From positions 4,464,001 through 4,528,000 of the forward strand of contig CM073194.1 of assembly GCA_037042915.1 (NCBI GenBank): a DNA stretch of 64,000 bases. The letters are read 5' to 3'. A model generated the notes under the pieces. It worked only from the letters and a program-made list of their open reading frames with translations. It did no database searches and was not told where the DNA came from. The first letter of the stretch is position 1, and the number at the start of each line of letters is the position of its first letter. The DNA comes from Auricularia sp. M13. Its lineage: Eukaryota; Basidiomycota; Agaricomycetes; Auriculariales; Auriculariaceae. Of the stretch, positions 1 to 64,000 are shown in pieces. Made by a program: the position numbers and the translations under genes.

Positions 1-141
1 ACGCCGTTTCCAGCTTCGTCACTCGCGCCCAGTAATACAGGATCCCCAGCGCTGCCGTCAGGACGCTGGCGAGGCTTTGACTTGCGCTTCAGAGCCGGGA
101 CCTGCAATTGTTAGCACGGCACTCGCAACCAACTGCTTCAG

Positions 142-657
142 TCAACACACCTCGACGTTGTACTGTGCATATGCCGCAAGCGCAGACCTGATTAGATGGT
201 CCACCCACCGCCGCAGCTTGCTCGTAGCATGGTCCTGTTCGTTGCTGATGTACTTGCGTAGCACCTCGACGACGGCATCCAAACCCTCGCTTCGTTCGAC
301 GAACATAGCAATAGGACCCGAGTCCAGGTCACCGAAGAAGATCGAGAGGTGTTTATCAACAGCCCCCTGTGCTGACCCTGTCGATTCAATGTCCCATTCG
401 GCCACTACAAAACGGTGGAACTTGTAGACACGTGTGTCAGTTGGAATAGCCTTTGGTAGATTTTGTAGAAGAAGCAGCAGATAATCGAGCTTCGCTTCTG
501 TATCAGGCTCGGGCTGGCTCTTGTCACTGCTGAGCTCAGCGGCCATTGCACGGTCCGCAAGTCTGCGATAGCCAGCAGGATCTACCGTGGAGTCGAGACG
601 AAGCAGCGGCAGCACTGCCGCTGATGACTCCGGTTGTTCTTGACTACTAATGATCAA
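142..657 (-). CDS. Unknown protein, probably continuing off the left edge
   Basis: I do not recognise this protein. The open stretch gives 171 residues starting at an ATG at 657, with a Leu-rich helix around residues 57-70 and a C-terminal helical part. The stop at 142 may be read-through into an intron: a GTGTGT donor follows the codons for NVE near 150, and a TTGCAG acceptor lies near 107. Sequence between the edge and about 85 stays open in one frame with a hydrophobic stretch (LTAALGILYYW), so a membrane-bound C-terminus beyond the window is possible. Codon use looks coding. The start and the downstream exon are inferred only. Confidence 0.4.
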   Translation of the reverse strand: MIISSQEQPESSAAVLPLLRLDSTVDPAGYRRLADRAMAAELSSDKSQPEPDTEAKLDYLLLLLQNLPKAIPTDTRVYKFHRFVVAEWDIESTGSAQGAVDKHLSIFFGDLDSGPIAMFVERSEGLDAVVEVLRKYISNEQDHATSKLRRWVDHLIRSALAAYAQYNVEVC

Positions 658-1900
658 GATTAGAGTTCAAAAGTTACGTGCTCAACGCGACACAGACCGG
701 CTCTCCCAGAGAGCGATTTCTGTTTTTAACACGGCCCTCCCGGACCCGGCGTTAATAACATGTTATTAACACTTTGTTAATAACATTGTTATTAACAAAC
801 ACTTTTCAACAGCACCCTACGGTAGGCTCGTGACCAGCCGCTTTAGAACTCCGCTGCGCTGCGATGTAAAGCGGCTGGGAACAACGGACGTCACAAACAT
901 ATGTCACACTTTTTGATACTGAGCGTGACACGGGACTTAGCCAAATCGCGCGCCCGCACCTCATGCCACTACCGTCACAAACTTATTTTTTCGTCATAAT
1001 CCAAAAGTTACCATTTATCACTCCTGAATCGATTTATATAGGGTAATATTTATAAGTTTTGGAAGTATAAAATAGCAACTGGGCACCAAGGAAGTCCAGG
1101 AATGACCCTCATTCGGTAGGGATGGGTCGTAAAGTGATTATCCTATACTTTGGGGAGTCCAGAACGCTCACGGCCGTGCGCTATAGTGGTAGCGGTGCCA
1201 GGCAGGGAGCAGAGCAGACCCAGGCCAATTCACAGCGATAGAGCAATCACCTTGCTCAAATTATTGCACCATATGGCATATTAGTACCCAGAACTAGGAT
1301 ATATTGACTCAAATGGACGGGACAGAACACAAGGATGTTGGGTGCTCGGGGGGAAGAGGCGAAATCTGGCTAAGTCCCGCGTCACGTCAGTATCAGCGCC
1401 ATCACTCGGTTATGATGCTGTCCAATGTTCCCAGACGCTTCGCATCGGCCCGTCCCAATTTCAAAGTCCGATGCGTCGCGTCTGGTTACGAGACTAGATG
1501 CGCGGCCACCTGTGTCTTGACCGTGAGATAGAGGGCTTCTGCAAGGTGTGATTAGCTTAGCGGAATTCAGATGTCCAAAATTTGACTTTTCTGGCCCTCA
1601 GGAGGGTTTCTAGAGTCTACTGGTCTGTTCACACCGTGCAAGTAGTTAGAATTGGCCCCTTGCAGGAGGACAGGTATCCCTGCATCGCCCTGTGTGTTTG
1701 TATCGGCGCCTGCACATGTGCTTTGGCTGCTGCTGCCGTTCCCGACCGCCAGAAATGCTGTTTTTTAAAACGTCGAATTTCGATCATATAAGTACATGTT
1801 GCAGAAGCACTACATCCCCCCGTTAAGATGCAGTTCACCGCGCATCAATAGCTGCAGCGGATGGCGAGAAATAAGTGTTCCCGTCGCGGCTGGCCGAGTA
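658..1900. other. Intergenic, AT-rich, no gene recognised
   Basis: No conserved reading frame is visible. The stretch holds the palindrome pair at 751-796, a 12-bp-stem hairpin at 834-878 (CCAGCCGCTTTA with TAAAGCGGCTGG) and several TGTCAC/GTGACA words at 890-990. Short ORFs here look random. Confidence 0.6.
751..796. repeat. Two tandem near-identical perfect palindromes
   Basis: Bases 751-770 read GTTAATAACATGTTATTAAC, a perfect 20-bp palindrome. Bases 776-796 carry the same arms around a 1-bp larger centre (GTTAATAACA-T-TGTTATTAAC). The pair lies about 95 bp upstream of the start of the minus-strand ORF at 142-657. Confidence 0.9.
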
Positions 1901-2508
1901 CACCGGGGGCAGAGGCCGTAATAGCATACCGTATGCTATTACCTTGATAGCATACGCAAAACATACGGCTCTTTGTGCCACGCTCGGAAAACAAAATCTT
2001 TTGGCCTCACAATGCAATTATAATTGACGACCTCACAAGTTCCGGCAGTCATTGCGACCCCATCAGGCCAGGATTCCTGCTACTTTCGATAGCTCTACAT
2101 AACATCAATACTGCAAGGATGACAGACTCAAAGGCGAGCCCACTATATTTGACGGCGCTGAGCCCCCTCTCAGCTGCAAGCCTGACGAGGAATGCTAAAG
2201 ACTATTGTCACTACACTTGCTGTCTGCTAAGTGAGTGGTTTGCACATCAGTCATTGCGCTTTTCCTATCAACATTGATCCCTTGAGGGCTATCCCGTCAT
2301 ACCATACGGAGGTGCACCCGAGCAATGGGTTGTAGGGTGCCCGAAGGATGGTGAGGTATTCTCAGTTCCAGCCTGAGTGGCACCTCCGATGCCTCGTGGA
2401 GGCTCCATTGTGCCGTCCGAGAGCCCGTGTGGCACCAATTCCATGTGTTTTGCGTATGCTATCACGGTAATAGCAGACGGTCTGCTATTACGACCTTTGC
2501 CCCCGGTG
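1901..2508. mobile_element. 608-bp foldback/MITE-like element with about 66-bp inverted ends
   Basis: The left end (1901-1966) starts CACCGGGGGC. The right end (2443-2508) ends GCCCCCGGTG and is its imperfect reverse complement over about 66 bp. Each arm contains its own palindrome around GTAATAGCATAC/GTATGCTATTAC, diverged in the right arm to GCAGAC/GTCTGC. No transposase is encoded. I could not find a convincing target-site duplication, so the family is unassigned. Confidence 0.7.
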
Positions 2509-2675
2509 GTCGTAGCGTTTCGGCCGGCGCCATCCGGTATGGGAACAGCTGTAAGAGCTCGGCTTAGAGCCTTAGAACCACTGGCTGCGGCCGTCCGAGT
2601 CCATTTCGAGCAAGCGGGCCGAATGATCCATTTTCAATTTGCGCAGGCCATGTGAGGAGAGGTGCGCGCTGCGCT

Positions 2676-3573
2676 ATGGGTTTCAGGCGCGTGCGCCGGC
2701 GCGGCCAAACAGATGATGCCTCCCGCCACCTCGCAAGACCCTCCAGCAGGCTGTATTACGCCCTTCTCTTCGCCCTGATTCGTTCCTTACAACTTCTGGT
2801 CGCCCACGTACGTGTTCCGCTGCACCTGATAGCTTGTGCTTTGTTATGTAGAACCGTGCATGGGCTAGGGATCTTGTCATCGGTGCCGGGGCCGTCATTC
2901 TCGACGCGAGCAAGCGCAAGGTGCTCGTGCTGTGGGATCCCGTGACTAGCCGATACCGTTTCCCGTGGGCTAAGCATGATAAGGACGACCTTGGGCAGTT
3001 CGTGGTTTCGCCTTTTGAGCAGATTGCAGACGAGGTCGGTTCACGCTCCTTCTTGCACATCATGTCATCCTGCTCGGAGTCTCGTTGCTAAAAAAATTGC
3101 GTACTGTGTATGGTCTTTCTCTATCGCAGACAGGCTACACCCTCGAGAAGCTAGCTCTGCCCAAGCTCTCACGGCGGTACGCGAACCCGGACGCGCGTGA
3201 CTGGGAGGACCTGCAGGTGGAGGTGTGCATTGACCCTGCGCCGGAAAGCGCAACAGACGACCCCTTCTTCATGACCTTCGACGTTTTCTGGTTCCGCGGC
3301 GTCCCCGAGTACAAGCGGTTCGACAGCAGGCAGCGCATGCTCATGTGGTTCGCGTGCCGCGTGGTAGATGGGGCGCCCGCCCACGAGAATGTGGTGTGGA
3401 TGGGTTTTGAGGAGGCGGCGACTTGGCTTGCGATTGGCCGTCACAGTGGCGACTCGATGGAGCAGTCTGACTCGGACTCGGACTCGGAGAGGCACGTCGA
3501 CAACGGCTCGTGCGCTGCGCTCAAGCAGCTCGTGGCGATATTGGAGAATCCAGGGACGCAGCTTGCTGCATGA
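2676..3573 (+). CDS. Degenerate NUDIX-fold protein, paralogue A
   Basis: Three exons (2676-2807, 2852-3034, 3130-3573) add to 759 nt, predicting 252 residues; both introns have GT..AG ends. The NUDIX fold shows as the strand VIGAGAVILD followed by KVLVLWDP and, across intron 2, ADETGYTLEKL, the position of the NUDIX helix. The catalytic motif GX5EX7REUXEEXGU is poorly kept: the R-E pair is replaced by E-Q and the glycine is missing. Pyrophosphatase activity is therefore doubtful. The C-terminus has an SDSDSDSE acidic run near 3470-3490. It is convergent with paralogue B and related to C and D at 35.7-37.4 kb. The first exon is the weakest part of the model. Confidence 0.7.
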
Positions 3574-3834
3574 CGTTGTCGACCTTGCTCCCTGTCTTTG
3601 CTGATGAGCCGATAACTCCAGTTGCTTGTTGTGTGTACGAGACGATACCCTGCTCGCGTGAAATATACGGCCTTGGCAGCATCTTTAAAACTCATCACTC
3701 TCACTTCGAGATTATGACGCCAGACTCCTAAGGCTGCAGTACGAAGACAGGCGTGAGCAATTGGCCTCAAACTCGCACCAGATTGCCATCTATATAATGC
3801 TTCAAAGATTTCTCCCACTGCCCATTGGTGACCT

Positions 3835-4958
3835 CTAATCCTTTGATGGGCGAAGGTCTTTAGTGGCCTTCCATAGTACGTCAAAAAGGAGCAGCGCGGG
3901 CTCAGCGACGTAGTCCTCATCCGTCAGTGTCACAAGCGCGTCTTCCAAAGGCATAAAACTGAATCGGTAATCCTTCCGAATCGGCTTGTCGTGTGTGACC
4001 TGGTCTCCTCGCACAATGCCGCTGTACCAGTTGATGAACGACTGCCGACCATCCAGCTGCTGACCCGGAGGGCGTTGGTGGTTCTGAAACCAAGCCACGT
4101 CGAGTGCGACCAAAAAGGGGCTCGTACTGTAAAGCTAATAATTATTACCGCGTCACGCGTCACGGAGGCCTCATGGCCCGGTAATAAATGCGTTTTGTAG
4201 CATGTCACGGGCCCCTCATGGTAATAGAGTGTCACGGTGCTCGAATACTGAATTTCTCACCGGTGCCCGTCCGGAGCGGCGCGCCTTCGGCGCGCATATT
4301 GTACAAGTTATATAACAGCAAAATCTCACAGAATCTCTGCAGAAACACAGTGTTCGGCATCCTGGTGGTCGATGTATTGCACAGATAAAGTGTTGAAGGG
4401 CCTGAGGGGGCCCCAGAAACAACCTTGAAATGAGATGACTGTATCAAATACTCTTTCTCACTGTCCAGTTGTGCCTTGTTCTGCTGAGAAGCACTGATTG
4501 AGCCAAAATTTCTCTTGTATGTCTGGCAACGTCACGTGTCACAGGCTCCGACATGTCACGGTCCAACGTCCATGGTAATAATTATTAGCTCTACAGTAGT
4601 GGTGGTGCTTTCACAGCATAGTTGCGGTTCGAGGTCTCGCCATTCTTTGACGTCCAATTTTTGATACTGCTTGAACGGCTTGACGAGAGGGAGACGTTCG
4701 ACGACCAATCCGGTCTGAGTTGATGGTGAAACGAGACTCGGCGACAAAACGAGACACCGACACGCTGACCTGGTCGTGGACGAATTGCAGAGGCGCCATG
4801 ATCAGCTTCTCCAGAGACTCCTCCTCGATGAAGCGGGGTAGCATGCTCGTCCCGAATTCAATATGTTCCAGGACAAGAACTTCGTCTAGTCTACCTGAGA
4901 GCGACGTCTTAACAGCGACCCCTCTTCCGGCGGTGCGGGCGGGGTCGCTGTATAGCGT
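3835..4958 (-). pseudogene. Degenerate NUDIX-fold protein, paralogue B, split by a MITE
   Basis: The exon from 4958 to 4770 reads GRGVAVKTSL..DEVLVLEHIEFG. A 55-bp intron (4715-4769) follows, then TGLVVERLPLVK.. to about 4597, where the 470-bp element at 4127-4596 interrupts the gene. Reading resumes at 4124 with SPFLVALDVAWF and ends at the stop at 3835. Removing the element and one TA copy leaves 597 nt without a stop (199 codons), and the join STTTT-SPF aligns with YTTT-GPF of paralogue C. With the insert in place translation stops inside it. A first exon should lie upstream of 4958 (an ATG at 5037 is possible) but is not resolved. The NUDIX catalytic glutamates are also missing here. Confidence 0.75.
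4127..4596. mobile_element. 470-bp Tc1/mariner-type MITE
   Basis: The ends are 23-bp inverted repeats with one mismatch: CTGTA(A/G)AGC followed by TAATAATTATTACC. The element is flanked by TA on both sides (4125-4126 and 4597-4598), the target duplication of the Tc1/mariner superfamily. It encodes no transposase. TGTCACG words lie inside both ends. It sits inside NUDIX-like paralogue B. Confidence 0.88.
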
Positions 4959-5628
4959 CTACTTCTAAATGGCCGAGCTTACTGATTGGTGCAGTTCCGA
5001 GGATCTTCCGCCTTATGACACGCGTGACGACACGCATCGTGATGCGGAACTGCGTTGTATACTCGAGCATCCATCGCTTTACCTGGTAGCCAGAACATTG
5101 TTTTCACTATAAGAGATATAGCACAGATGGACAGCTACGTTATGGCGCCAGAACACTTGCAAGTTGTACAGAATGGCAGCCCAATCTGGTTGAGGGTGTG
5201 CCTAAAGTTACAATACATGATAATACTCTTGTTCAATAACCCAAGATTTCTTTGAGAATTCCCGGTAGCAGCATATCTTTATTCTAACGATATGAGCTCC
5301 ATGTTGCATGTGTGGGAAGATGTGTAGAAAGCACAGTGCTCGGGCGCGGAACCAGGCTGAACGGCCCGGCCGGAGCGAGTCACTTTAGGGCCGGTCATGT
5401 TGACCAACCGATAAGCCCACCGCGTTAAAACAATGACTAAACTTCGTCCTTCTCGTTGATGATGACGGCGCCATTCTGATACGCAATGTCCCTAGAATCC
5501 AAGTTAGGATGCGAAGGAACATGAAATGTGTTCAGCATACGGGGCACAAAACGTCCTGTCATCCACATTTACACAAGTATATTCCGTTCGAATGACTCTG
5601 CGAGGAGTGTCGTGGCCCATGGAGATCA
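4959..5628. other. Intergenic, possible upstream exon of paralogue B only
   Basis: A minus-strand ATG at 5037 could begin the first exon of NUDIX-like paralogue B, but the intron left between it and 4958 would be unusually short. Nothing else recognisable is seen. Confidence 0.4.
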
Positions 5629-5636
5629 AATGGGAG

Positions 5637-6310
5637 TAAGGCTGAAACTAAATTAAATATAAGTACACCTCGCCGTACTTTATTTAGATTTAGTATGTAA
5701 TTAGTATTAATTAATTATAACTAGTTATATCTGAATCAAATCAAGTGCCATTGATGACAAGTTATACTCGGTGTATATAACTAATGACTACATCATACAT
5801 ACTTCTATAACTATACCTACTGATCATACAAGGTCCCTGAGGTGTTGGGATGCCTGCAATGTGAGGGTGAGGCAAGAAACCCCTTTGGGTGAGAGTATTA
5901 CCAAATTGGGAAGACAATCCAAGATGAAGCATGACTGATGACTGGGATACCATACCTGCTCCTCAGGTATATGATCGGTTAATAGGACTCCATATGGCTT
6001 GATACAGTATGCATTACAACCTCAGGATACTTCAGAAATTGACTCTGGCAACATATAAGGTACTTGGCAGTCTTGCATATCGTCAAGGACCTCCACTCCC
6101 ATGGCAGGAAGGTCTCTATAAATGTGGATCAGGTCTAGAACACCTCTCTCTAGATGCATCTCAGTTGATCTGAGCCCTCAGAAAGTTGACATGTAGATAC
6201 AATTAATTATATCTAATTACTCAAAAATACACGAGTTCGTACTTTAATTATATTTATATAGGCTGTTAATTAATTATACTTAGTAATTAATTAAATTAGT
6301 TGCAGCCTTA
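5637..6310. mobile_element. 674-bp hAT-type MITE
   Basis: The ends are imperfect inverted repeats starting TAAGGCTG(A/C)AACTAA. A perfect 8-bp direct duplication AATGGGAG flanks it at 5629-5636 and 6311-6318. Eight-bp duplications are the hallmark of hAT elements. The interior is AT-rich and non-coding, with TAATTAATTA-rich subterminal parts. The right end lies about 165 bp past the stop of the permease gene. Confidence 0.87.
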
Positions 6311-6474
6311 AATGGGAGAGGGTCGAGGAAAGAAGAAAGGTTTCGGCATCAGCCGTCGCATCGTGAAAGCGTGCGTGAAAGTAATTGCTCTCAGGCTCGA
6401 TCGCGAGGTAATGCGCGCTCAAGTTTCTGTACATTTCGTCGCGGAGCATCTAGCACATCGATCGAACGTATTCA

Positions 6475-8422
6475 TCATCTGCCCACCAACTTCCATTCGA
6501 CAGTCCTGAACGCCGCATACGCCACACCAGAAGCCACAAAACCGAGCTCGAACGCGATATCGCCCGTCGTCCTGGCCACGGGGCCGGTAAACCACGCCTC
6601 CTCCATGCACACGACCACCACGCCCGCGCCAACGGCACACGCTCCCAGCGCCGCGACGCCAAGCGGCAACCTCCCCGCATCGTCCCACGCGCTGACATCG
6701 TACCGCGAAAACCGCGCGCTCCGGAACAGCAGGTGCTCGACGAAGAGCACCGCGCCGTAGACCGAGCTCCAGTAGCCGATGAGCCCGAGGAAGTTGCTCA
6801 GCGCCTCCTCAAAGTGCGCCGCGGCGACGATGGCGAGCGGGATGAGGATGGCGGTCGCGGCGGCGCTGAGGAGGTAGCGGGGGATGCGCAGTGTGACGGG
6901 GAATGGGAGGAGCACTTGCAAGCTGAGCCCGAAGGAGTAGAGTGTTGGGGAGATGTTGCCGCTTACGCTGAATGCGAGGATGACGAGCAGGAAGCGCGAG
7001 AATTTGTCGCCTGCTGGGAGGAGGATTGCGTGGAGGAGCCCGGAGAGCGATGTGTGCGTGTATGCTGTGTCCCATGATGGGTTGGCGGCTAGTGAGGAGG
7101 CAAAGGCTGCTCCGAGGGTTTGTACCAGGACCTGAGAAGGGGAGAACGCATATGAGAAACGAATTCAGAGCTGGTGACAAAATGACGCACGATAGGCGTG
7201 ATGAAGCCGAGGTAGGTGTATGCAAAGACTCTATAGCTCGAGACGTCCGCCCGCATGTAGGTCGTGAAGTCCGACGCGATGGGGCAATAGCTGATGACGA
7301 ATCCCGCGACCGTTGCGCCGAAGGAGAGAATTTGAGGAGCAGTCGCCGGCGCCAACGTCGCATCCGGCTCTAAACGCCTGCCGCTGACGCCCGTCGCAAT
7401 GACGAAGACGATAAGCGGTGGGATCCACGCGTAGCGCTCATATCTTGGACGATTCTGAATTCAGCTAAAACCACTGCGGAAGGGAAAGTTTGAAACGCAC
7501 ATGTGTAGGACTTTGTAACCGCAGAACGACACCTGAAGTGAACACAAGCCGATGAGGGTCCTGGAGCATTGGCAGCTCGGAGCCGAGACTGAGACGTACG
7601 AAAAGAGAAATGGCGGCAACAATGACGATGCCGACGTCCCAGCTAATTCCCCCACTGCGCTCGCCCGTGGCGGGGTCGAAGCCGACGGACGCGCTCGAGA
7701 GCGTCGAGCCGCCTAGTATGCACGTCAAGATGAGATATCCCATCATAGTTGCCTATAAGATACAACAGGGTTATCCTGCTGCGAGGCGGAGGTGACTATC
7801 TATCGACGTACCAGGTTCAGGAGGGCGGGGAAAATAGAGCCCCAGAAGCCGAAACTGTATCGAGCCTGTACCATTTGTCGTAAACCCAGCTTGGGGCCGA
7901 ACGTCGAACTAATTGGAGGAGATACTCAGTCGTATTGCGAGCTGTGGGTTTTGGAAACGCACAAGTACGCAGGTAACGCGCATCCTACGACGTTGAAACT
8001 GAGTATGCTCAGCGCCGTGTCGCGGAAGCTGAGACCGAAGACTATAGGTCCTAAAGTTCCAGCCGAGAATCTGACAGGGGGGAACAAATCCGTCATCAGC
8101 TTAGTTGCACGAGTCGGCGACAGGTACGCGCACGAGAGGATGTTGCAGTTCGCCGAGAGCCACAGAAAAAAGACTTTGTGGAACTGTGGGTCTGCGCGGT
8201 CCTCATGCGGAACAGGTAGTATCCTAAATACTCAACGTTCAGTCTTTTTGAACCTTCAGCAAGAGTGCGCGAGGTGACTCACCCGCGAGTTTCTACCCCG
8301 AGCGTGAGCAATCGTCGCGAAAGGTCCTGGAACTGCGACGCGGGCGGGAGGCCGCCTTTTTCCTGCAGATCGAGGCTGCTGGCGTCCGAGTTGAGCTTAT
8401 CGTCGACGTCCGCGCGCGTCAT
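6475..8422 (-). CDS. Purine-cytosine permease (NCS1 family, Fcy2-like)
   Basis: This is a multi-exon gene starting at ATG 8422. Exon 1 encodes the cytosolic N-terminus (MTRADVDDKLN.. to LTLGVETRG). The intron at about 8228-8282 joins it to ILPVPHEDR..PQFHKVFFLWLSAN, the conserved entry to TM1 of fungal Fcy2 permeases. Later exons give GPIVFGLSFRD, FGPKLGLRQMVQARYSFGF, the loop GGISWDVGI, SYCPIASDFTTYMR and, in the last exon, FLGLIGYWSSVYGAVLFVEHL and a C-terminal TM pair. Family members are plasma-membrane proton symporters for adenine, guanine, hypoxanthine and cytosine. Individual introns between 6921 and 7900 were not all placed. It is divergent from the next gene, with 726 bp between the starts. 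Confidence 0.85.
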
Positions 8423-9148
8423 GGTGGTGGAGAGCTGCCAACCTCGCCCGCGCGGCGGGCATCCGTTCCATCCTATTCTCGGCGATGCGGGAAAGCGATC
8501 CGGAAAGCAGAATCGGCCGCGATCTTATCTTATCTGAGATTAGACAGAAGCGCTGGCAGGTCAACTTCGAGAAGCTGCTAAGTAACTGAAAGAGGAGAAA
8601 TTCACTTACTGATCGCGATCACGCAGAATGAGATGCTTAACCGTAGGTCCGTAGCGTTTGTTATCGTCCTCGCGGCACTGTACTTGAGTACGTATACCAG
8701 AAGCAGCAGACGCGTTGAGGACAATAGAACTGCGGCAAAGCATGACGTGATTGGTCTGGAAAATGAAAGGAGCCATGAGGCGCTGATAAAGACATCTTTT
8801 CTGCGTCGTTCCACTGCTGACAACGGACCGTAGACATAGGCCGTTGTGAATGGACTGCTATGAACTGCCAGTGGTGAGCTGGAGGCTCTGAGGCGGCGCT
8901 AAGGCAATCCAAGTACGCGTTACAGGCCGGGCTACTAACAGAGTGAGAGAACTAATGCAGCCAGGTAATTGAGGATGGCCGGCGTCGACTGTCGTCCATC
9001 GCGGGAAAGAGGCACGTGATGAACGCGAGCCAAACAGTGCAACAACACAAGGAGTCGGACGGCTCTCGGACCGGAGCGGCTGAAGCCGGCCGGAATATAA
9101 ATTGGGGCTCCGCAGACTGTGGCGGGCCCATCTTTTCCTGCTACAATC
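8423..9148. other. Divergent intergenic region with TATA box
   Basis: It separates the minus-strand permease from the plus-strand gene at 9149. A TATA-like TATAAAT at 9096-9102 lies 47 bp before that ATG. A minus-strand 73-codon ORF (8602-8823) has hydrophobic stretches but no recognisable identity, and I do not call it a gene. Confidence 0.5.
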
Positions 9149-10840
9149 ATGAGTGCCAGCACGTCGACTGCTCCTGCTACCTACGCGCCCCTCGCCGTCG
9201 CCGCGCCCGCCGCCATTGCGCCCCTCGCCGCCGCGCCCGACACCGTCGAGCAAGCCACCACAGCGCCAGCCACCGTCGACTCCGACGCGCCCATCGTCGC
9301 CTCCGTTGCCTGTGCCCCGTCTGTTCCCCGCCGCGGCGCGCCGATGCGGCGCACCGCGACGTACCTCGACCTGCGCGCGTGGCCTGGCTATGCCGCCGCG
9401 GTCGGACTCCCAGAGCCGCCCAGGATGCCCAAGAGCTTCTACTACTCGAACCACTTTACCAAGACCAAGTGGGGTAGCATGGACCCCATCCCGATGCCCA
9501 AGCGGGAGAAGAAGCGCGTCGACAAGAAGGCCCTGGTCATCACTGGGCCCGTCGACTGGCAGAAGTTCAAGACCATGAAGGGCGTCAAAAAGCAGCACGC
9601 CGTGACCAACGGCAAGGTCGACGAGACGCCGCTCACCAAATCCGAAAAGAAGCTGGCCAGGCGGTTCAGGGCCCGCTACGACCTGCGCCGCGTCAAGGAG
9701 CGCGTCGCGAAGCTCAAGCGCGCCGACAAATATGCCGCCGCCATGCATGCGAAGAAACTCGCCGCCCCCGCCCCCGACTCCCCCGTTGCAACCAGCACCG
9801 TCACCTTCGAAGTCGACCCAGTCGTGCCCGGCGCCTTCCCCGACGACCCTTCGGCTGAGGTGCAGAACGAACCTGACGCCAGCGACGACGCCAGCCCGTC
9901 CCTTACCGTGGCGCTGTTCAGGCTCGCTGTCGAGGTCGTTGCCGTGATGACGAAGCGCAAGCGCGTCCATGCCGAAGACGAGGCTGAGGCACGCGGCTCG
10001 AAGCGGCGGCGGGTCGACACGAATGGGCCGTCGCAGTCGCGCGCGGCAGCCCGTCCGACTGCGGGCAAGCCTACTCGCGGCACATTTACCGGCGTTACGG
10101 CGCCGACCCAGTCTGAATCAACCGCGACCGCTGCTCCCAGCGCGTCCCGGAAGCCTATGAAGCTGAAAGCGACGTTGTCGAAGGTCAGTGCTCCGCTTTG
10201 TCTTTGTTCCATATTTGACGCTGATTCCAAATGACAGTGCCCGCCCCCGGCGCGCCCGACACTTATTGACGATATCGAGAAGCTGGAGTCACTCTTCATG
10301 GACCCGCCGATGTTCGGGGCAGCTGCGGTTCCCGCAGCCGACAGCGCTCTCGCGGCGACTCCTCCCGGCTCGAAGCAGGCACTTGCGCCTGAGCCATCGG
10401 TCGCATCCTCGTCTTCCCCCATTCCGGCACGGCCGATGGCTTTGTCCCGTCAGCCGACCATCGTTCTCGGCTCCGTCGCGACTCGTGCGACGTCGTCCGC
10501 GTCAGCCGCCACCGCCGCGCAGGCCGGCGGGACGGCTCTACTGCGCGAAGCGCCGACTGTTATCGATTTTGGCCCCACGCCATCGTCCTCATCGTCCGGC
10601 CTGTCGCGCCAGCCCGCGGCCATCTTCAACTTCGGCGCCACGGCGCAGTCGTCGGCGTCGACGTCCAAGGCCTCCTTCGTGCCGTTCCAGGATGTCGGCT
10701 TCCTGCCCCCGCTTTGGGCCTCGTCGTCCAGCAACACGAACCGCGGCTCGCGCGGCGGTGCTCGCGCGCACAAGTACCAGGAGCACAAGGAGGCGAGGGG
10801 CGGACGCAAGGACCGGGATGATGGTGCCGCGAGCGCGTGA
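9149..10840 (+). CDS. Unknown basic, Ala/Pro/Ser-rich protein, probably nuclear
   Basis: Two exons (9149-10183, 10238-10840) are joined by a 54-bp intron and give 1,638 nt, or 545 residues. The N-terminal 55 residues are Ala/Pro-rich. Residues about 65-200 look like a folded conserved core (YLDLRAWPGYAAAVGLPEPP, FYYSNHFTKTKWGSMDPIPM, then a Lys/Arg-rich helix). Basic clusters KRKR and KRRR near residues 270-290 suggest nuclear import. The C-terminal exon is Ser/Ala/Gly-rich and ends in a basic GGARAHKYQEHKEARGGRK tail. I do not recognise the family. The ATG at 9149 is the first in frame and follows a TATA-like box by 47 bp. Confidence 0.75.
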
Positions 10841-12120
10841 GCACTGAGTTGAAATATGCAACTCGCCCCGGGCGCCACGCCTTTGCCGTGCCACCTCCAT
10901 GCCTCTTCTCTTCTCTTCCTCATCTATCGTCCGTCGTCCATCGTCATCGGCAGATGATCTGCCACGGTCCATGCTTTCCTCCCCTGCTGTCTCGTTTGTC
11001 GTACATTCCTGCGCTTTCATCGTTCTGCAATTTTCCCGTTGTCTCCGCTCTGTGTCTCTTAGATAGCTCACCGCATATGCTCTCCGCCGTATTCATAGGA
11101 TAGAAGTATTCCAGCCTCGGTTTCATCGCCGCTCTCGTCTCGTCTCATCTTGCGCTTGCTTTGCATGTATATCGTTATCGTCGTCTCCCTTTCCCAATTG
11201 CATCTCTCTGGATGGGTTCATCTTAATGCGTTGGATGCTCGTGAAAGGTTGGATTGTCAAGAACGGCCAGAGCAGGAAAGGCGTTCGGCGGAGTTGCCTT
11301 GAATTCGTCGTGCAGCTGCACCACTCTCATCACTTGGCTTCGAACCCCTGCGTCGCTTCACCGCTCGGATTGTATGACGCTGGCTTCCTGGCTCCCGCTG
11401 CGCACATCCATCTATTTACGGACCAGCCTTGCACGAAGCGGTCATCCGCAGCGCTCTGCCAATGCTTCAACTCGGACGCTGGCGCTCGTCACCTTGCGCG
11501 GTCGGGTCAGCGCCAACCTAAAAATTCTGCAACCGTGGCTCTAAACTCGTCGGATTTCAATATGGTTGCGATTTGCATTTCGGCTTCTGCATTCGCTGTA
11601 GACCTGGCACCTGCCCGGTTCGAGAAACGCGCATGGCTATGCCGCTGCGACTTCAGCGGACCCGCGCAGTTTGGGGCCTCAACATGGAAACTCGGTGCTG
11701 GCTCGTCGATTCATCTGTCAGTGTCATGCCCAGACAGTGCAGACCGCAACGTTAACGGCATGGACTTGGACGTCAGTCGTCGCGACTTGGGCTGTCTGTT
11801 TGTATTCCTTGCTCCTGCGCGCTGCTGTGGACTGCTACGACGTGGTCTGCAATGGTCTTTATAGCGTACGGCAACTTCACGGAGCTTTCCAGAGAACCCA
11901 GCGACCGCGAATGCGCAGACGACTGCACTGCAGTGCTCCACTATTCCTGCGTCATACCCGCGTCTCACATGACCTCTTTCGAGCCTGTTGCTTGATGCCT
12001 TCCACAGCCTGCGCTCGACGGACGCGCGCGTGAGGATCAGCCGCTGATGCAGCAACGGCACCGTCTCCAGACTAAACATAGAGTAGTAGGAACCGTGAAG
12101 GTGGCCGTGTATACTAATAG
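10841..12120. other. Intergenic, no gene supported
   Basis: A 212-codon plus-strand ORF (11226-11864) crosses this stretch, but it has no domain, no flanking splice structure and an unremarkable composition, so I treat it as chance. Confidence 0.5.
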
Positions 12121-12244
12121 TATAAAAGCAGGTCTGCGGAAGAGGCTGGATCCCCACTGCATTTGATTTTGAACCTCTTTCTTCTTCATCTTCTTCTCAA
12201 TCCACCTTTCACCTTGCACTTTCATCTTCATCTTCATCTTCAGA
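12121..12244 (+). promoter_or_regulatory. TATA box and CT-rich leader of the thaumatin gene
   Basis: TATAAAAG at 12121-12128 lies 124 bp before the ATG. It is followed by a leader rich in TTC/CTT/ATC repeats (about 12178-12242), as seen in strongly expressed fungal genes. Confidence 0.7.
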
Positions 12245-13270
12245 ATGTCGCGCATCTCGCTCAGCCTTTCCGTCGTCGCGCTCGCCGTGCTCGTCAACGG
12301 GCGCAACATCGTCGTGTAAGCCCCTCGGCGCTCTATCCAGTTCGAGTTCAAGTTCAAGTCTCTAACGTGCACATCGCACAAACAGCAAGAACAACTGCCC
12401 CTTCACGATCTGGCCCGCGATGTTCACCACGCCCGGGCTGGGGCCCATCCCCGACGCGCCGACGGGCTGGGAGGCGGCCGCGGGCAGCAGCCAGACGGTC
12501 AGCGTCCCGGAGAACTGGACGAGCGGGCGCATCTGGGCGCGCACGGGCTGCGACTTCAGCACGAGCCTGCCCGGGCCGACGCAGTGCGAGACGGGCGGGT
12601 GCAACGGCGGCTTGCTGTGCGACCCGGCCACGGGCACGGGCGTCCCGCCCGCGTCGCTCGCCGAGTGGACGCTCGGCGACCAGGACTCGTATGATGGTGA
12701 GCGCGCTTGCTGAGGTTGTTTGGAGGAGGAGTGCTGATTGTGTGTCAGTCTCGCTCGTCGACGGATCGAACCTCCCTCTCCGCGTCGAGGCGAACGGTTG
12801 CCCCACGGGCGAGTGCGCTGTGGACCTCAACGCCAACTGTACGTTGCGGAGTGATGTCTGCTTTCTATTGTACTCAGGTCGTTTACAGGCCCGGGCGAGC
12901 TTCAGCAGAAGAATGCTGCCGGCGCTGTCGTCGGCTGCAAGAGCGCCTGCTTGGCGAACCTCGACGGCAACCAGGCCGACTCGGGCAACTGCTGCTCGGG
13001 CAGCCACAACACGCCTCAGACCTGCCCGAGCTCGGGCGTCCAGGACTACGATTATTTCCGTGAGCATTTCTCTCCTTAGCGTGTTACCTGCTCAGTGGTG
13101 AGCTGACCTTGTCGTTAGACGGTGCCTGCCCGAACGCCTACGCTTACGCGTACGACGACATCAGTAAGTTATCTAACTTTTAAGAGGTCTTTTCGTGGCT
13201 CATCTACTGTCCAGACGCTCTGAAGGCCTGCACCGCCCGCAGCGACTACACCGTGACTTTCTGCCCTTAA
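12245..13270 (+). CDS. Secreted thaumatin-like protein
   Basis: Six exons (12245-12315, 12386-12696, 12749-12838, 12889-13059, 13119-13163, 13215-13270) total 744 nt, or 247 residues, all with GT..AG introns. A signal peptide (SLSLSVVALAVLVNG) precedes KNNCPFTIWPAM, the canonical thaumatin start. The family fold follows: many cysteines, WTSGRIWARTGCDF, YDVSLVDGSNLPL, CCSGSHNTPQTCP and HGACPNAYAYAYDD, then the terminal DYTVTFCP. Thaumatin-like proteins bind or hydrolyse beta-1,3-glucans; in mushrooms they are linked to wall remodelling and senescence. Length is typical of the large class. Confidence 0.95.
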
Positions 13271-14002
13271 ATTTTTGCTTTCATTTGCAGCGACTTGCCC
13301 TGGATATGAAGCTTTGTATCATACATAAGCTCACAGTCTTCTGCAACTATTATTTATCTATTTCTTAAAATCTGAGACCCGCTCGTCAGGCTCGTGTCGT
13401 AAAGAATGGTCTGCTGACTCTGATAGCTAAAGAGTCCCAACGACCACAGCGTCGAAGATGTGTGCTGTGAGTCGTGTGCTTGATTGCTGCAGTAGTTGGA
13501 CCTGAAGCAATTACTTGATGAAGTTCGATGAATGACGACGCTGCGATTCGCGAACTGCGTTGCTGCATGGTACTTTGGTACGAGTACGCATTCCAATAAA
13601 ATAATGCTACATTCCCGGCGCTGAATCTCTTGTGTGATCTCAGGAATTACAGATATTACCTACTGTATGTTGTCAAGAAATCTGAGCCAAGACAAGCCTC
13701 GCCATGACGTTTAACTCCGACGGCTTTGTACGTCTTCTCCCGTTCCCTGAATTCAGTCTTGGTACACCATCTACTAGCGATGAACGACGCCGCCCTCAAT
13801 TGCATGCTCGCCAATACTCAGCTTCTCTGGAGATTGAAACGCGGGGGCCCAGAGCACAAACCACAACCACAGGTGCCACATGAAATACAATGAAGCACCT
13901 GCACAACAGCAAGTTTCGACTTCTTAAAGGTGCCTCCGAGCCACCGTCCTCTCTTGCCCTCGAACCATTTCCTCCCACTCTCGCCCATCGCCCATCCAAG
14001 CC
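13271..14002. other. Intergenic, no gene recognised
   Basis: Thaumatin 3' region and upstream region of the next gene. No conserved frame is seen. Confidence 0.6.
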
Positions 14003-14922
14003 ATGGCCCGCACCAAGAACGTCTTCGGCAACGGTAGCAGGACTACCACCCGCGCAGTGCCAGCCACCGCTGGCACCGCCAACACCAAAGCGAAGAAACC
14101 CAAGGGCAAGGCCGCTAGCAGGTATGAACTTCACATTTGCTTCAGGACGAGCGGGATACTGACGCGTTTGACTGAAGGCAGGCATCCCAGCCACCTGAGC
14201 AGCCCAGCCCTCGCAGGAAGCGTTTAACAACGAAGTCCGCGGCCGCCGTGGCCACTGTCGCCATAAGAAGCAGTCCCGTCAACTCGACGAGGGCAGCCAC
14301 TCCGACGATCTCCTCTCCAACTGCCAGTGCTAGTGAACTACCGTCGCCGCCCGCCGTGAATGAACCCATTGCCTCAACATCCTCTCTCGGGCCTACGCGC
14401 ACGCTGCGGCCCCGCACTCCCCGTGCACAACCCTACGCCAAACCAAGCCCGAAAGCTCGCCGCAGTTCTGCTCGCGATCGGTCCTCTACACCGGCGCCAT
14501 CGCTGGACGCCGACGAATCGTCCGACAACGACAGCAGCGGGCCCGTCACACCCTTCTCCACGCCTCCCAGACCAGCCAACCGCGTCTTCGGAAGCGGGAG
14601 CCCGCGGCCTGCCGCTCGCAAGCCTGTCGGGAAGTCGCCATTGAGCAAATGTGTGATGACTGCCGACGATCTGCAAGCTGCGCGCTCTCCAACGGCCGAG
14701 GCTGTCATCCACATCGAATCTACTCCTTCTCCCGCGCGCATTTCGAACCGTGGCACGCTGCTGGTTGCTCCTCTACTGCTGAGCGTCACCTGGGGCGTCA
14801 GCTTCTCCGGCGTTGACGACGATGAGCTCGCGGCGGCGACGACGCTTGTGCACTGGTGCGAGCTTCGACAGTCTGCCACCACTTCCGCCGCATCCTCTGG
14901 GCGTTCCACACCGGTCTGCTGA
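14003..14922 (+). CDS. Unknown Ser/Pro/Thr-rich protein
   Basis: Two exons (14003-14121, 14178-14922) add to 864 nt, giving 287 residues. The N-terminus is basic (MARTKNVFGNGSR, KAKKPKGKAASR), and the middle is a disordered Ser/Pro/Arg-rich segment with DADESSDNDSSGP. Near residues 225-245 there is one hydrophobic stretch (GTLLVAPLLLSVTWGVSF). No domain is recognised. The intron uses an AAG acceptor at 14177, the choice that keeps the second exon open. A nuclear or membrane location cannot be decided from sequence. Confidence 0.55.
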
Positions 14923-15927
14923 ATGGGCTTCCCCTCCTCGCGTTCTTGCTGCTGTCCTCTCGAGCGCAAGATGGCCGGTGCCACATCTGAACTAGCGCCG
15001 GGCTCTCGCCCAGGCTGTACACTCCACGCCGTCGTCGACGCGCTCTAAGTGCCCAACGGCTGATCCAGTCGCGCTGCCCGCAGGGCGCCGCCCAATTCCT
15101 CTGATTCTTATCGTGTTCGTCTCGTCTGTTTCTGCATCATATTGTCGACCGCCATTTGTATCGCTAAGTCTGCACCCAAGTATTGGCGTGTTTTTTTTTT
15201 TTTTTTTTGCTGTTGTTGCTCGTGCTTCTGTAATGTCTCGATAGATTGCTGGGGTGCTAATCTACTGTTACCGGGTTTGTTGCAGACTTCGAATTGCCGT
15301 TGAGAAGTTGTGAGCAAACACCAATAATTGACTTGCTGGGCGGCGAACAACGGGCAATAAGTAATGTACGCGAGTCAAACTACTTGATTCAGACTTCAGA
15401 AACATTGTAGGTAGGTACAGGGGTGCTACAGGGCGAACGAAGAGGGGTGACGGGAGAGTCATATGGTGCAGATGTACGAACTGGGCGCCAGATGAGGCGC
15501 AAAGGGATGCATACGACAAAACGGGCACATTGTAACCTAAAATCTTGCAGATTTTGGAACATTGGGATAGGATAGCGGGGCGGGCGACGGTAACATTACA
15601 ACAGACCGGGGCAGGGAGAACGAAGCGAAAGGACGAAGTGGAGGTGTCGGACACGAGGGCACGTGACGCCCTGGGGACCAACACGCGCAGCGCGCAATGT
15701 GAGGCGCAGCGGGCGCGTGGCAGTAGCAGCAGCAGCAGCGGGTGGCGCAAGATGGCAGCCGGCCAGGCTGCTGCGGCTGAGTTGTTGTTCGATGAGTGGG
15801 GTGGGCCGATGAGGAAAGATTGGACGAGTGGATGCTGGTTGATGATGTTGTTGACAATGAGATGGTGCGTGAGGTGATGCAAAGTGAATCGTAAGTAGTC
15901 GTGAGCTGGATGAGAAGGCTGGAACGT
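14923..15927. other. Intergenic with an 18-bp poly(T) tract
   Basis: Holds a run of 18 T at 15191-15208. A minus-strand open stretch (15268-15882) lies 3' of the HMG gene on the same strand and is probably not coding. No gene is supported. Confidence 0.6.
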
Positions 15928-17394
15928 CTAGTTGATTCCCCACGCGAGATAGTGGTCCATGTCGACGTCCATGGGGATGCAGGGGCCGCTCAGGATGTCG
16001 GGGTGGATATCCATTGTCGTGTCGGAGAATTCCTCGGACGCGAACTGGAGCGGTTTCAGGTCCTCAAGGTCGCGCGTGAGATCCCACGGCCCGCTGGCAG
16101 CCGCCGAGGCCAGCTCGGATTCGTAGCTGCTCGCGGAGTCGGTCTGAGAGACAAACATGAACGCGTTGAGGTCGTCCTCGAGCTTGACGGTGCTGCCGTA
16201 GACGTCAGACTCAGAAGAATCTAGCTGCAGGGACCAATACGAGTCATTGGAGCACTCGGACGCTAGGAGAGAGGTGCCAGGACTGCAGCCAGGACGGAGC
16301 GCTACCAACGCAGGGTCGATGGACTCGTCTTTGATCTCTCGGTGCGGACACGGGGTTGAGCTGCCCTCCAACGAGAACGAGAACGCCGGCATCCCAGCGT
16401 TGGATGGGGAAGAAGGCTCGGTCTTGAACACGACGATCTCGCCGCTGTCGTCGGGAAGTACCGCCGTGGCGGGCGTGGAGGGCGAAGGCGACGATGCTGC
16501 CGGCGACGGCGATGCCGGGGCGGTGACCGTAGTCTCTCGGTCCGAGTCAGAGTCGTTTCCAACGACGGTGTCACTCGACACAGAGCCGACCTAAGGGTTG
16601 CGCGAGTCAGCGCTGCGCAGGCACAGTCAGAGGCGACAGTGACTCACCTCGGACTGGGCGGCCATGCCCTCCGAGTCGTCCTCGTTCTCAAAGTCGTACT
16701 CCACCAGAGCACGGCCGTTAGAGCGAGCGCGTAACGTCGGGCGGGCAGCGATGGGGTGCTGCTCATCACCATCAACGTAGTCGTCCTCGTCGGCGGCTCC
16801 AGCGGCCTTCTTGCGCCAGCGCGACTTGGGCTTGGGCGCCGCGACGGGGCGGGAAGGGGGCCTGCGCGGCGCGTACTTATAGCCCGGGTTTTCTTCGCGG
16901 TGCTTGCGGGCCTCTTCGGCGGCGATTTCCTCGCAGAGCAGGCGGATGGGGTCGTCCATGGCCAGCATGTGCCACAGATCAGCCGCGAGCCTGCTCAGGG
17001 CCTGCTGCGGCCCGCCCGTGTCCTTCTCGTCGCAGACCTCAGAGCGAAACACCTACAGCGACGGATAGCAATGAGCTGGGGCCGGTGAGCACTGACCAGA
17101 GCCTCCAAAGCGCACCAGGAAGCTGTTTGGGGGACGCTTGATGTGGCCGGCCTGCTTGGGCGGGCCATGGCTCTTCCTAGGCCTGACATGGCCAGCCTTG
17201 CGCGCCTCAAGACCGCACATGACGCCCTGCCTGAACTCGCGCGTGAAGATGGACTGCAGCTCATGAACGGTTGCGCGTCGGTTCGCGGGATTAACTGAGT
17301 GGAACGGTCCGATCAGCCGCAGGCACGACTTGGAGACGGCGTCGGACTCACCCGCCGTGGAACTGGTCTTCGGGCGACGCGTAACGCGAGGCAT
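15928..17394 (-). CDS. HMG-box transcription factor
   Basis: Three exons on the minus strand (17394-17116, 17052-16648, 16590-15928), each a whole number of codons, give 448 residues. The HMG box spans about residues 84-150 and crosses intron 1: HIKRPPNSFL joins VFRSEVCDEK, then LSRLAADLWHML, EEARKHREENPGYKYAPRRP. The RPPNSF start and the YKYAPRRP end are typical of sequence-specific HMG factors of the MATA_HMG/Ste11/Rox1 type. The rest is acidic and Ser/Pro-rich, suggesting an activation domain. Such proteins control mating or development in basidiomycetes, but the sequence alone does not place this one. It is not next to pheromone or receptor genes in this window. Confidence 0.9.
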
Positions 17395-19262
17395 GAGAAC
17401 GAAAGTATGGTGGTGTGGGGGGGTTGTTGGGCAAGTTGCAGTTGAACCTGCGAGCCTGGACAGCCTCCCCGCCACATCGACTATCTGCTTTATACGGCCT
17501 ATACAACGGCAGCGAAGCAGACCCGCAGGCGAAACGTCCGGTGATTATATCGAGGTTTCGGTGTCTGCTGTGTATTTCTTTCCATATCTGATCCATTCCC
17601 ACCCATTACACTATCTTCTCACGAATGTTTTCCCCCTGCATGCACGCCGCGCCTCCCGAAGCGTTGTCCTCATGCTGTTCAAATCCGGCTTGACGTGCAT
17701 TGGGGACTGATCATGCGCAATGCACGTCTGGCCAGCTTCCTTGCTGATCACGAAGCGTTGCGCCGCCACCAATATCAGATGCATAATAGTAAAATGTAGA
17801 GGCTGAATAGGTGTGCACGATCTTCATCGCGATCGATTTCGCACTGAGAGTGCTTCGCGGGAGCTATTCTGCCCCTTGCTCCGTGCGGGGGATTGTCGAC
17901 GGACTGTCGACGAGACGTATTCGGCTAGGCACGAGCGGTAGGAACATGCAGTGCCCTCAGACCCAGATCCCCTCTTCAATAATCAGTCTCAATGAGCTGT
18001 TGACGCTCAGATGATCCTAAGAACGTGGCCCGCGAAGCTCGGGCAGGAATAGTATAGGCTGCCATGCGACAGGCACATGGGCGCACAGGCCTTCCTGTCC
18101 CCACTCGTTTCCCATCTCTGGAAAGTTTCCCTTCTCTTAAGGAAGAATCTAGGCTGAGAATTCTTGCAGGGCGTCGCAATGCACATCTCCAGCGAGAATC
18201 TGAGAACTCACAGACCCTGTTTATTTGCCGCGCAGCCCGTGCTCAGTCCTTGCCACAGGCCCGCTCACCTGGGTCCAGATATGCCACCGAAATTAAACGG
18301 CAGCGGCGGAGAAGCATGCGCCGTCCCTCCGCGCTGCAGAGTTTGGAGGAATCCCCATCAATATTGTATCAAACCCTGGCTGCCGCGGGATCTGAAGGCG
18401 CGTCATCGAGCTCCTCCTATTGTCCTCTGCCGGGGCGGACAATTCTCACACTGATAGTAACCGCCAGACCAGTGTCTCAATTTCCCAGTGCGCAGCATAC
18501 AATGATCGTCGCCGCCATGCCCTAATGACTCGGATTCGACGCGTATGCCCTATGGCCGCGTACCAGGATCCGAGTCAAATCCGCAGACCTCAGCCTGAGG
18601 TCCCAGGCCGACCAAGCCGGGGTACCCCAATGGGACGAGGCGGTCTAGAATTCCACAATCAGTACTCATGCTCAATCCTGCATATTGTCGTACAGATCAG
18701 CACAATATATTGCACGAATCTGAAATCTTGAGATCTTGAGGAAGTAAGATACGGTTTGGGTTGGGCAGAGGGTCCGCGCCACGTGCGATAAAGGCTGTGG
18801 TATTCTCACCTGACTGTTGGTGAGAGGACGCCAGCTGCGCGGCTGGGACTCATAAGATGTGTACAACACCTGCGTATGGTGAGTTGAAGCTTTTCTCGAC
18901 TCGGAGAAGGAAGCCGTGGCGGAGTCATCCTGGGCCTGAGCACAGCTAGGATCGTGGTGTAACATCAAACAAATCTCAGTCCGTTATCGATGAGGACGTA
19001 AGCTGCGGAAGTGAGACATGCACGCGGCGGGCGATCCGGCTAGATTATAGATCGTAGGCCCCACGACACTGCTGGCGTGTCCATGCGCGGCATCCCGGCT
19101 GGGAGACAGGCTGAACGCATTCGCATCTGCTTGGCACTGTGGCATTCCTCGTGAGCGTGACCAACATAGGAACTCACCTGGGCCACTGGCAGCATCAACC
19201 TCGCGCGACATTGCGCGGCGTGGTGCAGAGCGAGTGAAAAGGTTCGATTCCACGACCACTGC
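17395..19262. other. Intergenic, no gene supported
   Basis: Several ORFs of 60-150 codons occur on both strands without domains, splice structure or coding-like composition. Confidence 0.5.
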
Positions 19263-20883
19263 TTACACTTCAACGTACTGTCCGCCGTTCCCATTGCGAC
19301 TAGTACTGCCTAACTCGAAATCCCGCACCCATCCAGAGTCCCACGTCCCGAGGGGGGAGAAGTGCAATGGCCCACTGACAGCACTCCGACTGCCTCCTAT
19401 TAGTGTCCACGAGCGGCTCCCGTCGCTAGAGAATGGATCTGTCAGAGACAGGCCGCGGCCTTGCATGTGCGGAAACTGGATGCTGCGCGTAGTGTCGCCG
19501 GCGGCGGCGATGGACGGCGAAGACAGCCCCGGGCCGAATATTGATTCTTCGTTGAGAACGAATACGAGGACCGCAGTGGGGTAGAGACCCTGTCGCGACA
19601 ACCCGACGTCAGTATTCCATGCGATGCCACACCACTTGAAGTCATACGTACAATTAGCTGGTCTCCAATACTTATCAGGCTGTTTACGGCGATGTAGATT
19701 TGGCTGCGAAGGCAGGCGCGTCCGTTCTGAGCGCGGTTGATCATGCGATGGGAGAGATGACGCACGTCCTCGGTGACGAGAGAGCGAATCCAGTGAGACC
19801 AAATAGCTGTGGCGGGCATGAGCATGGCCAAAGGAAAGGGCAGGTCTGTCCACTCACACCGATAATACAGTAAACAACGCCTGAGACGACGAGGATGTAC
19901 AATATGCGGTCCGCTCGAGTCTTTGTTATCCCCGAGTCTTCCGAGTGGGACAGTGCCTTGCTTTCTTTTCTCCTCGTCCTATGTGCGCAAGTCAGGGAAT
20001 ATAGGTGAAGTGCATTACAGGCTTTGACAGACCATGCGACGCGCGCCATCAGAACAGTTGCAATCGCGTTGAGCGCCAACGAAATGACCCAGCAGCCGGC
20101 ATCGAGGTCAAGGCAGAGATCGGGGGGCTCGACTGCGAAATGACTCAGGCCCACGCAGATGGTATAACCGAATCCCAACATGGCTTGTCGAGAGAATCAG
20201 TAATTTTGCATTGACGTAGAGGGTCATGAGGACTAACCGAGAGACGCAAGCCACAGGAATACTAACACAATTTTTACCCAGCGAGACCAGCGATAGAGTG
20301 CGACAACTCTCCAAGTAATCAGAGCATCTCCAATGAAGAACTTTCGGCAGGTCAGTGATTGCGCAATGCACTGATGTCCGGAAACCTACATTTATGTTGA
20401 ACCCAAATGCCTTGAGGTAGAGCAGCGTGTTGACGCTCTGATTTACGCGGTCTATTCGCTGATCCAGCGATCCCTGGAAGTCGTCGATGAGGTATCCACG
20501 TGTCGAGATCACAGCTTCGGCGACTGTAGCCGCCCAAAGAAAGGTCGAAATAGCGAACATCGCCCATAACGACAATATGAGAACGATAGTCCGTGTTTTC
20601 CGCCACTCCGTGCGCCTGTTTCATAGGGGTTGTCAGCATTGAAATGAGAATCCAGAGAGACCACGGTACATGAGACTGTATGTCGCTGCGCATATAACAA
20701 AAATATAAATGCCTAAAGTAAGGATTTCAGTCACCCGATTCCATATAGTGAACGCCGGGAGACTCGGACAGATTGAATCTCACCATAGAAGCCGGATTCA
20801 GCACCAACCTCGGCGAATGAGACTATCGTCTCGACACCCACATCCTCAAGGCCTGCCTTCAGATCGGAGTCGGAAGACGCCAT
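19263..20883 (-). CDS. Multi-TM (about seven-helix) membrane protein of a basidiomycete family
   Basis: Starts at ATG 20883 (MASSDSDLKAGLEDV..GAESGFYG), followed by an intron and IYIFVICAATYSLMYR (TM). Later segments are VLILSLWAMFAISTFLWAATVAEAVI, FFIGDALITWRVVALYRWSRWVKIVLVFLW, CWVISLALNAIATVLMARVAW, TRADRILYILVVSGVVYCIIG and GLYPTAVLVFVL, then a soluble Ser-rich tail ending at 19263. The order, with a D/E-R-x-x-x-ILVVSGVVYC helix and a YPT helix, matches the abundant orphan multi-helix proteins of Agaricomycetes; function is unknown. Near 20600-20690 I could not join the frames of exon 2 and exon 3 with a clean intron, so a small indel or an unusual splice site may exist. Confidence 0.75.
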
Positions 20884-21129
20884 ACAGGATAGAACGCGGG
20901 CAGGGTAAGAACGATGGAGATGAGAGCAACACGCGAGGGGACGAGCTATGCGCGCCTTAATAGACAAGTTGAAAGCCCGAGCCCTTCGTGCGGTGCCCGC
21001 GACATATGCCCTGGGACCTGCGCAGCCGCTCGGGGAATCGTCTGTTGTGTCCCCACCTCCCGTTCGGGAGAACGACAGTCATGTGGGGGGTGCTTGGGGC
21101 AGTCTTAAACAAGAGTCTTCGGGACCCAA
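20884..21129. other. Short intergenic stretch left of a MITE
   Basis: Nothing recognisable apart from the upstream region of the multi-TM gene. Confidence 0.5.
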
Positions 21130-21131
21130 TA

Positions 21132-21407
21132 GGGCGTTTCACGGTACGTTTTTTGGGCCGTTTTTGATGCGTTTTTGATCTCGTTTTTTGTTTCGTTTTT
21201 TGTCCGTTTCCAAAGAACTGGATCAAAAACGACCTAAAACGAGCGCAGAAACGACTCGCGAGTCGTTTTAGCATGGCCATGCTTTTTTTGCATCATTTTT
21301 TGAGTTCGTTTTGATGGTTTCTCAGTTGAATCTTTGCTAAAACGAACACGAAAAACGCAATCAAAATGGCCCAAAAACGATGTCAAAAACGCTACCGTGA
21401 AACGCCC
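21132..21407. mobile_element. 276-bp TA-flanked MITE
   Basis: Perfect inverted ends GGGCGTTTCACGGTA and TACCGTGAAACGCCC, flanked by TA at 21130-21131 and 21408-21409. The interior is rich in GTTTTTTG/CAAAAACG words arranged as further imperfect inverted repeats, so the whole element can fold back. No coding capacity. Confidence 0.85.
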
Positions 21408-21409
21408 TA

Positions 21410-22325
21410 ATGGGAATTCTACACTGATTCTACATGCTCACCGTTACAGCCGCGGAACACTGCAAGGACGCGGGGACGATCCGTGTTGCTGTATGCAGAT
21501 TGTTTGTGAAACAGCGCGATTCATGCCAGCCCGGAACTCACCTCGCCCAACCGTGCCAACAGTGCGATCAGCATCGCGCGCGCAAGTCCTCAGGTTCCTG
21601 AACAAGCGGTGTTTGCTGTCTGTGTCTCCCAGTCAACGCACCAGCTGAGACCAGTTGCTCGTCGTAGACGGCGTGGTGGGCCCATGTGTTATATACCATG
21701 TCCTCATCGTCGCGGTCTGCAAACCTATCAGCTGAAGCCTCAGATGCGGGCACTAAGGAATCTTGTGAATGTACCAGGATTCAGGGCGCACCGTAACTGT
21801 ACGATCCGTGCGGACGCGCACATCGAAGTTTGCATCGCTCCAGGGTCCGTTTGCTTGCAGCATTGCACGCACCCGCCGAGCATACAAGCGCGGACGGTTC
21901 CGCTTCCCGTGCGCATGGGCGCGAGCCGTCGAGATCAGTGAACCAGGGACGTGCCCGCAGGCGCGGCCGTAATGCGCGCGACAATCCTGTTAAGCAAGTT
22001 TAAACAGTGTGCAGGAAGCAGACGGATGAACTGTGTGCTTACCTTCCTCCCTCGCATTACAGTAAGTACTTGCAGCGGACCGAGTTAAAGCGGTCAGAAA
22101 ATAATGATAAAAGCAGCAGACGAGCATGCGCGGCGCTCAGGGTACCAAGAGAAGGGTCTTCTATTGCAACGCGTGTCACTACAAGCGGGGGAGGAGCGTG
22201 GGGGCGACAAAGGTACGAGCAGCAATGCCTCCAACGCGATCCAGAAACACGCAACACGCAAAGAAAGCAAGTCGAAGATAGTCCTTCAGTCAACAACGAA
22301 AGCAAGAACGCGCGCCCATCGCCAA
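21410..22325. other. Intergenic, no gene recognised
   Basis: 3' side of the DHH1 gene. ORFs here are short and without domains. Confidence 0.55.
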
Positions 22326-24088
22326 CTACCGCGCAACCGGCTGCTGCTGCTGCTGGGCCTGCTGCTGCTGCTGGTTGTAGCCGTTCAAGATCTGCTGCTG
22401 CTGATACGTCGGCTGTTGGCGCTGGGCCGCGCCGGGCTGGCGCTGCGCGGGCGTCTGACCGCGGGACTGCGGTGTCTGCCCTCCCTGCTGCCCCTGCGCG
22501 CCCTGCTGTCCCTGCTGCTTCTGTTGCTTGCGCGTGGGGCCGGGCTCGTCCGCGCCGGGCGGCGCGACGTACAGGCTCTTGTCGATGGTCTGCGGGATGG
22601 GCTGGATCTCAGTGCCGAGCTCCTGCTCGACGCGGAACAGGTTGAACCGGTCCTCGTACGTGACGAGGTTGATCGCGAGGCCCAGGTGGCCGAAGCGCCC
22701 CGAGCGCCCGATGCGGTGCAGGTACGTCTCGGAGTTCTTGGGGAAGTCGAAGTTGATGACGACGTTGACCGCCTGGATGTCGATCCCGCGCGTGAGCAGG
22801 TCCGAGCAGACGAGGTTGCGGCACACGCCGTTGCGGAAGTCGTGGAAGACGCGGTTGCGGTGCGCCTGCAGCATCTTGGCGTGCGAGAAGAAGCACGAGT
22901 AGCCCAGCTCGGTCACCTTGCGCGCGAGCAGCTCGACGCGGTTCGTCGAGTTGCAGAAGATGATCGACTGGTTGATTTGCAGCTTGGAGAAGAGCGTGTT
23001 CAGGCAGTGCACCTTCTGCCGTTCCTCGACGTAGGCGTAATATTGCGTCACGCCGCGCAGCGTGAGCTCTTCCATGAGGTTAATTTCGTGCGGGTTCTTC
23101 ATGTGTTTGTCCTGCGGCTAATGTTGAAATTTGGGACATGAACAACTGCAAAAGAACATACCTTGAAGTCCTTCACGATGATGGGGAAGGTGGCGCTGAA
23201 TAGCATCACCTGACGATTAGACGGGAGGTAATCGAGGAGCTGCTCCATTACGGGCGAGAACTCGGGCGACAGCAGCTTATCGGCTTCGTCCATGACGAAG
23301 ACGTTACATTCGCTCAGATCTGCGACGCCCTTGCCGGCAAGGTCGAGTATGCGGCCGGGCGTGCCGCAGAGGATGTGAACGACCTCGGACAAGCGCATGA
23401 TGTCGTCCTTGAGGGTCGTGCCGCCGGTGGTGACCATGACCTGGACGCCCATGTGCTTCCCGAGAATCTTGCAGACTTGGCTGGTCTGCAGCGCGAGCTC
23501 GCGCGTCGGGACGAGCAGCACGCCCTGGATCTTGGGCTTGGACACATCGACTTGTTGGAGTGTGGGGATGACGAAGGCGGCCGTCTTGCCCGTGCCGTTC
23601 TTTGCGCGCGCGAGGATGTCGCGCCGGGCTAATGCGACGGGAATGGCCTCTTCTTGGATTGGAGACGGCCGCTCGAAGCCAGCCTCGAATATGCCCATGA
23701 GCAGTTCGCGGCGCAGGTACATCTCTTCGAATTCGATGCCCTTTGTATTAGTGACGTCCTGCCAACGCAAGGTCAGAATCGGCATTGCAAACTATCCCAG
23801 GATAGTCGCCACAGCACGCCGCAACGACCCGCACGGAATTCCGCGTCGCGATACGCCGTAACGCGTACTGCCGTGAGCGCGCGGTTGCGGCGCAGAGTGG
23901 GAGACAGCCGGAATACGCGCCGCGTACCTCTGTCTGAGGTCGTAAGTCTTTCTTGGGCAGGTTGAGCGCCGTTTTCCACTCATTGCTGTTTCTGAATGCG
24001 ACGGCCCAAAACAAGTTCAAAACGCGTTCGAAGCCCGCAGAAACGAAATTTGTGCGCACGAGGAGGTTGAAGCTTGGTTTTGGGCCAT
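22326..24088 (-). CDS. DHH1: ATP-dependent RNA helicase DHH1 (DDX6 family)
   Basis: Four exons on the minus strand (24088-24060, 23991-23928, 23758-23162, 23111-22326) total 1,476 nt, giving 491 residues. The start [16 protein letters not shown] and the conserved LRPQTEDVTNTKG block are typical of DHH1. Motifs follow in order: Q motif (PSPIQEEAI), I (AKNGTGKT, about 83-90), Ia (PTRELALQ), II (DEAD in VMDEADKL), III (SAT), then SDLLTRGID and [10 protein letters not shown]. The C-terminus from about residue 430 is Gln/Pro-rich and encoded by CTG/CAG-rich DNA. DHH1 acts in P-bodies in mRNA decapping and translational repression. Intron 2 (169 bp) is longer than usual here. Confidence 0.97.
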
Positions 24089-25080
24089 TGCGGTGGTGGT
24101 AGCGGGTCAAAGTTACAGAGCAGGCGGGCGGGTTGGCTTCAGAATGGGGGTCAAGACAGCGAGTTAATCGTGCGGGTTATAGGAGCGCGGCGGGCAGAGT
24201 CTCAAGTAGCGGCGGTCCTGGGCGCGGTCGGGGCTGGCAGATGGTTGGTGCGAGCGCGACGGGCAACGGCGGCTTCGAGGAGGCCAGGAGCGGTTCGGTT
24301 GGATTCTGCGGTGAGGACGGTCGACGATTTTCGGAGATTAGAACTGCTTCCCTCGCGCGTTGTTCCGCTGTCAGACGTCATGCAACCTGCCCACAAACAC
24401 CTGGCTCCTTGTCTCATCGACCTTCGAGACCATTCGGGTCCACGTGGAGATTAATTGGATGAATGAATGTAGTCGAGGACAGGGCGAGCCGGTTATTGAG
24501 ACGTAAAGTAAGTATATCACGGACAACTTGCCCGAAGCTACCGAGGGAAACTCACACAAGACAGTCGCAGTCCATTTGATGACGCCAAGCAGCGACGCGC
24601 TCGTATCATTGAGAATATCCATTCGCTTCCGCTGTGCGAGTTGACCATCGGCAAGCTACCTTTGAGTTTCTGGTGGGAGCTGACTTTGCCACCAAGTTGC
24701 ACAGTTTCAATCGACAACGTCACGTGCACACTCTCCGCAAAGGATGGGTGCCGGTTTCCATACGCATGAGTTCGGCGACCAATCCGAAATCGACACAGAG
24801 GCATTAAGTTCACAGCTGAGATGTGAGCGGGACCATCCTGCAAGCGCTAAGCTGCCACCTTCAAAATTGGGTTCTTTGCAGGCCTCAGGCGTGAGACGGG
24901 GACGTTCATACAGGCGGAAGCCGTTTATCAAAGTCAAAAGGACGCTTGGGAGAGACACGTGTAGATCAATTCAGAGCGAACACAACGGACGAGGAGGGAC
25001 GAGGACAAGTTACGCGTCGGCAGAATGCGGTGAACCAAGAGAACCAAGGACACGGCGCTCCAACTGTTGGCGCCTTATCA
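24089..25080. other. Upstream region of DHH1 and of the HNH relic
   Basis: No intact gene. From about 24970 the sequence resembles the region at 49430-49500 (CGTCGGCAGAATGCGG.., GGACACGGCGCTCCAACTG), so the 5' flank of the HNH family was duplicated as well. Confidence 0.5.
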
Positions 25081-25400
25081 ACACCATGGCCACCTCGTCG
25101 ACCATGCACGAGGGTTCTGAACCCGACGCCGCACGCCATGTTCGTCGTTGGGAGCAGCTCTCAGACGGAACTGTGGATGGACCGCATCGCGGCCAGTTTC
25201 AAGCCAATCTTGGGCGTTCCATGTCATGAACGACTCGCGTTTACCCCCCTTGATGGCGCCCCACGACAGGGCCGTTACGGTACCAGCGGAAAAAACGGAC
25301 TGGCCGCCGAGCCTGCTCTTCGACCAGGTCTACGCTGCTGCAGTCCTATTCAATCTCGGTAGTGTGCATGCGCAAGGCGTGCGTGTCGCCGTCCTTGTCG
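25081..25400 (+). pseudogene. HNH-nuclease family relic lacking the catalytic core
   Basis: The N-terminal part (MATSSTMHEGSEPDAARHV..) reads into a C-terminal part (SWAFHVMNDS, VTVPAEKTDWPPSLLFDQVY) at about 25209. Everything between these parts in the neighbouring intact gene, including the HNH motif, is absent, and the two parts are out of frame. An internal deletion therefore inactivated this copy. It runs tail-to-tail against the intact copy on the minus strand. Confidence 0.7.
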
Positions 25401-26540
25401 TTTCGCGCAACTCGGCTGGCAGCACGCACGTCCCTTGCCTGCGATTGGAACTCTGCTATCTCATCTCCTTGTTGAAGCCCTTCACTGGATTCATAGTACG
25501 CGCGACAAAGGCGTTTGAGAGCATCGCGTGGGCCTATCGCTTGACCGAAGGTGCGTATGATAGCTGATGCGTAGGCATGGTCGAAGAGCAGGCTCTGCGG
25601 CCAGTTCGTTCTGTCCGCCGGTACCGTCACCGGCTTGCCGTGGATTGAAGACGAGGGGGGAAAGGCCGAGGTATCGAGGACATGGAACACCCAGGAATCC
25701 TCTGTGCCAGGGTACGCGAAATTGGGCTTCTATGTCTGCCGGTGAATCTCATCGACGAGGTAAGATCGCTGCACGGGCACGTACTTTCATGATACCTGCA
25801 GCTTTTCCGAAAGCGACGTGGATCGACCCGTTGACGAGAATAACATTGCGAAGGCTGTCGATGTCGGATATGACCTCTGCACCATCATGTGCCGTAGTGA
25901 GATTGTGAATATACTAGAGATATTACGACGTCAGTGTGGTCGTTGGTATGCGAGCAGAAGTCGCACTGTGTCTCCCTTCACATGTGGGATTAGATGGGAG
26001 GTCCGGCACCATTCACCTCCCGTACCAGTCAATACACACTCGCGGTCTCGTTCAAGGACGGGCGCCGTGGGTTCCAGGTTTCGCGCGTCGGTAGAGTCTG
26101 TCGTTCCAGTGCGTGACTTGAATAGATCCGGATCGGTGGGAAACATCGTGGCACGGTCCTGTTCCGCGACAAAGAAATAGATATGTTCTGACAAGGATGG
26201 CGGCGCTCTTTCGAGGTCGAAGCGGGTGGCAGGGTCCTGCGACGCACATAGGTGTCCCTTGGTGGTGCCCAGGATTGTCCCACACGCGAACAGCAGCCAG
26301 CGCCAAGGCGAAGCGTCGTCAATACGAAGCAACGCAGAAATGGAAAATCTAGGACGCATTCCACGTCCAAGGAATGTTGACGAATTTATCATCTTCTAGG
26401 CTTGAGCCTGAACTTGTCCCTGCGTTAATATCTTCGTCATCTTCTACGCCTTGAACGGGGAGCAGCGCATGGACCCGCACAAGCGGTATATCGGTATACG
26501 GAGAAGATGCCACAATGCTGGGCGGCGTTGGGGGTAATGG
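25346..26540 (-). CDS. HNH-nuclease domain protein (basidiomycete family)
   Basis: The recognisable exons run LPPTPPSIVASS..VHALLPVQGVEDD (from 26540), then LLRIDDASPWRW and FFVAEQDRATMFP. Next comes RDRECVLTGTG..CRTSHLIPHVKGDT, which carries the HNH-type Cys/His positions. A 52-bp intron joins this to YIHNLTTAHDG..ISDIDSLRNVILVN. After another intron come KPNFAYPGTEDSWVFHVLD and VTVPADRTNWPQSLLFD; the stop is at 25346. The layout matches fungal proteins with an HNH_2-like domain whose biological role is unknown. The first exon and the junction near 26370 are uncertain. The last residues (about GDTHALRMHTTEIE) are read from antisense sequence of the truncated copy on the other strand. Confidence 0.65.
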
Positions 26541-27026
26541 CTAAGGTGGATGATGGTGCTCCGCGTCGGTACATCCCGCAACAAGCGCCGTGTCCCTGGG
26601 TTGCATCGCATTTCGCCGATGCGCAACTTGTCCTCTTTCCTCTTCTGTTACCTAGTTCTGAATTGACCTTGGGCCCGACTGAACGCCCGTGTAATTGTGG
26701 TATCAGTAGCGGTGCCAGTTCATACCAAAGCCCAGGAGCCTGACCAGCGCTTTCTCCACACCAGCGCCTCCAAATTGCGTCGGCATTCCGACGCTCAGGA
26801 TAATCTTGGCCACACCGCGTCGCTGACTTCACTGCTTCTGGAAGGACCCATTTAAATCTGGATTTGCTTCGGGCTTGCTTCGCCGGCACTGCTCGAAGGC
26901 GTTGGGATTCCAACACTGCTTACCACGCAATTGGCGCTCATGTGGAATTCCTATGAAAGCGCACCTGCTCAAGCTGACCATGATCTCCGCCTCGTGGCAT
27001 TGCCCACAGCACTGGTTCTTCCATAC
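26541..27026. other. Divergent region between HNH gene and regulator
   Basis: May contain the first exon of the HNH gene (minus strand). A 159-codon minus-strand ORF (26437-26916) overlaps it but is in a different frame and is not supported. Confidence 0.4.
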
Positions 27027-29845
27027 ATGGATCCAGGAACGTCTCAGAGGCGGCTGCTCGCTTGCGCTGGTGTGTACTCAATTAGCGACGCTCCTCAGGC
27101 TGCACGCGCTGACACAATACTCGCAGAATGCAAGCGTTTGAAGTTACGATGCGACAAGAAGGTTCCATGCGGGTCGTGCACCCGACGCCGTTGCGAAAGC
27201 GTATGCCCCGATGGGACACTCAACAAGGGTCGCGGTCAGGGAAACAGGTCAGTTGACAATCGCTTTCATTGGCAAAGTCACATACTGACATTCATGTAGA
27301 CTCTTGCTCGCGGAAAGTCGTCAGTTACACGACAAAATGGAAGCGGTAAGGCCACTCGGTGAAGCGCTCCAGGAATGCTAATGCCCTTCAGATGCAAAAA
27401 CGTATGGCGGCGTTGCAGCAGGCCATTTCAGAACTGCGGCCTCCCGATGCAGACTCTGCGTCTGATAATCAACACGATCCCCGGGACGCGTCACCTTCAA
27501 GCAACGAAGACAACGTTCTGGCCAGTCTTATGGGTACTCTGACCCTCGGCGAACAGCCCCAATTCTTCGGACGGAACGCTGCATCCGACGTGCGCAAATT
27601 CTCTCCAACCTTAGAAATGCTGCTTATAGAGTCAAATAGTACCTCGCCTTCATGAAAGGCGTGCATGACACCTCCCAGACCAAAAGCGACGGCGTCACGC
27701 GTCTCAACAGGGACATCATGTCGCGCTGCCCCCTCTGGCCGGGCCCGCGGCACCGCCGCTTCGCCAGCATGCTCTCGGCGCTTCCGCCGAAGAGCACGGC
27801 GTACACCGCGGTAGACATGTACTACGAGCACATCGAGTGGATGTTCGGCTCGCTGATCTCTCGCGACGAGATGCGGCGCGACGTCCTCGACGTGGTCTAC
27901 GCCGACACGCCGCCTGCGCCCGAGGACATACGAATGCACGACCTTGCAATCCTGTTCAACATTCTCGCGGCGGTGTGCATGACGGATCCGGATATGGAGC
28001 CCCAGCCGGAGCGCTCGCGACAGTATTGTGCCCTGGCGTGCGTCGCGCTGTCTACAGACCCTGTGCTTGAACATCCGACACTACAGGCTATTCATGCTAT
28101 CGTACGTACCTCGGACGCGCGCGCGGGCTTTCATCAGTCTGACTGGCAACGTTCTAGCATCTGTTGACCTGGCTTATGCATGTCGCTGACGACCAGAATA
28201 CCGTTACCATTGGTCAGTAGGCCCTAATGCCCGCTGCTGCTGTTGCGAAGGTTGACGGTCTTATAGGTTACAATCTGCAAGGCCTGAATACGCAGTTATG
28301 CAAGAGCGTGAGCTTCGAATACACTGCTCCACATACAGTCCATGACCGAGCATCGAATAGCTTGGTTTACACAAAGACGACTCTGGATGGGCCCTGGATG
28401 AGAAAGAGCGACAACGACGACGCGCGCTGATAGTATGTTCGGTCTGAAATCACATCTGGCTCCGCTGTACTCATATCACTTTCAGTGGGATGTTGCGCTG
28501 TATAATTGCCATGTGAGCCGAACACCTCGTCATCATCATCGCGACTGAGCAGTTTACTGGTAGGTGGCCGAATCGCTGGGTCGCCCGCCGAACTTTGCCT
28601 TGTCCCAATTTGATGCGCGCCTGCCCACGGATACGAATGCGTACTTGGATGAAAATGCCCAGTGGCAACAGTCCTGTAATAATTTCTACCCCCTCGCATC
28701 GTCGTGCGTGCTGATTCTATCATGAAGACACGGGATGGAGCCGCAGCTTCACGAGCGCATGTCTCCTGCGCGTACTGGAGCAGGCGCACGGTGCTGTCGA
28801 AGTTTCGCACTCGACAGTGATGCGGCTCGACCGCATGGTGCGCGAGCACCCTGTCAGCCCGGCGCTGCAGATCACCAAGCCGGGCACGGTCGACCCGACC
28901 ATCCCTATGAAGCTTGCAATGCAGCAGGCAACCGTCATGGTACTCCCGCAGAAACGTCAGTACTCTATATGGTTTACCTGGGGCGCCAAACTGACGCTCG
29001 GTACTTTTAGTGCTACTCTTTCTGCACCGCAGCTTCTTCGCGCGGGCGCTGAGCGAACATCCGGAGGACCCGCTGCAGAGTCAGTTCCACAGTAGCGTCC
29101 TAGCTGCGTTTCGCGCGGCGTTTTACATTACGACGACCGTGCGCGCGTTGTACCAACAAACGCCTTTCTGTGTGCGCTTCCCGTTCCTGTGGAGCGCGGC
29201 GTTTTCGTCTTGTGTAAGTCGTATCATCTTTTCTGCGTATCTTCCTGACGCCGTAGAAAAAATAGGTGATTCTCGGTTCCATCGTCATCCGAAGCCCACG
29301 CTGCACCCTTGCGACGAGCGCTTGGGTCGAATTCGAGCGTACACTGGCCACCTTCGAGCAGGTTGCGCCCAACTTAAGGTCCATGGCTCGCGTAATCGTA
29401 CGTACCTTGCGTACCCTGCATTGTCCCCGTTCTCACACGACACATCTAGCCGCACCTACGGCGACTGCACCACAAGGCATTGATCTCGCGTGGTAGCGCT
29501 GCTTCGGACGACACCAAGCCGAGCGCAGAGGACCTTGACGCCGCGGAGCTCGCGTTCATCTATGGCGTGACACGCGTGTCCAAGGGCGTCAAGTCCAAAT
29601 GCAGCAGCGGAGCTGTCGCCATCCAACACATCCTCAGTGCAGAGCGTCCGCCTGCAGGCCCGACTTACCTTAGCTATCTGGTCCCGCAGGCCTTCGCCAA
29701 GTTCGTCGAGGACCCCGCGGCAGGGGATGCTGACCTAATACCGCCTGGGGACGTTTCGCCGAACACTTCATCGGACAGCCACCGTCCGGACTCGACATGG
29801 AGTGGATTCATGGACGATATGGGCTTGTCGCTCTTCTTGTCGTGA
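27027..29845 (+). CDS. Zn2Cys6 fungal-specific transcription factor
   Basis: Fourteen exons (first 27027-27069, last 29450-29845) with GT..AG introns of about 50 bp total 2,136 nt, or 711 residues. Intron 1 lies inside the zinc cluster: RRLLACA joins ECKRLKLRCDKKVPCGSC, then CESVCPDGTL. A short dimerisation helix follows (ESRQLHDKMEAMQKRMAALQQAI). The middle-homology (Fungal_trans) domain shows as FFGRNAASDYLAFMKG, LCKSLGLHKDDSGWALDEKERQRRRALIW and SLGRPPNFALSQFDARLP. The C-terminus ends SGFMDDMGLSLFLS. A nuclear DNA-binding activator or repressor is expected. It lies 229 bp upstream of the MetX-like gene on the same strand, so local regulation is plausible but unproven. Confidence 0.92.
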
Positions 29846-30074
29846 CCTTTCAACGCGAGCCTTGCGTTCCAGATCGTTTTGCGACCTCGGATAACTTAGC
29901 TGTATGTACAACATGCTATTTCGCTGTCCTGCTGTCCCTTTACACTTCATCCTATCATCATTTCCCACGGTTCCCTGGATGCATACGGACCAGGCTTGCC
30001 GGTGGCCCGGAGAGCCGACTATGCCGTGGTCTCGTATGCTACTCAGCCCTTGTCAAGGTCTTCCTTGTACGCTC

Positions 30075-31067
30075 ATGGAGGCTCTTGTCACTGAAGGCGA
30101 CTACACCATCAATAATTTCACTTTCCAATCTGGCGAGTCACTTCCAGAGCTCAGGCTGCACTACAGAACGCTCGGCACCCTACGGCAGGAGCGCGATGCG
30201 TCGGGCTTGCATAGGTCCAACGCTGTGCTCATCCTACACGGGACGACAGGCTCTGGCGCTGGATTCCTAACGGCCGAGTTCGCGGGCGTACTATTCACCC
30301 CGGGCGGGCTTCTCGACCCGCGCGACTATTTCATCGTCCTGCCAGACGGCATCGGGCACGGCGGCTCATCCAAGCCAAGCGACGGGTTGCGGCAGGCCTT
30401 CCCCAAGTACACTTACGATGACATGGTGCGCGCGCAGCACGAGCTGCTGACCGCACATCTCGGCGTCCATCGATTGCGCCTCGCGCTCGGAACATCCATG
30501 GGTGGGATGCATGTGTGGACGTGGGGACACACCTACCCCGACTTTGTCGACGCGCTCATGCCGCTCGCAAGCCAGCCAGCAATGATCGCAGGCCTGAACC
30601 GCATGCGGCGGAAGATCATTCTGGACGCGCTGGCGCGCGACCCGCCAGGCCTTGCCGACGCGTTGGGCATCCTTCGCGAGATGACGGCGGCTCCGCGTCT
30701 TCTGCACAAGCAGTACCCAACGCGCGAAAGCGCAGACGTGGCGCTAGACGAGTACATTGCGCGCGGACTAGAGACGCAGGACGCGGATGATATGATGTAC
30801 GCGTTTGCCAGCTCTCGCGAGTACGACCCCGCGCCACACCTCGAGAAGATCGTCGCGCCGCTCGTCGCAATCAATTCTGCCGACGACGTTGTGAACCCGC
30901 CCGAGCTTGGTATCATGGAGGACCACATCAAGCGTGTCAAGCGCGGGCGGTACGTCCTCATTCCGGCCAGCGACGATACACGCGGGCATGGCACACATTC
31001 GCTGCCCGCCATATGGCAGGACGAGCTGCGTGGACTCCTCGCAATCTCAAAACAGCGAGACTCGTAG
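30075..31067 (+). CDS. Alpha/beta-hydrolase of the homoserine O-acetyltransferase (MetX) family
   Basis: A single exon of 330 residues from the ATG at 30075; the frame stays open upstream to 29904, but that extension does not look like the family. Family features: ELRLHYRTLGT, LILHGTTGSG, the nucleophile elbow GTSMGGMHVW (about residue 138), an acid candidate in INSADDVVNPPE and the final histidine in RGHGTHSLP. The family acylates homoserine or serine from acetyl-CoA, but fungi also carry paralogues of unknown hydrolase role; the GTHS end and short length suggest one of these. It is convergent with the amino-acid permease, with stops about 60 bp apart. Confidence 0.85.
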   Translation: MEALVTEGDYTINNFTFQSGESLPELRLHYRTLGTLRQERDASGLHRSNAVLILHGTTGSGAGFLTAEFAGVLFTPGGLLDPRDYFIVLPDGIGHGGSSKPSDGLRQAFPKYTYDDMVRAQHELLTAHLGVHRLRLALGTSMGGMHVWTWGHTYPDFVDALMPLASQPAMIAGLNRMRRKIILDALARDPPGLADALGILREMTAAPRLLHKQYPTRESADVALDEYIARGLETQDADDMMYAFASSREYDPAPHLEKIVAPLVAINSADDVVNPPELGIMEDHIKRVKRGRYVLIPASDDTRGHGTHSLPAIWQDELRGLLAISKQRDS

Positions 31068-31128
31068 TCTCATGTCCAATGTCTATATCGTTAGCTCACT
31101 AATTAGAGATTTTAAACACACACGAATT

Positions 31129-33661
31129 CTACGTGCTATCCGAACTGGCGTCCTGCTCCTTGTCCTTGGCAAGTCTGCCCTCCCGCTCGGCGCGTTCGAG
31201 CGCGCCAGGCTCCATAACGTCAATGCCTTGCTCCTCCGCTACAACAGTTGGTCAGCATTCAGTGTCGACTGGCACGAATTACCAAGCAAGAAACCAACCG
31301 GCGATTTGCTTGACAGGGCCCGTGAACCATTTCCGCCCGCTGACGACCCAGAGGGTCAAGCTATATGCAAGCACGATGCCAACGGCCACAGGCGCGTAGT
31401 TCAGCGTCTCTGCCGTGACGGGGTTAACTTGAGGGAGCATAAACAAGATCGAGATGAGGCAGATCCAGATAACCGCCGTCAGCGCGACCGGTATGCTGAA
31501 AGCGCCCAGGTGGAACGGGCCCTTGACGAACTGCTTGTGGTAGATCACTCGCAGCGCAGTGGGAATGGCTGGAATGTTGATCAGCAGTCCGGCACGACTG
31601 GATGGGCGAGAGCGCACCATAAGAGACGTAAAGCCCGATAGTCGCGATAGACGTTGCGGCAGCGAATGCGGAGGAGTTGCCGAGAGAGGGGAGGGCGAGG
31701 ATGAAGCTGAGCGTGCACGCGAGCCAAACTAGAAGCGATGAGATCAGCTGCTGCAAAATTTCTCTGCGTAGTGCGCACCAGTTCGGATGGGCGAGCGGTA
31801 CTTTTCGTCGACGCGGTGGAAGAACTTGGATCCCGGCAGCGCGCCGTCGCGCGAGAAGGCGTACATCATGCGCGAATTAGAGGTGATGGAGAACGTCCTG
31901 CGAGCCTTGGTTCAGCGCTGTCATCATTGCGAGTTGGGAGGATTGGCGCACCCGCAGAAGAACATGGACACAATTACGATAACCTTTAAAGCAGGTTAGC
32001 AACAGCTAAGAGCACCAGGAGGATAATAGCTGCTTACCATGAGGACAATGGCGCCCTTCTCACCGACCGTGTCGAGGAAGATTTGGAGCACAGGCTGCCC
32101 GCTGGGAGTCTCTATGGTCCTGGTGTAGTCTTGCATGGAAAACAGCAGACCAAGGATGAGGAACCAGCCCAGCGCGGCCGACACGCCAATGGCTGTCACG
32201 ATGCCGATACTGCCTGACATCGCTGCGTTGTGCGTCTCCTCCGTCATCTACGCCCCAGTCAGCAGCGCTCAGAAGACGTGTCACAGTTGCTAAACGTACG
32301 TGCGCGCTGGCGTCGAATCCTGAAAAGCTTCAGTTGAACTTCTATATGTATTATTGGAGAAGCGTACCTGTCAAAGTGTACTTTTGGAGGATTAGCACGA
32401 CATCTTTCAATGGCTAGATAACTTACCTGAGCCATAAGAATGCCGATGAAGACGACATAGGCATGGCTTGCGCGGTCGCCCCAGCCGCCGGTACCGTCGA
32501 TGAACGTCGTGAAGACGAACTTGGCGCTTTGGTGACTAGGCGCGGCGGCCAGGATCGCGATGATGAGGGCTGTCGTGCCTACTGCATGCCACCAGATCGA
32601 TATGTTGTTCAAGAAGCGCAGCAGGTGTACACCTGGGCGACACGTTAGAAAAAATGATTGTCTTTGAAGCGAATGTCATACCGAAGGTGTTTATCAGGCC
32701 TTCCAGGGCAATTCAGCAAAGAGCACGGGCAATTTCATGCACAACAGACCTTGCGCAATGAGAATACCGGCGTATATCCCGATAACAGTCTTAGCTGTCG
32801 GCTCATAGCCTGTACCAATGCTCGCCGCGGTCGCGAGGAAGGTCGCGCATGCGTATCTGGCAGAGATATCGGTGCAAATCAAAACAGGAGCGGCTGGAAC
32901 GCGATGATGATCACGCACGAGATACCGGTCGTGACGGCAACTTGGCCAAGCAGGTTGAACCAGCCGCAGAGCTGTAGCACGCGTTAGGGATCGTGCCATG
33001 GAAGTATGGAGGACGGACGCACCCAAGATGCAAATGCAGCATTCTTTGGCGGAGAGAGCTTTGCTGCCCAGAAGTACGGCCCTGAGAATGGAATTAGCTT
33101 AGACGTCGTGTATGGCCGAGGTCGACAGTGGCCTCACCTCCACTGGTCGGCGTTGACGAGCAGATTTCTGACCGAGATGTTAGCCAAGCTATCGCTGTGT
33201 AATGAAACGTACATACCAGCCATTGCGAGGCCAACCATCATGGTGAAGAATGCTATCGAGCGCGTGTGGTCGTGTGAGCCGCCGTCGGCGCACAGAGACG
33301 CTCTGCTCACAGACGACAACCCATCCCCACACCATGACGGCCGGTCCACCCGTGTTCTGAGACAATTTGTGAGACCGTAAAATTGTCAAATTCAAAGCAG
33401 AGACGCACCAGACCATAGAGAAACAGCGAAGGAATCCCAGTGATCACCGAGATGATACTGAACGACACGCCGAAGTTCTGTCATTCAGCAGGTCGGTCAG
33501 AAGCTCAGTACAAAAGTAGGCGATGAGCGGGACGGTACCTGTAGAAGACTCCAGTCGCGTCTGAGCTCCTGCTTGTAGCCCATGCGCGCCAGCTCGGCCT
33601 CGTCGTCGGCGACGGCCACGGTCGCGCTTGCATTGGCTTGCTTCTCGGCGTCAGCGTCCAT
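31129..33661 (-). CDS. Amino-acid/GABA permease (APC superfamily)
   Basis: A multi-exon gene starting at ATG 33661 (MDADAEKQANASATVAV..MGYKQELRRDWSLLQ). It continues as NFGVSFSIISVITGIPSLFLYG, NTGGPAVMVWGWVVV, AFFTMMVGLAMAEICSSTPTSGGPYFWAAKLS and GWFNLLGQVAVTTGISC, then FTGFDASAHMTEET-type motif (TGFDASAHMTEETHNA), RMMYAFSRDGALPGS and LNYAPVAVGIVLAYSLTLW. It ends in a soluble tail with GALERAEREGRLAKDKEQDASSDST. This order is that of fungal GABA/choline-type permeases with about 12 TM helices in the plasma membrane. Introns split several helices; not all were positioned exactly. Confidence 0.88.
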
Positions 33662-33996
33662 GGGGCTGGGCTACTGGCTGACGGTTATGTTGGTGGGGCG
33701 AGGCAAAACTCGCTGATAAGATACTGAACAGCGTGGACGCCCATAGATAGAAGCGGAGAACAGAGAAAACAGCCGCCCTGCACCCGTTGACGGATCTGAC
33801 TATCTTTGATGACTTCCGCCAAGCGCACGATACTGTACCCGGCCACAGACGTGAAAGCCCACACTATGTAAGTTCGTAGAATTCATGATCTATCGCGCGG
33901 GCTCTACTGAAGAGAGACGGCATCCTGATCCGATGTCCAAAGTAAAGTAACGAGCAATGAACAATAATACACGCAGCGACTAAAGATGGGGCACGC

Positions 33997-35476
33997 TCAT
34001 GGCGCCTCGTCAGGTAAGTGAAGGTCATAGCGGCGCAGCAAGAGCCGCTCGACCCAGCCGGCTTTCGGGAACTTCTTGTCCCACTGGTTGTGGAGGTGCA
34101 CGGAAAAGATCTTGTGTAGCGTGTCGTCGAGCTTGCCGCCCTCGAGCATGCTCGAGCTCCCGCCGCCGCCCCACGACTGCGGGTCGGGCTTGAATGGGTC
34201 GGGAAGGCGGTTGTCCAGCCTGCACGAGCGCGCGTCGGTGAGGCAGAAAGGCAGCACCTTGAACGGTTGGATGCCCGCGGCCATGAGCCGCCGGAACATC
34301 TTGTGGTAGAGCAGCGAGCCCCAGTCTGTCGAGCCCAGGCGCGGCGCGGGCCCGCGAATCATAATATGGAACGCCTCGCAGAGGTACGGAGAGTGCTTGA
34401 AGAAGTGCATGACCGCGCCGTTGAAAGGCTGGTAGATTTTGTCTGGCATGCGTTAGGAAAAGCACACTCAAAGCGCAGGAACGCAGCGCACCATAGCAGT
34501 CCCACTGCGTGACAAATTCGTGCTCCAGCAGCGGCGACATGTCGCGGATGAGCAGCGAGTCCATGTCAATCCACACGCCGCCGTATTCCCATAAGACAAG
34601 CAGTCGGAGCAAGTCGCCGTCGACCCACGCGCGCTCGTCCGTCGAGTCCAGCAAGTGCGATCCCTCGAGCGCGGTGCCCTTCGCGAGGGCGTTCCGGTTG
34701 ATAAGCCGCACCTCGAAGTTGTCTGGGAATGCCTTGAGCCAGCGCGCAACGCGCGGGTTTGTCCGCAGCGAGTCGCCGTTGGTCCAAAGAATCAGCGTGG
34801 CGCGATTCAAATCCTGCGTAGCGAGGAACGACTTGACGAGCCACTCCTGGCGCTCCTCGAACGCAACGAGGTCCAGGCGCCAGTACGTGTGGAAGTACAC
34901 GCGGTCGCCGCCCGGGTACTGCAGCGTCCAGTCGGGCAGCGTTATCGAGTCGTGACCGTGGCCGGGGGGCTGCAGCGGGCGCTGCTGGATGGTGCTGGCA
35001 AAGTCGTAGCAGTCCATTCCGAGACGCATGGGCACGCCCGCCTGAATTTCGTAGCGTTTCGGCGCAAAGGCTGCCGTGATGTTGTACGCCTTCGAGATGC
35101 GAGCTTTCTCAAAGCATCCCGCAAGCGGCTCGACGGGCTTTATTTCGCGAGCTATCCAGGACCGTGGATAGACCATTATCTCAATGTGCAGCTCCCAAAG
35201 CATGTTCAGAAGGAGCCCCAGGCTGAAGATCACAAGTAGCGCCCAGCGAAAGCAAGAGACCAGGGTGCGCGGCCGGTGGACCTTGCACAGTGTCAGGGCC
35301 GTCCAGATGTAATTTTTGACGAATTCCCAGCGCCGACGTGCAGTCTTTGCGCGCCCGGCGCGATGTCGATAGGCCGCTGAATCCGGGGATTCTGTGCGCG
35401 AATTATATCGTGGCGGAGGGTCCCCATAGAGTGGAAGGCGAACGGAGCCCGAGCGCGCCCTGTGCGTCTTATTCAT
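33997..35476 (-). CDS. GT32-type glycosyltransferase, type II membrane protein
   Basis: Two exons (35476-34492 and 34442-33997) are separated by a 49-bp intron; 1,431 nt encode 476 residues. A short cytosolic tail is followed by a signal anchor (WALLVIFSLGLLLNMLWELHI, about residues 70-95). The catalytic core shows LILWTNGDSLRTNP, LLVLWEYGGVWIDMDSLLIRD with the metal-binding DXD (DMD), then FNGAVMHFFKHSP and GSTDWGSLLYHKMF. The family transfers sugars such as mannose or galactose in the Golgi; donor and acceptor cannot be read from sequence. It is head-to-tail with the permease (335 bp apart) and divergent from NUDIX-like paralogue C (195 bp apart). Confidence 0.9.
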
Positions 35477-35671
35477 GGTGGTTGATTGCTGAGTGCTAGT
35501 ACTGAGATTGAGCGCGCTATTGACTTTGAGTACGCGACATGAAGAGTAGCAGCCTGAGAGTCGGGATTTCCCGTCGGATGCATCTAGCCGCTCAGCTACT
35601 GAATGCACTTGAAGTTGGTCTCACCACTGTCTCACCGTCAAACGAATCGCATTTAGCCTGCCTACGCAAGA

Positions 35672-36455
35672 ATGCCTTTTGCCGCCACCATGTTACCAAA
35701 GTCCCAAACGACCACTGGAACACTCCTCTTTGACCCGCGTCTTCCGCCGATACACACCGATTATACGAGCGCCCACTTGGGTAACGCTGGATTTTGCGCT
35801 GCGTCAGTGATTTTTAGCACCCACCTTCTACAAGATGTTGACATCCATCACAGTGACCTGGTGCTCCAGTCCGGCGCTGTCATCGCCAATAGCAAGGGAG
35901 ACGTTCTCTTGCTTGAAGACCTTAGGACGGGGCGCATCGAACTTCCTCGCTCACAAATTCACTCGTCTCTAGAAAGCGTCTTTGACGAGCCGCTCCGTTT
36001 TGTGGAAGAAAAGGTCGACCCCAGCCATTCTTCGTATCGTAGAACGTAATCATCTTTTACAGGCTGGAATACTGGTCGAACGCCTTCCTCTCCTCAAGCA
36101 GAGGCGACGCTATCGGAATCCATTCGTCAAGGAGTATACTTTACTCGAACAGGAGCTCCTATTCGAGAATTATACTACAACTGGCCCATTTGCCATGGGG
36201 ATCGATGTCGTGTACGTCGAGCGGTCAGAGTTGCCAGACGGTCGACAATCGTTTACTTCCTGGTTCGCTGGGTTGGTGCGTGATCAGCCTCAGGGAATGG
36301 TGGAACGCAACGGTGCGCGCCTCCATTTCATGCCCGTGGAGAAAGCCAGGCAGACAGTCCAGGATCCGTACTGTGATCACCTCGCCGCACGGGTTCTGAT
36401 GCTATTTGAGGCGCTCTGGGAAACTACGCAGGCCTCCATGGTCGCACAACAATAA
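35672..36455 (+). CDS. Degenerate NUDIX-fold protein, paralogue C
   Basis: Two exons (35672-36013, 36063-36455) with a 49-bp intron give 735 nt, or 244 residues. It shares SGAVIANSKGDVLLLEDL, ELPRSQ, the intron position after FVEEK, AGILVERLPLLKQ, YTTTGPFAMGIDV and the C-terminal LMLFEALWETT with paralogues A, B and D. Where the NUDIX helix should be (REUXEEXGU) it has LRFVEEKAG, losing one catalytic glutamate and the arginine. A second short intron near 35782-35818 is possible but not needed. Divergent from the glycosyltransferase and in tandem with paralogue D 199 bp downstream. Confidence 0.7.
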
Positions 36456-36654
36456 GTTCTGTTCGCATTTGCAGAGTAATAGTCCACACAGTAACATCGT
36501 CAAAGTATTCATGGAATCTCACATTGATTACCATTCTTCCCTCTGTTCTATGTGTGTGTGCTTTGAATTTCAGGTGGATGTCAATGTGCAATGGTGCAAC
36601 CGTGGTTGAACCGGCTCGGGCAGAGCCAGCTGCTCGTGTCTCCAACAAACCACC

Positions 36655-37436
36655 ATGTCCGACGATCTCCCCTCTCCTGTCGCGGCTTTGGGCAACTCCC
36701 GAATCTACACTATGACACTTTGGGCGGACACGTGCGTATGCTACGCTGCACTACTTACTCTGATCGAGGCTCTGACTTCAGATTGCGCAGCGACACCATC
36801 GTGGAAACCGGCGCTGTCGTCGTTGAGCGGCAAAGTGACCGCGTTCTGTTGGTGTACGATGAGCGCCGCAAAACGCACACTCTTCCCAGGAGCAGAATGG
36901 ACGATGTCGAGGCATTGATGAAGTCGCCACTGCATGGTCTCGAAACGAAGGCTCGTCTTGCTTCTAGCTGTTGCCATACTCTCCAAACAGTTAACCCTGT
37001 ACCTCAGATTGGCCGCCCATGCTCTCGCCTCCCTCTACCGCGCTTGTCCAAACACTACATCGTCCCACCCAATAAAAACTGGGACGAACTCCGGGCCACC
37101 GTACATTATACGCCATCCGAGCTCACTACAGACCCGTTTTTCGTATCCTGTAGCACAGAATGGCACAAGACCGATGATCCATGGCCGTACGGCTTCCAAG
37201 TTCTCACATTTTGGTACGGCGGCTACATCGATGTCGACAGTCCCGAACAGCTTTCGTCGGCCGATGCACTCGATTCACAGCAGCAGCAGCCGCCATACCT
37301 TCTTTTGCCACTGCAGGATGCTTTGGAGCGAATTAAAGACAAAGATGGGCCAGCTTACAAGGCCTTATACTTGTTCGATCCTATCTGGCGGGCGGCAACG
37401 CAGGGCGTCGACCAGAATGCAGCAGTCTCGTCGTAG
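36655..37436 (+). CDS. Degenerate NUDIX-fold protein, paralogue D
   Basis: Two exons (36655-36731, 36782-37436) with a 50-bp intron give 732 nt, or 243 residues. It reads MSDDLPSPVAALGNSRIYT.., then LRSDTIVETGAVVVERQSDRVLLVYD, TLPRSRMDDVEALMKSPL, LPLPRLSKHYIVP, TTDPFFVSCSTEW and a C-terminal ALYLFDPIW. The segment ARLASS..QIGRPC has no match in the paralogues and may be an unrecognised or retained intron; it is in frame. The NUDIX catalytic box is absent. Length agrees with A and C (243-252 residues). Confidence 0.7.
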
Positions 37437-37745
37437 CCTTGTCCCATTCCTGCGGTCTCAATACAGATTTAAAACACCTTAAGCTTGCACTTAAACCTTT
37501 AGACAGACTTGAAATACTGTGTCACAAATGCACGATTATGGGCGACGTTTAAGCTGCGGCGACACGCTTTGAAACCCCGACATTGCACCTTGATACCGGG
37601 CTTCTTGCAGCATGACACCGTACGTAGCGTTGACCGCCGCATCGCCCAAGGTGCCATGACCACATTCACGGATTACCTGCTGAATCTTCGCCGCTCAGCG
37701 ACCGACATGCGAGCATTTGGCCTGGGCTCTTGGCTCGGGTGCAGT
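37437..37745. other. Intergenic between paralogue D and a transposon
   Basis: About 300 bp with no gene recognised. The 3-bp target duplication AGT (37743-37745) marks its end. Confidence 0.5.
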
Positions 37746-39031
37746 CACTGTGGGGGCGGAACCGGCTGGTCAGCATACGGCAAACCAGCCGTCACCCTGC
37801 TGGTCCATAACCGGCGCCCAACTTGTTTTCAGCAAAATCTGCTTCATTTGAGCAGGCAGGCTGCTGGTTTCTGCCGGCGGATTTTCAGACGGAAAATGAA
37901 ACAAATCAGACGGTGTTGCATTTTCGAGTCCTGCTGGTTTAACACAGGTTGGCGTCTGGAAATGCTCATGTCGGCCAATTTACTCGTCCAGGCACATGGA
38001 ACAGATATAGAAGTAAATTGAGTGTATTACTGCATGACATGGCGGACACGATGTATGTACAATGGCGGGGTACTACCAGCGGGCGGCACACACTCGCGCC
38101 CGCGCTGCAATCTGCATCCAGCGCGCCCACCGGCGTCCGCAGTCGCCGGAGCAGGTGTAATAAGGGATGAACAATGCTACCCCAACGTCAGCATGAGACA
38201 AATCTGGGTTTGAGAAGGGGCAACGGACCATAGAAAGGTGGATAGCGAAGTTGACGATGCTGTATTCGACGCGGGGTCAGATGCATGTCTGTGACGAATA
38301 CCAAGGACTACGAAAGGCCTTGTGCAGAAGAAACCATGCGGAACTGAGAAAGCGAAGTCATTAGCTGCGGTTAGACGAAAGGACTGGTGCTCACTGGGTC
38401 TACGACGGTGACGAACAGACGAGAAGACTGTGGCAGAAAGCATCAAAGAGTATAAAACACAGGCAATAGAATCAAGGCATACTAAAAAGAGTCGGAAAAC
38501 TCTGGAGGGCTGCTTAAAGCTCTGGAGGACTGCTCAAACGGGGAGTTCCTTGGACTGGGCCGCCAGCGCAGAGACAGCGCAACATTGCAGTCAAGCGCAC
38601 GGGGGCCAGCCGTGGGTCTGGCTGCAATACTGCACTGTATCGGCTAGGCAAAACAGCGCCAGATGAGCGTTGCAGGCAACGCACGAGTCGGCTGTGTGTC
38701 GGGGAGCGCAAAGTGGTTGGGTCGGACTCTGAAAGTAGAGTCCGTGATGTGATGCCGGCCGTTCAGCCGGGTCAACGTGTCTTTGCTGTTTCGCGCATGT
38801 ATTGATGCTAGGAGGCCCGTCATTTCGCTAAAAATGAGTCATAGACCATTTCTCTTATATTTTCCTGGAGGTTTTTTATGTGGTTTGAAAATCATGCGGC
38901 ATCCGACTCGTTTCCAGCAGCCTACAAAACCAGCCGGAAACCAGCCGGCGCCAAAAGCAGCAGGTGAACTGCTGTTTGTGCGTTTCCAGTCGTTTGACGG
39001 CTGCTCAGCAGCCGGTGCTCCCCCCACAGTG
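37746..39031 (+). mobile_element. 1,286-bp CACTG-ended DNA transposon, non-autonomous, copy 1
   Basis: It begins CACTGTGGGGG and ends CCCCCCACAGTG, with inverted similarity continuing into ACCGGCTG/CAGCCGGT. A 3-bp duplication AGT flanks it (37743-37745, 39032-39034). CACTA/EnSpm-type elements carry CACTA or CACTG ends and 2-4 bp duplications. No transposase frame is visible. It is clearly the same family as 55655-56931, which is inserted in the opposite orientation. Confidence 0.88.
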
Positions 39032-39034
39032 AGT

Positions 39035-39453
39035 TCCATAGCCGGCTCTCGTGTCTATCGCTGCCGAAGGGACAAAATCAGTGTGTATCAGGCTACATAT
39101 TCGATAGATCTGACCCTGGACGCCTTGATACCGAATATTCAATAACCACCTTACTTTATCATGGCTTTGTCATAGTGAAAATGCATGCTCTGACAAAACC
39201 CCTAATGCTTGGTCATCATTGTGTCTGTCGGACATGCAGCACTGCATTACTTAGTTGTCTCATAATGGCAATGTGCAGAAGTGGTTGAGACGCCGACTCT
39301 GGGTGTAAGGTACTACTCGCAGTGACAGAGGGCGATTGTACGCAGGGCCTTTGCTATTTTGAGCGCATGAATTTCCTTTCCTTTCCTTTCCTGATCCTTT
39401 CCTTTCTGGGCGAAACGCCGGGCGTCAGCGGCCACTGACAAATTGATTGGCAG
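39035..39453. other. Intergenic, upstream region of the single-TM protein gene
   Basis: Holds a TTTCC pentanucleotide tract (about 39370-39404) shortly before the gene. Nothing else is recognised. Confidence 0.5.
39370..39404. repeat. TTTCC microsatellite
   Basis: Three consecutive TTTCC units, then CTGATCC, then two more; lies about 50 bp before the ATG of the following gene. Confidence 0.8.
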
Positions 39454-41397
39454 ATGCATGCGACGCGCCCGGGCGCAGTTGTAACTCTGTTTCTTCTCTT
39501 GTCGCGATTCTCTGCAACCGCCCGCGCGATGGCGGTGTCTCCGAGGGCGACGGCAGCGCTCGCGCCTTATAACGTTACGCTTTCTTCTGCTAGTCCGTTG
39601 TTCTTGTAAGTGCCTGCTAGCTTGGGCTTGGCTACCACAGCCCACGCTTTCTCCAGATACGCGCCCTCACGAGATACGGATGTGACCCAGGTTCGTTCTT
39701 GTTGCGAATCTATGAAGAGAGCTACAAGCTGATATACTTGCAGGGCTGGAACGCATCGTATACTGGCGCAGATGGCCCCGGCGCAAAGGGTCTACCGCCC
39801 ACGGACGGCGTGGCTTTCCGACGTACGCAGGCCGCAGGGTCGCGTGTCTCGTTCAGCTTCGAGGGTACGCCAACTTATACCTCCATCCAGCCACTCTGAC
39901 ATTGTTCTCAGGCACAGGGCTTTATCTTTGCTTCGACTCAGGCGGCGCATCCTTCGCCTTGACACTGGACGGCAACATTGTGGACACCACCACCTCCGCA
40001 GCAAACGAGCGTGTCTGCGAGCAGGCAAAAGGCGAGGCGGATACGCTGCTGTATGCAAACGGCCTCGATTATGGCTCGCATTCGGCGCTCTTGCAAGTGG
40101 CCGCCTCTGCCGAGCGCGAGTTCCGCTTCTTCGGCGGCGCTCTGGAGATTGGCGTCCAGACGGGCGGCAAGGTCGTTGACGACAGCCGGGTAATAGACGA
40201 TCAGGATGGTTAGTCCAGTGCTATTTCTTCTCGTGGCCTACGCGGCGGAGACTGACACCATGCGTAGCGGGTTGGATACTCGCTCCGGGGCGCGGCGGCG
40301 GGCAATGGGATACGGAGACCAGCGACCGCCTCTTCAATGTAACTGCCACATTCGAATGCAACTACGGCAGCGCTCAGTCTGCAGCCTACAAATTTACTGG
40401 CGCGGGCGGCGTGGTGTACCTCGGCGGCGTCGGACCCGATTCTCACGGATTCAGCGTACAGCTCGACGACCGGGATCCTGTCAACCTCGACGCAACGAGC
40501 ACTTGGCACGACGGCAGTGCCGCGTTCTTCGTAGCCAGCGCGCTCGACCCTGCTAAAGAACACACAATCACCGTTCGGAATTTCAACAGCGATGTACCAG
40601 ACTGCAATCTCGACAAGTTCTGCTGCACTTCAATCGACGGGCTGCAGCTGCTTCGTGCAGGAAAGGATGATTTACCGTACGTGCACGCTCCGCGTACTCT
40701 TTCCGTTTTCGCTCACGACAGTTTTGACAGCGCTTCATCGCAAGATCCCGACAGTGACGGACAACAAGGCCCGAGTCCTGATGGTGGTTCTTCATCGAAG
40801 AAGTCCAATACGGCCGCCATCGCCGGCGGCGTCGTGGGCGGGGTAGTAGCTGGCCTGCTTATTGCTCTGCTCGCATTCTTTCTGCTGCGTCGGCGGCGGC
40901 GCAGACGAGAGCGCGATGAGCAGCAGTCGATTGACGGGCACGCGCCAATGACAGATGCCCACCTCGCGCGACCGTGGGTGGCTCCGCCGCTGCAGGCCGC
41001 ATCGCATTCGCAGGTCGGCAGCTCGGACGTGTCGAATCCCGCAGCGGGGGGCGCTGTGGGCCCGGACGGCCACTGGAGCCCGTACGGCACGATGAGCAAC
41101 ACCAGCGCCGGCATGCCGGGAGCCGTCGTCGCGACCGGCGACCGCAAGCAGCGGAACGGTCCCGGGCCCGTGTACCACAGCGTCAGCCAAAGTCAAAGTC
41201 AGGTGCACTTAAACGCCCAGTATGCGCCCAGCGCCGCGGGAGGCTCGTCAGACAGCGCGCTGGCGCCTGGTGCGCCGCGGCTTGCGCAGGAGGATCTCGA
41301 GCAGGTGCTCGCGTTTGTCGCGCAGCGCATGGATGGCGGTCGCGCGCCCGTCGCGAGCGCACATGAACCGGAGGAGCTGCCACAATATCGCGGATAG
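39454..41397 (+). CDS. Secreted-domain single-TM protein, wall-sensor-like layout
   Basis: Five exons (39454-39605, 39657-39690, 39744-39864, 39912-40208, 40268-41397) total 1,734 nt, or 577 residues. A signal peptide (VVTLFLLLSRFSATARA) is followed by an extracellular part with two repeat-like beta-rich domains (GWNASYTGADG..YLCFDSGG.. and FTGAGGVVYLGGVG..VNLDATSTW). Next come a Ser/Pro/Gly linker, one TM helix (IAGGVVGGVVAGLLIALLAF) and an Arg-rich stop-transfer LLRRRRRRRE. The cytosolic tail is disordered. The layout is common in basidiomycete membrane proteins of unknown role; the TM-tail half resembles Mid2-like wall sensors in design only. Confidence 0.85.
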
Positions 41398-41780
41398 GAT
41401 GCATAGTGTCGGATGGATGGAATGACCTCATGAATCTGAATGCTCTCGGTTTCCAGCGTGCTTGCCGTTTGTGTGTACTTAACATACGCTATCTATATTT
41501 CTCACACGTAGAGGCGTAAGGCGTAATCATTAGTATTAGTTGGCTCCTGATAATCGTCCTGCAGCCCTATCTTGTTCTGCGAGGGTGATACGGATATTAT
41601 TATAATGTAAAGATAGACTGTCTGTACGGACGATCGTGCTGGGACTTGGAGAAGACGAGAAGTTTGAGACGAGCATCGTGGGCAGGGATTAGAGCGTGCA
41701 GTGATCCCATTGATCTAATCGAGAACAAGTTGTGGGGGAGTAATTTCACGCACGATTCAGGTTGGCCGCGGGAGGGTGTC
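41398..41780. other. Convergent 3' intergenic region
   Basis: AT-rich and shared by the 3' ends of the single-TM gene and the kinase-like gene. No gene is seen. Confidence 0.6.
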
Positions 41781-43179
41781 TCAGTGCGGGGTCTCCTGGC
41801 GTTTGATGAAGAATGACTTAACGACGTTCCAGAGTAAACGAGAGATGAACTTAGTCTTTGAATACTGTTTGAGCATGAAAGGTGCAAGCTTGGTCAGGGG
41901 ACCACATGCGTCAATGATCTCGTTCAACCGCGCGAGCTTTTTCGGTGCGGTCAACCTGTCGCGTGGATTCGGGCGTGTGAGCTCTTCAATGAGCGGCACG
42001 AGCGCGTCAAAACCCCTGTCGACCTGATCCAAGAAAATCATTAGACATCCTGAACGAAGATTTGCCGGTACATACGCTGACACAGTTCTGCAGCATGCAG
42101 CCGAAGATGAAGATGTCGAACGCGAAGGGGTCGTAGGGGATCGTCTCCCAAACCTCGGGCACGTCACGGTACTGCACGCGCGTCCCCACCACGAGCTGCC
42201 GCTCAGCGAAGCTCGGAAACACGCTCGACTCGCCGAAGTCGATGTAGTAGAACCGCACGGGGGCGACGGACCGGTTGAGGATCACGATTTTCCGTTTCTC
42301 TCCGTCCAGAGTACGGTACGAACGGGCGCCGAGCGAGTTCTCAGCGTTCCAGCCGGAGGGTATGATCTTCATGGCGTCGATCATGACATTGCAATCGTTA
42401 ATGTCTCTGGATTATTGACGCAGTGTGCTCAGAATTCTACTCGACTAGGGCCGAGTCTGATATGACAGCACTCACCGATGCGCCACGTTGTGCTCGTGCA
42501 GAAACACGAGGCCTTCAGCTAACTGGACAAAGCTCTGCATCTGCTCGCCCATTGTGTCCGGCGGGAGCGAATGCATGTCTCGCAGGAGGGGAAGGACCAT
42601 GATCCAATACGCTTCGCCGTCGAGCGTCGGAGGCGGATAGAGAACGTCGAGCAGGGGACAGCAATGGTTGCGCTGATCGGAGCGCAGCGGCTCAGAGGAC
42701 AGGTGCGCAACGATATCCATCTCTCGCATGCCGCAGCGCTTCAGCCAGACCTGCGCGCCATCCTCGATCCACGTCGCCGGTATGACTTTCGGAGAACTGC
42801 AATGTGCTGAGTCCGGTTGTTGCGTATTCTAGACTTCAATGAAAAATATCGTGAAAGTCGTCGTCTGCGCACAGTTTATCCACAGCTAGATCTCTGACCC
42901 AAGAGGGCACCAGCCCGGATCGTATCGCCGATGCAATGCGTAGCCGTGCGCGACCAGCCAAGGCTACCAGCGTATCCAGCCGTATGCCCGTAAAGAGATT
43001 TCAGGACGGAAGGTGAGCGAGTGTGTGCCGTATTCCTCTAGCGTGCGCCGCGGTAAGCTCTCGTATAGGCCAATGGTGGACTTGTAGTCCTCCCAGTCGC
43101 CAGTGCGCGCAACACGCTTCGCGAATGCGCTGGATTTATGGTCTGCGTCCGCGGCTCGAGGGGGACAAGTAGCAGACAT
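41781..43179 (-). CDS. Protein kinase-like protein of a fungal family
   Basis: Starts at ATG 43179 (MSATCPPRAADADHKSSAF..). A long intron (about 180 bp) joins RAYGWIR to SPKVIPATWIEDGAQVWLKRCGMREM, whose WLK carries the lysine expected of a kinase. Then come LPLLRDM, FLHEHNVAHRDCNVMID (catalytic HRD loop, split by an intron after HR) and FYYIDFGES (DFG). VPEVWETIPYDPFAFDIFIFG follows, then a tail ending ETPH at 41781. HRD and DFG are present, so activity is possible, but no glycine-rich loop is visible. This family is expanded in Agaricomycetes and its substrates are unknown. Confidence 0.8.
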
Positions 43180-46100
43180 AGCGGTCAGGTTGGCTGTGGA
43201 GTCGGAGTATGGGGGCGCAAAGACAAGGATACGACGCTTTATAGCCTGGCGGGCGAATGGAGTACGATGGCCGCCGAATCGTAAAGCACGAAGCATGATG
43301 CATGTGCCCAAAGCGTCTGTGCAAATGCACTGCAAGCGAACCCTGAAGCTTGAAGCCGTGAAACGTAGCTTCTATCGCCGGTGCAAAGTGCTGTGATAGC
43401 TAATAGCCTACAGCGCCGAATGTAAATCCGTTATATACAGCAGTTTGCGGCAGTGATAAGTGTTTTTGCCTGAGCAGATCAGCGCCCTGAGCAAGCACAG
43501 GAAATGTGGGCGAATCATCAGAAGAGGAAGTGGACACGATTTGCAAGTCCGCATCGGCGTGTCCTGTCGTCGTCCCCGTCCGTCTTTTTTCTGTCCTTTC
43601 TTTTTATGCCGTACCAAAATTGCCACATCCGCAGCGCCGCGTTCTGTCAAGCGCAGAAAGGGGCTGCTCTGCCAAAGCGTCACTGCCAGTGGAGGCCGGT
43701 TGGTCCAAGACTCTGGACAGTCGGTGCTACTGCAGTCACCAGTGCCATCCGTTGGCTCCCCGTCACCATCAGTCCGTCTGTCTGTCTGCTTGTGGATAGT
43801 TACTTCTCTCACTCATGGTTCGCGGCTTGTGAATCAGTGCGCCGGCGGTTCAACGCTTTCTTCGCGCTAGCGCTGGTAGGCTCCGATATCGATTTCGAAT
43901 TCGTATCCTTCGCGAATCGCGATTAAAATGTGACAGAACGCGAAGGACATATGCCTGCGACCTGTATCAGCTCCTCTGGGATGTGTTGTTGTGCTCCAGG
44001 ACCACCTCTCTCCTCGTACACTTGCAGCTCTCAGCAACATGAGGTTGCATCGCGAGCTTCTTCACATCGTGGAAAGGCTCGGAGCCGTGCTCAGCTTCGA
44101 CGGATTCAAACCGGATGTCGCCATGCGTCCTCTGCACGAATGCTTCCCGGCGCCCGCGGAGTTTCTGGTCGACGTCTCGCGCTGCAGTGATCTGAATTTC
44201 TTTATCGACAAAAGCATGCAGCATTCCCGTCTGCTGAAGAATTGCTTGCATTTGGCTTCTGCGTCCCTCAGGACTTGTGAGGAACATATGTCGCCTTCCG
44301 AACCCTCTGTTGCACCAGTTTGAGATCGATGATCATGATCGGACATTGCGCATCAAGCAACACCGTGACATATGTACCTGTCCGCAATGGTAGACGGGCG
44401 CGCAGGACAATGCGAACGCCGGAGATCCAGGTAGCGCTAATCGGTACCGACTCAGGGACTTGGTAGGTTCTTTGAGGCTGTATCTGACCCTTCCCTGCGC
44501 GAGGCGTGGAGATGGATGAGATCGCAGCGGCGCCCAGTGCCGCGGTAACCCGATTGTGGATAGCGGCTTCATGTGGACCAAAGATCTACAGGCCTGCGGC
44601 CGCGCACAGCGCCACGCTGTGCAAAAACAATGTTCAGCACTCCCTTTGTACTGTCGCACGTGCACGCGGCGGGACTGGACAGCTGCGATCGTGCTGAATA
44701 CCGCAACGATTTGCTTCCAAATAGTAGCCACAATGCGCCCATTCCCTGGCAGCGCACATGATGCTGTGAATGTCAAGATTTCGATGGTGGAATTGGAAAT
44801 GACGCGACCAACTCAGTCCCCGTATCGACGTTAGTTTATCCAATGCGTGCACATGGTCGTTTCGCCGAAGGGGGAAGAGACTGACCGTTTCTGCGCCGAG
44901 TAAGAAGCGAGCTTGGGAGATTATCTGTCAGCCGTCATCATAAAACGAGTTGGTGGCACTTCGTGGTGATCGACGAAACCATAGGAGCGGGTTTTCAAAT
45001 GCCCTCCCTGAAAAGCTATGAAAAGCCATCGTTGTATGTTCGGAATTGTTCCATTACGTTTTCTTATCTCTGGATGGAGGGCGTCGGCGCTAATATGACG
45101 TGATCAGTATCTGAAACGGCTGTCAAGAGTAGTACGTTTCATGCTAGCCTTCTTTCACTTCTGTAAATCCCGTTTTGCTCTGGAGCGGCTATCAGCCGCT
45201 CCGGCCGCTCCGCTGCTCTGGCAGATATCAGAGCAGCCAAAGCAACCACAGCCATGAGCCACACCGCTGCGTTGTCGGGCACCAGGTCGAAGTGTACTAC
45301 AAAACTCGAAAAAAATGATCATAATCCATTTTGTTCCAAATGACGAGACACCGAGTTTCCGCATGGTGTCCAAAAACATGATTTTTATGACTTAGCACCT
45401 TGGAGAGGCCGGTGCTCGACCATCGGAGGGTTTCGGGCAAATCGGGGCGCGAAAAATTTTCACAAGTCCGCCCAAGTGCGCAGTCGCAAAGGAGGACTGA
45501 CCTTTGGTCGGAGTCTAAAACGCCCCTTTCCCTTCCACCCACACGTCGTCGCTGCTGACGGAGGTCCTCAGCGTACCAGCGCACCTCTCCCCACCATCGG
45601 CTCCTTTGCAGATAGTTTCTTGCGCTCAGACGACCCTTCTGGTGCTTCGTGGCTCGTGCTATTTGGCTTGCTGTTGGGCTGTTTTCTGCACTTGGGCTAA
45701 CGTCTTCCGTTTTTGCTTCGTGGTGCTTTGCTCGGCTTGTTGCTTGTTCTCTGCTGGCTACAACCTACTAGTAACTAACTGTCTTTTTTCAGGAATACTC
45801 GATTTGCTGGCGCCGCGTCACGGTATGTCGCTCATTGTGCACTGCGCCCAACAGCCGCTAACATTTTCTTTTCAGATCGCCGACGGCCTGTATCGTGCGT
45901 TTCGGCGTCGTGGAGGTGGCGGCCTTGGCATGTGGTACGTCTGACGCATCCGTCCCTTTTATTCATTCTCTTACACTATATGCACCCTTCAGGCTGCATA
46001 CCGTACGCTCGGTTTTGGACCCTCGAGCGAGTTTGATTTTTTTATTGCTGTATCTCGTCGAGCTGTCACGCAATCGATTTTTTTTTCTTGCCATATTCTG

Positions 46101-46554
46101 TCCTTCGCGTGAAATGTAAAGCAAGTGAAAACAGTAACTAGCAAGCCATATAATGGTATATATCGTAGGGGGTGCTCCAGCGTGCTCCAGAGCATGCCAG
46201 AGCAGCCAGTCGCTGCTCTAAAGGGGGGGGTTATCTTCCGCGCTCTGCCGCTCCAGAGCGCACAGAGCGCGCCAGAGCGAAGGTCAAATTTACAGAAGCA
46301 GCCGTTTGTTCTCGAGTCCGCTTTTATCGAAAATTCCAACAATTTGATTGAGAAACGTTCAAGACGAACTGAGAACGATCGAACTACATACAATATAGCC
46401 CCAAAAGCCTGTCATGAAGCTCCCTAGTTTTTCTGGCGCAGTTAGTGCTGCACGGCAACCGAACTTTGTTCGGGTGACACTCCATTTGACCGCTTGCTAT
46501 GTTTGTCCACCGGACACTGTCCGCTGCTTGGTCTTGGCCATCGCGTTCTAGTAG
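43180..46554. other. Long intergenic/repeat-like stretch
   Basis: No confident gene. It includes a weak 95-codon candidate at 44039 and clusters of GCTCTGGAGC/GCTCCAGAGC words in inverted arrangement at 45176-45235 and 46165-46285. Short pseudo-exons occur between 45560 and 46110. The lower part could be an unrecognised non-autonomous element. Confidence 0.45.
44039..44323 (+). CDS. Possible small unknown protein
   Basis: 94 residues from the ATG at 44039 (MRLHRELLHIVERLGAVLSF..) with a balanced composition. No domain or conserved neighbour is seen. The minus strand is also open across this stretch, so the call is weak. Confidence 0.2.
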   Translation: MRLHRELLHIVERLGAVLSFDGFKPDVAMRPLHECFPAPAEFLVDVSRCSDLNFFIDKSMQHSRLLKNCLHLASASLRTCEEHMSPSEPSVAPV

Positions 46555-46560
46555 TATATA
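46555..46560 (+). promoter_or_regulatory. TATA box of the Ala-rich membrane protein
   Basis: TATATA at 46555-46560, about 65 bp before the ATG at 46625. Confidence 0.55.
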
Positions 46561-46624
46561 GGGCGGTGTTGCCTCTACCTGACGTTGGCAACCCCCGAAC
46601 ACTGAGAGCGGCTCGCGGCTCGCC

Positions 46625-49045
46625 ATGTCTCTCGTTAAACCCGAGTTGCTATTCAGGTGCGCATTCTCCTGGTCCTCCCTGCGAGCTAGCCTCACGGATA
46701 TCTTTCTTAGAGGATCTTCGGTGCTTATGTTTGCTGTGGTCTTCTTCGCATGCCTGGTTGGCTCCGTCGCCGCCCAAGCCCCAGTCAACGACATCATAGG
46801 CTGGCCGCCCGGAATGTTGCTGCTTGCCACCGTTCTCTACGTTGGAATTGGCAGCTCGCTCGACCAGCTCTGGGCGATGGAGCCTCTCCTGGGTGTGTTT
46901 CTGGGGAGCGGTCTGCCTCTCTTTCGCAACTGTCTGTGGACACCAAAGCCCGTGAACTCCAAGTCCTACCACTTCGTCCCAAAGGTCCCACTGGCCATTG
47001 GGAGGCAAGCGACCTGGGTCCCCGCTGAAAACGTGCTGCCGCAAGTGCGGGTGTCGGCTCTTCGGAGAGCTGAAGATGTCATCGCGTGTGTGAGGTACCA
47101 ACGCATCCCCGATTGCCCGTGGGTCGTGCAGTCGTCAGGCCTGGTAGCATACCCGCTGCGTGATGTCCTGAAACCCAACCCCGAACCTGCCGAACCCGAA
47201 CCTGCCGAACCCGAGGGCGTACCGGCACCGCGGCCGACTGCAAGAGACTACTTACACTTTGCTGCTTTCGTGCACATGGGCAAAAAACTTCATACTGCAA
47301 ATAGTATTACGGACAGGGACCGTCAAAGAGCATTGAAATCCGGCGCCATCTTCGATGTCTCTTCCGTGGCTGAAGCCAGGGATGTTGTTAAGGCCAACAT
47401 GGACCCCCCGAACACGCGCTACTACGCGACCGACTTCGATTCGTCCGCCCCCACGACGTCTATGGTCAAGGTTACAATAGAAGACATGGTACAGTCTTAC
47501 TATGCCGTCGTTCAACAGATTCGTCGTCGCAGGCATGTAGTGCGACCTTCCAGGGAGCACCTCGCAATGGCACACTGCAATGGCTCCCTTTGGCTTGCGA
47601 TTCTCGGTGGTGCATTGCTCGAGAACGGCGGCCGGCTCTCGTTTTACCTTGGGGATACGACGTCGCATAAGTACGACGCTGCCGCCGCTGCCGCCACTGC
47701 CGCCAAGGACGCCCCTGCCGCCCCTGCCGCCCTTGCCGCCCTTGCCGACGCTGACGCCAAAGCCGCCAAAGCCTCCAAAGCCGCCGTCAAAGCCGCCAAA
47801 GCCTCCGCTGTAGCCGCGGACGCCGAAGCCATGGCCACCGCTGCAGCTGCGGACGCCAAAGCCGCCGATGCCGCCGATGCCGCCGCTTCTGCCGCTGTCG
47901 CCGCTGTCGCCGCTTCTGCCGCTGTCGCTGCTTACGTCGTCAAGATTGCCGTCGCTGCCGCCCGCCTCGATGCCGCCGACCCCGATGCCGCCGGCGCCGC
48001 TGCCGCGTACATGGCGATGGTCAACGGCGTTCTGGCAAAGCTGAAGGAAGCCGACTTAGCTGTGGGGAAACGAGCCTCCAAACTCGATGACATCGTCGAA
48101 CGAGGGGATGGGACAACCCGCCGCTCATCCACGTACACTGTCCTCTTTTTCGGCATCGCCTGCAATGCGATCGTCTGCTACTTCCTCATCGTTGGGACGA
48201 GCGCTGGCATCTGGATGAGCGTCGCGATGGCAAATGGTCTCTTCGTCGGGCATCTCCCAGACCTGCACAGCGTATGGCGTGCCAGCAATAACTCAAAACC
48301 TACCATCAAGATGAAACTGCCTGGTTCTTACCCGCCGCTCACGATGGTATCCGCAACTCTGCATCACTCTGCACCATCCCCGCAGGACGATCTCCGCCCG
48401 GGCGTCCTGCTCAACCTCACCTCCATAGTTGCCGCATATCTTGGTTGGAAGTTCCAGAGACAAACACGCGACGCACTTGGTTTCGGTCCCTTCCAGCACG
48501 CCCAGGGATGGGTGGTGTATACTGCGATCGGAGGTTCTCTCCTGATGTCAATCATGCTGCTCATCATTTTACTCGGGCAGTGCTGCAAGAGATCGAGGGT
48601 AAGCTTGTCCCCCAGCCGTTTTCAAACGCTCATCGCAGCCATTCAGACTTCATCTGACTCAGGGCCGTCACTACGCTCTGAGGTCATTGCTACCCTTTTC
48701 ACCGCGTCAGCAGGTTTCCTCGTCGGATGCCTTGGGCTGTACTTCCACCTGAAGCATCTGGATAAGCTGTGGTATGTCCTGGACGTTATCACCTTTGCTT
48801 CCGGCGTACCGCTCGGCGCGGTCGAGCATGGGGCGATACTCGCCGTGGAAGAGAACACGCTCCGACTTGTCTTGATGAACCGCTGGCTCATGGGCGCGGT
48901 AGCCAGCGCTATTGGCACAGCTGCGATTAACAATACTATCCCCACTAATACTACTATTGTCGCTAATGTTACATGTACTAGTGTCTCAACCGCAGGTAAC
49001 GTCACAAACAGCACATGTACTTTCGAGCTTCCCTCCGAGTCCTAG
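46625..49045 (+). CDS. Intronless 806-residue multi-TM protein with Ala-rich segment
   Basis: One uninterrupted ORF of 806 residues, unusual among intron-rich neighbours. Hydrophobic helices lie near the N-terminus (SSVLMFAVVFFACLVGSVAA, GMLLLATVLYVGIGSS). A PEPAEPEPAEPEG tandem repeat falls near residue 185. Residues about 350-470 are almost pure Ala with Lys/Asp/Ser, encoded by imperfect GCC-rich repeats. A C-terminal membrane block follows (VLFFGIACNAIVCYFLIVG, NLTSIVAAYLGW, WVVYTAIGGSLLMSIMLLIILLG, TLFTASAGFLVGCLGLY), then an Asn/Thr-rich tail with several N-glycosylation sites. I do not recognise the family. The start follows a TATA box by about 65 bp. Confidence 0.85.
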   Translation: MSLVKPELLFRCAFSWSSLRASLTDIFLRGSSVLMFAVVFFACLVGSVAAQAPVNDIIGWPPGMLLLATVLYVGIGSSLDQLWAMEPLLGVFLGSGLPLFRNCLWTPKPVNSKSYHFVPKVPLAIGRQATWVPAENVLPQVRVSALRRAEDVIACVRYQRIPDCPWVVQSSGLVAYPLRDVLKPNPEPAEPEPAEPEGVPAPRPTARDYLHFAAFVHMGKKLHTANSITDRDRQRALKSGAIFDVSSVAEARDVVKANMDPPNTRYYATDFDSSAPTTSMVKVTIEDMVQSYYAVVQQIRRRRHVVRPSREHLAMAHCNGSLWLAILGGALLENGGRLSFYLGDTTSHKYDAAAAAATAAKDAPAAPAALAALADADAKAAKASKAAVKAAKASAVAADAEAMATAAAADAKAADAADAAASAAVAAVAASAAVAAYVVKIAVAAARLDAADPDAAGAAAAYMAMVNGVLAKLKEADLAVGKRASKLDDIVERGDGTTRRSSTYTVLFFGIACNAIVCYFLIVGTSAGIWMSVAMANGLFVGHLPDLHSVWRASNNSKPTIKMKLPGSYPPLTMVSATLHHSAPSPQDDLRPGVLLNLTSIVAAYLGWKFQRQTRDALGFGPFQHAQGWVVYTAIGGSLLMSIMLLIILLGQCCKRSRVSLSPSRFQTLIAAIQTSSDSGPSLRSEVIATLFTASAGFLVGCLGLYFHLKHLDKLWYVLDVITFASGVPLGAVEHGAILAVEENTLRLVLMNRWLMGAVASAIGTAAINNTIPTNTTIVANVTCTSVSTAGNVTNSTCTFELPSES

Positions 49046-49429
49046 CTCTCTTGTAATCCCTCGTTCAATGTTTCCCATTCCATAGATCTTGCTTGCCAGC
49101 GTTTGCGTTATCGGGATTCAGAACTGTTAACATAATGAGACTGCTGTAGATAAAAACCTGTGGGAACTGCAACTTGGTCTTAACGGTCGCAAGTCTGCAG
49201 AAGGTCGCGGGCATGCAGTGAAATGAGGAACGAATCAAGCTGCAGAGCTAGGTCTGCGTTAGAGTGGAACCTTAGCGCCGTTATTCTCTCGTCGCGATTA
49301 CTGTCTCAGTAACAGTCAGAAGCACTGTCCCACAGCATGACGGTTCTGCCTTTGCCCATGTTCATCGAAGTGGTAACCTCCCTAAGCTCCCTTTTTTTGC
49401 TGATAATACCTCTTCCAACGAGGACAAAG
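49046..49429. other. Intergenic, no gene recognised
   Basis: 3' flank of the Ala-rich protein; nothing recognisable. Confidence 0.6.
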
Positions 49430-50760
49430 TAATGCGTCGGCAGAATGCGGACCGCGGTGAACCAAGGACACGGCGCTCCAACTGTTGGCTTGCGCCGCCA
49501 TCTCCGAGCGCATTATTAGCACCATGGCCACCTCGTCGACCGTACACCAGGACTCTGAACCCGACGCCGCACACCACGTTAAACATTAGGCTCAGCCCTC
49601 ACATGAGCCTGAATGGCCAAAATCACGGCCAAGTTCAACCTATGTTTCTCGCTCCAAACGCACCCACAAATCTTGCCACACTGCCTGTAAACGGCGATTC
49701 CGAAACCGAATCTGCGCCGCGGGTGACGGTGCGTGCGCTGCTCCCAGTTCAAGGCGTGGATCACGGTGACAAGCGGTGCGGAAGACTCGGACTCAGAGCA
49801 CGATGGACGCGACGACCTTGCATGGACCTGGAACCGAGTTCTAGAAGCTCCTATTGCCTGTGTTGCTTCGCGTCGACGACGCTTCCCCTTGGCGCTGGCG
49901 CTGGCTGTTGTTCGCGTGCGTGACAATCCTGGGCACCACCAAGGGACACCCCTGTGCGTCCCAGCACCCAGCCACCCGCTTCGACCTCGACCGCGCGCCA
50001 CCGTCCTCCTCGGGACACGTCTATTTCTTCGTCGCGGAGCAGGGCCGTCACGGTGCTACCATATTTCCCACCGAGCCGGATCTGTACAGCTCACGCGATC
50101 GGCGCCTTGAGCTCTCAATGCGAGGGCCAACAGAAGCTCAGGGAAGACGGGATCGAAATTGCGTGGTGACTGGTGCCGGAGTCGACGCCTGCCATTTGAT
50201 TCCACATAGGAATGGAGAAACAGTGCTTCTACGTACTCCTCGCATGCCGACGACCACACTCACGCCGCTATCCCTTTAGCATATCCGCAATCTCACTGCA
50301 GGGGTCATTTCCGACGTAGACAGCGTCTTCCTCAAGGTGTTACTCCAGCTCGCCTTCGACAAATATGCGGGTATTATGAAAGTGCGTGTCAACCCCTGCA
50401 GTAGTCTCCCTTCACCGAGCAGGCAGAAATCCAACTTTGCGTACATACCCAGGCGTGCATGAATCTTGGGTGTTCCACGTCATCACAAGCGAGCGGACCA
50501 AACGGACTGGCCGCCAAGTGTGCTCTTCGACCGGGTCTACTAGTACGCTGCTGCAGTCGTATCCAGCTTCGGTAGTGTGCATGCGCAAGGCGTCCGTGAT
50601 GCTATGCAACGTGTGTCTTGCGCACAGGAACGACTCGCGACCACTGGCAGCAGAACGAGACGGCAGCGTTCCGCCAAGAACACGGGGCGCGCTGTGAGCC
50701 GACCTTCGCGACGAGCCACCGCAGTTCACGCGTCACGGTCTGCTTCTGCCCGATACTCAT
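49430..50760 (+). pseudogene. Decayed HNH-nuclease family member
   Basis: It follows the order of the intact gene at 25.3-26.5 kb: MATSSTVHQDSEPDAAHHV with an early stop, LLRVDDASPWRW, FFVAEQGRHGATIFPTEPDL, then RDRNCVVTGAGVDACHLIPH with the HNH positions. Then come ISDVDSVFLKVLLQLAFDKYAGIMKV, SWVFHV and TDWPPSVLFDRVY followed directly by TAG. Several frame changes and at least two stops separate these blocks, so the copy is probably non-functional. The 5' flank also matches the flank of the relic at 25 kb, indicating duplication of a larger unit. Confidence 0.7.
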
Positions 50761-51789
50761 ACGCTGCGGTTCAGCACGAAAAAAAAGGCTGCTGCCTCTG
50801 AAGACCATGTCAAAGATTGGCAGGCCGCAGGAGAAGCTGCAGATATACACTGTACAGTAGAATCATTGAATGTTTCCTCCGAGTCGTGAGCGAAGTTGCT
50901 GTTGTCACTCTTTCTCAGGCTACTCTGACAGGTCTCTATCACTTACTAAGCAGTCCAGCGTCCCCCCTGCGAAATGATGGCTGAATCCTTGACTCTACTA
51001 GGAACTCATATGCGCAGCGTTAATCAAAGCTACGCGCCTCAAGGCGTCCGGGTTCAACATAAACGTCGCTCGCAGTGACTCCAATGTGCATCCTCGTCGT
51101 CTTGGATGCCATTTCCTGCCGCAAACAAAGTTTTTTGCGCTTCCTGCTGCCCCTCTTCTCCTCGGACCTGTCATAACTAATATATACTAGATGGAACAGT
51201 CCCTCTCACAGGATTCGCTCTCTCGGCACTGTAAATATTCTTCTGATCGGATCGCGATGATTCCCCACCTTCCCGGAAGCCCGCGAACGAGACGAGAGTC
51301 TTCGGTCGCGTGCGTTCCGTCACTAGTCGTTCTCCTCACCTTACGCTGGCGAAAGTTCAACGCACATCACATCCAGACCTAGCAGAGTCGCCGTCTTGCG
51401 GTGAGTTTGTTTACGGGTATTCCTCCATCTTGCATCGTGTGAAGCACCGGCGACTTTGAATGTACTTACTGTCCCCGAGGCCGAGTTGCCATGCACCACC
51501 ATACACCGCATCGACAGGAAAGTGGTATTGTTTTCGCAGTCATTTTATTGCTTGTGCAGGTTGAACGCGTCAGGCCAGCTCAGTGCGCAATGGCTTATCT
51601 TGAAACCTCTCTTCGCGAACCGGAATGTTGTCCCATTTCTCTCCGAGTCACTGCGCAGCTCGACTCAGACTCAGAAGAGCACACATCAGATTTCATACTT
51701 AACAGGGGCGGAGTCTTGGAACACTAAACCTTGTTTTGTTACACTTAGGCCTGCCAGTGCCTCTTATCTGAAATCGGGCCAAGTACGAG
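50761..51789. other. Intergenic, no gene supported
   Basis: Only short ORFs without domains; an ACTCAGACTCAGA-type motif occurs at about 51662. Confidence 0.5.
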
Positions 51790-51797
51790 TATAAAAG
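51790..51797 (+). promoter_or_regulatory. TATA box upstream of a small ORF
   Basis: TATAAAAG, 82 bp before the ATG at 51879. The spacing, with a CT-rich stretch between, is like that of the thaumatin promoter. Confidence 0.6.
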
Positions 51798-51878
51798 CCC
51801 GACGTCAGGAGTTGCCACAAGTTCACAACGTTGCCTCCTCGCCTCATTCTTACTCTCACACTCACTCCCGACTCGACG

Positions 51879-52088
51879 ATGATGAGCATCTTCGGGCTGC
51901 ACCTGCCGCACGCGCGCTCGAAGCGGTCGTACGTTGTGCCGCGGCGGACTCTGACACAGACGGGCGGTATCGGCGCCGATCGGCAAGATCATGATGCGCA
52001 TGCGCATGCGCAGGATGTGGCGCGGAGGCCGCGGCCAGATGCGCACGCGAGCACGAGCGCCAAGTTGAAGGACGGTGCACGGCGCTGA
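51879..52088 (+). CDS. Candidate small protein, 69 residues
   Basis: Uninterrupted ORF from ATG ATG at 51879: MMSIFGLHLPHARSKRSYVV.., a central DHDAHAHAQ His/Ala stretch, ending KLKDGARR. No signal peptide, TM helix or CaaX end. Supported only by the well-placed TATA box and pyrimidine-rich leader. An intron beyond the stop could extend it. Function unknown. Confidence 0.4.
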   Translation: MMSIFGLHLPHARSKRSYVVPRRTLTQTGGIGADRQDHDAHAHAQDVARRPRPDAHASTSAKLKDGARR

Positions 52089-52590
52089 CAGGAAGACGGG
52101 GGAGGAGAGGAGATTTGACTGGAAGGACATTGCGTGTTGCCCTGGGGATGTTCTTTGGCGTTCTGGTTTGGATTTACAGTACCTGCTGCGTTCTAGCCCA
52201 TCGATTGAGTTGTACACTACATATGGATCGCATTGAATGTTAGTTTCCCGGTTGAGACACAAGCGCTGCCTGACTCTCCCGAGCTCGCACGAGGCGGCGG
52301 CTCGGTGGATGCAGGTCGATAGACGCCGGGGCGTGGGGGCCACGGGACCCGGGAGCGGATTCCGACGAGTCATGCATCAAGCTCGACCGCCGAGGTGGGC
52401 AGCACGGGGGGACTGGGGGCAGTGGACAAGGGGAGTGGGCGAGTCAAATACATAGAGCGCAGTGGAAGACGGGCGAACGGGCAAGGGCAAGGGGGCCAAA
52501 TAAAGCCGGGCCAAATACAGAGAGCCCTCTCCCTTCTGCTCTCATCCACCACACCCCGCTCGCCACCGTCCCGTCTCTTCAGCGTCCTCT
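52089..52590. other. Promoter region of the E2 enzyme gene
   Basis: No ORF of interest. Contains purine-rich GGGG stretches, a CCAAATAAAG word near 52496 and the CT-rich transcribed leader. Confidence 0.5.
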
Positions 52591-53423
<833 letters not shown>

Positions 53424-55654
53424 TGCAAAGTGCAAAGGAAGCGTCCGTGGTCGTCTTGTGTCTCCTACGTTTTTCTTACGCCGAACGTCTGTGTGTCATC
53501 TGTAGCCCCCCCTCCCTCATCAATGTTACCGTTTCTCCCTCTCTTTTTTCCTTTCCGCCCGCCCGGTTGCCCGACTGACCGGCTGCTGTCCGACACCCGC
53601 ACTTCTAGCGCACAGGCTATGCTACTGTGTGTTGGCGCTTCCGCTGTTTCTGGCATGTCGGGCGACAGGGCGTTTGGGTATTGGGCATCGAGATCTGAGC
53701 GAATCTGACAGCTATGTTCATAACGATAGACCCCTTCCGAAAAAAGTGAACTACGTCGGAACAGCTGATCCGGACGTCCTAAGCGAGCCAACTCGCCACC
53801 GGATTGGCTGGCTGCTCGCTTAGGATACCTCGTATGGTAGGCGCCACCTCGCCGCGTCAAAACGCAGAAATCGGCCGTGGGGTCTATCGTTTTGAACATA
53901 GCTGGAAGACTTGATTTTTTCTGCTTTGAAAGGCGTCGCAGTGAATGTGTGCGAGAGCTCCGACGCGACGAGATTATTTAGCATTGGAAGTCTCGCGGCT
54001 GGGCTCGGCAGCACGCTTGCTTGCTTGCTGTCGAGGTGGCAGCGCTGTCGTTCACACAGGTATGGGCGCGTTGGACGGGCAGTGCGCTGTGCGCCTTTAC
54101 GTGCCGGAGGGTAAGTACCATGCATGATGCATGATGGCCGAAGTGTAAACCAGTGGGTATGCATGCTTTCAACTTGCAGGCGCGGGTGATACCTAAGTAT
54201 GCGCATGCCTTACAGCGGACTGTAACGGATGATGATATCGATGGAACATACATAGGGTGGGTAAACGGTGTCGATCGAGACGCCACTGCAGCTCTCGTGT
54301 CACGAATCACGAATCACTGCAGCTGCGACGAGCGTCCGGATTGCAAGGGGCCCGGGGAGCAGGCGTCGAGCATTGGAGTGGAGGAGAGATCGTGACGGCT
54401 ATGTATACTCTGCGCTTACCGCGACAGTACACGGGCGAACTGAAGAATTTGTCCGTCCGAGTCAGTGACTGCTGCTGGGTACTTATCGTCGACAGGGGGA
54501 GCAGCAGGAGTTCCGAGTCGTTCGCTCACTGGCACTGCCGGTGGGACTCGCGACTCGCGACTCGGAGGAAGTTACTGTATCGATTTGGACTCTGGAGCGG
54601 GTATGACTCGGAGTCAAGTTACTGTACAGTGCTGAGTGTAAGAACGGACTCGGGGTGCGCGGCGAGTTTCAGCAGTGACTCGCGATCGGAGCACCGTCTA
54701 CAGTGCCGGAACTGTGTGGAGCATGCATATGGGAACCTGGGCGCGTACTTCTATAGAAGATTGGTACTCTAGTATGCAGCGGTGGGCGTGGACGTGGGCG
54801 ACTGGGCACTGGGAAGTGTCAAGCTTACATGATAGACTCTGATTCAGCGCTGACTCGGAGAAGTAGAACAGCAGGACGACCGCCAGGGCCCAGCAGGTAT
54901 ACAGTAAATCGAGGAGAAAAAGAGGGGAGGGCCTGAATTTTCCGAATTCGCATGGTGTCGCGTGAGAGTTGACTTGGACAGGTTCAGAATCAAAGTTCCG
55001 AGTCGGACTTCAAGTTGAACTTGTCATCAGATTCAGAGTCCACTGCTTGCGTCTGTGTCTGTACATGTGTCTGCTTTTGCCAAACTGCTACTAGTACACT
55101 GCGCTAGATCGAGAGCCAGCACAGTAGGTACAGGCTACAGCAGAATCTTCATCGCGCCAGCGTTCCGATTTTACAGAGCTGCCCTTTTTAGTCTTTCGTT
55201 TCGCAATCGTCGGCTCCCGTTCCAGCGCCTCTCGTTCTCGTTATCTGTCATGGCGCGCGGCGGACATCTCATCTACAGTCATTCTACTCGTAAGAACACA
55301 GCGTTAGACAATATACTTATGGCGGACGGACTCGATAATCACCGGCAGAACCGCACGATATCCACTGTCCCGCTGATTCACCCGATGCCTCGGAGTCGGA
55401 AGCGGTCGTGTTGTAAGTATGAAGCGCAAGATCTAGAGCTGTGAGTGTGACGCCGGACGACTGGGAAGTGTTCGTTGTCGTCGGCAGTATAACCGTTATA
55501 CTGGCCACGACCGTGACAGCCTGAGCCTGGGCATTATGATTATCGTCCGCGCCTTCGCATCGACGTCTTTTCCTCCGAGTCGGGCGTGTCCCCATCGCCA
55601 GCGAGTCTCTTCTGCGTCTGCGGTGGCCTGACTCTGCGCGTCTCGACACGCGCA
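53424..55654. other. Intergenic, repeat-like, no gene supported
   Basis: From about 54440 to 55040 the sequence is dense in GACTCGGAGTC-like words (for example 54545-54570, 54608-54620, 54855-54865, 54992-55002). ORFs here, including one at 55055-55444, show no domains. Confidence 0.5.
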
Positions 55655-56931
55655 CACTGTGGGGGGAGCACCGGCTGCTGACCAGCCGTCAAACGACTGG
55701 AAACGCACAAACAGCAGTTCACCTGCTGCTTTTGGCGCCGGCTGATTTCCGGCTGGTTTTGTAGGCTGCTGAAAACGAGTCGAACGCCGCATGATTTTCA
55801 AACCGCATACAAAACCTCCAGAAATATATAAGAGACATGGCCTATGACTTGTTTTAAGCGAAATGATATGCCTCTGAGTACTAACACATGCTGCTCGGTC
55901 TGCGAAACAGCGAAGACATGTTGACCTGGCTGAATGGCCGGCATCACATCACGGACTCTACTTTCGGAGTCCGACCCAACCACTTTGCCCTGCCCGGCAC
56001 CCAGCGTTGCCCGCAACGCTTACCTGGCGCTGTTTTGCCCAGCCAATACAGCGCAGCATTGCAGTTGGTCTCACGGCTGGCCCCCGTGCGCTTGACTGCA
56101 ATGCTGCGCTGTCTCCGCGCTGTCGGCCCAGTCCAATGACCTCCCAGCCTTCAGCAGAGCTCTAGGGCTCGACGCGGCTCTCCAGCGCTCTCCGACTCTT
56201 TCCCTGTATGGCCTCTATCTACTGCCTGCATTTTGTACTTGCTGACAGTTTCTCCGCAGTCTTCTCGTCCGTTCGTCCCTTGCCAGCGTCGCAGCCCCAG
56301 TGAGCACTGGCCTTTCCGTCGAAGTGCAATTCATGACCTTGCTTTTCCAGCTCCACATGGTGCATTCGGTACAATGACCATCATGATCGTGGGGCGACCG
56401 CGTCTGCCCCTGAGAAGAACGCAGTATCGCCAGCTTCCCTATCCACCTTATAAGGTCTGTGTTTCTATCTGAGTGTCCCACTTATGCTTACGTTGAGGCA
56501 GTCTTCTTCATCCTTCGTTACACTTGCATCGCGGCCGTGGACGCCAGTGAGCGCGCTGGACGCAGATCGCAGCCCGGGCGCGAGCGTGTGCGGCCCACAG
56601 GTAGTCCATCGGCATTGTACATACATAGTGTCCGCCATGTCGTGCAGTAATATACTACATTCACCACCATATCCGCTTCATGTGCCTGCGCCCGTAAATT
56701 GGCTGAAATGAGCATTTCCAGCCGCCAAACTGCGGCAAACCAGCAGGACTCGAAAATGCAACACTGTCTGATTTGTTTCATTTTCCGTCTGATAATTCAC
56801 CGGCAGAAACCAGCAGCCCACCTGCTATAATGCAGTAGATTTTGCTGTAAACAAGCCGGGTGCCGATTAGGAACCAGCAGGGCGACGGCTGGTTTGCCGT
56901 ATGCTGACCAGCCGGTTCTGCCCCCACAGTG
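55655..56931 (-). mobile_element. 1,277-bp CACTG-ended DNA transposon, non-autonomous, copy 2
   Basis: Ends CACTGTGGGGGG and CCCCCACAGTG; 3-bp duplication GCA at 55652-55654 and 56932-56934. Sequence matches 37746-39031 in inverted orientation along its length, with scattered changes. No transposase. Confidence 0.88.
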
Positions 56932-57133
56932 GCAAACCTGGCATCGTCTCTTTAATTCCTGCACCCTCGAGCCAGTGTGCCGGTATCATGCATGCAATGG
57001 CGCAACAGACACACCATTGCGCACGCAGATTCCATACCGGTAACCGCGCAGCACATCAGATTATTATGAGTAGTCGGCTACTGTACCGTTCCGCGTGTCT
57101 CCCAGGCGGTCCAATTCAGCATCCATCCCTGGC

Positions 57134-58250
57134 CTATTCGACCCTCCAGTCTCTCAATTCCAGTGTGTCTTCCCCTTGCCTGTCCGCATCGCGACGGGCT
57201 CCAGCGGTGCCGTTACCGTGCTCCGCGGACAGTTCGAGCGCGCACAGCTCGTTGGACAACATGTGACGGTCGGTGCGCTTGGTCTGCAGGCGCAGAAGTG
57301 ACAGTCTACGCGAGGACTCTATGATCAGCAATAGTGCATGCCGGTAGGATGTCAGTCTGTGCGCACCGGTGCTCCAGTATCGATGTCGATGGGTATGTCC
57401 CGGCGACCCACCTCGGAAGAGGTCGGCGCGATTACGGTTGCTCGCCGTGACGCTGGACGAAGTGCTCGCGCGGGCTGCCTGCGAGTACGACAGGCTGACT
57501 CGGCGCATTGTCGTCCGCGCCTTCGCCTCCGACTCTATCCGGCGCCTCTTCCTCAGGCTGTCGTTGGCACCGTCCTCGTCATCGGGGTCCGTCCCTTCTG
57601 CTTCAAATTCGGATTCGGATCTGCGCTTGGTACCAGCAGCAGCAGCAGCAATACCGGCCCGAGCGGTCTGACTCTGCGCGCCTTCATTCGTCACCGGCAG
57701 CATCGACTCTCCCCGCGTGCATAGCGGTCGCAACATGTCCCGGCACTCTGCTGCGCCCCGCAACCGCGAATTCCCTGCTGCGCCGCTGCCGCTCGGCAGC
57801 GCGCACGCCAAACAGCCGTTTCGGCATCAGCCAATGTATATTCTCTGGCGGCGGTCCCTGCAGGTCGCGCGCCGGCTCAGGCTGCTCCGAGTCGTCGCCG
57901 GCGGCGGCATGCTCCCGCGCTTCGCCCACGGGCGCGGGACGACGCCGAAGACGAACTCGGGCGGCGGCGGTGGGTGCGCGGTCGGTATCTCCCTGATCAC
58001 GGCGGCGCATCAAGCAGCGAGCAGACGCGCGGGGCAGGGGCGGCCGCGGAGGGCTGTTCGGCGGGGTGGGTGTGCCGTCGCGCGGGGGCGTGTTACTAGT
58101 AGGCGGGGTGGGTGAGCCTGCGCTTGCACGCGTCGGGCTACCGGGCGGCGTCGGCGTTCGCGTTCGCGCCCGTGCAGGCGGCGGTGGTGTGCTGGGCGCC
58201 GTCGAGCTGTTCTGTATCAGGTTCTGGTTGTTGGAGCTTTCTGTCGCTCA
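57134..58250 (-). other. Long open minus-strand stretches, possible unknown or decayed gene
   Basis: The minus strand is open from about 58240 to 57684 (Pro/Thr/Arg-rich, then GPPPENIHWLMPKRLFGVRAAERQ). In another frame it is open from 57811 to 57134 (acidic, with KRRSESEFEAEGTDPDDED and SLRKRRRIESEAKAR). An intron or frame change near 57750 would join them into a nuclear-looking protein, but no start with supporting context is found. High GC may inflate both frames. Confidence 0.3.
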
Positions 58251-58684
58251 TGTCGTGCTGCGACGGCCGCGTCTAGAGGAGGCGGTGACGGTAGTGGTAG
58301 CGAAGACGAGGGAGCGGCATTCGGCCGAAGGTGGTGGTGGTCCGTGGCCAATGCGTGGTACTTCACCTGGTCCCAGCATCTTTGTCCGATCGCGTTTTCA
58401 CGTCACGTGCACCACGCGCTGCGGCACCAAATATACTGTTCTCCTGCAACGCACCCATTTGCCTAGCCGACGTTCTTCGACTGGACGGCGTCTGAGGTAA
58501 CAAAGTGGAAGGGCCGTAGCGAAAGGCTAGGACCTACATGCCTCGGGCAGGGGATCATCTATACAGGACCAAAAAGGTACGGTAATTAAATGTCATCTCA
58601 CGTGAAATTTATAGGAACCCCATATAATACATATCAGTCCGCAAGGATCTAGTCGTTATCCAACATCGTGCGTAAGCATTACAA
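58251..58684. other. Intergenic, nothing recognised
   Basis: 3' side of the next multi-TM gene; no conserved frame. Confidence 0.5.
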
Positions 58685-59909
58685 TTAGGCCGGAAGCGCG
58701 CTGAATGTCGCAAAATCAACATGTTCTCTCTTCCCTTCCCCATTCAAGGATACGGGATGCGACCTTAAGGCCACCAGTAAGGCCCTGCACGTCCAGCATG
58801 AGTTGTCGTGCGGGGATCGAGCTCGACTTTGAAAACTTACGCTGCGACGACGACCTGCTGCACCCAGTATGGGATGGATGCGTAGTAGGGAACGGACGCC
58901 GCGACGTTGTCGACGATGTACTGCGCAAACACCATCGCTATAAGGGCGAGGACGGCCTGCAGGACGAGCATAGGCACGACGGTGGAAAAAATGGCGTCTG
59001 CGATCTGCGCGCGGATTCAGTATACTCGAAAGAGCGGAGGCGTTGGTTCTCACAGCGATGTTGAGACCGTACTGGCGCGCCCATTTCCTCGAGAAGAATG
59101 CGCCGAAGGCGGCGTTGATCGTCTCGAGGATGATCATGTACTGGAAGCCGTAGGACCACATGGCGTTCCCCAGGCTTGCAGTGCTGGGAGGGCGTCAGTG
59201 CGAATATTCAGTTGGACGGGTGCAGTGCATGCACTCACATGAAGGCAACGTTGTTTCCGCTGGTGATATAAACGAGGTCAGGGATGTCTCACGATGAGAG
59301 CAGGCACGCACTCGCAGGGAGACTCCCAGCAAATCCTAGGGCCGGTCGCGCCGGCTGCTGTGCTGATCATAGTGGCGACACCCGCGCCGAGAAGCAGTAT
59401 GTCGAATGCGAGGAGAACCCATCGTCCGTGGTTATGACGCCTGAAGTATGAAGATTCAACGCTCGGAGCTGTCAACGGGAAACTCGAAACATTACGAACT
59501 TGAACATTCTCGGCGCGGTGATCTCCCAGAACGCAGCTCTGCAGGCGCCGAGAATGGCGAGCTCAAACGCGCTCGGAAGCAGCACGCCGAGCGTAAAGTA
59601 CGCGTCGAAGCGCCGCGAGCTGTCCGACAAGAACTCGTGGTGGAGGAACCAGGCATCGATCGCAATGAAGGCGGCGTGTTGAGCGAGCAAAAGCAGGACG
59701 GCCAGTGCGAGCAGGTACCATGCGTATCGTGCGTGGCCGGCGTTGTGCGGCCGTAGGGCAAAGAAAGCGAGCAAGCAGATGGGTACAAGCAGAATGCTCT
59801 ACAAAACATGATGTTCACGATGCCATTTCGCCGAGTCTAGCGCAATAATGGGACGTACGCTCACTACTATGCTGGCGATAGTTGCACCACGAGCACCGTG
59901 ACGAGCCAT
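58685..59909 (-). CDS. Unknown multi-TM (about seven-helix) protein
   Basis: Minus-strand gene from ATG 59909: MARHGARGATIASIVVS joins SILLVPICLLAFFAL across an intron. Then come WYLLALAVLLLLAQHAAFIAI, GVLLPSAFELAILGA, WVLLAFDILLLGAGVATMIST, a Cys-containing loop (GPRICWESPCE), WSYGFQYMIILETINAAFGAFF and IFSTVVPMLVLQAVLALIAMVFAQYIV. It ends LNGEGKREHVDFATFSALPA at 58685, reached through a GTAAGT donor after VVVA. About seven helices and five or six introns are present. This is an orphan membrane protein; a receptor-like role is possible but the sequence gives no motif for it. Divergent from PWP2. Confidence 0.75.
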
Positions 59910-60754
59910 TGCGAGGAAGAGGCGGCCGTAAAACACAGACCAGGACTTGCCTTATATAGGTTTTGTTTGTCGCATCATCGCACTGCATCCGAAGTTTGCG
60001 CAGCAGGGCCAGATCGAGTAGGGATTCCAAGGGAATTGGCCGCAACAGGACATCACGTGTTTCGAACGTCGCGGTCAACTCTCCGACATCCGATGTCAGT
60101 GGTCTCAGAGACTAGCCGCTTGAGGATCGGCAGATTCTTTACACACGAGTTGATTCCGAACAAATTTCCATATATTATGGCTCCATAGGCAATGGACTTG
60201 AACTTCCCAGCCTTCAATCGAGCCCAGCATGCTTGCAGGTACACTCATACCGTAATCTGACAGCCTCGCGCTGCCGGAATGTCCATACTTAGGATATAAT
60301 GGGCGCAGATCTCAGTGCAGCAGCACAGATCATCACCTCACAGAGCTGCGGCCTTCGACAGAGCTGCGGCCGCAGGCCGCAGCACCGCACTGTTCTTTTC
60401 CAAGAGGAGTCCAAAGAGAATGCAATCTCAATCACGGGTAAGTAGAATGTAACCGGGATTACTGGAAATGACTTGCATCGCCATCTGAGCGACATATGAC
60501 AGGTATCGCCACACGGGAATCAATGACCGTTGGGCGTCGATCACACTTTAAGCCGAGGCTTATGACCGTTTTATATCCGATTCCCGCAAGCGCAGCATTA
60601 TTTTGTGCGGCAGCCAATATTACTCTTCAAGGATACCTAATACCATAACCTTTTTACAGAGAAAGCAAACTAGTCAATGAATATTGACTGGATGCGTTGA
60701 GCTTCACGCCGTCGGGACTTTGCGGGCGCTTATTCTCTCTCCTACCTCCATGAC
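59910..60754. other. Divergent intergenic region before PWP2
   Basis: No gene. A small duplication AGAGCTGCGGCC occurs twice at about 60342-60372. Confidence 0.6.
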
Positions 60755-63715
60755 ATGAAGACGAACTTCCAGGTCAGCCGCAAACCGTTGCACACACCTC
60801 CAGCTCACACTGGACTTGAATCTAGTTTTCAAACTTGTGCGGCACGGTCTACCAACAGGGCAACGTTCTCTTCACCAGCGATGGCAACTCTGTCCTCAGC
60901 CCCGTTGGCAATCGAGTGACTTGCTTTGACCTCGTAAAGTAAGGGTCAGAAGTAGTCCTGGCTCTCTTGCTCACTGTGTGGTTTTAATAGCAACTCATCG
61001 TACACGCTTCCCATCGAGAACCGCAAAAATATTGCGGTCCTCGCGTTGAGCCCGGATTCCAATATCCTTGTCACGGTTGACGAAGGTATGCGGTTTCATA
61101 TCGCTAGAACCATTGCTCACATTCAAATTACAGACGGACGCGCCCTGCTCATCAATTTTCGACGACGCGTTGTGCTGCACCATTTCAACTTCAAGAAGCC
61201 TGTCAAAGCTCTGCAGTTTTCCCCAGATGGCAAGTAAGCACTCTATATTTCGCCTACACTCTGCGTCAACTGACGGCCATATCTATTCAGGTACATTGCA
61301 GTCACGCACGACACGCACATCCAAGTGTGGCGGACGCCCAACCATATGATTCGCGAATTCGCGCCATTCGAGCTGCACAGAACGTATACGGGCCACCATG
61401 ACGAGGTCATCAGCATTCAATGGTCCAACGACTCGACGTGAGTCCAGCTTGCGGATGTTCGTCTTTATGTTGAATCCATCCAGATGCTTCATCACAACTT
61501 CGCGCGACATGACAGCGCGGTTGTTCACCCTCAATCCGCTAGAGGGCTTCCGTCCCAAGACGTTTGCCGGCCATAAAGATATCGTGTTGCATGCATTTTT
61601 CTCTGCAGACTTGAAAACGGTAAGCCCGTCGAGCAGACTGGCAAGCACGCCTCATCCACTTCCAGATCTACACTGTGAGCCGAGACGGCGCCGTATTTAC
61701 CTGGCGCGAGAAGAGCGACGAAGACGAAATGAGCAGCGACGAGGGCTCTATGAAAGTCGACGCGCCCGCGAGCATCGGGATAGCCATTGCCCAGACGCGC
61801 TGGGGCATTGCCGAGCGACACTACTTCAACCAACCCGGCACCAAGGTCGTCTGCAGCGCTTTCCATGCGCCGTCCAACCTTCTCGTAGTGGGATTCAGCA
61901 CCGGCGTATTCGGCCTGTGGGAAATGCCAGGCTTCACGAACCTGCACACGCTGAGCATCTCGCAAGAGAAGATCACGTCGGTCGCCATCAACCGTAGCGG
62001 CGAGTGGCTTGCATTCGGCGCGCAGAAGTTGGGCCAGCTGCTCGTGTGGGAGTGGCAGTCGGAGTCGTACGTGCTCAAGCAGCAGGGCCACTACTTCGAC
62101 ATGAACACGCTGGCCTACGCGCCGGACGGGCAGAGCATCGCGACGGGCGGCGACGATGGGAAAGTCAAGGTGTGGAACACCAACTCCGGCTTCTGCTTCG
62201 TCACCTTCGCGGAGCACACGGCGGCCGTGTCGTGTGTCGAGTTCGCGAAGCACGGCCAGGTGCTCTTCACGGCGTCGCGCGACGGCACGGTGCGCGCGTT
62301 CGACCTGGTGCGCTACCGCAACTTCCGCACCTTCACCTCGCCGTCGCCCGTGCAGTTCACCGCGCTCGCCGTCGACCCGAGCGGCGAGGTCGTCGCGGCG
62401 GGCTCGACGGACAGCTTCGAGATCTTCCTGTGGTCGGTGCAGACGGGCAAGCTGCTCGACGTGCTCGCCGCGCACGAGGGCCCCGTCAGCGCGCTGGCGT
62501 TCTCGCCGACGGGCAACGAGCTCGCGCGCCAGCTGGGACAAGACCGTGCGGATCTGGCACCCGTTCAACCGCACGCGCATCGTCGAGCCGTTCCAGCTCA
62601 CCGCCGACGCGCTCGCGCTCGCGTTCCGCCCGGACGGCAAGGAGCTCGCGTGCTCAACTCTGGACGGCCAGATCTGGTTCTGGGACGTCGCCGAGGGCCG
62701 CCAGACCAACATCATCGAGGGCCGTAAGGACATCTCCGGCGGCCGCAAGGCCGGCGACCGCGTCGCCGCGGCGAACAACTCGAGCACGAAGGCGTTCAAC
62801 AGCATCGCGTACACGGCCGACGGGCGCTGTCTCCTGGGCGGCGGGAACAGCAAGTATGTCGTGCTATACGATGTCCAGGGCGGCGTCATGCTGCAGAAGT
62901 ACCAGGTGTCGCAGAATCTCTCGCTCGACGGCACGCTGGAGTTCCTCGATAGCCGCAGAGAGGGCGACGAGATGGTCGACGACCGCGGCGAGGAGAGCGA
63001 CCTGGAAGACCGCCTCGACACGACGCTGCCTGGCGTAGGCCGCGGAGACTTGTCGAAGCGCAAGTACCGCCGCGAGGCGCGCACCACCTGCGTGCGGTTC
63101 GCGCCAACCGGCCGCGCATGGGCCGCCGCCTCTAGCGAGGGGCTGCTGGTCTACTCTCTGGATGAGAGCGTGGCGTTCGATCCGTTCGACCTCGACATGG
63201 AGCTCACGCCCCAAGCGGTCCTCGCCACGCTCGCGAAGGGCGAGCACCTCAAGGCGCTGGTCATGGCCTTCCGCCTGGGCGAGCGTGCGCTCATCCGGCG
63301 CGCATACGAGGCCGTTCCGCCATCTGAAGTCGCGCTCGTTGCGCGCCAGGTACCGCGCGCTTACCTCCCACAGCTCGTCCGTCTCGTCGGCGAGCACCTG
63401 CAGCGGGGGCCGCACGCGGAGTTTGCGTTGCGCTGGGCAAATGCGACTCTCATCGCCCACGGACGCTATCTGCGCGACCGCGCCAGCGAGTTTGCCAGCG
63501 TTTTCCGTGCGCTACAAAAGGGGCTGTTAGACTTCCAGGCGTCCGTCGCCAAGTTGTGCGTACACGCGTTCGCCCAGTGTTTTTCATGGTTTTGACCACC
63601 TTGCAGATGCGATGAGAACTCGTCCACTCTCGACTTCTTGCTTGACCAGCTGAACTTGAAGATTGCGAGGGACGCCGAGGCCGGCGGCTCCGAGGACAGT
63701 GAGATGGAGGAATGA
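60755..63715 (+). CDS. PWP2: PWP2, WD40 subunit of the U3 snoRNP/SSU processome, frame broken once
   Basis: The first exon MKTNFQ (60755-60772) joins FSNLCGTVYQQGNVLFTSDGN. The N-terminal propeller continues SPVGNRVTCFDL, LHHFNFKKPVKALQFSPDG and RTYTGHHDEVISIQW; the second has YAPDGQSIATGGDDGKVKVW, SCVEFAKHGQVLFTASRDGTVRAFD and SASWDKTVRIW-like ASWDKTVRIW. The C-terminal PWP2 helical domain follows, then an acidic EDSEMEE end after an intron (63556-63606). PWP2 acts in the nucleolus in early 18S rRNA processing. At about 62518-62530 the frame shifts between GNELA and ASWDKT: one or two bases are gained or lost, with no usable intron. A sequencing error or a real lesion are both possible. Confidence 0.93.
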
Positions 63716-64000
63716 CATGCTCCCCATCGCCTTGTGCGTATTGTACAAAAGTAGATCTAGGTTCTGGTAATATCTTTACAGAATTGCATTAGTCTCTGGA
63801 AGACTGCATGCTGCGATACTCCTCGGATCGAACCACGGACTCTAATAGGGAGCAACATTCGATCGAGTCTAGTTTTCTGGATCCGACTTTGGTATCGTGC
63901 ACTCGTAATCCTTTCAAGGTGTGCTGGCCACTTGCGTTTCGCTGCGCTGCATGAATTATCCGCAGTGCAGCTGCACTACTTTTGAACGGCCGTGGACAAC
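63716..64000. other. 3' region of PWP2
   Basis: No gene recognised up to the window edge. Confidence 0.5.

Follow-up and report, generated by a model that had tools for sequence, protein, structure and literature searches.

A TA-flanked MITE and a second, unrelated transposon in a probable pseudogene of a fungal multigene family

Introners are in many cases non-autonomous and bear inverted ends and target duplications, and some of them leave 12 bp in the transcript, according to the part of PMC9860276 on which we draw. Pogo transposases follow DD30-35D patterns in the cited portion of PMC7325037, and excision of Stowaway and mariner elements mostly leaves a footprint, as stated in the section of PMC4561436 used here. 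Among the matches listed in a search of the open-licence literature, no paper title named the MITE family that concerns us. Its member at 4125-4598 lies in the window, by which we mean the whole 64-kb stretch of DNA analysed (bases 4464001-4528000 of contig C2, in a genome of 52.1 Mb in 14 contigs). A weak Pfam fungal kinase match beside the MITE copy L048 (E 0.0005, below the cut-off) and the short GT-AG introns are in keeping with a fungal source, probably one of the mushroom-forming basidiomycetes. We consider it very probable that the locus shows nothing more than a common type of MITE insertion, in a gene-family member that two transposons have disrupted and that would now be a redundant pseudogene.

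The element and its ends are located as follows.
4125-4598, no strand: MITE of subfamily A, 474 bp with both TA copies, defined by its arms, its sister copies and the empty site in the paralogue L051.
4125-4149, plus strand: left terminal inverted repeat, with the TA target duplication at 4125-4126 (arm search, genome pattern, shuffles).
4574-4598, minus strand: right terminal inverted repeat, with the TA target duplication at 4597-4598 (arm search, genome pattern, shuffles).

The arms are 25 nt long and complementary at 24 of 25 positions (96%); they consist of 23 nt plus the TA. Two MITE termini are present in the window, whereas 100 shuffled windows gave 0.00 on average, and among the listed frames the longest stop-to-stop frame lying wholly inside this copy is 99 amino acids. 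At the insertion, the window reads CACCAC-TA-element-TA-CGAGC, and the empty site in L051 is CCACTACGAG in the same frame. In the uninterrupted L051 sequence GCCACCACTACGAGTCC, one TA takes the place of TA-element-TA. The 23-bp inverted ends and the TA duplication reported in the initial annotation are both confirmed. The BLAST blocks of L051 against the window abut exactly at the insertion point. The gap-free join proposed across the site also held, as the flanking frames are compatible when compared with two paralogues (STTTT-SPF, NATTT-SPF, NYTTT-GPF). However, we could not reproduce the claimed absence of stops over 597 nt. The open stop-to-stop frame spanning the MITE site has 164 codons (67 + 1 + 96), or 492 nt, but exon 2 starts only after the first 29 of these codons (4801-4715). 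They fall on the predicted intron and on the last part of exon 1 and are therefore non-coding in that frame.

The host gene is on the minus strand. Its parts and its relatives in the window are listed below.
5440-5538, minus strand: host exon 1, first part (MLNTFHV...INEKDEV; ATG at 5538), from the L051 alignment and the frames.
4770-4886, minus strand: host exon 1, second part (DEVLVLEHIE...FVHDQ), with 28 of 39 residues identical to L051.
4715-4769, minus strand: predicted GT-AG intron of 55 nt, at the same place as the paralogue intron (sequence, frames).
4597-4714, minus strand: host exon 2 before the MITE (TGLVVERL...CESTTT), from the L051 alignment and the frames.
3835-4124, minus strand: host exon 2 after the MITE (SPFLVALD...RPSKD), 61-63% identical to L051.
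2864-3573, plus strand: neighbouring gene of the same family with two exons, from sequence comparison.
35855-36431, plus strand: paralogue C of the initial annotation (36066-36431), uninterrupted at the MITE site, with the TTTGPF motif, from alignment.

L051 is the closest paralogue of the host gene (63%) and lies, uninterrupted, about 13 kb away. The first part of host exon 1 matches it at 86% in DNA over 72 nt and at 75% in protein over 24 residues, and the host stop codon (3835-3837) is found at the place corresponding to the L051 stop. Searching the genome with the downstream, C-terminal host piece gave 13 matches including itself. Every one is on contig C2, and the matched stretches have no internal stops; 11 of the other 12 align through the MITE site unbroken, and the alignment of the twelfth begins at the site. 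The family forms two clusters on C2 (1567682-1620958 and 4448258-4501397), often as neighbouring pairs. No Pfam family was found for the host gene pieces, the paralogue protein or the family members tested. In look, the gene is presumably Nudix-like; assignment as a Nudix hydrolase was rejected, as there is no Pfam family and the PDB gave only matches at E 0.19 and 0.87, neither of them Nudix. Upstream of the host gene, an AT-rich inverted repeat of 27 nt at 5697-6220 (81% complementary, 470 nt between the arms) is possibly another MITE.

The first exon of the host gene carries an insertion of its own, with the following features.
4888-5439, no strand: second transposon of 552 bp with ends TAGTC...GACTA, unrelated to the MITE, breaking the L051 alignment.
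4879-4887, no strand: 9-bp target duplication AACTTCGTC, copy 1 (sequence).
5440-5448, no strand: 9-bp target duplication AACTTCGTC, copy 2 (sequence).

L051 exon 1 aligns to 5511-5440 and picks up again at 4887, so that 552 bp intervene. This second insert, which may be a Mutator-like non-autonomous element, has 38 genome matches including itself, four others being near full length at 84-90%, and the TAGTC...GACTA ends together with the 9-bp duplication occur in all five full copies inspected, including the window copy. A small internal inverted pair, CAGCGACCCC/GGGGTCGCTG, is located at 4913-4950. Three of the four other full copies are close to each other, and the window copy is about 90% identical to these, so the age of the second insert cannot be derived. 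In the frame of the gene, the second transposon begins with a TAG codon, which comes right after DEV. Beyond these two inserts of different families no damage to the host gene was seen, and its start, 55-nt intron and stop are in order. The initial annotation suggested that other strains may carry an empty, functional allele. This suggestion is weakened by the TAG-bearing transposon in exon 1, since both inserts must be absent from such an allele; as read from its sequence, an allele lacking the MITE alone would still be broken by the second transposon. Reading beyond the first insert thus exposes a second one, and a frame restored around one insert does not show a working allele. We regard this correction as weightier than the original claim.

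The copy number of the MITE, which had been proposed as a check, was addressed by a genome search with the MITE ends, which gave at least 37 paired copies in the 52-Mb genome. At up to three mismatches, 83 termini were found, 65 of them with none, and the reversed control pattern gave 0. The 37 paired elements measure 467-512 bp in 35 cases, with two longer ones (1878 bp and 4415 bp); TA is present at both ends in 36 of 37, although the search pattern itself includes TA. Two of the remaining nine termini bound a 12.2-kb stretch and two a 16.7-kb stretch, one is a third end in L018, and the rest are unpaired single termini (C13:20645, C2:34432, C3:4141516 and C1:1926976). When aligned, the 35 short copies fall into at least four groups with common ends, only 54-81% alike between groups. 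Subfamily A has nine further copies of 489-490 bp, at 90.6-93.5% BLAST identity. The two 490-bp MITE copies L024 (C2) and L034 (C7) are identical at unrelated sites, which shows that members of the subfamily transposed fairly recently.

Several less regular arrangements were also observed. Two MITE copies from different groups lie 232 bp apart at L023:1501-2692, and a nested or tandem MITE pair is found at L018:1465-2367. The 16.7-kb stretch (L016:1122 to L017:7804; C1:5557621-5574303) lies between MITE-like ends in inverted order, and the outer ~200 bp of both sides are 88% identical and TA-flanked; it may be either two truncated MITEs or a single large element with long ends. The 1878-bp member (L009:1028-2905) carries the ends of the MITE and, internally, a 190-bp direct repeat at 99%, and the two frames searched gave no Pfam match.

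The 4415-bp element (L010:1140-5554) is the candidate source. It has the MITE ends and matches the MITE terminally over 172 bp (78%) and 52 bp (85%), and its three open frames fuse into one predicted transposase frame once predicted introns are removed. The predicted transposase matches Pfam DDE_1 weakly, at E 0.2, below the cut-off, and a relative in the genome that is 44% identical to it matches DDE_1 at E 9.3e-11. For the 78-residue N-terminal piece of the transposase, a search concerning a CENP-B-type helix-turn-helix gave no match above the cut-off. Three candidate acidic residues of the transposase, chosen by eye, are separated by 139 and 41 residues. The 41-residue D2-D3 spacing is outside the DD30-35D range given in the cited portion of PMC7325037, and we therefore rejected the pogo label and call the transposase TA-targeting and DDE_1-related. 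The 12.2-kb stretch (L011:1074 to L012:3285; C7:3545073-3557284) is the 4.4-kb transposon again, enlarged internally by about 7.8 kb; it holds a second transposase copy, 92-93% identical to the first in its two longer protein pieces.

Other MITE copies lie in or beside recognisable genes: L004 at an F-box gene (F-box-like E 2.6e-6), L041 at a second F-box gene (E 2.7e-21) and L048 at a fungal-kinase-like gene (Pfam E 0.0005, below the cut-off), with L047 close to where a third F-box gene begins (E 2.2e-6). In these four copies a compatible frame is open on both flanks, one flank of L047 having just 27 codons. F-box and fungal-kinase-like families are large in mushrooms, which fits tolerance of MITE hits through redundancy. 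The longest open span, 822 codons at L040, is beside a Ty3-like integrase frame recognised by eye, and its two sides need not belong to one gene. A preference of the MITE for genes was rejected. The flank open-frame test showed no concentration in open frames, with a median of 117 codons for the 37 copies versus 150 for the controls (p 0.12; 1500 TA sites, all from the 64-kb window).

The initial annotation concluded from the intact flanks that the MITE insertion is recent. This does not follow, as the copy is the most diverged of its subfamily and intact flanks are not improbable. Compared with the ten-copy subfamily consensus, in which the identical pair L024/L034 was entered once, the MITE has 16 substitutions, the most of the ten, and a 16-bp deletion; the other nine copies have 2-14 substitutions each and one 1-bp deletion in total. 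This divergence is an upper bound on the time in place, as some changes may predate the move of the copy. Placing all MITE divergence after insertion, we simulated 3.4% neutral change, at which 205 codons stay intact with a probability of 0.41 with substitutions only and 0.26 with frameshifts included at a rate of 0.023 per substitution, derived from the 2 indels and 87 substitutions in the subfamily. With probabilities of 0.26-0.41, the lack of damage in the flanks is therefore evidence neither of a young insertion nor of later selection. Selection since the insertion was likewise set aside, the stop-free flanks being uninformative by the simulation. Pairwise dN/dS between the host gene and its paralogue is 0.27, which may reflect mostly pre-insertion history.

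A recent, polymorphic MITE insertion, with other isolates carrying an allele free of both inserts, thus seems to us unlikely. The perfect target duplications and undamaged coding pieces would fit it, as would the identical pair elsewhere in the subfamily, which indicates that the family has moved. However, this copy is the most substituted of the ten, undamaged flanks are not improbable even with all change after the insertion, and two separate inserts would both need to be missing. Were another isolate to have a clean empty site, ancestry would be a likelier reason for it than reversion, since excision usually leaves a footprint in the systems covered by the cited section of PMC4561436. Far less probable is an assembly artefact joining unrelated pieces. 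The region is known from one assembly, but the target duplications of the two inserts are exact and correspond to single-copy sites in the paralogue, and each insert comes from a multi-copy family with like duplications elsewhere; we regard the artefact as extremely improbable.

The ends of the MITE raise a different question, as they give GTARAG on the 5' side and a ATTATTAG-like acceptor on the 3' side. Splicing of the MITE from the mRNA as an intron, with donor and acceptor in its ends, would leave 12 nt and keep the frame. This 12-nt geometry occurs in all five copies checked in or beside genes, the residue is stop-free in three phases, and the frame downstream of the MITE opens LYSTSPFLVAL; an Aureococcus introner leaves 12 bp in transcripts, according to the cited part of PMC9860276. 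A loose YTNAY branch-point motif is found within the last 75 nt in four of the five copies, but these motifs lie about 50 nt upstream of the acceptor or at it, and a strict CTRAY-type branch point is present in one of five, adjoining the acceptor. In the same five copies, the outermost acceptor would leave 4 nt and break the frame. Nor is the geometry rare: among 20,000 random ends drawn, 4925 had GT and AG, and 2201 of these (45%, or 11% of all) contained a frame-keeping pair, with a GTARAG donor not required. Paralogue introns in the stretches examined are shorter than 85 nt compared with the 474-bp element, the copies are not enriched in open frames, the genome pattern search gave no inward-facing end pair closer than 467 bp, and the second insert would stop the frame anyway. 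We therefore judge splicing of the MITE to be quite improbable. The broader idea, that the MITE ends form a frame-neutral portable intron, acting in either orientation and any phase, adding four codons and hence introner-like, appears to us very improbable. If true, such an intron would let exons receive MITE copies while the gene is preserved, and a TA-targeting transposon would underlie an introner-like system of a basidiomycete-like fungus. If the copies at the F-box and kinase-like genes proved to be spliced, intron birth from a DNA transposon would become directly testable.

We thus favour an ordinary MITE insertion into a gene that was also hit by another transposon. The MITE would be a non-autonomous, TA-targeting DNA transposon of Tc1/mariner-pogo type, mobilised in trans by a transposase whose probable source is the 4.4-kb relatives with the same ends. 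It landed in exon 2 of a small gene that belongs to no known family and has at least a dozen relatives on the contig, and the unrelated element with the 9-bp target duplication landed in exon 1. Both would add foreign sequence to the message, and the second would bring an immediate stop. Both insertions, their target duplications, the empty sites in L051, the repeat families and the candidate source element can be read from the DNA itself. The host copy is most likely a pseudogene, and we infer that its function was lost and, as paralogues are present, that this loss was tolerated. The coding pieces free of stops and frameshifts, together with the kept intron signals, would equally be expected of a gene that is still used. 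As we read it, the locus illustrates cleanly how small transposons can remove members of expanded fungal gene families, with a MITE family and its candidate source element in the same genome.

Compared with known systems, the MITE family resembles Tc1/mariner-pogo (Stowaway-like) MITEs in its size of ~470-510 bp, inverted ends, TA duplication and many copies, and in sharing ends with a larger transposase-bearing element. Unlike in pogo, the D2-D3 spacing of the transposase, picked by eye, is 41 residues instead of the DD30-35D given in the cited portion of PMC7325037. With introners, as described in the cited part of PMC9860276, the MITE shares inverted ends, a target duplication and non-autonomy; unlike introners, its copies have no open-frame bias and miss a strict branch-point consensus at the usual spacing. 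The second insert differs from Mutator-like non-autonomous elements in its inverted ends of only 5 bp, and resembles them in the 9-bp target duplication of all five copies inspected. Likened by description and not by sequence, the family also resembles the MITEs of Laccaria bicolor, basidiomycete MITEs in gene-rich regions according to the cited portion of PMC3411680.
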